Assembly: GCA_000310025.1 (NCBI GenBank)
Contig: FN649743.1
Span: forward strand, 681,513 to 745,512
Length of the DNA stretch: 64,000 nucleotides
From: Ectocarpus siliculosus
Lineage: Eukaryota; Sar; Phaeophyceae; Ectocarpales; Ectocarpaceae
Reading direction: 5' to 3'
Below are positions 1 through 64,000 of the stretch, piece by piece. A program made the translations under genes and the position numbers. The notes below the pieces were generated by a model. The model was given only the letters and a program-made list of their open reading frames with translations. It was not told the DNA's origin and did no database searches. The stretch's first letter is position 1. Each line of letters starts with the position of its first letter.

Positions 1-1631
1 GTGGGTGGGGGTGGACAGGGAGTCGCACACGAACAGCTGTTGAGTGTGGTGATTTGAACGGGAAAGTAATCTGGTGAGAAAAAGGCAATTGCCAGGGGTG
101 CTGCTGTTGATATCGCAGCGGCTGCTAGTGCTGCTGCTGTCAAGGACTACTCTGTAGCGTGGCTCCAGTTCACAGCTTCTCGATGTTGTAGATATGTAGA
201 TATGCATGTGCAGGAAAAACATTTTTTTTTTTTATCTGTCCGCCCGCGAGGTGAAATAGCTTGTAATTTTCATTTCCCGGTGGATTTTTCGTCGTTACAT
301 TTTCGGGTAGTCCCTCCTGCGAGAATGACGACGAATCCGGGAGAGGTCCTGAAAAACAGGTGATACATGGGCTCTGGCGAACCATATCGTGGAATATGTA
401 CCCCCATTACACCACTCCAGACCGCAGCGCGGCGCTCGTTTTTTCGGCTCGGTTTTTTGTTGAATTGAAGATCTAAACACACGGAGATACTTCTTATACT
501 CGTACTTGCGGCTGGGTTTTTGTTCTGGAATTGAAGATATCAACACATGAAGATATTACTTGTACTTGCGGCTGGGTTTGTTCTGGAATTGAAGATACCA
601 ACACATGCAGATATTTTGTGTATTCCCTCCTCTTGATGTTAGCTCAGTTGATTTGGTTTTAGTGTTGATGGCGGTGGGCCCACAAAGGTGAAACGAGTCT
701 AGGAATCCAGCCCCTGCATAGCTGAGACACTCTACCGTCACGGTGGCGTCGTCGCCGGTGCCGGCGGCGACGGCGGCGGCGACGGTGGCTGCTTCCACAA
801 GGGTGCGCTAAAGCTCGGTATCTACAACCACACGATTTTTCAGTATTGTAGTCGATGCCGATTGACGGTTTTCGGCCTCTGCACATTCATTCGCACAGCT
901 GCGCCAGTAGTAGTGCTGGCGTTGATTCTAGCGTCGTTGTGGCCTTTTCCTGCTGCTCCTACCACCCTGTAGGAAAACGAGCTTTGGCCACGTGCCCTTG
1001 GTTTAGTTTCGGCGACCATACCAGTTGCATCTGGGCACTGGATGGAAGCAAGGGGGGGTGTTGGGGGGTAGAGGTATATACCGACAAATCCCGTGCAATC
1101 TGTGGCCCAGGGAGCGCGGAAAGAGGGGCGTCTCGATAGGAGCGTCCCTGATGGTTTTTTTTTGTGGATGAGAAAGAGCGAGATACACGTACAACAGCAA
1201 ACCGAAAACCTAGCTCCTCGGACGTGGTTTCGAGGGGCTCGCCGGGAGGCTATCAGAAAGCAACATCAAGACTTGCGAAGAGACGGCCAGTACGACAACA
1301 CGGGCTCCTTGCCGCCCGTGACGCAGCAAGTTGCACGTGGCCAGCAATGGGCAATGGGCTCTCCCACAAAAGCGTGTGAATAAATATGGTCGATGCCGGT
1401 TTGCATTGGACACGACTTAGCCTTGTTTTTGACCTTCAGAACTCGCCTGCGTATGGCTGTACACACAAGAATGCATCTGCCTGGCTTGGGAAATGGGTAA
1501 TCAACAGGTTGTCATGCCGCGCTATAACCTCTTGGGGTGCGAGAGAAGAGACGAGCTGTTCGCTTGGAGACAGGGAGGTAATTCTCTCCAGACAGGGTTA
1601 CATATTCCATGCGAGTTAGGTTGTACGGGGC
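1..1631. other. Intergenic region downstream of GH10 gene
   Basis: No convincing exon is seen. The stretch holds a three-unit minisatellite (446-620), a GGC/GAC-rich triplet tract (about 745-792) and short A or T runs. It probably includes the 3' UTR of the minus-strand xylanase, whose stop is at 1632. Confidence 0.5.
446..620. repeat. Minisatellite, three units of about 60 bp
   Basis: Units begin at about 446, 509 and 569. Each contains CGGCTGGGTTTTTGTTCTGG-like sequence, then AATTGAAGAT, a CAACACATG-type core, and a TACTTG end. Unit 1 is the most diverged. Confidence 0.8.
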
Positions 1632-4600
1632 TCACAGGAGTGCCTCGCGCATTGCCCCGACCACCGGCCTCTTCGGTTGGAACTCTTGGTCCCAGGGGAG
1701 GGGGCTGTCCGGCTCGTAGAAGTTGTGCACCCTGCCACCAATAGACAAGGAGAGGCGTGTTTTTGTTGGGGGCGTAGAGAGTTGCGTTGATGTTTGTTGA
1801 TGCCGCGTGCACGTGTGTTCGGAAATTGCCAACAACCACCGATAGTAGGGTACGACGATGCTTCAGAGACTACACCACCTACACAAAGCTGAGGCTTGCA
1901 AAGTTCCTCGGTCAACCGGAGCCTCAGGCGAACAAAACATCGACAACTCCACAGGCAGGTGCTTCGCTACCGATGGTGTACAGCCCGCGAAACCCTTGCT
2001 ACCGTTCCGCATGGATTCAAACGCCGAAGCCACATAAAAGGACAAGAAAACAAAACGGCAAAGAAGTCAAAACAACAGAACATGGGCCAGGCGTGTAACC
2101 TGACGCGAATCGCACGCACTCCCTGCCCCCTATTTTCGCAATGCAATGATCACTGAACATCATTGGTTCCTAGTTGCCGTGACCGGCCACATTGAAGGAT
2201 GGTGCGAGGGGGAAATGTCAAGGGTTGGTTCATCGATGTGGCAGGAGCGCTGTGTTGCCACCGATTAACGAATGGCTACGGAAACACCAGGGACAAAGGG
2301 CACCATGAATCTACCGAATCTCCGTCCCTAGGCACCACATCACGGCCACCCGTCCCTGTTGGATATTCGTTCACACTGCTCAGTGAATGAGTGTGCAGTC
2401 CCCTGGCAATCTTAAGAAGCCAGACACATGCCACGCACGGAAGTGTTGTATTGTGTACACACGGCGTTTCGATTAACAAGCCCTTGTGCGTGACGCTACT
2501 GCCCTTCGTGCAGCAGGCAAAAGGGGTAGAGCCACGCCAGCACTCACCAGCTGTGCAGATCGGTGAACCCCCAGAGCGTGAGACCGTCGAAGGCCTCCTC
2601 GGTGAGGCAAGCCTCCAGAATGTCGCCGTAGATGGCTGCCTGAGCCGTTTCGCCATCTACGCCGTCGGGGAGCTAGTGAAAAAACAGGGCGGGGTGCGCG
2701 CACGAAAACAGAAAGAGAACGCCAAAGCACCGAGAGCACCAAACGTTAAGCAAGCATGACACGAATAACTAGAACGCCGAAGCAGGAAAAGCACCAAACG
2801 GTAAAAAAAGCCTCAAACTATCACACAAATGAAACGGTGAAGCACGAAAAGCACCAAACGTTAAGCAAGCCTAAAACAAAACAAACATCACCTGCAGAGC
2901 AGGAAACGCAAGCAAGACGTGACACGACAAGAAGAAACAAGACGAATCCGGCCAGAAACCAGCAGAGAAAACGCACAGAGAACAAATGACAAGGAGAAAA
3001 AGACCGAGCGAAAAAGCAGCAACAGCATGGCACATGATACGGTACGATGCCCGAAACAGGCGAACAAGAAACAAACAAGCGGACTGCGACGCAAAGCAAG
3101 ACAGCTGGACACGAGCGCACCCATCGACCGAACAAAAACCAAACGTTCAGCAGATGAACCTTGACAGAGTTCTTGCTTCCAAAAAAAAACCAAGCAAGTA
3201 AATAATGAAGCCACGCGTGAGGTACAAAGGTGTAAGCAATGACCAGAAGGGTTTCATCGTGGCCACAACAACGCAGCTAAGTGAATTTTCACACTTCAAC
3301 CACGAAAAATATCGACCAAGAGCAGGGCGGGGGGGGGGACTATGAACTAACCAGAGAGAGAAAACGTGTCAATCACGCAGACGCGCCCCGACTTTGCGGG
3401 AAGCGACTAAAATATGCTCCATCGGTGTCGAGGAGAGGTGCAACGAATGAATGGCATTCACCAGAACACGAGATGTCGCGGATTCGCTTGATTGAGTGGA
3501 TCTAGCACGGGAGCAAGCGAACCACAGATATGTGCTTCTGCTGCTGCTGCTGCTGCTGCTGAGTGAAAAGCCACCGACATACGCTCAACCTAGTGGAGGT
3601 ACGAAAGAGAGCTCCCACGAATGAACACACAACGGACAATGCCATTCACACCACAACACGAGAAAAAGAGGATTCCAAGCTTCGAGTGAATCCAGCCACG
3701 GAAGCGAGCGAAACACAAATCCGCACTATCACTGTTGCTAAATGAAAAGCGACGAAAGTGTGCTTATCTGTGCGAAGCAAAGCTCCGGCGAATGGACGTC
3801 AATCCATGTAACACGAAATATTGCTGAGTCCAAGCTTGAGTGAAACTAGGACGGATACGAGTGAAACACAAATGCGGACTGCTACTGAGCGAGGACGGCG
3901 ACGGCCACAGCGATAATCTTTGGCGGCCTGAACTGAAATGAGGGTTAGACCGGTCTTTTTGGTGACACAATCTTTGGGAATTATCTTGCCAAGATGTGTT
4001 CGGAGTATATGTTCGCCAAGACATGTAGTATCGCGATGTATGGGGGGGGGAAAGTGAAATGTTGTGAATGTTGAAAAAAAGGCGGCGTGTTATTCGTCTT
4101 GCCACCTTGATGTTGATGAATGGCACAACTGCCAATTGTTCCAGAAAATACCACGGTATCATGAAATCTGAGCACGACGCAGTTCTAGAAGGCGCTGTCC
4201 CTCCCATAACTGCATAGGCTCAACACTACGGGTGGATTTTAGCGGTGGATGCCCACATGGGGTTGCAGCAAGAGGGGACGTTGCCTCGGTACCATGCAAG
4301 CGGAGAAGCAAAACTGGTCCGTTGCTGTCCAACGACATAGAATGTTGATCAATCCGAGAGGCACTGACAACCGTGCACGTATTTCACTACGTAGTAGGCT
4401 TACCGAGGTTAAACCTTCGGTGCCGTCATCTGCACTCACGGACCTGCTTGGGGTGCAAAGGGCTTGGGTTTGGGGTGGTTCGATCAAGAGACAGAAGCAT
4501 CGCACACGACTGAGCTGTTATGGAAACGCGTTCCGCCGGCTCTTGTATCTACTTGAAAATAGAGTACGCTCCGAACGGTCCCCCCACACAACAGTTCGTG

Positions 4601-7600
4601 TCACCAGCGATGCTTTCATCTCTGGGTAGAAAGACCCCACAACCACCTCACTTGCGTGCGAGGGAGAACGGTTGGTGAAGGTGGCAGCATCGAAGGTTTG
4701 GCCTCGATGCGTCCACTGCGGAGTGAGAGATGTGAACCTGTGCTGTCCGTTCGCAAGTTGGAAGTTGTGGGCTCTTGGTCGACGACGCACGCGGCCCAAG
4801 CCAGGGCAAAAATGTGTTTTTTTTGCGGGCCTTGGTCGTTTTTCTCCGTTGTCGGCGCCCGTGGCGTCGACACCGTAAAGCCAGGGTACGTTAGAGGCCC
4901 TTGGGAATGTGCCACGTGCAGATTTTATAGGGTTACGGACGATAAGGTGGGCTGACCTGTGGTAATCTCGCCGCACCCACAAGATAAATGTCGCCGCGCC
5001 AAGATATGGCCAGCAAATTCGATGGGAATTATCTTGGGCCAAGATTTGTTCGAAAGGGCAACTTTTGGGCCCTGGACAAATCTTGGCCAAGATCGTTACG
5101 AGGATTTGTGCCCCATAAATCGTGCAACTGAACTCTCTTGGCCCAAGGTCAAGATGATTCCCATAAAGACCGGTCTTGAGCAGTTGTTATAATAGTGAAC
5201 TGGAAGTGAAACAAGCCCTAAAGTACTCAGCATTTCACTCCCTGCGAAAACATCACGAAAGCTCACAATGTGCAGAATATCGCCGACACAAATCAGGAGA
5301 AATGACCTGCTTCGCATAGAAGCTCGGAGTGAAATAACACAACCAACCGAAGGCGAACTTGTTTTAATCATCAACCAAAGCCTACGAAATTGGGCATGAA
5401 ACAGTTCACGATGATTTACGGATGTGACAGTACAGACGAACACACGTTGAAGATACAATGAAAGAGGACGGAACGAAAAAACATAAACTGCAGTACATGT
5501 TCATCAACGAACGAAGGGCAAAGCTGTTGTGACCGTTTCAAACACACCAAACCGCGACATTTTCTCGAAGAACAAGATCAACTTTAACAACACAACATAA
5601 GCTTTAAACAGGGTCACAAGGGAGGGGAGAGAGCGTGGGAGAAGTCCTGCGAAAATGGGGCGGCGTGTGCTGCCGATGCTTGCCATCTGTCGCGAATGTG
5701 CGCTTTCTCCCCAGGCTGTTCTTGCTGCTCACGACGGGTGCCAGGGTACCTACAAATACTCTCGCAAACGCACAGAACGCCGATGTTCTTTCGCGACATA
5801 GTGACGCACGATGCTGGGTGGTGATTTCGGCCTTGCGTGTGGGCTACAAACGGTGTGTCATTTTGTCCCGGGAACGGACTATGGGATTGAGCCAATATTC
5901 AACGCCGAGATCGAAAAACGTTTGTCAACATCCGTCACCGAAAGAAATTACTCAAGTCTCACCCCGGCGACGCGCACGTCCATCTCGCTGATGTTAACGC
6001 TAAGCCCGAGCTCTCCCAGCCGCCGAACCTGTCGGGGACGCAAGGGCGGGGGTGACTCTTCGGTTGGGGGGTCACGGGGAATAGATGCCATGGTGCTCCT
6101 TTGGACAAAAAAACAAAATGTTCGCCGCTTGTTGTGCCGGCCTTGCGACGCTGCTGGTGGCATCGCAACACAATGCAATTCACGACAAAAAAAAAAACAC
6201 ACACACACACACACACACAACGGAGACTCTTGAGTAAATTGTTTCTTGACGCATTCGCAACACTTGAGCAAGGGAAGCGAAAAAAAAAAATGAAAAATGA
6301 GAGAAAATCGGGTATCCTATTGGTGTTGGTGGTCAAGTGGTGCGTTGGATTGAAGAAGCAATTGCAAAAAAAAAACGCACGGCCGTGCGCTCAGCAACCA
6401 ACGAGATGACACGCGTGCATGCACGAACACTTTTTAAGACCAAGCCCCAAGACATCCACCGAGGACAGCCCGGCCACCGATCCCCACCTGTCGCTGGACG
6501 GAGTGAGGGGTTGGGGTTCTCCTCATTCCTGTACCCGCGGCCGTGAAGTGCCCCTGCAATCCCGCGCCATGGACCGGAACGCCCCTTTCCTTCATGCCTG
6601 TAAGAAATGTTTGTTTTATTTTGTTCACGAATGCTGTTCACGAAACGGCGGAATCTGTTCGATCGGCACGGATGCTACAAACTCAAAACTGTTCCTGTGT
6701 GACTAAGGCATATGCATCCGCAGCAGCAACAACAACAGCACCACTGTAATATATGTTTTAGACGTTTGAAGTGGGTGTTCTAGGCACCATCGTCTACAAG
6801 AGTACACGCCAACCAACTACAACGGAGCACCAACTCTTGACGTGCATGCCCGTCAGACTTAACAATCAACCGGTCGGCCAGGACGAAAATTCTCGTTTTC
6901 TCTCACAGACGTTGTATCTTTCAGCTCGTAGTATCTGTCTGCTTCGTAGATATCCACGCACGTCAGGCACCGGCGGTCCTCCGCCAAGCCGACAATCCCA
7001 GGCTACACTAGTCTCTCACTCGCGGTACAACCTGTAACCAGTGACGCCGCGTGCCCCATTTCCAAACTCGAACACCACCACCGACGTTTCCCACTTCCTC
7101 CAATCTGCCTATTGATAGATCCTTACCGCACCTTTCAGCATGTCGTACATGGCGTCGGCCTTGCGGGACCGCCCGCCAGGCAGCCCCGCCCCCTCCCCCT
7201 TGTTGTCGTTGTAGATCAGCTTTGCGTTCGGGTCGATCTGTGCGTAGAAATAACACCAGCTTGGGCTTAGCGAGAGGCCAAAGGAGTGTTTCGCCAAAAA
7301 CACGTGCGGTGACCTAAACTCTCCCTGCGTCGGCTCTTTTCCGACAATGCTGTGGGCCACGTACTTGTTGCGGAGGAATTGTCGCCCCCCACACCTTGCA
7401 CTAAGTCGAGCATTTTCACACGGCGAGAAGCTTCCGGCAGATTCCTCTTCCAATGAACGAGAACAGGCACGCGATTTTTCGTGATGGCATCATCCTCGAG
7501 CGAGAACAAACCCCAACGTTTGTGGTGACGTCATACTTGTAGCGCGAGAACATCCACAATGTTAATGTTTCGCGCGACGTCATCCTTTGTAGCGCGAGAA

Positions 7601-10600
7601 CAACCGCAATTTTATTCGTAATGACGTCATCATCCTTAGCGCGAGGACAGCCACAACGTTTTTCGTGACGTCATCCTAACTAGATTGCGCGAGACCATTC
7701 CCACTTGTTTCGTGACGTCATCCTAGCGCGAGAACAACTACACATTTTTACTCGTGTTGTCATCATCCCAGCGCGAGAACAACCACTTTTAAACTCGTGA
7801 CGTCATCATCCTAGCGCGAGAAACACAACCCACATCTTAACTTGTGACGTCGTCATCCTAAATAGCGCGGACTGACTACAGTAACTCAACCTGGTGCGCC
7901 ACCCTGAAGCAGTCGTCGACGTAGCCCGGCCCCAGCTTCCTGAGGAAGACGTTGTCCTCCATCCTCCCGCTGCAGTCCTGGCACAGGGCCTCGTTCACCA
8001 CGTCCCAGGAGCTCACCCTCCCGTAGAAGTGCCCCATCGTCGTGCGGATGTGCCTGCCGATGGTGTTTTCGGTAATCGAAAGTCTGCTTTTATCATGGAA
8101 AGCTACCATATTTTTCCAAAATTTGTTTTGTTCATTGAGAACCATGCTTTTCGCTTTCAAAAGTGTGTTTTGTCATTGAGAACCATGTTTGTCGCTTTGA
8201 GTGTTGCTTTCAAATGAGAACTGATAGTTTCGAAGCTTTCGGACTGGCGGTCGTAGGGTCCAGGAGTCTAGACCACAACCTCCCCGCCGCAGAGGATTTT
8301 CGTCGTTGCGCGTGCGGGCGTAGGTACCGCACATCGACGGATGGGTGCATTTTTTCGACGGCACAAGACAAAAAACACAACGTACGTGGGACCACACCGC
8401 CCCCGGCGGTGTCGGAAACATTTCTCTAGGCAACAAAACCAAACCCGAACGGCGACAATACGAATGAGTGGAAGCGATGTGTAACATCAGCAGTCCCTTG
8501 TAGGCGTACCGGTAGAGGGCCTCTCGGAGGCGAGAGGCGGACATGTCCTCGGCGAAGTCGGGGGTCGTGACGTGCCAGCAGAGGGTGTGCCCCTTGACCT
8601 CCATGCCCTTGTCGATCGCCCAGTCCACGATCTTGTCGCAAGGACGGAAGTCGTACACTCCCTGCAAGACGTGGCACAATTCAGATATTTCGAAGCGAAA
8701 GGTGCACGCAAAATTCACTCTTGGGTACTGGCGGATTGACCCTTGCCGTCCACGCTATTCTTCGTGCATTCCGAAAAAAAACGTGGAAGAAGCACACAAT
8801 GTAGACATTACAAGAAAACAGTGACGTGCAAAATTGTTTTCTGGGTTGCTGCGGAGGTACGGACAGACCACTGCCATCCACCCCATCTACCATGGCTATA
8901 TTGATGGCATCGAGCGTGTGACGTCATCAAGACCGGAACGACGTGCGACATGACATGCTGTACCTCATCACCGCCGACGAGCAAAGGCTTCCACTTCATG
9001 TGGTGCTCGATGACGACGCTGTTGAACTCTGCCAGCAGAGCATTTTTCGGGAAGAGACGGAGTCACAGACGCAGGTTGAGGTGTACGAAGAAGGACAGGC
9101 GGAGAGGAACGGGAAGGGATCGGGGGAGCGTACTCTTGTGTTTAGCATGCCTTAGCGGTTAGACCATTGACCACGCACACCGTCGAGAGGACGGAGCATT
9201 GTTCCCACAGGACCGATCACCGATGGCCAATCGTTCCTTCCTACTTTGCTTAAGGTTGTTCTCTATCGATATATCTTCCCGCCTTTTCAGTTCACTACAG
9301 GGATCGGATCGGGGGGGGGCGGCGGCAAAAGGCCTTGCTATCACCGGAAATGTCATATTCTCGGATTTGCTGTCGCGGTTTGCCGCTCCGGCAGATTCGG
9401 AAGTAGATTCCAGATTCAGGAAGGCTAGGTGAAATGGCGGCCGATGTTGCTGTAGAAACGACACGACAGGAGGCAGCAGCACCACTACGTGGGGCTGTTG
9501 CACGTATGTACCGAAAAGAGGACCATCGTCTGTCGGCGAGCTGCGTGCTCTGTACCCCACCATCTCAACGGCGCTTTTTCAGCTTCCTCAAGCAGACTAC
9601 AGGGGATGGTGGCCTTCGTCTCGAAGCATGTCTTCTGCCAGCCGCGCCCGTGCTGTTGCTAACATTTGCTACTGATTTCCGCTCCCGCTCCCGCTCCGGT
9701 GGCTTCGTCAGGCTTGCCCTCTTAGCCCTCTTATCGTCCTAGCGCCATTGCCAGCACGCCGCCGAAGAACTCGACCGACGACGACGCGACAACGACGATA
9801 TCACCACCCGGCTAGGTAGAGATATCCCCCCCCCCCCCACCCGCCCCAACCCGGAAACGAACAGATACCCCTATAGGGGCCAACAGCCAACAGCACTAGC
9901 CTTCGCGACGGTAAGCTTGGTTTCTTGTAGGGTGTGCGGGGTGGGGTTGGGGGGTTACCTGTAGGGTTAGAGATATGGACGCGCGAAACCCTCTTCTTTA
10001 TTCATAGATAGTAGATTGATAATGGAATCCTCGCGAAGGTAGTCCGCCAGGGGGGCACCATGCACGGAAGACACGGTCGAGTTTTACGGCGGTCCATGAC
10101 GACGCGCCTCAGCATGGCCAGCACGAACATCGTGATAAGGAGATCGACACGGCGATCACCCGCTACATACCAAGCGCCATCATGCTACCGCTTCCAGCAG
10201 AATGAAGAAATCGATCACGTAGGAGCCAGCGGTCTCGCCCCGCCTCTCCTCCCACTATTATTCGTTGTGTCTTTCTTTTTTTCGCGTCTGAAACTGGTTG
10301 TCGGTTGTGTGTGTGTGTGTGTGTAAGGGAGAAAGAGAGAGAGAAGAAGAAGAGGCGCGTGAGCAATCTTCACCCAGCGCGGAGAAACATGCCGCCTTGG
10401 TCGCCACGAAACTCCTTCCCCATGATTGTCGGAACAAAAACAAATAACGCGCTCGTCTTGGATGATTCATCCCCCCGTTTCCTGGTTGCATCACGCGCAA
10501 CAAGCCAGTAGGTAAAGGCGCTTGGAAGGTTCGGGAGAGCTAAAGGAGAAGGCCCGCAGACGCTAAACCGGCAAACTTCAATCAGCCAACAAGACCGCAA

Positions 10601-10796
10601 GGTTAATGAACTCGTGATATTCTACAAGTACACCATTCCAAAAATTACCTCTATTGAGCACGGCGCTGTAGGGATCGTAGTGCTGGTTCAGATAATCCGG
10701 CATGATCGCTGCGCCCACGTGCACCTTCTTCTTCCTCGCGTTGCCACACCGAGCGGCTGCTTCGCGGAGGCTGCCCTCGAGCCCGTCCTCGTTCAT
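1632..10796 (-). CDS. GH10 endo-1,4-beta-xylanase, nine exons
   Basis: Exons in transcript order (minus strand): 10796-10649, 9028-8964, 8661-8510, 8053-7891, 7237-7132, 6597-6488, 6028-5963, 2672-2548, 1731-1632. All junctions are GT..AG and phase-consistent, giving 344 residues ending at a TGA. GH10 landmarks appear in family order: FNSVVIEHHMKW near residue 50, the GHTLCWH substrate-binding motif, SSWDVVNEAL with the presumed acid/base Glu143, GVPVHGAGLQGHF, SVNISEMDV with the presumed nucleophile Glu263, and LWGFTDLHSW followed by the PKRPVV C-terminal motif. Length fits a single catalytic domain without a binding module. Retaining GH10 enzymes hydrolyse internal beta-1,4-xylosidic bonds. 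I start at the first ATG of the first recognised exon; the frame is open upstream to a possible acceptor near 10810, so a 5' exon carrying the expected signal peptide may be missing. Intron 8 (5962-2673) is 3.3 kb and full of repeats. Strictness of substrate (xylan or another beta-1,4-glycan) cannot be read from sequence. Confidence 0.9.
2723..2872. repeat. A-rich tandem repeat, about 58-bp period
   Basis: The core AAAGCACCAAACGTTAAGCA recurs with small changes at about 2725, 2789 and 2847, in intron 8 of the GH10 gene. The neighbourhood (2690-3160) is strongly A-rich on the plus strand. Confidence 0.65.
3481..3890. repeat. Degenerate tandem repeat in GH10 intron 8
   Basis: Blocks at about 3481, 3677 and 3832 share an AAGCTTGAGTGAA core, an ACGGAnaCGAG element and GAAACACAAATnCG, spaced about 155-195 bp. 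A CTG triplet run (3538-3560) lies between the first two. Confidence 0.55.
5022..5163. mobile_element. MITE-like element, 142 bp
   Basis: The left end ATGGGAATTATCTTGGGCC and the right end, which reads in reverse as ATGGGAATCATCTTGACCTT, form terminal inverted repeats. Internal CCAAGAT/ATCTTGG motifs extend the palindrome. A second copy of the left end lies at about 3971-4001. The element sits in GH10 intron 8 and has no coding capacity. Confidence 0.65.
6196..6221. repeat. CA microsatellite
   Basis: An A run followed by about ten CA units, in GH10 intron 7 (6487-6029). Confidence 0.85.
7470..7868. repeat. Minisatellite of about 45 bp with repeated TGACGTCA
   Basis: Roughly nine units of 42-54 bp, each with GCGCGAGAACAACC followed by T-rich DNA and CGTGACGTCATCATCC. 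Exact TGACGTCA palindromes occur at about 7526, 7622, 7666, 7713 and 7798, with near-matches in the other units. The array fills most of the GH10 intron 7238-7890. Confidence 0.85.
8085..8215. repeat. Short tandem duplication in GH10 intron 3
   Basis: The segment TTCATTGAGAACCATGCTTT recurs about 46 bp later with few changes (about 8130 and 8174), followed by TCGCTTT in both; a third partial copy may precede it. Confidence 0.6.
10305..10324. repeat. GT microsatellite
   Basis: Ten GT units followed by a GA-rich run, in GH10 intron 1 (10648-9029). Confidence 0.85.
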
Positions 10797-11165
10797 GATT
10801 CCCGCCGTTCTTGCACAGCAAACAACTGACTCCGACACCCTTGGGCTGTGTTTTGGTTCCCGTTGTCTATATCCTTCTCGCTTCCAGCTTCCGTTCGTTC
10901 GGAAAAAGGCAGCGCTGTGCTGTAACTCTCTTCTCTCAGCTCCACGTGGACTGCAGCAACCCCTTCACTTTCAGCAGAGGTGCGTGCACTAGGTGTGCTG
11001 TCGTGCTGCTGGCTAAATGTGTCCTCTGCATGTTCGGTGAAAATGTTTCGATCCCACGGAGCCCCCACCTCCCGTACAGTCCCGCCACACAGCAAAAGCA
11101 CACCGCCCACGCAAGCTGACAAACCAGCAGCCGCTCCCCTGGAGCAAGACAGCTCAAGGGAGAAG
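10797..11165. promoter_or_regulatory. Short spacer between divergent GH10 and TPR-like genes
   Basis: Only 369 bp separate the chosen ATGs of the minus-strand xylanase (10796) and the plus-strand TPR-like gene (11166), so this stretch should hold both 5' UTRs and a bidirectional promoter. No clear TATA box or repeated operator is visible. If the xylanase has an upstream signal-peptide exon, part of this spacer is transcribed on both strands. Confidence 0.4.
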
Positions 11166-14100
11166 ATGTGTAGCAGGGGCCTAAGGACGAGTTTGCTGGG
11201 CGTGGTGGTCGGAGCGGCGACGGTGGAGAGCATGACCCTGACTGCCAGGAGCGGCGGCGGCTTCTTGAGGATGATGGTGACGAGGTCGTCGTCTCCGACG
11301 TACGCTGCTGCCAACAAGCGCACCATGTCGATGTCGGTTGATGCTGGAGTAGACGCGGCCCGGTACACCAACTTCATCAAGGACAAGGTATGACGGATGA
11401 CGGATGCAGGACACACTCACGAGGGAGTGCTGACGCAACGAAGGGCAGATGCTATCTAAGTACATTTTCTCATGATGATGAGTGCTGCGAAAATTGCTGT
11501 ACACAGAGTGCACGGCAAAGGCGGCGGAAGAGAGCATCACGTACGCAACATCAGAGTCAAGCAAGGCACACATGGGAGATCTTGCCCCAGCGCCGTAGCA
11601 GCATCATTGTTCTCCACCTCCCCGGCCCTTGTGTAACAAAACACTTGTGTTTTTTTTGGAAAAGTATGTCTCTCGGTGCAGACAGACTGACTGCTGCGTG
11701 CATGAAAACTGACATGAAAGTTGCACCAGTCTTGAACGCGCGGAGGACTTCTGTTCGTTGGCAACATGCGTGTCATGTGTGATGACAAACGAAAGACGGC
11801 GTATGCACGTTATACAGTAGGTCCTGTCGTGCCAGTAGCGAATCCGCTTCGTCCTACCACATGACTGAAACACGTACCAACACTTGTGGCAGAGCAGTAG
11901 GCAATAGACAACTTCTCCCGCTTCTGAGGCCTGACCGGCAGTCGTCCATACTTTTTCCGGACCACGTTAAGAACTTCATGCCCACCGTTAATCGAAACAC
12001 AAACATGTTTAGGCGGGCATTTGTAGCCTACAAGAGGAACTACAAGAACCCCAGCCTTGGCAAAAACATAACTTCTTTTAGTGCGCGCGCGCTCTCTGTG
12101 CGTCGGCTTCAAACTAAATAGAGGTCCTAAACGCAGGTGCGGGTGCTACATTGAGCAGCTGACAATAAGTGAATTTGTCCTCGTTGTTTTCCTGGACTGG
12201 CAACTGAGGTAGTTTTTGGTCGATCAGCCGGCTAGCGTGGGTGGGTAGATGGTTACCAAAAGGACACACACACGCACGCGCGAACACTGACGTCTCTTCA
12301 TGGGTCGGCCGGTTAGCGCGGTCGACGGACGTTTTGTCAGAGAACGGTGTCACGAAGTATTGCTTGGCGTTTTTTGCGGTCCGATGGACGAGAAGAAGCG
12401 TGTTTACATGTATCCAGCCCCGATCCACCAAACACCCTTGATATTTTCCATTTTTTCACCCCTCTCGCCCCTCCCTCCCCTCAAAACAACTTTCTGGATT
12501 CGATTCCGACTCAGGCGAAGTTCCCGAACCCCCCGAGGCGTTTGCCGACCCTCCTGCGGTTCCTGCAGCACAAGGGTCTCACCCCGGTAGACCCCGCGGA
12601 CCGCGCGGGGCTGAACCCTTTCCTCGTCCCCCTCGTCAAGGTGAGAACAGAATAAAAAACATCAACACGTCCCCTTCGGCTACGCTGCGGTTAACTCCAG
12701 AGAGCACGGGTAGTCTCTCTGTGGTTGTGTACGTAGAAGTATATTTTCTCAGTATAACACGGAGGTTTGGCGAGTCGAATTCGTGATCTTGCCGGATCTT
12801 TGGAACGATTGTGTAGCCCTTGTTAAGGTGGGAGCATCATAACAGAACGTTGGTTGTTGGAATACGCGATTATGCCGGGGGTCTTTCGAACAAATGTGTC
12901 GTATAGACCTTTTTGAGGTGAGAGCAGAAAACAAACACCGAGATTGGTTTCTCGAATCCATGATGATGCTGGGTGTTTTGAAGAATTGGGTAGACCTTGT
13001 TAGCGCTTTTGCCCTCCCCGCTGCCGTTGAGCACACATCCTCTCCCAATGTCACACCCACCTCTGGTAGTGTGCTACGCCTCGTACGTTTCTGTTACTGT
13101 GCGTTCTGCTAGATTGCCGCCTTGAAATCACATGAAGAACCACGGAATATACCGATTTTTTGTGTCCCCGTCATCCCTCCCTTCAGTACCAAGAGAAGGC
13201 GGGGCCAAGCTACCGCTCGTGACCTTCCCTTGCAACTCCAGGAGCCATCGTGGTCAAGCCGTCGATCACGATAATCTCCGCCAAGCCCGCACGTTAGGTG
13301 CCGTAGTCCTTGTTTCCACTGCCGTGCCGTGCTGTTGGCATGGTGAGTGCTGTGGGCGCAGCAGTGGAAGCGAAGGCTACGGGACGTGCCGTGCGGGCTT
13401 GACGGCACTGCTCGTGAGCGACGGCTTGGCCCCCGATGACTGGCGGAGTGCAAGGGAAGGTCACAAGCGGCACAGCGTGGCACCTGTGGGCTTTGTCCAT
13501 CCGGTGTGGGATGGTGAATTTTTGTTGGGTTGTGGGGTTTCGCATCTTTTCGATTAATTTCGGAATTCTGTACCATATCTAGTTGGCTTCGTATCTTCAT
13601 GTACGAGCCTCGAGGGTGGGCTAATGTTATGGGAAATGAGTACGAGGATTTGAACGGCAGTTCTAGGAATTATACTCAGGTTGTTGCGGGAGCTGAAACT
13701 CCCTATTTGTCAGATAGAAGTACCATCAAGATAGAAGTACCATCAAGATGTCGTTGCCATGACACCCCTCCATGCAAGGAGCCCCCCACCCCCTTTTGTT
13801 CAGTCTATACATGTAACAAAGAAAGCACGGAACTGCTGTGCAAGAGAGTAGTAATAAGAAGTGATTCATCACCAAGTTTTTTTTGGGGGATTGCTACGCG
13901 AGTAAACCTCTCAACACTATTGTACCCGTTCTGATGTGCGCTGCCTGCCGGGCCGGCGCGGTTGGCCTGCGTCGTTTGGCTCGGTGTTTTGTTTTTTCCC
14001 AGGGGGATGACGGGGTTGTGACGGGACTGCTGCGATGGCCTACATCGCCGGAGGTAAGAAAATATGGCGAACTATCTCGCACTTCTGTTGATTCCTTGAG

Positions 14101-17100
14101 TAGCGGCACGGGCGTAGAGAAGTACCATGGTAAATAGTCTAGATCGAGTACGTCTACGCTGCGTGATGGTGGGCTTCGCACATGGAATCGCGCGATGGTC
14201 GTTCACAGCAACACGCCGTGTGCTTCAGCTGCGGAAAGTAGCATGGCAAAAAAATGTCCCTATCATCCGGGGAAGTTTTCAATGTGCGGGTTTTTGGATG
14301 AGGCCGAATATTAAGCTCTGATTATTTCGGAGTTGTTTTTTGCTCTCGGTCGGGGGGGGGGTGGTCTGCACGGGAAAAATTATCCAGCTGCAAGCGGCCT
14401 TCTTACGGTTCCTCGAGGTACATTTTTTTCTCAGGAGAAAAAAGGGCCGATCCAAGTCTTTTGTGGGTCACAACATGCTTCAGTTCACGGTTTTGGCTCG
14501 TGTGCGACCAACAAGACACCAAGCGCCCTGTTTTGGGGTCGCCCGCAGAGGGCATGTGGGTAATGGCTCGCCAGTGGCTGCAGTTTGTGGATGTCGCCGG
14601 CCAAATGTCTCTCTCTGGCATGCGTTGTGGACTGATCACACTCGGAGCAGCCAAAAAAAAAAGGCAACGTCCAAAAAAGGCAACACCGCAACACACTTTC
14701 GGTTCACGTTTACAGGCCGTGTGCAATCAAAACTGGACAATACGCTCTGTTTCTGTGACGCGAGCAGAGGGTATGTGTATGATCACACACCATTGGCTGC
14801 AGTTTGCGGATGTCGACGGCGTAAAACCTCTCTCTGGCGTGTGTCATCGACTGGTCACACATGCAGCAGGCACAAAAACGGCCCTTTTCGGCCCAAAGGC
14901 AAGAACGCCAGCGGAGCAATGTGGCAGGGTTGGCGTGGGTCGGCTCGTGTGCGGCCAACACGACGCAGAACGCCCTGAATTTTAGATACCTGCAGAGAGT
15001 TTTGTGCATGACCTCAAGATACTGGCCTCTGTTTGGCCAGCAGACGGTGTAGTTCCTCGTTCTGGCACGATCGGGGTGTGTCCTCCAGTACCCCCCCCAT
15101 TTCCAAACTCGAAAATATCAGCCGATCCAGTTTACAAAATCGGCCCATTTTCTATCTCGCCAGCTGGAATCCTAGGAAATATTCGGCAATTGGGAATTTG
15201 GGCGTATGGCATTGGCCATTTTCCTCTGCGAAAGACGCCCAAATAATAGTTTGGGCTAAGAAAAGGATCCCCCCCCAAAAACAAAATTCACAGCTGAAGA
15301 CTCGGCCTGAGGGAGGGGAGCCGGTGGAATCGCAAACTTCAGACCATGGTCCCTGGGATTGTGATTTGAGTAAAGCGCATCGATGGGGTGTGGCTGCTCG
15401 GCCGTGTCGGCAGCTGCAGCACCACGTGGATTTCTCTCCTTTCTGTTGTTGAACTAAATACCTGCTTGGCGATGGAGTAGCGCATATGGGGCATGCCATT
15501 GATAATTGAACTCCAAAATGTGAGCATGTGGATTTCGAATCCTATCCAATCGCAGCGCGATATCTAGTTCGAGGCCTTTGCAGTTCGCAAAACCTACACA
15601 AGATACGCTGCCCACTTCCCCCACACATTCGGGAAAACACGGCCCCGATTTCTGATTCTTGGTGGGGTTCACGCCTTCGAAGATACGTCTCCGGTGACGA
15701 GGCCGGGACCAATAATCAATAAAATCCGTATGTCAGCGATGTGTCCTCCAGTACCCCCTCCAAGTTTTGCCCGCAGCGGGACAATGATTTTCCGTCGGAT
15801 AACTCACGACGCGAAAGTTGATTGTTTCGGCCTGCAGCGTGGTTCATGCGCACGAGCTGACAGCAACACAGAAAAACAAAGTTGTGGCATCAGATTAGCT
15901 CAGGCGCTTCCACCGGCGAACACGAAGTGAAGCGACTCCTCCTTCTTGTTTCCTTTCGTTCTTCTTTTTCCGTTCTTAGTTTTTCGTTCTTCTTTTTTGT
16001 GGATGGACGGATGCCAAGCGTAGCGGAGGCAGCGGCTTCCGCTGCTCACCCGCGGGGAGTGGGATGTTGAACCTTGTCAGTAGCCCCATGGAGGCGTGTG
16101 CGTGTTGACTTACGTCTGTCCATGAGTGCCTGCCTGTACGCTTTGCTCTGACGCATGCTTTTCTTGTCTTGCGACAAAGGAAGAAGGCTCCACGTTCAGC
16201 GCGACTAATTTTGCGGACGCTTCAAGAAGGCACTGAGCAAAGATCAGAACGGCTTCTACAATGTGAAAAATACGACAACACAGCAACAGACACATGTTGT
16301 TGTTGTACCCTGCCTTGGTCTTGTTGTTTCCAACTTCTTCTTTTGCTACCACCCCTCCTGCCGATCGCTCACGGTGCCCACTCGCGCCCTTGACATGCGC
16401 CACGCCAACATTCACACCTCCCCGTGTGGCCACATGCTGTGGCTTCGGCGCAGACGCTAGAGATGCCGGTCGTGAGAAACGGGGAGACTGGGCTGGAGCT
16501 GTTGGCGGACAACGCCGAGCACTTCATTAGGAGGGTGGTAGCCGAGGAGGACTTCGCGGGGTCGGCCGACAGCGAGGTGAGAGCGAGCGAGCGGTGACTG
16601 GACGCGTTCTGCCCAAGAAGTCGCCGTTTTTATTTAATTTGTCGTGGCTTGTTTTACGCGCTGTGTGGAGTGGGAAGAGGCAGTGCATGCCACCGGGCTG
16701 GCGGCGGTGCGCATGGACGTTCACTCCCGAAAATTTGTGAACCTGACGTCCAGGGCACTTGCGCTGACGTCGCAACTTGAGATCAATGCATATGGTATCC
16801 ACATCTGCAATGGTTGTTTTTCCCACCGCAGCCTTCGCGCGCGCGCATTTTCGAGCGTTTGTCGACTATTTCGCGCGCTTTTTTCTTTTTTCTCTGTTTG
16901 AATTTTTGCTTTTTCTTGGCAGGAGCTCATCCGGTTGGGCAATGAGGGGCTGCCAGAAGCGGATCCCCTGTACGAGAAGGGTGCTGTGGAAAACCTTGGC
17001 GTAGGAGTGGAGAAGTGAGTGCGGGTACTCTCGGGAGCCTTGGTCGACCGCAGTCATTGACCTGGCTGGTGGTGTGAATGTTTCGTTTTGTGTGGTTCGG

Positions 17101-17907
17101 CGTTTGGGATCGGGGAAGGAAGGGGCTGAGAGCGCGCGGTGTTGGTTTGGGTGTCACATCGCTCCACCAGGAACGCAGTTTGTGTACACACGCCCTGCAA
17201 CCACTTAACCACAATATCGACACAACACCAACAACATGCGGAAACAATACCAGTGCCAATGACAACAGCAGCAACGACGTTAGCAGCAACGACGACAACA
17301 ACCACTACACCACCATCACCGCCGCCGCAACAAGTACAACAACAACAAACACCAAAAACAACAACAACAACAACTATCACTACTAGCACCAACAACAACA
17401 ACCACCACAACTGAAGGTACCTCGCTCTCCGGGTCGGGGCCTTCGCCGACGTGTACGAGTGGCTCACGGCGTCCCACCTAGAGAAGGGAGACTCCACGGC
17501 GGCCTTGGCTTCCGCGGAGAAGGCCAACGAGATCTTCGTGGGCTGGGGGCGGCCGTACGGTCACTACGCCAGGGTGCTTGCCAAGATGGACAGAAGGTGC
17601 GTGATGTGTGTGTGCGGCGAAGCTTGTTTGTAGTTGGGGCTGTTTCCCAGAGTCTCAAGGTGGGGTAGCCACACGATCCTGTTGATTGCCTCGTTGAAGC
17701 CCTTGCCATGGTGGTGCTCATCCACATTGCGAGCTGGAGGGACGTGGGCTTGACAGCGCGCTTGTGCATTTTAAGCGTTCTATCAACGCCGAGATTCCAC
17801 ACAATACATTTCCCTTCGTACAAGCGGCGGCGTCTTCGTCGTCGTTTTGTGCTGCCGCTGCTGTGGCTGCTGCTGTTGCTGGTGCTGTTTGTTGGTAGTA
17901 GTGTTGT

Positions 17908-17939
<32 letters not shown>

Positions 17940-20544
17940 TTGATGATGGTCATGTGGTTGCTGCTGTTGCTTTTGGGTTCGGGCAAAAACATGATGTCGA
18001 AGATCTCTCCGTTTGTGATTGTGGCCGAACCGCTGTCGTGGTTCTAGGTTGCTTTTCGTATTTTTCGGAAGTGGTGTAGGAGAAGAAAGAGAATGGAGGT
18101 GGTGGGAGATGCCGCGGCACAAGTCGAGGAGCGTGTGCTGAGAAATTGACCTTCTCTCCCCCCACCCACCCACCATCCCACCACCCATGCATTCTGCCAG
18201 TTTGGTTCCTCTCGTGTTGTTTGCGCGTGTTTTATTTTTAATGTTTGTTTCGTGTGTGCGTGTGTCGTTCAAGAAAACAATCCTCTGCCCCGCTCGTTTC
18301 CCCTCTCTCGTCTAGATGAACCTACCGTTGTTTTTTGTTTTCTTTCCGCGTTTGGGATTAATGCGTTTGCTTGTGTGCTTGCGTGTGTGTCTGCTTTTTT
18401 TCTCCTTTCAGAGAAATGGAGGCCAAGGACGCGGCGAAGGTGTCTCTGCGGTGCCCCTGCTGGACCATTTCCCCCAACAGCAAGGACTTGGAGGAGGTGG
18501 TCAAGATCGCGGGGTGAGTGAACCAAGCGGGCTGAGTCAAGTGCGTGAGTCTACATATTGTATAGGGGAGTGGACTGAGCGAACCAACTGTGTTGAGTCA
18601 GGTGATTGAGTCATACAGGGGAGTGGACTGAGCGAACCAAGTGAGTCGAGTCAGGTGATTGTGATTGAGGTGTTGTGGCACACCGCCGTTCATAAATAGT
18701 GCGATAGCTCTTTGTGGGCGTAGGATCTCCGACACCGCGTGGTGTCGATTCACTTTCGCTCTGATCTGTTCTTTCTGTCTTGTTGATCCTGTTTGTTGTT
18801 CGAAGTATTTGTGGCGGATATCTTGTTATATTCTGAATCCCCTACGGCTGTCATCGTTGACTAGGAAGGACAGCCGACATCTTCCACTTTGGATATTTGG
18901 ACACGAGGCGTACAAGGCAGTACAGAATAACCATGGCAGGGGCCCTTCTCGGTTTGACGTACCGTCATCTCGAAAAGAGACGCGGGACGAGTGGTAGAAT
19001 GACCGACGGCAAATCAACACACCTAGAATCCCTTGGGATTTGATGTAAAACAGTGTCTCCCCCCCATCCCCCCAATTGATTGCGATGTGGTGCAATCGAA
19101 TCCAAGGTATGAGGACATGGCGAGCGTCCTGACGATGTACGAGGGGATGGCGGCGGACGAGCAGCCAGACAAGATCAACGAAGGGAAATCTCCGATGCAG
19201 GTGATCTCCGATGCAGGCGTGTCTGTGTTGTTGTTGTTGTCGTTGTTGTTATCGCTGTTGCTGCTTCATTTGTCCAGTGCTGTTCACGATCACGTTCAAC
19301 TCCCAGTACTGATTGGCGTATGCGTGCGGTCATGCAAGCATTCCGTTTTTGTTTTTTGTTTTCGCGCTGTGCGTCTTCCAAGGTGGCGCTTGACCGGGCC
19401 GCTCATCTCATGGACGCGGTGGCCTTCGGACACAAGGACTGGGACGGGGTCCGCGAGGAGCTCGCCGAGGTGCGTTGCGCGCCGGGGGGGGTTCTAGAAC
19501 GTGTACGTAATCTCACAGAATGACTACCCGTTCGAGAAAATACCACAGTCGAAAGGGGTGTGGGGTTTCGTATCGAGAAATGCGTTCGCCTTGATTTCCC
19601 GTTTACCGGAGTATTTTTGTTCATTTCGGTTTTGGTTGTGTGCGAATGTTTTTCGTCGGCTGGATCCTTCTCCACGTTACTTCATCGAGTAAGGAACAAT
19701 CAGGAAGTAGGTGGGTTGTGTCTCGGGTAGACCGTTTTGCTGATTTTGTTTTTGCGCGAGGTAGGTGAGTATCCGAGCCGGTCGGGGGAGGCACCATGAC
19801 CAGGACGGCCTTGGGCGAATCTCGACTTGGCAATCTACGTCTAAGCTAACGCGTCCTAGCTTGGTGTCGTATGCTGTGATCATATCGTCTTTTCTGTCCC
19901 ATGGCCTCGACAAGACATGTTGTAACATCCATGAATAAAGCCGGACATAAATTAAAGCGCCCCCCCCCTCCCCCGAGGTCAATGGTCTAACGACTACGGC
20001 ATGCACGGCTACGAGTACACCCACCCACCCCCCGTGCTCGCAAGTGCGGCACCCCCACCATATCACTTTGACGTCCACGCTCTGTTGGCTGTTGGTCGGT
20101 CAGCCGTTCCCTCCCGCCTTGGCTCTCGCATCAATTCCCGATATCTGCGCCCCCAGGTTTGTCTCGTGCGGTGATGTCCTCGCCCCCTAACACCGTCTCG
20201 CCGCCTGTTCCGTGTGTGTTCCTCCCTACTGTGCTGCGTTCTCTGCCCACCCCTTTCTCTCTCGCGTGCCGTTCATCCCGCTCTCTACTCGATGTTCCTC
20301 CCCCGTGTCTACTTGGCTGTGTGTGCTGTGCTGGTTTTCTACTGTTGTGTGCATCTCGTTTTGCGTTTTTTTGTGTGGTTTGTTGTGCTGCTGCTCTTGG
20401 TTTTCTTTGGGCCTGCCCGTCTGCCCTCGTTGATTGGTGTCGGTCGTCTCTTGCCCGCGCGTGTTTGCGGCTTGTTCGTGGTGGTGGCAGAGGTACGATC
20501 AAGGAGGTATCCCCGACATCGCGCGGTTTGTCAGAATGGAATGA
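11166..20544 (+). CDS. Conserved protein with TPR-like helices and organelle-type N-terminus
   Basis: Nine exons: 11166-11387, 12515-12640, 16463-16576, 16923-17014, 17417-17596, 18412-18513, 19107-19200, 19383-19469, 20491-20544. Every junction is GT..AG and keeps frame; total 1071 nt, 356 residues plus TGA. Residues 1-25 read like a signal sequence (basic MCSRGLRTS then a short hydrophobic LLGVVVGAA run). Residues 26-70 are rich in Ser, Thr, Ala, Arg and Met with almost no acids, as in organelle transit peptides. Residues about 195-244 resemble a tetratricopeptide hairpin (YEWLTASHLEKGDSTAALAS, then a second helix ending ARVLAKMDR). The C-terminus is helical and charged and ends in ARFVRME. 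I do not recognise a catalytic motif; a TPR-like scaffold in plastid or mitochondrion is inference. It is head-to-head with the GH10 gene. Intron 2 (3.8 kb) carries several repeat structures. Confidence 0.8.
12209..12340. repeat. Two inverted copies of a dispersed GCGCTANCCGGC repeat
   Basis: GGTCGATCAGCCGGCTAGCG at about 12220 and GGTCGGCCGGTTAGCGCGG at about 12303 are reverse complements of the tandem family found in GH1 intron 2 (59473-60010). Confidence 0.6.
12629..13010 (+). repeat. Tandem degenerate copies of an exon 2/donor boundary
   Basis: The true boundary at 12640/12641 (CCTCGTCAAG, then GTGAGAACAGAATA) is echoed in the following intron at about 12818-12850 (GCCCTTGTTAAG, GTGGGAGCATCATA), at 12907-12940 (GACCTTTTTGAG, GTGAGAGCAGAAAA), and as a trace at about 12995. 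Spacing of the last three is about 88 bp. Confidence 0.65.
13200..13480. repeat. Long imperfect inverted repeat (fold-back)
   Basis: The left arm starts GTGACCTTCCCTTGCAACTC near 13219 and ends near TTTCCACTGC (13324). The right arm (about 13360-13462), read in reverse, gives GTGACCTTCCCTTGCACTCC and continues through GCCAAGCCGTCG, AAGCCCGCACG and TTCCACTGC. Arms are about 105 bp and match at most positions; the loop is about 35 bp. It lies in intron 2 of the TPR-like gene. Confidence 0.8.
14480..15040. repeat. Satellite-like repeat of about 220 bp, 2.5 copies
   Basis: Motifs recur with a 220-227 bp period: GCAGAGGGCATGTGGG (14547), GCAGAGGGTATGTGTATG (14765) and GCAGAGAGTTTTGTGCATG (14992). 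TGGCTGCAGTTTGTGGATGT and its relatives follow each of the first two. CTCGTGTGCGACCAACAAGA precedes the first copy and recurs before the third. It lies in intron 2 of the TPR-like gene. Confidence 0.75.
15077..15758. repeat. Segment bounded by 18-bp direct repeats
   Basis: GTGTCCTCCAGTACCCCC occurs at 15077-15094 and 15741-15758, bounding 646 bp without coding capacity. It could be the ends of a degraded insertion or a dispersed short repeat. Confidence 0.4.
17335..17410. repeat. ACA/CAA triplet tract
   Basis: Dense CAA/ACA triplets directly upstream of the acceptor at 17416 in intron 4 of the TPR-like gene, an unusual replacement for a pyrimidine tract. Confidence 0.7.
17857..17970. repeat. 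CTG/GTT triplet tract
   Basis: Interrupted CTG and GTT triplets over about 110 bp in intron 5 of the TPR-like gene. This tract generates the Gln-rich shadow frame on the minus strand. Confidence 0.8.
18514..18665. repeat. Tandem repeat beginning at a splice donor
   Basis: GTGAGTGAACCAAG starts the intron at 18514, and GGGGAGTGGACTGAGCGAAC recurs at about 18566 and 18616, each followed by GAGTCAGGTGATTG-like sequence; the period is about 50 bp. Confidence 0.7.
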
Positions 20545-22388
20545 ATGACACGGGACCGGAATTCGGGTCAGAATTGAGGGTGAAACTCTGCTGTGTCTTG
20601 CCAAGGAATGGTTGAAGAAGAGAGCGGGGTAAACGTTGGTGTCTGTCACCAGTGAATGCGTGCAGACCTCTTTTTTGTTTTGTTTTTTGTTGTTGGCTCT
20701 CTACGATTTTGTGGCCTCCTGGGCGCTCCTTAGAAAGTAAGCAGCTGTATATTGACAACTCTCCGGATGACTATTGACTCAGCGGACACCCACAGGGACG
20801 GCATCTACTTCGTTCAACGTTCAACGACTATCGGGCAATGGCAGTGAAGGATGAAGCGTCTCCAATATCGGAAAACCGCCTGAATTCCTCCCCCTCATTG
20901 AGGGTATGTAGGAGAGTCAAGCTCCTGGTAGAACTAATGATAGACTAGAATGCTAACACGGACAAGGTTTTGTTCGATGATGCTGCAGACCCGCGGGTGT
21001 GCCAAATGATCAGCGCAGCAGTATAGCCGGCGTGGTTGGGGGGCACGATGAGCAAAGTGGGTTCTGTTCTGGTTTTGGTTCTTTCGCCCGAGGACAACCA
21101 TTGGTTACTGATTATGATATGCCCGATATATTTGTCGTTTCCTTTTCCCCTCCTCTCAGACCCCCTCTACAACTGGCTTCTGTAGCAGGCACGACCGTTC
21201 AGACAACGAGAGAGTTTCATCACACGCACATCGTGCGGTGCACAGAAGTTAACGCCTACTTACATATACTCGTGGAGATCCCGATGATGCCGTTTGTTTA
21301 CCCACGGAAGCGCCTTATCGCGGGACACGGACAGCTGCTGGAAGTGTTAATGAAGTATTTCCAATCAGGCAAACAGATTTCTTTCTTTTTTACTGCTGAA
21401 CCTCGGTATCAATGGGTATTTGGACACAAACCAGCTGCTGCAATAAACGAGGAAGCAAGGCTGCAAACCCACAACATAGGGATGTTTTTTTTTTGCTTGC
21501 GGGGAAATGCGGGAACAGGGCACCAGGGCGATGCAAGATTCAGCCCCGCGTGTGTCAGAACAAATATTTTGAGGCTGAGGTAATTTTGTATTATTGACGA
21601 ACACCACACACCACACGTCTCTCGTTTCACGCTCTATTGGACCCTGAACAGCTGTGCACGGTAAGTCTGTGATTACTGCATCCGTTCCTTTTCGCAGGAA
21701 TTCAAAGACTACACGGTTCTTTCACAGTCAATCTCCGCACAAACCCGTGCGCCTTCGCAAAAAGTGCAATGTTCGATAATAATGGCTTTTCCCAAGTGTT
21801 GGGAATGGCCCGGACTTTGCAGCCTTCCTCGCACGATGGCGGGGTGCCAAAGTGCCAACAAACTGCTATCTTGCAGATGACTCTTTGGAGTGTGTGTGTG
21901 TTTGGCGGCAGGTTTTGCGGGTCAAAAGCAGACAGCAGGGGTGCGCGCTTCCTGTAGAGCAGTAGACTATGCACCTACCACAAAAAGCGCCTACAAGTAC
22001 AGGATGAAAAATTTCGTCTCATCATCAGCCCTAGGAAATTTCCCATGAAGAGTATCCGGAACGGTTCCCGTGAACAAAGGGGTGGTACCTAGGCCCTTTC
22101 CACATCCACGGAGCACCCGGCAAATTATTTGGCGAAGAAGAATGAGGTGCGAGGCAGGAGGCAGCAACATACAGCTTGTTGTGGCGTGAGAGAGCACGCT
22201 GGTCCTCTTGCTGACATTATAAGATTTAAAAGAAGAGCAGCGACAGCAAGCTGGGGGGGGGGCTCTGATTGGGTGACGGGCGGACCAAAACCACCGTCTT
22301 TCTACTAGAGGACGGAACGAACGTAGGAGCGATATTTGGTTACTGGGTGACACACCTGCTGCTGCTTGGTCCTTTTAAGGGGTAAAAG
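20545..22388. other. Intergenic region, no supported gene
   Basis: Between the TPR-like stop and the next ATG. One open frame of 194 codons (20999-21583) starts with GTG, has no recognisable domain and no supporting splice context. A GT run and A/T runs are the only other features. Confidence 0.45.
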
Positions 22389-25006
22389 ATGTCGTCCGAG
22401 CTGCGGCAGAAGGCCTACACACGGCGAGCGTCGCAGCACGACGACCTGGAGGTGAGAGGAGGGAGGGGCAGAGACAAACGTGCCGCCTTTTCTGTGTTCG
22501 TTGTTGGGAGCGTGTTGGATCGCTGCCTGCTGCTGGGTGTAGCCGGAGGCCCTAGTTGTTATTCCGAGTGTGTCCTCATCTCCTCTTGTATCCGGCAGCT
22601 CTCTTTGTCAGCAGCAGCACCGCTTTTTTGGAGTCAATCGTTCCGACGCTACTCAGCAGCCCCCTTTTTCCTACGGAATTCAATTCCATCTGCTGCGGCA
22701 ACAGCAGCAGCAGCAGCACACCCGCATACCTAGAGTCGCATTGTATTTTAAGCCACCCCTTGTTGCAGCCGCAGCCGCTGTGCGCGATGTGTCTGCTTCG
22801 GCTTTGAGATCTGCTTCGGCGGCGGTCCGCCGAATCAAAGTATGCTGGTGCTGCTGGTGCTGCTGGTGCTGCTGCGATCTATTTTTGCCAGACAAGGAAT
22901 GGGTGTGGCGTTGTTGGCGTGTAGTCTAAGCGAATCGGCCGCTGCTGGCCGTGTTGTAGACAAGAACCCAAACGCACGCCAGCTTTTTTTGCTCTTTTCC
23001 CTGCACGCACGTGTGATGCATGCCACTTGCGCCGCGCGGACGCTCCTCAATAAAAAGCCTTGTTCGTGGCGAATCGGACGGGTGTATACACAAAAACACA
23101 CAGACTGAACACACAAATATGCTGCCCATGCATGTATGTAGTCTTTTGAGCCCCCATCTGTGCTTAGGATAAGTATCGTAGAAACCTGTTGACGGATCTT
23201 CTTTGACCTGCTCAGTGGTCGTTGTTGTGGCACCTTGCAGATGCTGCTCTCATCCCTTCGGCTAGCGCGCTCGCTGGTTGTTTTTTTGGTTCCATGCGTG
23301 TGTACCCACATGCACTACATACTTCTGCTGTACCTGCAGCATGTTGTTGCGCTCACGCGCTGCCGCTGCTTTGGCCTGGACGTGCTCTTCCCACTCACCC
23401 GCCCACCACGCCCCCATTTTTCAAATGATTTGTGCGTCTGAACTTCTCCAACCGTGTGCACACTGGCGGCCGACCCGTTCGACACAGCGGCCTGCCTGCA
23501 ACGTACTTGTGTGTGTTTCGTTGAGAACATACATACCCTCACAGAAAGACTACAACACCCTTTCGAGATACGGAGTATAGACTAATACCACAACAGCAGT
23601 CAAAGGGAATACCACAACAGCAGCCAAAGGGATGTGCTGAAAGAAGTCTTTTCAGCACTGAAAATAGGTCCTTCTATTCAGCGTTTGAGGCTTGAAAACC
23701 AGGTGCAACTTCCACTCACCCTTTCATTTTCGAACCGCAACAACCAACGGCGCCGAGAGGCATAATAACCTTCAACTCGGAAGAACCTTCATACGTTATG
23801 CGTTCAATACTCGTGTTCACAACGTGTGCCGTGCGAATCGGGGCGGGCCACACACCGGCACCGCATTTCAAGCTTTTCGCCTTTTGCTTGAAACACTGCT
23901 GTGTGTGGTCGAACGCCTGCTGTCGGCAGAGAGAGGGAGAGAGGTGTGGCAGCAAGGAAACTAACTTGTGACTTCGGTTGGGGAGATAAACCGAGTGACC
24001 AATGAACCATACGATAACAAGTATGCTTTGGAAGACGTGCTGGTTGGCGCTTTTGATCCTGCTATTTAATACTTCTATTAAACACAAGGGCGATCGACGG
24101 CGACGATCGACGGAGCGACGGCGGCGCGATCGACGAAGGCGGCCTAAGGCCGCCCGATTGACCGCCCGCCCGACCGACCGACCCAATTAAACACAAGGTG
24201 TATTTCAGCTGTCAGATGGATAGCACGGTCGATGAAAATAGCTCAAGCACACACGCGTGGTATGTATCTCGGCGCATCACGGATGCTTGCCCCGCCGCCA
24301 AACAAACGTGCTCGCAGAAAGCGGGGTATTCCCGTCTGTGACAATAATCTGTGACAAAAAACAAGCCCCGCGTGGTGGTCGTGTTGTACAAGCATCACCG
24401 TCAAAACCTGCTTCCTTCACGTTGTACATATGCGCATGTGCGTATAATGGCCCAAAGAAGCGGAGTATTTCCTTGTGATGCAACGCAAGTACTCCGTGTT
24501 TCGCAGAAGCTTTTGGCCGCCTCGGAACGTCGCCTCTTCTTCACGTTTTTTTTTTCTTCTCAGGTTGTAGACTTTCATGTACAGTACAACGTGTATGCAT
24601 ATGCATATGTCGATGCAGGGGTCGTCAACCTATGCGTGGGTGCTGTTGTTGAAGGCCTTGGGTTGGATTCCTGCAGCCAAGTGTGACAGTATTTCGGCTT
24701 CGCGCAAACCGCGATGATTCTTCCTTGCGACAGAGTAAATTCGGTTTCGCCCTCCGTATTCCGAATCAACGACACCCCCCACCGTCAGTACCTGGTATTG
24801 TTTGTTTAGGAAAACTACACGCAAACAAGAGAAAAGGCTACCCGTTCTAGATGTAAGTAGCCGCAGCCGGAAGGGATGGGTTAAATTAAGTCTTTACAGA
24901 GAACACGGGTGTTTTGGATGATGAACCTTCTTCGCTGTGTCGGAGAATTGGCACTTAGCACCCCCGCTCTCCCGCCGCCCCCGGGTGGTGCTGGTGCTGA
25001 TACGAT

Positions 25007-25050
<44 letters not shown>

Positions 25051-28000
25051 ATGGCGAGAGAATTTTGGGAAGCGATAACGCGTGTTTCCCGCGCGCCCCT
25101 CCGCTAGCTGTAGACCAACACCCCCGTACGTGGAGGAAAGGTGCCGTCAGAACATACAGCGCGAGTCTTGCGGTCAGAAAGAACTGCGTTGGACGAAGCA
25201 CCTGCTGCTGCAGCTATTCCCTGGTTGTCCATATCGGTCCCTCTCTCTCTCGACCTCTCTTGTCTATCTCTTTCGACTGGCCCGCGAGACTCATCGAATA
25301 CCGTAAGAGGCGGAGAGATGGCACCCCCACCGTACACCGATTTTCAAGGCTGATTTCTCCACACCCCAGATTGTGCCAACACCAAAAAATTTGGCTTTCG
25401 AAACATCTCGTTGAGGGCTCTCCGTACACGTATCGGGCTCTTTCCGCACCCCCCTTGGCTGTGGAGAAATCGAGGTTTGAAAGTCGGTCTGGGTGGGATG
25501 TCATCTCTCTGCCTTTTACGGAATACCACGGTACGGTATACGGTACGGTACAGACAATGTTGGCTGTGGAGAGATCGAGGTTTGAAAGTCGGTCTAGGGG
25601 GGACATACCATCTCTCTGCCTCTTACGGTAGTGCTTTCAAAGAGTACGCAGACCGGGCTCTGCCTGCACCACGGTACTAAATAGCAGAAATGATCAAGAA
25701 CAGCAGCGGGTACGAAACACCGTCAGCCAGTCACCACATGATACGGAGGTTGTGTTTTGTGTTAGTACTGCCTGCATGCACAACGCGCAGCAGGGGATGG
25801 AAGCGGCGCTGAGCCAAGCGTAGTCTCCCTTCTTTCCAGAATGCGTTTCCACCTGTATCACGGCCCAATCCCACCCCCCGTCCCGGGTTTCCACCTATAT
25901 AACGGCTGTCGCATCACCCTAATCCCAACCCCCTCCCCTCCCCCCGCCCCGCCCCCCCCGGGTCGTTGTTGTCCCCGTCAGGAATCACGCTCGCTGCACG
26001 AGCAGTTCCGGTCGTCCATGTTCTCGGCCAGCAAGGCCGACCGCCTCAACGCGCGAACCACCATTTCGGGGGGGGCCGGCGGGGCTGGCAGCTCCTGCGA
26101 CTCGTCTGAGAGCACCACGGCCGCCCGCATCGACGCGGCCATCAAGGCCGCCATGGCCCACGACGCCACCAGAGGCGCCAACACCTTCAACCGCCTCAAC
26201 CTGACCCCGGAAGGGAGCGCGGCGAGCCTCGGGGGGCCAGGCCGGGGGGGGGGGGGAGGGGGTGGGGCACCGTACCCCCGGATGGGCGGAGGAGACTATT
26301 ATCGAGACAGCGGCAGCGGCAGCGGCTACGCCGGCGCTTACAGGACGTACAACCCTGGGAGCGCGTCGGGCGGGGGCGATAGCACCGGTTACATGAACCG
26401 GCCCCCCGCCGCGGACGACTCAGTGGCGACCGGGAGCGTGAGCCACAGGAGCATGAGCGGCGGCAGCGGCAGCGGCGGCGGCGGCGGCGGCGGGCGCGTT
26501 AGCGGCGGCGTGGGTGCCGCCGCCATGGACCCTTTTTTTCACCGCGTTCCCGGCGGCGGCAGCGGCGGCAGCGGAGGAGGAGGAAGGGTCACGGCGCCAC
26601 ACCATCACCAGCAGCAGACGCGAGCGATCTGGGAGCCAAGGGCGAACGTACCCCCCGCACCGAGACCGGCGTGGCAACCAGACCCGTCGGTGGAGGCGGA
26701 GGAGCCGGAGGACACGTCGTCCTCGGCGAGCAGCGGCGGCGGGGACGCGCGCCTGGCGAAGTTGCACCCGCAGCCGTCTCGAGATTTCCAAGAGCACCAC
26801 CAGGCGGACTCGATGGGAGCGATCGCTCCGCCAGAACGGGTAGGTGGTGGCTTCTTGGTGCTGCTGAATGCTGCTGCTGGTGTGTGTGTTTTGATTTTTC
26901 CGTGAGGGCCTCAGCCGGAACGGGTATGCTAGGATGGTTTTTGCGTGTGTTTCGAGTTATGTCCGTGCGGGCTGATTCGGCCTCTCGCGTTCTCGTGCAG
27001 TTTTTTTCAAGACGAGGCGTTTTCTCAACCCCCCCTCCCCTCCCCTCCCCTCTCCCCCCTGCCCGCCCTGCCCGCCCTGCCCCGCCCCGCCCCTTGGCAA
27101 CTACGCTCTCTTGTGCCGTTCGTCCGTGCTGCCTCTTTCTGTCGGTGTGGTTTAACCTGGTCCCGCCCGCTTCCTGCCCCAACAACGACGATGACAACAA
27201 CAGCCTCAAGACATGCCTCCGGTCAGAACCGACGGCGGTAGCGGAGGCGACGCCCTCGACCACATGGGTGGGGGCGGCGCCGGGGTGGCCTTGACGCCCG
27301 CCGGCTACGATGAGCCCCTTGAGCTGCCTGACGGCTGTCATCACATCTCTCTCGCCAAGTTTCTCGAGGTGCAGACTAGATGTTTGAGAAGAGTGTTTAA
27401 TACTTCCAGTTTCCTTTGGGAGCCGGGAGGTGCGAAGTTTGTCGGGGGGTGGAGGGGGGGGATACGTGACTCCTACTTGCCATACTACGGGCGAGGTGCG
27501 AATTTTGTAAGGGGGGTAGTCGTGACTCCCACTGGCCATACAACGGGTCCCCCTTTTGGCTCAAGGTTGACTGCCGTCGCAGCTCTCTCCCTCGTCGGCC
27601 TTGTCCGGGGATGGATTGAGATCTTATCCCAAGGGTTGGTGGGTGCTGTCGACGCAGCAGTATTCGCGTTGAGGGTATATACAGTATTCTACCGCAAATG
27701 GCTGCAGCCGTGTTAATGGCCGTAACACATGGAGGGTGCTACCCTTACACTGAATTTCCCGCCTGACTGGTTGATTTGAGATTTTTGGTAGAAGGGGAAG
27801 GGGCGATGGACGCAAGCGGTGGGAGGCTCGTGCGGCTCGGCTCTGATACCAAATTCGCTTTTAATCTGAACTCAACAACTTTCGACTTTCAGGTGATGAC
27901 TGGCCCGGGCTTGCGCGTCCGGAAGCACCATCGAGCGGGCAAGGGCAGCTCGGGCTTGCGAGTGCTGCGATACAATGCAGAAGGAGACAGCCTTACTTGG

Positions 28001-28530
28001 GACAGCCACAAGATCCTTGGGGCGGCGCAGCACGTACTTCCGATGAGCGACGTAGAGGTGATGAGGGTGTTCGTGCTGCTGCTGATGGCGATGGTAGTGG
28101 TTGCTTTTGGGGACGCACTTGTATTAGGGCTCTGCTGTACGCACATGCATACAACCTTTTGGAGTTGTGCGATGTACGATTGTATGGGCTTGCTGTGTGC
28201 AGAACCTTTTGAAGTGGTGCGATGTGTGCCATACGGACGTGCCGTGTGCATACCCTTTTGAAGTCGTGCGTTGCGCTGTCGCCGCCGTTGTCATTCTTGG
28301 CGACTTCCCTGACTGACCTTTTGCGCACTACAGTCTCGACGGCTTTTGAGTGTGCTTGACAACACATTCTTCCCATGTCTGTCCGTCGTGCTCTCCCGAA
28401 CAACACAACACGCCGCAGAACGTGTCCATGCAGCCGGGCAAGCGGGTGGTGCTGATGTGCGTCGGGGGGAAGGACAGCTACGCGGTGTTCGAGGCCGCTA
28501 ACGACGATGCGGCGGCGGTTCTCTACGTTG
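22389..28530 (+). CDS. Gly/Ser/Ala-rich protein with PH-like C-terminal region (3' end unresolved)
   Basis: Exons 22389-22451, 25982-26839, 27204-27368, 27893-28057, 28419-28530; the first four end in phase 0, so they join cleanly, and the fifth ends in phase 1 at GTGAGG. The ATG opens a basic, polar N-terminus (MSSELRQKAYTRR). Residues 22-307 are one 858-nt exon of low-complexity sequence: poly-Gly, Gly-Ser, Ala and Pro tracts, likely disordered. Residues about 355-454 look folded: KFLE, GLRVRKHHRAGKG, LRVLRYNAEGDSLTWDS, then KRVVLMCVGGKDSYAVFEA. The order of basic strand, short turn and L-x-W strand resembles a pleckstrin-homology fold, which would suggest phosphoinositide or protein binding. 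That assignment is by pattern only. If the last intron is retained, the frame stops at 28577. I found no following exon in matching phase. Confidence 0.6.
24077..24198. mobile_element. 96-bp GC-rich insertion flanked by 13-bp direct repeats
   Basis: ATTAAACACAAGG occurs at 24077-24089 and 24186-24198. The 96 bp between are very CpG-rich, with repeated CGATCGACGG at the left, a perfect palindrome GGCGGCCTAAGGCCGCC in the middle and CGACCGACCGACC at the right. It lies in intron 1 of the PH-like gene. Confidence 0.65.
25009..25049. repeat. GT microsatellite
   Basis: About 20 GT units in intron 1 of the PH-like gene. Confidence 0.9.
25299..25629. mobile_element. MITE-like element plus an extra right arm
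   Basis: The left arm starts TACCGTAAGAGGCGGAGAGA at 25299 and continues through ACCGATTTTCAAGGCTGATT and TCTCCACA. The right arm (about 25457-25525) is its reverse complement. A further right arm at 25560-25629 ends GCCTCTTACGGTA. Related elements lie at 36111-36340 and 36686-36931. Confidence 0.75.
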
Positions 28531-29014
28531 GTGAGGACGTAAAACAAACTACTTCAGTAGAGAGATGGTTGTTGTGAGAAAGTAACACAATGGCTACGGG
28601 TAGAAAAATGGGTTTAAGGAGAGTGAAAAAAAAAAATGGAAATTGGCCTCAGAAAATGAAAATCCAAATGCTGCTTGAGCGACAGCAACGTCGGTTACCG
28701 GTACGTACGAAAACCAAGCTGCGGACAACCACTCTCTTGCAGGAAAAATCGACTAAATCGCACTATAATAGAAGTTTCGCGGATAACCCTCATTGGTGAA
28801 CGTTGACATCGCCTTACAACAGTGTATTTGCGTGGCTGCACTGAAGTGCTGGTATGATTTATAATAGTGCTGTGGGGAACGCGTTAGTCCACCCATGATT
28901 TTTCACACCTGACGGGTTGACCCCCTCTGCTCTTTCCCGAATCAATCGCGATTTTACCATACAGCTCTCGCTCATGTCTTTTCTCCCGCTCTCGTCTTCT
29001 CCCTCTCCCGCGTC

Positions 29015-29135
29015 TGCTCTCTCTCTCTCTCTCCCTCTCTGACTGTCTGTCTGTCTCTGTCTGTCTCTGTCTGTCTCTGTCTCTGTCTCTCTCTCCCCCC
29101 CTCTCTTCCGCGCTCTCTCCCGCATTTTTTCCCTC
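29015..29135. repeat. CT / CTGT microsatellite
   Basis: Pure pyrimidine-type repeats (CTCTCT, TGTCTGTCTC) over about 120 bp. Confidence 0.85.
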
Positions 29136-31389
29136 TCGCTAATGTTGTTGGAAACCAACCAATCGGAGCAGGACTGGAACGATTGCGAGAGCGGACGCAG
29201 TCAGGAGTGGACGCGGTATGAAGCCGAAAACGGCAAACGGCGGATCGAAACACCCGGAAACTTCCTGCCACACACGATATTCAAGCTAACGATACACAAC
29301 ACAAGACAGGACACGATTTATTTTGGGATCCGTGCGTGTGTTGATTTGATGGTGTCACGACCTTCATAGTCGTCGGTTTTTTCTTTTCTTCTTTCTCTCG
29401 CCCTGCCGAGTTGGGTAGGTGGGTCGTTGAAGAAATCAGGGACTTTGTCCCGTGGCTCTCGCTCGTTTGATGGAATTCCCCTGGGAGAGATGGGACGGTG
29501 GAAGGGGGGGGGCGGCGGGTCCTGTTGGATTTTTTCCGTCACTGCTGAGTAGCAGCGGGAACAAGAGGACAGTGACGGCCGGTCTGGGTGTAGGTTTTCC
29601 CCACAAGAACCGAACAAGCGCGGGGGGGGGGAGACCACGGTCGATTCTGCCTTTTCTGCGCGCCTGGCTCAAGAGGCGGCGCAAAACTAAAGAACGTGGT
29701 TTGGTTGGGTTGGTTTGTTGTTGTTCCTTGGGACAAAACGGAGAGGGGTACAATGGGTTCCGAATTGATCTTCTACTCTTTTAGTGCTGTAGTTTTTGCA
29801 AGTGGGGAAGGGAGAGAGGAGGGGTGGGGGTTAACGCAAGGCTCCGGTCTGAGTGATTCTTTGTGAGTTGGATGGCCTCGAGGGGGGAAGAGTGCTTGTG
29901 GTCGAGGAGGGACAGAGAGCCACAGGGGTTTACGGGTCTTGACCCACTGTTGTAGGAGTTCAGCTGCACAACACCACATCCCGTCGCGTATGCGTTATTA
30001 CATTTGTTTCCGGCTGCGGTGTGTGAGTGCCTGCTGTTTGTGTTCCCAGCCGGGTTGTTTTGTTTCTCCGCGCCTGACTTGCGAGGAGGGCAGCACGGGG
30101 AGGGAAACGGTGAAAATCACGAACATTATGACATGGAATCTATGGTTGGTTGGACCTATAGTGTAATGTACCTTTCGAATCATGCATGTGTACCGTACGG
30201 CCTTTTCGAGCGATCTTGAGCGTGCGGTCTGGTAGATGGAGCTCGTCTTCTTTTCTTTCCCAACGAATAGTGTTTTGGACTTTCTTTTCCCCCTCCTTCT
30301 GTTGGACGGTTTCTGAAGAAGCTTTCCAGCGAACAAACGAGTGAATATTTCCCGAGTTGGGGGCCCTTCCTTCGCTATGCATACAAGTCTACGTAGTACA
30401 CTGTGTCTCACACGGCGATGAACGAAGCTCAGCAGCAGCAGTTGTACGAGAACAAGAGAGAGGGTGTGGGGTGCAGAGTTGAACGGTAGACGCGGGACAG
30501 GTTATTGTTGGTGTGTCGCTGGCTGATTGGACGCGCCCGCCTCACGCTACGTTCGCCCCCAGAAGCTGGTTGATTACTTGCCCACATGGAAGGTATTGGT
30601 AGGTAGGGAGGGTGCTTATTGGTGCGGAGAGTGGAAGTTGCCACCATCCAACGAACTGCCTAGTATTTTGTTCTTCAAGCTTTGGCATTTTTGTGTTTAT
30701 TTTTCGCTCTCTCGCTGTTATTTTTTTTTATTTTTCTTAAAATTTTTTGTTTTCTGTCTCTTGCGAAGAGATAACGGTGACGGAGCGAAGGGAGCTAGGC
30801 TAGCCGATGTCCGTGTTGTACTGATATTCTCGTACGCGAAGAGGAACGTGCTTCGTTTCTTTCTTCACGGGGTGTTTGTAAGGACGCCCACCGATCGATC
30901 GGGAAGTAAGCGTGTGTTCGATCGGGAAGTAAGAGCGAAGACTTGTAGCTTCGTTGTGTGGTGCATTTGGAAACAGAGCGAAGGGGGGATTCTCATAGAG
31001 TGACGCGTGCGTGTAGTCTCGCCCCCAAGCCCCTCTGCCGAGTTTGTGAGTGAATCCATTGCAGCGTTGGCTTGGTCCGGTGGTGGCGCAAGCACGGCTC
31101 GTGGGCTTGTTCTTTGGGTCTTGAGGTGGAGAAGGGTGAGACTGAGTGGGGGACTCCCTAGCGTTGACAGGACGCTGGGATGTGGAAGGGCAAGGCTTTC
31201 TTTGTAGGGAGGGCTCGCGCGCTACGCGCTATTTAGTCGCATTTCATTCATTACGCTGAGACGTGTGAAAGATTGGCATTCGCGCGTGCTGTATCGGAAC
31301 AATTAGACACGTAGTAGCCCTCCTCGAGCCTGTAGCGCGACGACTGATTGTATTGTAGGTATATGTGCTGCTGCAGGTAGGATTTCTTC

Positions 31390-31480
31390 TTTTCAGTGTG
31401 TGCTCAACACCACGTATTGCCAGCAAGAAGTTCTGCTTTTCAGTGTGTGCTCAACACCACGTATTGCCAGCAAGAAGTCG
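31390..31480. repeat. Tandem duplication, 46-bp period
   Basis: CTTTTCAGTGTGTGCTCAAC with the following CACCACGTATTGCCAGCAAG is present twice in near-perfect tandem. Each copy opens with an acceptor-like CTTTTCAG. Confidence 0.85.
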
Positions 31481-31631
31481 GAGGAAATCTCCAAAACTCT
31501 GGGTGTGTTACGTTTGGATGGAGTGTATCTGTTGTCTGCGTCAATATATCTGGGAGCGAGAGAGCACACTCAGCTGGAAGCAATGTGCCGTCTGTGTACG
31601 GCAGTGGGTTTGGTTCATCGAGGGTGGTGTT

Positions 31632-31817
31632 TTGGAGTGTTGGAGAAGAGCTGGCCAATACGCCCCCTTTTCCAATCCTCTTCAACTCCTATCGCTGCGC
31701 AACCACTTCCTGGCCCGTCATTCAAAAGCCACCGCAGCATCTCAACGGGCATCATATGATACTTCATCCCATCGTCCACGAAAAGGATCAGCGAGCTGCG
31801 TCTCGGGCACCCCGGCG
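31632..31817 (-). CDS. Possible exon of a glycosyltransferase-like gene
   Basis: A minus-strand frame reads SLILFVDDGMKYHMMPVEML, then WLLNDGPGSGCAAIGVEEDW. A short hydrophobic strand ending in V-D-D, followed by a helix and a small-residue strand, is typical of the DxD-like metal site of GT-A glycosyltransferases. It follows a possible acceptor (GACGCAG) at about 31818. Exon ends are approximate. Upstream on the same strand, an ATG at about 33972 opens a frame with a basic N-terminus and one hydrophobic segment (SLLSLYVSFGILYLAL) that could be a type II membrane anchor, but I could not link the pieces by phase. Treat this as a lead, not a gene model. Confidence 0.3.
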
Positions 31818-34221
31818 GGCGAGTGAGTTGAGTGTTTCCAAGCATCGGCCGTCAATTGAGGCTACCGCGTTTTTCAGCCAGGTCATCATGATCACAAACC
31901 GCCGCACGTACCAGTAGTGACGGTATCGTGTGCTCTCGCACTTCCCTGTAACGCTCTGTCCCGCGGGCATTGGGCAATATTTTGCCTTCGCCCGTCCATC
32001 GGAAAATGGATACAATAGCAGTCCCTCACCATCAAATTCAGGCGTCAAAACGTCTGCCGAGGTTTGCAACGTTCATCTCTCCCAGCGGCAATACATGCGC
32101 CCCCCCTCGCGTGTCCCTTCCACGGAAAAAATATATTTTGCAGCCGCATCCGGTCCATAAAACCCTTTACCACTTCCAGGGCGGCCTAGTCTCCTACGCG
32201 TACCTACCCCGCTCGGTGTCAAAGCACAGAACCCCCAAGAGGTGTTCGCCTCGACGACAACATGCATACCGTACATGCGTTTCTATGACATGGTGTGTAC
32301 ACTTTTTCGCGTCGCCTGTTGCGGTGTCGCTCCAACCGAACAAACGTACGTACGTATGCGTGTGCCGCACACGGCGCGGCAGCGCTGCCGCGGGCGCCGC
32401 CACCTTCCTTGTTCGCACCTATCCCCAGTCAGCGTATTCTTCCGCCTTACTTTACTGAACAGCAACACCATTGGCACGATAACGAACAGCTAGAGATCCG
32501 GGAGCAATAGACAGACAAGCGTTCTACACGCTCAACGGAGTGATCACATTCCGGGGGGCACGTGAGTTGTAGCGGCACGAACGAGCGCGCAACACACCTC
32601 CCCCTCACGATTCACTCCGAAAAATACCTTGCTTGCAAGGATCTCAGGCCACCCGAAAAATCAGGCCGAGTTGTACGAAAACAGAAGAAACCACTTCGGC
32701 CAGGTGCTACGAAAACAAAGAGAAAGGACACGGGAAAGACCTGTTGGCCATGCCCCACGAAAACTCAGATAACACGAAAACAGCAACTATTTCCGTGAGA
32801 GGGGCAACGACAACGGACTGAGTCGGAGTCGATTGATGAGCGACCACAAAGCGAGGGAGCCACACGCGCACACAAAACACACATCTTCATCACAACAAGC
32901 CCTCTGTTGAGACAGGCGCGCCAGCCCAGCAAGAACACGAAAAACTACAACAGGCAGATCGACAGACACGTCTGCCCAGCGTCCCGTGGCCTCATCCTCC
33001 TCAACGCCACCACCGCCGCGCGTTCCCGGCTTTTGACAAACGAACGACGTTCGAGCGAGCAACAAACAAAAAACACACGCCCAAGCCAAAAACAAGGCGA
33101 ACACCAACAACCGCAGACGTGTGTGTGTGTGCGTGAACTATCCACCTACTGACTTGGGGAGCTTCGATACCAAATCGTCGTGGTGTTGGACATCCTCGAC
33201 AGGTTCCACCCCGCGGGTCGGCAAAGCCACGCAATTCTCTCTAGAAACACCGTTTTGCTTGTCCGGAAAACGGCGAGAACGGCTGTTGTAGTGGTCCAAA
33301 CTCATCATCGCACGACACTCTCTACCACCTATGCACACACACCAAATCAACCATCAATACATACATGCGGACAGACAGGGGGCCTCGCCATCCACCCTTG
33401 CTCATCGCGAGAGCCCCGCCGCCAGCACCACGGCGGGGCCCCGGAAACACGGTCTAACAGCTCGACGACACAAGAAAAACAGGCGATGCCGTCATGTACC
33501 TCTCTAAGGGCTGTTCGTCTCCGCCCTCCCCTGCCGTTCAATTCCGGCTCGATCCGTTCGCCCCTCTCGCGCGCGCCCGACACTAATAAATTTCCGATAC
33601 AGATCTCAAGGCGAGAGATGGAGAAAACCAGCGAGGCCGAGCACGCGCACACCGTCAACGACAACGAAAAGGCCTTGTCGGCGACAAGGAAGGCTCTAGA
33701 ACTTCCGCAGCTCAAGGGAATCCTGCTCTAATCACGATCCGGGGACTCAAGAGATAAAACAAACCATGATCAAGTCAAAATCCCGCCCGCCTACATACAC
33801 CCGCCGACCAAGTGCCAAGTACAAGATACCGAAAGACACGTAGAGGGAAAGGAGCGAGAGACAGCGAGACGTAGCACCGACGGTCGGACTCACGCGGACC
33901 CCCGAAAAACGTTTACGCGCAAAGGGCCGAGACGTACTCGTCCTCTCCTTCATATCTTCGCTTCTCGCCATCCAACTGTACCAGCTGTTAATTGTTTTGG
34001 GGTTTTTCCCAATTTTGATTTCGTTGGAAGGTCGATTTTCCCATTTTGGTGACGTCCAGTCCCGTTTTTTTTTTTTTTTCAGCAGATGACGCGGCAAGCA
34101 AACAAACACGCGACAACGACAGGAAGAAAGAAGGGGGCGAGGCAACACAAGCGAACAGGGGAGCCGGGCGGAAAGCGGAGGGTCGCAGGGAGGACGGAAT
34201 TCGTGAGCGCATGATCTTGTC

Positions 34222-37200
34222 CTAGTAGTGGTAGGGCTGGACGAAACCAGGCAGATACTGGAAATGTTGGTTGAGTCTGGAAATATCATGATGCCTGTTG
34301 TTTAGTAGCTGTAAAGCAATGACAAACGATGGCATTTGGCGACCGTCTTGTGCTGTGGTCTCCCCGTCATCTGGAAACACATCGAACAACAGGCACCAGC
34401 AAACGGGACGAGAACACGGCGTGTCGTCGTGCACACCTCTATAGACCATTCGGTAGCTCTGGGTAGGACACACAGCAGTCTCCCACAGAAGAACAAGAAA
34501 CAGCAACAAAAGGAGGACCACAACCAGAAGCTCCTCCTCTTTCTCTTCGAGCAAAAAAGACGACATCCCTAGAAAACAACGCCAGCAAATCCACAATCAC
34601 CACGCTCTTTCACCACAGCTGGACACACAAGCGCACAAGACACGGCCATGTGAGTCTCTTGTTTCGTTTGTTCCATGTGTGCATCTCCTTCTGGGTGGTA
34701 GCCTACATACCATACCACGTGCACACCGTTGGCGGTTCTCGAAATGGGTTTATTCACCGCTCGGGATGGGCTTCCCGGGTTCCCGGGAAGAGGAGGCGCT
34801 GGATGGGCTACAGAGGTCGGAACGGTTTCGAGTGTCAAGACAACACGACGAGCACCAGCACCAGGAACACCAACAGCACCAGCAAACACCAAACCAACAC
34901 CACCTCTACCACACCACCCGTACCAGTACTATATAACAACAGCAACCACCAAAAAGCACGGGCAGCCAGCTCACCAGCTCAATCTTGGTCCGGCACATGG
35001 GGCACTCCTCCGTGAGGGCGTAGATCTGCAGGCCGCAGTCCCAGCACAGGCCGCCGTGTCCGCAGGGCAGCATCACGGTGGAATGGTCCTGGTCGAAGCA
35101 GATCTGGCAAGAGTGCTCCCCCGCGGACCGCACGTCCTTGTTTGCCACCGCCGCTTCCCCCTGCACGGTGCCGTCGTCGTCGCCACCGTTATCGCTGTCG
35201 CTGCGGAAGGCGGGGGGGGGGGGGGGGTAGAGAGATCTTTCACTTTCTTGTTAGACTTGAGACAAATCAACAAGTGCACCACCCAGTGTCGTTTGACCAC
35301 CGCTAACGATAACTCGCAACTACTGCTGCGGACCCAGTGCCAACCCTGAAGTATACGGGAGTGCTGAGTACGCTCTCGATTCGAGCTCTGATGGACCGTA
35401 CTAACGGGCGGATGGGCTCTTGTGCTTTCGGATACATACTTAAAAACACAAAAAAGACGTCGCTGTGTACCTCTACTTGAAATACACAAGACCAAGACTT
35501 AGCACCTTTGCTGGATACATGCATACAGTGCATTACATTACCATGAACAACGTTGCGGTGTGCCATTTCTTTTCCATTATTTCTTGTTTGTCTTCACTTC
35601 GAATCAGCGCTCACGGCATTCGTGCCGTTTACTCCAGCCCGAGGTCACACAGAAGGGTTCCCCCCTACCCATCCTTCCTGCGGTGCTTTGCCTTCGATTC
35701 CTAATGCGAGTAAGAGAGCAGCACTCTCTTCCTCTGTGTACACGTCTCTTCCCACTAACTATAGCTTTTCAGGCCAGGATATTTTACTTGGATAATATAC
35801 ACACAAACAATGTCGCATGTGTACAGCTTGTACCTTTGGCTGCTGTTGCCCTGGTCCCCCGCAGCGTCCCCTGATGGTCGTGCTGAATCCGAACCAACGA
35901 CCTTCGCTTTGTTTGCTCCGCCGGAACAGAACTCCCTGAACTTCCGAAAGAACTCCTGCCAAAGCAACCAAGAAAACAGACAGATGTTGTGCTTAGACCA
36001 GTTGTTGTGTGCTTGCGGCTCGGGTGGTTTGTCTCCCGGGGGCGGGTAATCAAACGAGACAGATGCTAGTGTTCGAGTTGTTCTCATCGCATTTTCGAGA
36101 AAAGCGAAGCTACCGTACACGACACAAGACAACACACCCCCTGGACCGATTTTTAAAGCTCGATTTCTCCACAGCCAACGAATCACAGCGCCGAAAACGG
36201 AGGCGTTGAAGCCGCGTCGTCGAGAGTTTTCCGAAAACGTTGGCGTTTCGTTTATGCATCCTCTTCGTCGTGGCGGAACCAAGCTTGAAAATCGGTCCAG
36301 GGGGGTTGTTATCTTGTGTCGTATACTTGTAGTACGGTACTTCAAGACCCCTTGACCCTATCTATTTCGAAGGCGTTCGATGGATCTTGTCATGGGTGAG
36401 ACAGCTCTTCCACACAAGAAAAAAGATGACGCCTTGCCGCGCCGCAATATTTGCGGAATAAACGACCGAACGAAACGTCGTTTGTTTCGAAGAAGCGACA
36501 GGCGACCCCGTGCTCTCGCACGGCACCAGAAGTACCCGATGCAACTAAATAGAAAATAGTCGCACCCCGTTTCAAATCAACAACAACCGTGGCTTTCTTC
36601 CAACGCGAAATTTTGAATCCCCTGCATTGAACGCATAGCCTACTACGGCGGCGAACAAGACGCACGTTCGCTGATCCTCTACGTGTACCGTAAGAGACGG
36701 GGAGATACCACAAACCGCCTACCGGACCGATTTTCAAAACCTTGATCATCCCGCACCGGAAAGCGTGGCGGCGTCGATGGCGGTGGCGTTGGAACCGTTA
36801 TGTCGAGAGCTAGGTATGCATCCTCCGACAAGAGCTATCGTATGGTTAATACATTCTCCTCGTCGTGGGGTGATCGAGCTTCGAGTATCCATCCCTGGTG
36901 AGATGGTGTAACAAACACCTTGTGGTACCTACTTGAGGTAACCCAAACGTGTCTATACTCCCACCACGTACATGGCTTGGCACACCTTAACGACATTACC
37001 AGCAAAAAAAAATAGTACCGCAACGTACCTTCCACCACTGGTCCAACTCGCCCTGCGGAGGCGGGGTGAGCATCTCCACGCCCTCAGGAACCGAGTACAG
37101 CTTCCCCTCCGCTTCCACCTGAATTATCCCGCAAGCGTTGTTTTTCAGCTGTGTGCAATCACGCGGCTACATGGGGAGTATGCAAGGCGAGCCAGATAAC

Positions 37201-40200
37201 GGGCAGTGGCGCCAAACTTGCCAAGACCACATCGACTGCCCGCCAGACGATTAGACGCGCAACTTTAGCGGGTGGGGAATCAATCGATTGGTGATCTTTA
37301 GAAAGTAAACATAATCTCACAGAAAGACTACCCGTTCTGGTTTCGTTCACCCATCCACAAGAACGGCTGCTGTGTCGAGCCAGAAGACGCAAAAGACGAA
37401 GCACGCCCCTGGAATGTCGGAGTACAGCACCCCGCCCCTGCGACAGCCCAGGAGGATCGCGAGCTTGTCATTCATGCTCTGTTAGTTCCTTCGAAACTGA
37501 AGACACCTCCATACAAACACACGCGCGGCCGCTGCTCCTTGCCTTGCTGCTTGGAGCCAGCACACTTGCCAAGGCGTACGCCACCCCGCTAGCACGTGAC
37601 TCCTTTTTTTTTTTTTTTTTCGGTCCAACAAGATAAAACTCCACTGACTGCTGCGTAAAGGTAACCCCTCTTGTCTGTAAAATGTTTTTCTTCCACTCAC
37701 TGCTGTAAACGACTTCGACCCACCCCCTTCGATCTGCTGCTGTTGTGGTTGTATCTCGAAAGGGTAGTCTCTGATTTAAAATAGACCGCAGCGTTTTCTA
37801 AAAAAAAATTATCTCGAACGGTTAGATGGGCTGCCTTTCCAGGTCGTGAACTACAGCAGTAGGAACACAGAGCACACAGGCCAGTGTTCTTCTCAACCTC
37901 TTTGGCCGTTTGCCCCTCTCCTTCGTGGTGTGCCACATAGCTATGTTGTTACACATGTATATATTTTCTTATTTTCTGAATATGGCCCAACGAATCCATC
38001 TCTTCATGTATCTAAGAAAATAGTCCAAGATAGAATAGCAACGAACTCATAGCGTCAGAGAAAGCTACCTGTATTTCCACGGTTTCCGGAGCAGCACACA
38101 GCGATATCTCCCCTGTGGGTAATAGGCTCAACAAGACAGCAGTTTGGTAGCCGTCTTTGTGCATCTATCTGCATGTATGCTGATATGATATCATTGCATG
38201 ATACTGTACGTGGTGCAGTTCGGCAACGAAATTCCGGTACGTAATGGGAGGCTAGCCGACAACGAGCGCTCAAACGAAACAAGAAGCCCGGCAACAACAC
38301 GGACACGGCAACAACCACGGGAGTGGGAGGGGTACAGCAGGCGGACGAGACGGCCAGGAAAGGCAGAAAACGCGAAGAGGCGGACCGAGTGGCGCGAAAC
38401 ACCGTGCCGAAATGAACCTCTTACTTGACTTATCCCCCTCCCCCCCCCCCCCCCCCCCNNNNNNNNNNNNNNNNNNNNNNNNNNNNNNNNNNNNNNNNNN
38501 NNNNNNNNNNNNNNNNNNNNNNNNNNNNNNNNNNNNNNNNNNNNNNNNNNNNNNNNNNCCCCCCCCCCCCCCCCCCCCCCCCCAGCACTGCACCATTGCA
38601 CCAACCCCCCGCGAGCGATGACGTGCATGGGCTGGCTCGAGTGGCCCGCTTTGTCTTGTGTTGTTTTGTGTTGTTCTGTTTGTTTGTTTGTTGCTTGTCG
38701 CTACGGAGTGTGTCTCTCTCTGTCTATGTCTTTGTCTTTCCCTTTGCTTCTCTCCATCTGCTCAATTCCTTTCTTTCTTTTTCTTTTTCTCTTTCTTTTT
38801 TCTTTTTACTTTTTCTATCTTTTTCCAATCTAGGGTTACCTCGCATAGAGTGCAGAGAGGCGAGCGGAGTGGCCTAGACTATCTGTCGTTGACTTTTATT
38901 GGCTTGCGGACCCTCCGGGTCCATTTTATTTTCGTAACCTTTTTTGGGTAAGTTAGCCTGTGACCACGGGAATCGATCCCGTCAAGTGTTACACTAGTAC
39001 GGACAGAAGAAGGTACTGGGCAGAGAGAACGGAACGGTTTTTAATGTGAAGACAACAACACAACAACATGCACAAGAATAAGAATAGGTCCACGGTGGTA
39101 GATTGCTGTGTGACGTCATCACGCTATGCCCTATATTTGCGGGTTTTGAGCGACACACACTAATCGTCTCACAATACCCCCCGCCCCGCCCCCCAAAGTC
39201 GTCGCAAGCCACCATGCACCTTGGTGTAACATGGAGGGAGTGTGTGCAGGGACCAAAAACACACAAAAACTCTTCCGTTGTAAGCTAGATACATACAACC
39301 CGCCCGATTTGTCGGACGTGAGCAGCACAACAAGACCGCACTCTGCACAACTGACAACTGCTTGAATTGATCGGAAATTGCGGGGGTTCCGTGGCTTCAT
39401 GTTACCATCCAAGCCATCAAGGCGGCTGACCTTGTTGCTGCAACAACCCTTGGAGGGCCCCAAACCGTATGGCGATGTCTTTTAATGTACTCCACGCCAT
39501 GATAGACACATACCATCGGCGGGGTGTGGTTCGGCATGTGTCTTCTTTCAGTCATGGCGGCGGTGGTGCTGTGTTGGATTGAGTCAACTTGTTTACCCGC
39601 ACGCCTATACAGCAGTCAGTGCAATTTCACTCATGCCATTTGCGCTGCTGCGCGGTGTAGAAGGAGGGCACTTCATATTGTAGCCGATTGCGATCATGAG
39701 CCCGCGTTACGCACTCAAGCGATTTGCGAGAAAGGTGAATGCACGGCTCCCGTGTGTTCCAGTGAGTTAGTTATGGTGCAGCAGTAGTGCGTAACGGCGG
39801 TGTTGCGGTACATTTAACTCTCTCAAACACACGATCGGTTTGCCGACCGCAAAGCTTGTGTTATCTCGTTCTCTCACATTGTTCCCATGCTACAACCACA
39901 ACTAAAAAATTATTTATCGCGCAAAAAAGGATCATGCCCGGCTCGCCAGCTATCCACGGTACAACTCACGCCTGCAACCTGCAACACAGCACCGCATTCT
40001 GTTGTGCACAAGGAACGCAACGGCCCGTTGTTTGCAAACATCAAAGTACAACCCTCCTCGTGGGTACACCGTACACGTGGTCTTACAACTACGCAAATTT
40101 CGGCACGCTTTTAAAAACAACGTTCGATGGAGGCGGCGAAAAAACATCGGATGATTACACGGACACGAGCCGGACACACCCAGCAAGCTGCTGTTTGCTT

Positions 40201-40439
40201 CTCAAGCCTGCTCAAGCTCTGCAATCGCTCGAACCCGCACCGTCGTCTATCGCTCAACGCACCTTTAACTCCGCCGGTCTCTCCTTCGCCTTCATATTTC
40301 GGGAGACCGTCTCCACGGCACACCGTCCCCGCGCAAGGTCATCGTTCGTCGTTGTGTCGCTCCCGCAGGCGTCGCTCACGAGGACCGGGCCGGCGCCCGC
40401 GGCTCCGGCCAAGAGGATGGCAGCTAGCAAGGGTATCAT
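34222..40439 (-). CDS. Signal-peptide RING-finger protein, paralogue A
   Basis: Exons in transcript order: 40439-40263, 37118-37029, 35955-35834, 35200-34975, 34308-34222; total 702 nt, 233 residues, stop TAG. Residues 1-16 (MIPLLAAILLAGAAGA) are a strong signal peptide. A polar Ser/Thr/Asp region follows, then a conserved block (PAELK, VEAEGKLYSVPEGVEM, WWK), a linker, and a C3HC4 RING at residues 161-199 (CQIC, LPCGHGGLCWDC, CPMC) with all eight zinc ligands. RING proteins of this type normally bind a ubiquitin E2 and act as E3 ligases. No further membrane segment is seen. Exon number and phases are identical to paralogue B on the opposite strand. The last exon is the weakest part: phase and acceptor fit, but its tail is unlike B's. 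Intron 1 contains the 100-N gap; intron 2 holds MITE-like elements and intron 3 a SINE copy. Confidence 0.75.
35570..35785 (-). mobile_element. SINE, 3' part, in intron 3 of RING paralogue A
   Basis: On the minus strand this matches the body of the full element at 42815-43130. Shared blocks in reverse orientation include CTTCACTTCGAATCAGCGCT, CTTTGCCTTCGATTCCTAAT and CTCTCTTCCTCTGTGTACAC, all with minor differences. The tRNA-like head is missing or degenerate. Confidence 0.75.
36111..36340. mobile_element. MITE-like element, 230 bp
   Basis: Ends TACCGTAC and GTACGGTA; inner inverted repeats ACGACACAAGA and CCCCCTGGACCGATTTT pair with AAAATCGGTCCAGGGGGG and TCTTGTGTCGT at the right. It lies in intron 2 of RING paralogue A and has no coding capacity. 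Confidence 0.8.
36686..36931. mobile_element. Diverged MITE-like element of the TACCGTAAGAG family
   Basis: The left arm TACCGTAAGAGACGGGGAGA runs to GGACCGATTTTCAAAACC and TTGATCATCCC. A weaker inverted match (GGGGTGATCGAGCTTCGAGT) starts at about 36877 and runs to about 36931. Confidence 0.5.
38459..38558. other. Assembly gap of 100 N in a poly-C tract
   Basis: One hundred N with C homopolymer on both sides, in intron 1 of RING paralogue A. The true length is unknown. Confidence 0.98.
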
Positions 40440-41682
40440 CGCCGGAGTTTGCTCTTCGAAGTGACTGACCACCGCTTGGTCCCACCGCAACAGTAGTACT
40501 GGTGCCCTAAAACCTACTTGTGCAACGAGACAGGAGACTCTATTCTTCACATTTTCCATCGACCGGATCTCGCACATAAGTCGCCTGCCGGTGGGGGGCC
40601 TCCAGATGGCAGGCCATTTTGTGCGCGTGCAGGTGCGTCGCCCCCTAAATTTACCCGCCTCGCCCGACAAGTCGGGTGGTCGACGGGTATTGTCACTCGC
40701 TAGGTAGGGCTGCCAGCTCATGGGTGCTGTCCGTGGTGGTGGAACAAGAACCCTTGATCAATCACTCTCCTCTGCGTCGATGGCGCGCGCCCCGTCTCTG
40801 CCTCCTCCATGAGCCACCTTTTTTTCGCGCGCACGTTGGGCGCGAACGATGACGAAAGGGATGAAACAGTCGTCACGATGGAAGATAGGTAACGCTGTAC
40901 ACACCCATGCATGCGGCAGGACCGGCGGGGCGAAAGAGGTTGCTTAGGCTGGCGTGGCAACACCCTTCAACCCCGTCCCCTCACTTCGGCATGTCATGCG
41001 TGCGGACAAATATCACACTTCCAGTTGCTTCCAGAAATGTGTGCGGTGTGCGACGTCTCTCCGACATCGGGGGGGCCTACTCACTTGCTATAGACGAAAA
41101 AAAGAAGAAGCATCGATGGGACGAGGTAGCGTGCTGCATGATGGGGATATATATACCCCTCGGATACCGTGCAAAAAACAGTTGACATGAATGAGTGACG
41201 AAAAAAGACGATGGGCCCATCTTGCCGTGCGGTTGAGCACCTCTCTCGTCGATACAACAACCACGCCCACGATAGTCGGAGACGTTGCTGCTGTGCTACT
41301 GCTGCTCCCATTCACCTGGCTGCTTGTGTCAGCAGCACGTGAATTATTTTCCGGGGGAGAGAAAGAGCGGCGTCGCTGCTGCTTGTACAACGCCGCATCC
41401 GTTCGCGTACGGCCGGTGGCACTTGCGTCCTTCCCTTGGCCGTACTGGGGTGTTCTCCCCTCGGTTCGACCCGTTCGACCCAAGAAGACGACGGCATTCA
41501 CGGGCACAGCCACTCCTCTTCTGTGCATGTATGTACTCTGCCGAATCTGCGCCAAGAACGAACCGCAGATACAACGACGCCCGTCCCGTGTTGGCACCCA
41601 TTCCCCCCCCCTGCCCGCCAGCAATTAATAATCCTGATCCTGATCCTGTGTGGAAACACTTGTTACTGCACGGGAAATCATC
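40440..41682. promoter_or_regulatory. Spacer between the divergent RING paralogues
   Basis: These 1.2 kb lie between the two ATGs and must contain both promoters. One plus-strand ATG frame (41191-41628, 145 codons) with a hydrophobic stretch (VAAVLLLLPFTWLLVSA) is present, but it has no family match I recognise and may be chance. No clear core promoter element or tandem site is visible. Confidence 0.35.
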
Positions 41683-44600
41683 ATGCTGCCGTTTGTAGCT
41701 ATCGTCGTTGTCTTGGGGGTGTCGATGCTGGGGCCTTTCTTCGTGGGCAGCCAGGCGGACTGTTCCAGCAGCAGCAATAATTCCAGCAGCAGCGAGGAGC
41801 GAAGCGTCTCCAGGTGCGAGGTGGAGGAAGCCGCGCGGGCAATGCGCAAGAGAAAAATGCCTGTGGAGCTCAAGGTATGCTGTAGGTACATCAGAGAGAC
41901 AGTTCGATGTGTTTGGCGGTACGGGGAATAGCCAACTAACAGCTGCTTGCAGCAACAACAGCAGTATGTATTGTAGTAAATAGTAGTTGGTGTGAGTGCA
42001 GATCAACGCCACACGCAGCACCAAGTATGTAAAAAAAAATCAAAGTGGCTGCACGCATCGCGTGGTCGACCACCGCGAACCCTCCATCTAGTCTTATCGG
42101 CAGGCACTTTTCGCTTTTCGCCTGAATCCCAGAGAATCACCGCTCAGACAATCGCAATTGAACGTAACCACGCCTGCCTCTGATTGGCCGAGCTTTCCGG
42201 TGGAGAATCAAGTGTTAGACCACCACCTTTATGTTCTCTTATGTTCTGTTCTCCGTGGGTAAGATACGAGTAGGTTTTTGCAGGTACAGTCAGTAGTAGT
42301 CAGCAGAACATTCGGAAAAAATACGTCTCATCGTCTTCGTTGGATGAACACGAAGACACGAAGTTTGTTTGGATTGCTGAACGCCGCGTGCCAAAAATGG
42401 TGTTATGGAAGTTCGATGGATTGTGGTGTTATTATTTTTGTCGTGGATCCGTTACGCCGACTGCATGATATCCCAACCGGGCGTACAGTGCACAAGATAC
42501 CGCCTATACTATATTTCACCGGATCCCTCGTATTTCATTGGGTTGCTACCCCACCTCAACAGCCTGCATCTTCCCCATCTCCCGTGCGTCTGCGTCATCC
42601 CTCCCTCATCCCCAATCCCTTCACCTTGCAGCCCCACCCCCGCCCCCATCTCAATGCCATAGTCAACAACCCAACACATAAACCCGTCGCTTTGAACCTA
42701 TTTAAACACAACTACACGCACCCGAAAATTAAAAGTTGTATATAAGCCGGGGTACAAGAACGCTACCTCTGGCCCGTACGGGCACCCATCCACCGCGTCG
42801 TATGCCCAAGCCGGTCGCCCCGGTGGTCTAGTTGGTAGCTTCGTAACCTTCTAGAGGTCAGGTCAGGGGTTCGAATCCCGGCGTAGGCGAGCTTTTCTTG
42901 CAAAGTGAGTTTTTCTCTCGCTTCCGCTCCTGGCCAAGTGGTTAGCGCTAGTTCGTGTGTACACAGAGGGAAGAGAGTGCTGAACTCTTCTCGCATTAAA
43001 AATTGAAGGCGAAGTACCGCAGGAGGGGAGCGTAGAGAGAGGCTCTTCTGTGTGACCACGGGTTGGAATAAACGGGACTAGTAGTGCTGTGAGCGCTGAT
43101 TTGAAGTGAAGAACAAAAAAAAAAAAAAAAGCCCGGGCGGGAGCCCCCTTCCCGTTGGCAAGGCAAAGGGCGCCTTCTCAACAGCTACCAGAAATTGACC
43201 CTCCCTCATGTACGGTTGGAGTGCGTTGTTGGGCTTCCCATCTCCCTTGCTGTTGGATCGATCACGACGACAACCCCGTCGTCCCTAACCTAGTCGCTCC
43301 TCCTATCTTCCCAGAGTGCGGCGCAACCACCTCCGGTTTCATCCTTGACCACCCACAAGAACCCGCGGCGCCATCACCGACTGACCACACATCCACACTG
43401 AAGAGTACGCGGGAATAGGCGCAATCTCATCAAGTGTTACGGATACAGCACCACATCAGTTCGAGTAACGTTTCAGACCCGCCCTTACCCACTGGTACAT
43501 CACCGGTCCCTTTCCACTTGCAGTCGAGTTTGGCGAAACCAGGGCATGTATTGCACTCGCGACACTACAGCTCTGTCATGATTCCCTTTGACGCCTAAAA
43601 GGGCACCTCTACTCTATCCGCGCAGCGCCATAGTGTCGACGTGGACAACTGCGTCTCCCCTGTCCGGAACGCAACGTTGTCCCATCGAAATACCAAACTC
43701 CTTGTGAATCTTGCCGCTACGACGTAGACTATACAACAAGATTTCCGATGGGCGGTATTTGGAGAAGTACGACACGGCCAAGCCTAGCCAACGTACCCTT
43801 CCACCCTCGCCCCGTGCTGTTGCCTTTCCGAAGGATGGATGGTCCACAAAATGGGACGCCTGATCCTACTGAATCGCTGTGTGCAGCTTACACTCCTGGA
43901 CGGCTCTATCACGCTGATGTTTCATGGGAAGGCCCACCGCAAATATGATGTCCGCCAAAGTGGCGACGTCAGCTTGTCGACTTGTCCTGGCTCTCCCGCC
44001 CCCTCGCAGTACTTACAGTATGTACAACACGCGTTCATGTATGGTAGGAGGTGGACGCGAAGACACGCGTGGACTGTGCATAACCGTGTTTTGTGTGCGT
44101 AGGTTTCTCTTCCAAATGATGACAGCGAGTCGCCTTTGGAAGTCCGACCTCCCTACAATATGCTGAGCACCCACCGGCGGCTACCGGCGGCGACAATCGC
44201 GCAGGTGGAGGCGGAGGGGAAGCTGTACTCTGTCCCCGATGGCGTCAAGATGGTCCGTCCCAGTTCCAAGAGGAAGAAGGGCAAATGGTGGAAGGTGGGA
44301 TGGGTTGGTGGGCTGGCGTACTGTATGCGTCCCACGGGCCATGCTGCACGTTGGCATTGTTGTTGAGAAGGGGTAGGGGGAGCTGCTACTACTGCAACGC
44401 ACACGAGTTGTGTTGATGTGGCGCCGCGCGCGTGTGTGTGCTCAAGCTTTCTCGCTGATTCAATGAACTTGTAAACGCCTGGGGCGCGTTCTCGACAAAT
44501 TGTTGATGCTGTCGACGTCCCCTCTCTCCCTATCATCCCTTGCCGAGCGCACCATGGCTGCTTTCCCTTTTTGCTGTTCAAGAGTCCCAACGCCCCTTCT

Positions 44601-46598
44601 GCCAACAACTGCCCTTGAGACACCGAAGTTCTGGTGTTTGCGTCCTCCACCCCCGCCGCCCCTCGACCCACGAATTGGCTGTTCACTTGCTCGCGTGTTC
44701 ATAACAACACTTTGGTTCAAGTTCCGCATATTTAGCCACCACCTTTTAATAGTCAAAAGACAAGTTGCCCTGTTTAGCGAAAAACTCATCGCGCGGAGCT
44801 TGTCTGCAAGCTTGCCGAAATTGCACCTCTTGCCGGGACCGGCGCAAAGGCTGTGGAGATACGTGTATCGGCTTTGGCGGAGTGTCACAAGATTGTATAG
44901 AGGGATCACTCGCCTCTTCTTGCGGTGGTACCACTCGACCTTACGCGCATACATACCGGCGACCTTCCATTCCGTTTGCCTCTCATACCCAAAACGATTG
45001 GCAGAGGATTTCCCGCAAGACGAAGGACGCGTCTATTGACGAGGGTGGTTCTAATGATATGGCGAAGCCCCCAGCTTGTTTCGAAGAGGCGATGGCGAGG
45101 GGAGCGGCCGACGGCAACGACGTTGCCCCCGGCAGCCAGAGGTACGAGACCCGGCCCGCCGATGGCATGGGGAAACACGACTCTCAGCTACAAGGGGCGG
45201 GTGTTGTCTTGTCGGGAGCGAAGTTTGGGCACGGTGGAGGATTTCTGATGATCTGATTCGTAGCAGCACATTTTGCCACTGTGTGCCACCAGTGACTAGT
45301 CAAGTCTAATTGCTGACTTTTGACTTCGGCTGCTCTGAACATTAGAAAATGCGCCGGAAGAGCGCCGTGACGAACGAGGAAGGTGCGTGGACTTTTTAAC
45401 GAATCGGGATGCTGAAGTTGCAGGATACCACGTTGTGATGGAGTTTAATACGAGACTGATCTTTCCGCAAGAGAAGGTAGGTGTGTTTCTGTTACAGGGT
45501 GAGTTGTCGACGGTTTCACCTCGACAAGAAAAGCTGTTCGTGGTTGGGACACCAATGGGTTAGTCGTCGCCCGCTTGCACAACGTTTCGCCCGCCTGCAT
45601 CCCCCCACCCCCCTGCTTGGTGTACTTTGCGTCGCTCTGTTGTAGCATCACCATCATCGTTGCATACCCCGCATGCCGACTATGGGCTTGCTCTTCTGCG
45701 GAACGTCGACAGTACCAAAGTCACTCCTGAGATGTATGTCTCTGCTTCTTCCTCCTCAAATCAGTGGCGACGGTGACATTAGTGGGGAGGGGGAGGCGGC
45801 GGGAAAGGACTTGCGCTCTGCCGGGGAGCGCGCTTGCCAGATCTGCTTCGACCAAGACTATTCCACCGTGATGCTGCCTTGCGGCCACGGCGGCTTGTGC
45901 TGGGAGTGCGGGCTGCACATCTACACGCTAACGGAGGAGTGCCCCATGTGCCGAACCAAGATTGAGCTGGTGAGCGAGAGTGCGGGGGGCTACTATTGCA
46001 AGCACATGACAGACAAGCATCCGAGCATTTGGACCCTGCCCGCTACTGTTTCTTCGTTCGCTCCAGACCGCCCCTCCTTTTTCCCGGGTGGCTTTCTCCG
46101 ACGGCCGTCCTACTACTGCGACGGCAAGTTTCGCATTAGCTACTAGTTGAGCGATCAAACAAACTCAGGACTCGCGAAAGCGGGAACAAGGCCAGGGTAA
46201 CGAGGACGAGTTCGTCCACTCCACCGCCTGCCAACCCTCGCGGTCGAAAAACCCAGCGTCAGGAACACAGACTGAACCTCGATCGAATCAATCGTGATAC
46301 ACGAATGCACCCTTTGTGGGTAGTTAGTTCGCGCATGACCAAGGAAGGTGAACCGGTACTGAGAAGAGACTTGAGTAGACATTTATCATTGAGACGACGA
46401 CAACAACAAATAAATGTCCACCAGGCGATGTCGCCCCCCTTCAACTGTTTTCTCTGAGTATCGTTCCTGCTTCTGTCGCGCTCCGCTTCATCTCTCGGTC
46501 AGCTCGTCCCACTGGATAACGAGAACAAGCGATTCGAAGGCGGGTGTGAGTTCGTGTCCTCCTCAGCTGCCTTCGGCAAGGACGGGAAAACGCTGTAG
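41683..46598 (+). CDS. Signal-peptide RING-finger protein, paralogue B
   Basis: Exons 41683-41874, 44205-44294, 45005-45141, 45765-45969, 46503-46598; total 720 nt, 239 residues, stop TAG. All borders are GT..AG and in phase. Residues 1-26 form a signal peptide (MLPFVAIVVVLGVSMLGPFF, then GSQA before an acidic residue). Next come a Ser-rich stretch encoded partly by CAG triplets, a basic segment (RKRK), the shared block PVELK-VEAEGKLYSVPDG...WWK, a linker ending GSQ, and a C3HC4 RING at residues 164-202 (CQIC, LPCGHGGLCWEC, CPMC). The 55 residues around the RING match paralogue A at 48 positions, while signal peptides, linkers and tails have diverged. Probable E3 ubiquitin ligase from the domain. 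A luminal, secreted or periplastid location is implied by the N-terminus but not proven. Intron 1 carries a full SINE. Confidence 0.78.
42815..43130 (+). mobile_element. tRNA-derived SINE, full copy with poly-A
   Basis: The head carries an A box (TGGTCTAGTTGG, 42824-42835) and a B box (GGTTCGAATCC, about 42868) at tRNA spacing, but the anticodon arm does not fold normally, so this is not a functional tRNA. A second A-box-like TGGCCAAGTGG follows at about 42931, which suggests a composite head. A unique body follows and the element ends with 16 A at 43115-43130. It lies in intron 1 of RING paralogue B. Confidence 0.8.
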
Positions 46599-48168
46599 AG
46601 GTAGGTGCCGGCGTAGTCACGGCCCCGACTTGAGCGACACCACCAGCCCCTCTCTTGTCGACCCCCCCTTGGCCCCTCCGCCCTTAACCCACGGGCGGTA
46701 TTAGTGATGCCTAGCCGATAGGACAAGATATCCAAAAAATAATGGGGAGTTCTAAATTACGACACCGGTCTTCGTAACTTATTTTCGACGACACCGCCCG
46801 GATATCAGCCCACAGAGCTCCAATTGACACACACACAATCGCGTCGTGTAGCCACGATTCTCAGCTATCACACAAGCCTTTCGGGGGCCAAATGGGATCA
46901 GTGGTTGCAGATAAAGGGCAGAAACGGGGGGGGGGGGTGGGGGGGGCTCAGCGAGATAATAAAGGGTGCCTACCTCAAAACCTACGGTAACTCCGCGCTG
47001 AAAGCTCTCCAATCGACACTGAATAAATTTCATTGTGTAGACACGGCGCGCAGCTATCACACACGCTACTCAGACGTCAAATCCGACCCGCCTGTGCAGA
47101 GATATGCTATGCCAACTTTGGTGCGGGCAAGGAAAATTCCAAGTGCTGTCTGTATTGTTCGAGGGCGGAATATGCACGCACGTCGGGGAAACCCCTGAGC
47201 GTGCCTGATATGGACTTTAAGATGTGGCGCTAGCTGGCACATCGTAAGGCGCCCAGTACGTTGAAAGAACAGAGGTGGTATCTCTTGGAGGTACGGGATA
47301 ATCACCGTTCATTGCTTTCACATTCATGTCCGGTTACCGCCTACCGGCCCGCCTACGTATACTCTGGCAAGTGGTAGATGCAAAAGGGGCGGTGTGCATC
47401 GTGGCTGAAGACACCCGTTACGCCAAAAGTGGTCCCCATTTCGAACATCGCAACATCAGTAACCGGTTAATAGCGTACTTCGCGCTATCGTCCATTCAAG
47501 TTCGTAGTAGACATCGCCCTCTATTCACTGTGCAGAGCAAACTCCGGAATATAATACATCTGTCAACACAGATCCGTTGCCCACAACAACAATGAAAAAC
47601 CAACGATATACAGCAACGAACAAATAATTTTCCATAACCCATGCACATAATAAACTTATGTTGTCCAGCAAGCGCCTCCTATACCAAAACATGGTGAACA
47701 TTTCCTCGCTTTCTCTGCTAGACTCACGTGCACGGAACCCTCTCCGAGAGATTGAGACACCAGTACTCTGATCATTTCTGGAACCCACATCAGGCACACG
47801 CGAGAGACACAACAGCAGACAAAGTTCGTCGAAACCCTCTACTTCAATGTGTCGACGCAGAAGAAGAAACTACCCTGCTCGTCTACACTGGGACCCCCTC
47901 TCCCGGTTGTTGTTCGAGATTTTCGCCGTCGCTCAAGCTGCTGCTGCTGTGGTCTGTCTTGTCGTTCTGATCGTCATTTTGGAAGGGTTCCTGAGACAGA
48001 GCAACAACACAAGCATGAGGTAGGAGAAGCAACGATTCATACGATGCACGAGAAATAGAATCCGGTATCGAAGGGGCTCCTACAATATCGTCCTTGGAGG
48101 GTCCCCTCGCCAAATGCACCATCTCCACCTCCCAGTCCCGATTCAAACCACGCAACAAGCCATCGTAG
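46599..48168. other. Intergenic region between convergent RING B and MFS genes
   Basis: Contains a G run (46926-46946) and short direct repeats (AGCTATCACACA at about 46862 and 47050). No exon is recognised, although a further 3' exon of the MFS gene could lie near 48.1 kb. Confidence 0.4.
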
Positions 48169-51100
48169 TCAGACCCTCGTGCACTTACGTCGCCGACGAG
48201 CTCGTACATACGCCCGTCGTCGCGGCCGTCGCCCTGTTGCCCGCGGCCGCCCACCCGCGCCGTGGCTTTTACACCAGCGGCGCGCCGTGGGCATGACTAG
48301 CAGGAGCAGAGACAACGACGGCAAAGAGGCACTGACAGCGAAGCACCGCCTGGCGCCTAGGCCGGTGTACAGCACTCCTCCCAGCATCGCCCCCAGCCCC
48401 AACCCGAGGCCCCCATGCAACCCTGACACCGCGCCTTGGATCGTTGTTCGCAATTGAGCTGGAAATTATTTCGTTGTGTGCATGAACGCGACACGTTTCG
48501 GTCAAGGGTGAGTAGGGCGGGCATCTAGCTATGTAAGTTGATGCGTGAGCGGGCGAAGGCTCGGCCTTGTAACAACTTGTGTCGTTTGGCGACACGGCGA
48601 TGCTTGTAGCATAACCCTAAAGCGCATAGGGAGCTTAACCCTTTTGGGTCTACCGGCGTCCTGACAGATCATTGACTGACCATTTGCAAATGCTGGTGTG
48701 GTGGCATGCCATGGAGTTGCCGCCCTGTATCCGTCCCTCCACGCCAGGTGTTGGCAAATCCATAGGTATGGTGTGTCTGTATTATTACCATCGACCGTGC
48801 TAACTGGTCACCATTGGAAAGACGTTAGTACCAGCGGGTAAAATCAAGGTCCCTGGAACGTACCAATATTTGAAAAATGCACAATGGGCAAAATATGAAT
48901 GCCACAACGAATCTCTCCCCACATCCTTTCACAGAGACACACATCAATATCTCCACTTACATGCCCTCACCCGAATCTAGGAAGCCACTGAAGCAAAGAG
49001 CGGAGGGCAGCATATTCTCCAGATTATACAATCGTACGCTCCCAAGATCTAGCAGGTATCGTGTCAGCAGCTACACTACACAGCAGCAGCAGTATTGACT
49101 TGTCCAACATACATGTAGCAACACATGTATCATCGTAGCGCCACACATGCCCTCGCCCGAACCTAGGGAGCCAATGATGCAAAGGTAGGTGTGTGCTGGT
49201 GTATTTTGTGCTTGTGTGAATTGTGGGAAAATAACAGGAGCTGTCGTAAGCCGGCAGGGCTCAAATTGGGGAGGGGAGAGAAGTACAGAAGTACAGAACC
49301 CAGCTACGGGTTTACAAGCCTCTCATTGATCATTTTCACTGATCATTTGAATATACTGAAAATAAAGATTTTAGGCAGCTTGACCGTTTTTTTTCAAGGT
49401 CTACAAGCCCAACCTGCCCTACCGGCCGCACCGCGACCGCGCATCACCCCTTTCGTAACCCTGTCGGTGCCCGTCATCCTGTCGCGGGCTGCCCTCATGG
49501 CCAATAGATGGAAACAGCTATTGCGTCTACAGTGCACTCTCTTTTTGCTGCACTTTTGTCTCTGTCTCCCGCGCTCTCTCCCCCTATTATATTTTGCCGA
49601 ATTAATATAATACGCTAGATCCAAAGGCCAAGGCAACGGCAGACCGTGGGGAAGCTCAACGAAGCACCTTCGACGTAACTAAGTCTAAACAGTCTTCGTT
49701 CTTTGTTACCTGGAGCGATTTGGTGCGCGTAGTCGGTGGTAGCTGCCCACATGGCCGCGAAGGTGAGGCCGTGCAACACCTCCGAAGGCAGCACCCACCA
49801 CGGCTCTCGAAGCACCTGCAGACAGCAACACGAGCGAATGCACGTGCTTGGCTCCTTCGTAAGATAATGCCGCACGGACGCCACGCATGCCTTACCCTTG
49901 ACCAGATGTCGAGACGACACCCAACTGTCTCAACTGAAAAAAGAGGCGTGTTATGAGGTTCGACAGACACGCGAACAGACACGCACACGCTAAAACGCAC
50001 CGAGTAGTAGACGAAGCGAGTTAGGTAGGCCAGCTGGGCTAGGGCAATCACGCCCCTCGCCCCGACCCGCCGAATGAGCGGACCCGACAGGTAGAAGAAG
50101 GGCACCTCCGCCATGCACATGATGAGACGAGCCAACCCGCACAGCACGCGAGAGCCGCCCAGCTCTTCCAGCTTAGAGGAGAAAAACATGAGGCAAGGGA
50201 GAAGCAACGTACGAGAAAGTCATTCCACGCCTGGCACCGCGACTAAGCACGCAGTCAGGTTTCTATGGTGGACGACGAGCACTAAAACGTTAAAGGCAAG
50301 GTTGTTGAGAGGGGCTGCAGGATAAGATTGGGGATGCAGGACGAACCAAGCAATATCGGCTGGGAACGGAAAATGGCAAACGGACCCAGTTCGATTTGCT
50401 TTCAACGGGCCTGTTTACGAGCTCTACCACAAAAAATAATCAAGCCTCGTTGACACCTTATGCGCCGGCTAATTCAATATCGAAAACTGCTGTGCCCTAC
50501 ATTCAAACACCTTCAACCATCACATCACCTGATGAACAGAAACGTGTCGATGACACCTCTGCCCATGCCGCTCAACACCACCGCTGTGAAGAACGACGCG
50601 CTCTCGTCCGTGCCGAGCATGATACGGATGGCCATGACCACACCAGCTTTCTCTCCCGCTCCTTCTTCCGACCCCACTTCCCGTTTAACTTCACCGCTCG
50701 TGCTACTGTCCCCAGGACGATACTCCAATAGTGCATCGCCGTCGTTTGTTCGGGCTTCATTGCGGTTGTGGTGATTATTCGCAGCAGCGGCGGCGACGGT
50801 GGCGGCGGTGCTAGTGGTAATGGTAGAAACCATAGGCCTCAGGCTCGAGCCCTCTTGCTCGTGCTCTTGGTGAACACCGTTCACTCCTACTTGTGCATCG
50901 TTGCTCTCCCTGTCCACAGACTCCAACACCTCCCCGGATGCGCTGCTACCGTTGACAACATTGAAACAATGTACATACCGTGCATCGTGAATGCCACTGT
51001 CGTCGATCAAGGGTGCAGAATCAATCCGACCGTCAAAGCAAGCAAGGATATCAACATGTACAACCATCAAGCAAGCAGCACACCCAACTCACCCGCCGCT

Positions 51101-52913
51101 GGCTCCTTCGCCGTCTTGGTCGTCGTTGTCGTTGTCCTTGTTCACTTGCCCGATAGGAGCGCCCGTCGACGCCATCAGCGCCACGAGAACATTCCCCACA
51201 AATACCAGCATCACGCCGGAAAAGCTTCCTCCGTACAGATCGGACACATACCCGGCGACCAGAGAGGCGATCCCGAAGCCCACAGCACCCCATAACCGCT
51301 GGGAGCCGAACCTTTGGCGGGGGGGAAGGGGTCAGAATATGCGTGTGTAATATGGTGTAGATTGGGGGATCTCATTTCGCGGCTATTTAATCTCGAATTT
51401 CATCTTGGTTGTCCGGCACATCGGTGTTTCGTACCTTTTTGGAGAGGGCTACTATACGTGCTGCTTGTCTTGGGCCATTGGTCTCTTCAAGCTTGAACAT
51501 CATAAGTGTACTACAGCATGACCAGCGCAACTTTCACGAGAGCACGGGTGAGGGCAGAAGTGTAAGGGCACAGCAGTTTATGATATGGTAGTCTCTGCGT
51601 GATTGGACAAACCGTCCACATATTCAGTTCCTATTTGCTGTCAAGATTCCCACTCACCCATCTCCCCCGGAAGCGTGCCTGATAGTCGCGTCGACGAGAC
51701 TACCGACGGGGCTTTCGGAGACCGAAACCGAAATCTCCACGGCCGCCACGGCTAGGAAGGAGCCGGCCAACAACACCGACGGCCGGGTAACGGCGTACAG
51801 GATCGATGCCGCGTAGACGACCTTACTCGTGGTAGGATACAAATTAATCCTAAGTACCGGCGGAGGAGTCGAGGAAGGGGAAGAAACAACAGGAACGTGC
51901 GCAGAGTAAAGGGTTAAGACGGACTTAGCTTCGTAGCCCTCCGTGGCGGAAATAGTGCGCGGATTGACACAGCGTGCACAAACTCGCCACGGCTCCTTCC
52001 TTTCCGAGAAGAATGGTCTACACAAAGGAATGACGGAGCGGCCTGGAAAAACCCGTACGCCGATTCGAATACGCTCTCTGTCCACCCCACACCATCATGG
52101 AGGGGGGGGATGATGCTACTCTCGCGGACACGAGTCAAACACCAACTCATTCTTCTCTCCGTGGTGACACCGGCCCGGGGTTGTCGGCGGGGGCTGCTGT
52201 GTATGTAGGTGCGGGGAAGAACATATCCGGGGTGCATCGAACTAAATAATGTGTAAAGGATTAAGAGCATAAGCGGGATCACGCTTCACAACCTCACCTG
52301 CTGCTGAATGTTGTGCCTGTCTGCGAACGCGCAAGCGACTGGGGTCCAAAAGAAGGATGCAACCGGATTGATGGCACCCAGCAGGCCGACCTGGTTCTCT
52401 GATCAGCGGCGTTGACGGCAACAGTAGAGGGGAACACAGCCGTTCGCTTCAACCTTGTAGCTCGAGACGAGTTGGCACACATAAGCAGCGACGGGCCGGT
52501 TAACCAAGATAACCGGCCAAGTGTACGGATGGGATGGAACTGGCTAAAAACACACAGAACGTCCTTGGAAAGTCGAGTTTTCACGGAAACAGAAACGATT
52601 GACTCTTCAAGCAGTTCCAGTGCCATCGCTATCATGAATCCTTTGCTCCAATTGTGTTATGTGTCTACATACATACTGTAGCAGCACTACTTTGAGGACG
52701 GTTCCAGCACGTACTTTTTTATCCTGAACTCTCCACATAGCGGAGATTCAAATGATGCACAAGCCTACTTAGCGTGAACATCAGCCATTTTGCACCGGAA
52801 AGTCCCTTGGACCGCCAGATGAGGGGCATGAAGGGCAAAACGCAGCCATACGCCATGAACAAGAAGAAGTACAGAACGCATCCTCGCACATGGGAAGATG
52901 CATTTGGTTCCAT
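48169..52913 (-). CDS. MFS transporter, MFSD6 / MFS_1-like family
   Basis: Exons in transcript order: 52913-52796, 52398-52298, 51821-51658, 51311-51093, 50996-50529, 50171-50001, 49815-49710, 48458-48169; about 545 residues. Family hallmarks: YFFLFMAYGCVLPFMPLIW as TM1; GLSENQVGLLGAI with ACAFADRHN after TM2; RLWGAVGFGIASLVAG; DTFLFI / LEELGGSRVLCGLA; LIRRVGARGV; PWWVLPSEVLHGLTFAAMWA; and APAQLRTTIQGAVSGLHGGL near the C-terminus. A long hydrophilic loop (exons 4-5, about residues 160-310) separates the two six-helix halves. Members are proton-coupled or facilitated transporters of small solutes; substrate unknown. The junction of exons 5 and 6 is out of frame by one base with the only good splice sites. 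A micro-exon, an unusual splice or a sequence error is possible. The Arg-rich tail ends at a TGA and contains a perfect GTAAGT donor, so another 3' exon could exist. Confidence 0.78.
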
Positions 52914-54463
52914 CTTTAGTTTTCCTAATCTTGGATCCCCTGATGGACACGAGCCGGCCGAGGAGAGGAAAGCTTGCGGGATTGTGCCGTTCCACAATAC
53001 GCACGCTCAGTAGTTGCGCCGCATTCAGGTTCGCAGCGCAGCACGTTCCGTTCCGGATACGCGCGCGGCACAACCGCCGCTCTGTATTTTCGTATTTTCC
53101 CTCGCCCTGCGCCCGCCGAGCTCTTGCTCTATATGCCAATTACAGCTTGACTTTAGGCGCAGGCTTTGAGCAATGGAAATTTGCAAAGAAAGGTGCTCCC
53201 CGCGTTGTCGTCGTATCTAGACTATTCTGGGTGTCTATCTTGCGCGGCACACACAAGACTCATCGTTCGAGTGCGCATGTCCGTGGTACTGGAGTACTAC
53301 TGGTCCACATTTATGCAAGTGCACTCCATCGATCTGACGGATCGTGTGACCGATCTACATTACATCCAAATTGACCGTCTATCCCAAGTGACAAATAAAC
53401 CCTATGTGAAGTGTAAGACCAATGTTTACACACACCACATGGACGCCCCTCTTCACTCAGCACGAACAAAAAGAAACTAATTGGGATGCACAGAGCTCTT
53501 GGTTGAACCACCTCGTTTGGATGGCGAAACAGACCAGGGCCGACTCTTGTCTGCCACCGGAGGCGGATGCTGCTCAAACTTGGGGAGGGGTCATGATTTG
53601 GACAATTCCCCAACGAAACATACTCCCGACACCATTTGGTCTGTACCTCGAGATCCGCATTTGGACCGGGTCGGGCAAGCGGTGGGGAGTCAAGTAAAAG
53701 TTCCACGCACGGATAATAGCCTGAGAAGCTAGAGCTTCAGAATTGCCACGCGAGTAAAAAGCTACCGAGACCACCCGGTGAAAGCTTGGTGGAATGCAGG
53801 CTGCCACAGACTGTCGCCAGACTCTTATCTCGGCTCCTCGGTTCTGGCACACGCGCGAGAGATGACGCACATCCATCCACACATTCATACATACACACAT
53901 GCACATGATGGAAGACGCAATGTATACCCGTGGTACGTGTGAGGGCTTTTCCCTATTTCTTGTATGCCGCTTCGTTCGTTTTTTCTAGCACGGCCAAGGG
54001 CTAGCCGCACGTTTCTACCTGTCAGAATAGTCTAGTCTCCCTCTCTCAGACCGCAGCACACGCACGTACCACATCATTTTCATCACGACTGTCCTCGGTC
54101 ATTCCTAATTTATAATTCCTGCTCTGATATTTTCCCGCGGTGAATTGGAATTAATTGCCGTCCACCCAAATCGCTTCCAACAAGATTGCGGGAAAATACC
54201 ATGTGCGACCGTCGGGTGCGTATCCTGGTCAGGGGTTCGAACCTACTAACCCTACTACTACAGCAGTAGAGATGTTTCCTTTCCTTTCCCAGTACAATAT
54301 TGTCTTCGTTTTTCATTTTATGGACGATCTTATCCAATCTCAACCAATTTCACCTTCAGAACGTCGATCGACTCGCATCACACGCCACACAGATACACGC
54401 CTCTTGGGAAAAAATTACACAGGGCTTCAGACAGAGGCCGGGGCTACCCCCGGGCTATTCAGT
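52914..54463. other. Intergenic region upstream of the MFS gene
   Basis: Expected to hold the MFS promoter and the 3' UTR of the ankyrin gene. A B-box-like GGTTCGAACC with GGTCAGG in front of it (about 54228-54245) resembles the SINE head and may be a fragment. No gene is supported. Confidence 0.4.
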
Positions 54464-55793
54464 CTAATAATAAAGATCGTAGTCCATATCCTCGTCTAAT
54501 CCCAGCGACGCCCGGTACTCCGCCTCGTCGTCCACTATCTTCTTCGCCAGTGGATGAGAGGAAGGGAAATGCGTCAAGATCACCTCATTGGTATCTTCGT
54601 CATTGTCAAACCGGTCCAAATAGGTTTTCACTAACCTTTCCGCCACGGCGAAGTGGTCGTTCTTGGCGGACTTTTCTATCGCGTCTCGCAATATCTTTGC
54701 GTCTCCATGACCAGGAACCCACTCCCAGAGACACTGAACCATAGCCAGGGAGCCCTCCGATGCCGCCTTGAACAATCCATCAACTACAGCCTGACGCTTC
54801 CAGTCATCTTTCGGGAATTCGTACTTGCACCCCACCAGTTGCGTCGTCTCAACGCTACCCGACATGATCGCTAGCTCCAACGCGTCCTTTCCGACAGGGC
54901 AGTCAGGGTCATCAAGGACTGCTTGGACGATCTCCGTGTTCTTGCCTCGCACGGCGGCCGAAAGCACCCCAGATCCCCCCCTGCACCCGAGCTTGCGGCA
55001 TCCTTCGAACACGTCCAACTTGCCCGTGGCTGCGGCGAGCTTGCATGCGTTTTCGTCGCCCTTCCACCCGGCGGATACAGCCCACGCCAGGCGGGTGGAG
55101 GACATGACGATGGCGAGGGTGCTCGTGTACGTGCTCGTGTACTTGGCCTCCTTCTTCGCTCCGTACGCGTAAGCATCCAGCCAGCCCTTGCACACGGGAG
55201 CCAGGAACAAGAACGACTCCACTCCGCCCCCGAACTCCACGATAGCTCGTATGGAATCCACACCAACCTCATGAACGGGAATAGGCGGTGGTGTCGGCAG
55301 CACGCAGAGAGGTCGGCAAGGATACCACTTCGAGCGAATATGCAATGTACTCTACATGCACCTTTAGTTGTTTGTTGAGACGACAGCTTGTTCTACCGAG
55401 AAAGTCTGTTCGGCTGCCTACTGTGGTGATACACCCTGGAGGGGGGAATTATTATGCACTTCTGCTGAAATATACTTGTTTTTCACATAATTTTTTCAAC
55501 AACTCGCCGCACGTAACACACTCAGCTTGCCTTTCTCGCCGTCCTAAACTTGACTGTTCACACTGTATCACTTCCCCTTGTTTACACGTGCACACGATAC
55601 GCACAGCAGCAGCCTGTGGTGCATGCAACACTTGAAGAATAAAATATGGACAACGCGTGCATTGCAACACCGTTGTGGGGAAACGAACCATTTCCGTTTC
55701 TCTCACCTGTGCTAGACCAGTGCAGATGCCACCATCGCTGGTTCGGGCCAGTTTAGCAACTGCATTGGGTAAAGTATCCTCCGCTCTCAGCGC
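54464..55793 (-). CDS. Ankyrin-repeat protein, C-terminal exons
   Basis: The main exon 55267-54464 (267 codons plus TAG) begins after a CATGAG acceptor and encodes VGVDSIRAIVEFGGGVES, FLFLAPVCKGWLDAY, then degenerate ankyrin-type helix pairs: ACKLAAATGKLDVFEGCRKL, VLSAAVRGKNTEIVQAVL, ALELAIMSGSVETTQLV, LFKAASEGSLAMVQCLWEW, and AIEKSAKNDHFAVAERLV. It ends in an acidic, Tyr-rich tail (DEDMDYDLYY). An upstream phase-0 exon, 55793-55707 (29 codons, cccgcag acceptor, gtgaga donor), joins in frame. A possible start exon 57170-57111 (ATG, 20 codons, gtaagg donor, phase 0) would complete a 316-residue protein but is weakly supported. The hydrophobic segment before the repeats has an F-box-like flavour. 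Such ankyrin proteins are protein-interaction modules. No enzymatic domain is present. Confidence 0.7.
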
Positions 55794-57893
55794 CTGCGGG
55801 CGAGGGACGCATACATAAAGTTAGCGCCAGCAAATGAAGAACTTGTCAGTCCGTCAAGAAGTTGATATAACCTTGAAAAACTCAAAATCTAAGAACTTTG
55901 AATAGCATTATTGTCAGCTCGGTCAAGAACCCCTACACCAAAACCTACATTAGCACAACCCTCGGAACTAAGAACCCCACCCAGCCTCGACGATTACAAG
56001 AGGCTGCTTACTGTAGCAGCAGGACATCGACTAAGTAAAACTTGATCAGCGGTAGTTTACCATGTGCTGCCGCCGAAAGTACCACCGGTACAGCAGCAAG
56101 TAGTGGAAGGTCGCGACGGAAATTGTGAAGGTTGTACGGAAAGCAAGCCACGGGGCCCCACAAAGTAAGACTCTGTGAAGCCTTGGCCTTTGTCTACACG
56201 GAATACTTCGACGAAAAAAATAACATGCACATATATTTCTTCCCCCTGACACCGAAGCCAACACGGGGCGAATTGTCCGGGGATTCGGGAGTACAGCAGC
56301 GCACCGGACGGAAGATCCCGGGGTATACCAAGGTACCATATCTGCGTATCTGTGTGCATCTGTGTTGGCCACCGAAGCGCCGTGTTTACAAAATCGCATC
56401 ATCTGTCACATCGACTATTTATTTAGCGTCGGTGGGCGTCAGCTTCTGCTGCTACGTGCTGGGATACTCACCACAATTCTCACAATACGGTGTACGACAC
56501 CAGACAACACACGCCGGGGACGTAACATTTTGGCTTTCATTATCACCGGGTGCTGTATTCTGTGGAGGGTGTGCTAGCTTGTGTAGACCGGGCGACAAAA
56601 GTGAAGGTCGCGGGAACCACGAATGTGTGGTAACCAGGGGTGTGGTAGTAGCGAGGGGCGTGATGTACCACACTTGCAGGGACTCCAAGTTGCGTGGAAA
56701 CTAGGGCGTGTGTCAGCATCATCGCCTGCAAAGAAACCCCAACAACGGTGTCTGCGGCGACACATGCGGGCCGCGTGGCAGGAGGGGGGGGGTGATACCT
56801 ATGCCTGAACAAACTACCGCACTGCTTCCGCACTGGCAGGGTGTGTGGTACTGAGCGGGGTTGATAGCATTGACACCACGGACTAAATTACAACAGCAGT
56901 GAAGTTCCTGCCGAGCGTTCGCCAGTCGCGCGCAAGTGAGGGGTGGGGGTAGGCTCTACGCACATATCCCCGGCATGAACGATAAACAGCGAAGAGAGAG
57001 TTGTCATGTGGTGAAAAGAGGTTTGCATGTACATTGTATCACTAATACCACCTGGCACAAAGAACCTATGCAAAGGTGGTCTGTGTATTGAAGATTGAAG
57101 GACTCCTTACAGGGGTGTGGTTCCCCCACGCTCGGAGGTGTGTTGCGCATGTTCCCTGCTGGGCTGCCATCTTGCATGTCACCAGGAACCACTGCTGAAT
57201 CAGCGCCGCGGTTAAACTACAGCATGGCCTCCGTGATATCTTATCTAACCTGGGTCGTGTTCGGCTCCTCTTTTTAAATCCTGCAAAGAGCCCGGGTGTT
57301 GAATTCTGTGTGGGGTGCCTTATCTTACGCAAGGATGTGCGGCGTTATCTTGTGTCGTAATGCTGTGGGACGGTGCTGCTGTGAACGTGGGCGATGAGCC
57401 ATTACGTGCAGCAGTCGCCAGACGTAAAACAGGGAGCGGCAACAAAATAAGCAGGCAACGAATGCATCACTCCTGCTGTTGTTGGCGCGTGCGCGGGAAG
57501 CGCTAGAGAAGACTCGTCTACACGTGCAGAATAGCGCACAACGCGGACCCACTTACAAGCAGCCTACACACACATCTACGCTGATTGCCTCACACCTTTT
57601 TCTTGGAGCTCATAGTCGGTGTTGCACGCGCTACAGCAGAGTGGTGTCACGTCTGCTGTCTTCCGCTGACCTGCTTGTTATCCGCGATCTGTGTGTATTT
57701 GAATTGTGAGCGCGCAGATGACAGCGGAAGGGCATAGCCCAGGGTGCGTTCCGTGTTTGGATATCGCATCCGCGATCCCCCCTCGGTGGTGGGCTGACCA
57801 CGTTCATGTCATTCTCTGCGCTACTTGCGCTGGCCGCCCACACGACGCGCTCTCGCTGCTGTATCACACACCAGGCCTTGAAGAGGGAAAATC
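55794..57893. other. Region between ankyrin and GH1 genes
   Basis: The two genes diverge here. It may contain the first exon of the ankyrin gene (candidate 57170-57111, minus) and the GH1 promoter. No other exon is recognised. Confidence 0.35.
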
Positions 57894-63691
<5,798 letters not shown>

Positions 63692-64000
63692 GTGAGGACG
63701 GGGGACGTACTCATTTGTTGCTTGCCTTAGTCATTTGACCATTGACCACGCGTCCCTTTCGAGACAGAGCACCGTTCCTACCCCTACTAGAGACACCACC
63801 AACATTTGGGAGCTCTTTACGTTTCTGCCACAAACTACATAAAAAATTTCTTGCACATCTTATCCCCGTCCTCTAGGGCCTCTTGTGCCCACCATCTATC
63901 CCCAATTATCGCGATCGTTTTTTGGCTGTTGTTAAATTTACCAAATTTGTCCATGTCACCCCCTTTTTGTTTCATTTCCTCCTGGAGATCCTTTTTTTCC

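Follow-up and report, generated by a model that had tools for sequence, protein, structure and literature searches.

A divergent pair of small C3HC4 RING-finger genes with hydrophobic N-termini in Ectocarpus siliculosus

An inverted pair of five-exon genes

The window, a stretch of 64,000 nucleotides of contig FN649743.1 of the brown alga Ectocarpus siliculosus, contains two head-to-head paralogues, A on the minus strand and B on the plus strand, whose start codons lie 1,243 bp apart. Together they form an inverted duplication of a single gene for a small C3HC4 RING protein. Each consists of five coding exons with start phases 0,0,0,2,0, which bears out the divergent, phase-matched pair proposed in a sequence-only reading of this DNA. 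In window coordinates the features are as follows.

33913..33984, minus strand: A exon 5 (LVQLDGEKRRYEGEDEYVSALCA, stop), found by tblastn with B exon 5 (12/23 identical); it supersedes the exon ending at 34222 of the sequence-only reading
34975..35200, minus strand: A exon 4, C3HC4 RING (zf-C3HC4_3, E 3.5e-14; 47/54 residues identical to B)
35834..35955, minus strand: A exon 3, linker (CAG acceptor, GT donor; phase and position as in B exon 3)
37029..37118, minus strand: A exon 2 (VEAEGKLYSVPEGV...WWK; 18/30 residues identical to B exon 2, E 2e-10)
40263..40439, minus strand: A exon 1, carrying the start codon and the hydrophobic N-terminus MIPLLAAILLAGAAGAGPVLVS, followed by an RCxVE...ELK block (end-to-end alignment with B exon 1, E 2.8e-7; matrix score 10.75 at AGA|GP)
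40440..41682, no strand: shared intergenic region between the two ATGs (from the ATG coordinates), possibly a bidirectional promoter
41683..41874, plus strand: B exon 1, carrying the start codon and the hydrophobic N-terminus MLPFVAIVVVLGVSMLGPFFVGS, followed by a Ser-rich stretch with two N-glycosylation sequons, then an RCEVE...ELK block
44205..44294, plus strand: B exon 2 (a longer version, starting at 44103, likewise keeps an open frame and the phase)
45005..45141, plus strand: B exon 3, linker
45765..45969, plus strand: B exon 4, C3HC4 RING (zf-C3HC4_3, E 2.6e-14)
46503..46598, plus strand: B exon 5 (LVPLDNENKRFEGG...GKTL, stop)

The 3′ end of A had to be revised. The peptide of the fifth exon originally assigned to it, ending at 34222, has no match in the B region, and that exon was rejected; the B exon-5 peptide aligns instead with minus-strand positions 33984-33916 (E 4e-4 in a search of the window). 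This match lies immediately behind a CAG, keeps phase 0 and places the homologous exon outside the interval first given for the pair. With this correction A spans 33913-40439 and encodes 228 aa, and B encodes 239 (or 273) aa. Read-through past exon 4, which in B would be open for 58 codons, was likewise rejected, because the GTGAGC donor is common to both genes, the sequence that follows it diverges, and a homologous exon 5 is present in both. The RING exons form an inverted repeat with arms at 34969-35160 and 45784-45975 (86%). The B exon-3 peptide found no match to A exon 3 at E <= 1.

Both genes look real. An error in the models would matter most at the 5′ end: if the main transcript used another splicing of exon 1, or if A started at an ATG further upstream, the proteins would lack a signal and would be cytosolic. 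The frame of A is indeed open upstream of the chosen start and holds three more in-frame ATGs, so that the choice of start in A rests on the alignment with B, in which stops lie in frame just upstream of the start and no other ATG follows them. Intron 1 is also long, at 3.1 kb in A and 2.2-2.3 kb in B by coordinates. Such an error is nevertheless improbable in our judgement, since the first exons of the paralogues can be aligned, share their ATG and their phase-0 donor, and have stayed hydrophobic.

The RING domain and its relatives

The zf-C3HC4_3 profile of Pfam scores 52.7 bits in A and 53.2 bits in B, against a cut-off of 27. All eight zinc ligands occur in C3HC4 order and are invariant between the two proteins, and the common Lys just before the 54-residue block brings the identity to the 48 of 55 residues reported in the sequence-only reading. 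With a dN of 0.058 and a dS of 0.39 between A and B (ratio about 0.15), the RING block is under purifying selection. Both RINGs carry CQIC, CPMC and the following Arg, which we take to be the usual residues of E2-binding RINGs at these positions. Among solved structures the closest RINGs are those of cIAP, XIAP and MEX3C, followed by MUL1. While the RINGs of cIAP1/2, XIAP, MEX3C and MUL1, of the zf-C3HC4_3 type, are similar to those of A and B, the full-strength Pfam matches of A and B were to RING families only, and no BIR, KH or BAM domain was reported. A alone as query gave no match in NCBIfam, and ARAGORN found nothing. We infer that A and B are RING E3-like, with E3 activity predicted from the intact RING and from its relatives in solved structures.

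Exons 2-4 of A, searched against the genome at E <= 0.01, returned five places within the pair in the window and two distant RINGs (C26 and C476; 37% and 32%), whose loci have other architectures, the C476 RING following a protein-kinase-like frame as judged by eye. Exons 1-3 of B returned the pair only at E <= 0.02, the next match having an E of 0.29. A large local family was therefore rejected, the A and B queries having found only the pair and these two distant loci. Four pattern matches on viral contigs included none confirmed as a relative.

The hydrophobic N-terminus: signal peptide or anchor

Each protein begins with an uncharged stretch, of 22 residues in A and 23 in B, with best 19-residue Kyte-Doolittle hydropathy means of 2.06 and 2.41. 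Past residue 30 the best 19-residue means are 0.76 (A) and 0.78 (B), and no second membrane-like segment was seen by hydropathy, in agreement with the earlier claim that there is no other membrane segment. Because 30 of the 621 frames of 40 codons that open with an ATG in the window begin equally hydrophobically, a single hydrophobic start would carry little weight. The alignment of the two first exons starts at the ATG and covers all 64 residues, at 28% identity. When drift was simulated by uniform random changes at 30 of 66 nucleotides, stops excluded, a 22-residue stretch lacking D,E,K,R,H,N,Q survived in 0.8-0.9% of runs, and 12-residue hydropathy was kept in 3.3% of runs from A and 10.6% from B. 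Because the whole of exon 1 can be aligned, start codon included, and has stayed hydrophobic despite heavy change, ER targeting by this N-terminus is probably real.

Signal peptides usually start basic, and a basic start is absent from both proteins. The cleavage scores differ between them. On the von Heijne weight matrix, in which each column sums to 161 as expected, A reaches 10.75, a score attained by 0.8% of 476 control ATGs, while B reaches 3.88, attained by 16%; both control sets (621 and 476) may contain the genes' own starts. The clear secretory signal that had been read in each protein thus holds for A but not for B, whose score is marginal. The segment appears to be a signal peptide; the case is clear for A and less so for B, where it could be a membrane anchor.

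The main rival to a periplastid location is a protein anchored in the ER with a cytosolic RING. Membrane-tethered RING E3s usually have the RING toward the cytosol, and if the hydrophobic N-terminus stayed uncleaved as an anchor whose tip lies in the ER lumen, A and B would be ordinary E3s of this kind and would pose no topological puzzle. The length and hydropathy of the uncharged stretches and the marginal cleavage score of B agree with an anchor, whereas the strong cleavage score of A does not. The flanking charge also speaks against it: residues 23-42 carry a net charge of -2 over 20 residues in both proteins, while under the positive-inside rule a cytosolic C-terminus expects positive residues after the anchor, so that an anchor of this orientation is disfavoured. 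The best 19 residues score +1.98 (A) and +0.78 (B) on the Hessa insertion scale, values that do not favour a stable anchor. In B, the two sequons lie 9-10 residues past the hydrophobic stretch, which is compatible with a luminal position without proving one, and a RING in the ER lumen has been proposed for ATL9 (PMC3009710). On balance we consider an ER anchor rather unlikely, although it retains appreciable weight.

Known families of membrane-associated RING proteins match the pair in part. The plant ATL family shares a hydrophobic N-terminus followed by a RING; in the source cited for ATL9 the family is defined by a RING-H2 with three histidines, whereas A and B are C3HC4, a designation that the paper also gives to the ATL9 RING (PMC3009710). 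PA-TM-RING proteins combine a signal peptide with a RING (PMC4021871), but in A and B, searched without exon 5, Pfam gave no PA domain at E <= 1, and a second membrane segment is lacking.

A possible role in the periplastid compartment

The reading that we tentatively favour, while giving it somewhat less than an even chance, is that A and B are soluble RING E3s that reach the periplastid compartment by way of the ER. The chain would enter the ER around the complex plastid, and the SELMA translocon would then carry it across the next membrane into the periplastid compartment, a route with which the lack of an ER-retention tail (the C-terminal ends are VSALCA in A and GKDGKTL in B, neither KDEL/HDEL-like) and of an aromatic +1 residue would be consistent. 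There, A and B would act as soluble RING E3s that transfer ubiquitin from a periplastid E2 to imported or resident proteins.

A RING requires an E2 and ubiquitin, and the ER lumen is not known to supply them. This need counts for a periplastid location, as do the photosynthetic genome (87 LHC matches) and the Der1 genes, with Der1-family matches at four loci, two of which have candidate signal exons upstream. So does the residue at +1 of the best cleavage sites (AGA|GP in A, SQA|DC in B), which is aromatic in neither protein, as is the case for periplastid proteins (PMC12136025). Together these points give weak support.

Several observations count against the favoured reading. The sequence-only reading described a Ser/Thr-rich and then basic stretch after the signal, which fits only roughly: Ser plus Thr make up 50% of residues 23-42 in B and 20% in A, and the region is acidic in both proteins and not transit-like. 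The two candidate Der1 signal exons, by comparison, have net charges of +2 and +1 over the 20 residues after the signal, with cut points set by eye; no LHC signal exons that might serve as a native control were recognised in four loci. In a diatom assay, an acidic net charge kept precursors from leaving the ER; one construct with a net charge of -2 or -1 nonetheless reached the periplastid compartment in part (PMC3017844). Also unfavourable are the marginal cleavage score of B, the uncharged stretches, long enough and hydrophobic enough (19-residue hydropathy above 2) to stay as anchors, and the N-terminal 22 codons, which by counting are near neutral (dN 0.66, dS 0.80), neither protein starting basic.

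Among known systems, a close counterpart of the proposed role is the diatom SELMA E3 ligase ptE3P (E3P), which serves periplastid import in algae whose complex plastids are of red algal origin. The diatom protein is described as having 537 aa and one transmembrane helix (PMC5756292), and on that description the much shorter A and B, with no membrane segment beyond the N-terminus, are unlike it. That they represent a class of soluble, membrane-free periplastid E3s distinct from the one-helix diatom enzyme, kept as two divergently oriented genes whose diversification lies outside the RING, is a further proposal that we regard as doubtful. Of the original interpretation, then, the RING E3-like nature of the proteins and their conserved ER-targeting N-terminus are supported, and the periplastid part is weakly supported, given the acidic post-signal region and a size unlike that of the diatom E3.

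A and B might also remain luminal, be secreted or pass to the cell wall or vacuole, with the RING serving as a structural or protein-binding zinc module or acting outside the cell. A cysteine-rich zinc site is, however, ill suited to an oxidising lumen, and the strong conservation of the RING, including the positions that usually bind E2, points to ligase function. The signal, the acidic post-signal region and the absence of a retention tail would suit this fate, for which the luminal RING proposed for ATL9 (PMC3009710) and the 138 RING proteins of a galling insect that are putatively secretory and lack transmembrane domains (PMC6892190) also speak. The latter, the SPRINGs of grape phylloxera, resemble our pair in combining a signal peptide and a RING without a transmembrane domain, in their small size (median 252 aa) and in often being adjacent duplicates (PMC6892190); A has this combination, and in B the signal is marginal and may be an anchor. 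As described there, SPRINGs are putative host-manipulation effectors of an insect and form a large family, in contrast to the two genes here, and their dN/dS is high, with a median of 0.57 over whole gene families, as against about 0.15 in the RING block of A and B (PMC6892190). All told, a luminal or secreted fate has a low probability in our estimate, similar to that of an error in the gene models.

The ubiquitin ligase step of periplastid import has been described mainly from diatoms and apicomplexans. The two small, signal-bearing RING genes of E. siliculosus are concrete candidates for this step. Should A and B instead prove to be luminal or secreted, they would stand as an unusual algal example of a conserved RING that is not cytosolic.

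A conserved head-to-head pair of RING genes

Genes A and B, C3HC4 RING paralogues arranged head to head with start codons 1,243 bp apart, are a real, conserved pair with a hydrophobic ER-type start. Their exons are as follows.

Gene A, minus strand: exons 40439-40263, 37118-37029, 35955-35834, 35200-34975 and 33984-33913; product of 228 aa
Gene B, plus strand: exons 41683-41874, 44205-44294 (or from 44103), 45005-45141, 45765-45969 and 46503-46598; product of 239 (or 273) aa

All introns are bordered by GT donors and AG acceptors, and the identical phases proposed for the five exons by the sequence-only reading were borne out (exon start phases 0,0,0,2,0 in both genes). The same reading ended gene A at 34222, an end that we abandon, as the exon there has no counterpart in B. 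The peptide of B exon 5 matches A at 33984-33916, directly after a CAG (12 of 23 residues identical, with E 4e-4 when the window was searched); the tract preceding this acceptor is pyrimidine-poor. Exon 1 can be aligned along all 64 residues from ATG to donor (E 2.8e-7, 28% of residues identical); when B exons 1-3 were searched against the whole genome, A exon 1 came back with E 0.015. In the frame of B, no ATG but the shared one follows the preceding stop, while the frame of A remains open further upstream. We regard an error in the gene models as improbable. Intron 1 of gene A holds a 100-base N gap at 38459-38558, with C runs on either side.

Both proteins match Pfam zf-C3HC4_3 well over the cut-off, and 47 of 54 residues are identical in the block around the RING in exon 4. 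The closest solved structures are RINGs of cIAP1/2, XIAP and MEX3C, to which a longer query adds MUL1. Among 34 zf-C3HC4_3 matches (E <= 0.001) in the genome (189.5 Mb, 492 contigs; window GC ~53%), these two RINGs rank first and second, and the next-nearest to A elsewhere share 37% and 32% identity. By Nei-Gojobori estimates, the RING block (dN 0.058, dS 0.39) is less diverged between A and B than exon 2 (0.26, 0.80), the first 22 codons (0.66, 0.80), the later part of exon 1 (0.48, 2.85) or exon 5 (0.37, dS saturated). Synonymous differences occupy 11 of ~36 sites in the RING block (34975-35200 / 45765-45969) versus ~44 of 69 in the four other blocks pooled (Fisher p 0.002, counts rounded), a deficit that would be expected if the RING exon had undergone gene conversion or were under constraint.

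Other features of the window include a dispersed repeat and an open frame.

42810-43130, intron 1 of gene B: repeat of ~320 bp, tRNA-like at its head (by eye) and A-rich at its end
35577-35743, intron 3 of gene A: older copy of this repeat, ~80% similar
54467-55351, minus strand: open frame of 295 aa with an ankyrin-repeat match below threshold (E 1.1e-5, 26.4 bits, cut-off 27.3)

The first repeat is probably a tRNA-derived SINE; ARAGORN called no tRNA in it. With 40 of 1,694 first-look candidates scored, it has at least 41 matches including itself, 40 of the matches listed being at 96-100% identity. The ankyrin-repeat match was the only one in a Pfam scan of 10 of the 226 listed window frames.

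N-terminus and topology

A clear secretory signal and no other membrane segment had been claimed for each protein. The latter holds, as a second segment was seen in neither; the former stands for A and falters for B. On a von Heijne matrix, A scores 10.75 for cleavage between AGA and GP (0.8% of 476 control ATGs score as high) and B 3.88 between SQA and DC (16%). Judged by these scores, A appears to start with a signal peptide that is cleaved off, and the N-terminus of B could be either such a peptide or an anchor. In drift simulations (5,000 runs from each gene, 30 random changes in 66 nucleotides), a 22-residue stretch lacking D, E, K, R, H, N and Q was retained in 0.8% of the runs from A and 0.9% of those from B, and a 12-residue hydropathy >= 2.3 in 3.3% and 10.6%; by the hydropathy measure, the case for conservation starting from B alone is weak.

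The charge after a hydrophobic stretch bears on the side of the C-terminus. In A and B alike, residues 23-42 carry a net charge of -2, which by the charge-difference rule favours a luminal C-terminus. As the main rival to the periplastid reading, ER-anchored proteins with the RING facing the cytosol are somewhat less likely. A RING in the ER lumen would be without ubiquitin and E2 unless passed on to the periplastid compartment. Neither C-terminus has a KDEL-like tail. That the proteins are luminal or secreted is improbable.

A possible periplastid route

The genome contains 87 light-harvesting-protein matches and four Der1-family loci (8 exon matches, 7 above cut-off). Upstream of two of these loci lie candidate signal exons, after which the net charge over 20 residues is +2 and +1 (cut points by eye), and we infer that the exons are part of the Der1 genes. 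At the Der1 loci L062 (C23) and L063 (C12), the frames preceding the Der1 domain show, by eye, an RGG motif and then Asp/Glu-rich acidic stretches, with signal-like exons close by; they look like symbiont-type Der1 genes.

Periplastid proteins have no aromatic +1 residue (PMC12136025, excerpt), and A and B agree. In a diatom assay, acidic charge kept precursors in the ER, yet one net-negative construct entered in part (PMC3017844, excerpt); judged by this assay, the acidic region after the signal in A and B would be unfavourable for the periplastid route. An excerpt of PMC5756292 gives the E3 of the diatom periplastid import system, SELMA, a length of 537 aa and one transmembrane helix, and states that no Hrd1 homologue is known in the other chromists; in an excerpt of PMC6610115, the Hrd1/Der3 row includes ptE3P. 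By comparison, A has 228 aa and B 239 (or 273) aa. The RING domains of putative apicoplast E3s from apicomplexans are active in vitro, and tagging of the E3s was unsuccessful (PMC3681736, excerpt). A search of open-access papers found no description of genes A and B. We tentatively propose that A and B could be periplastid ligases.
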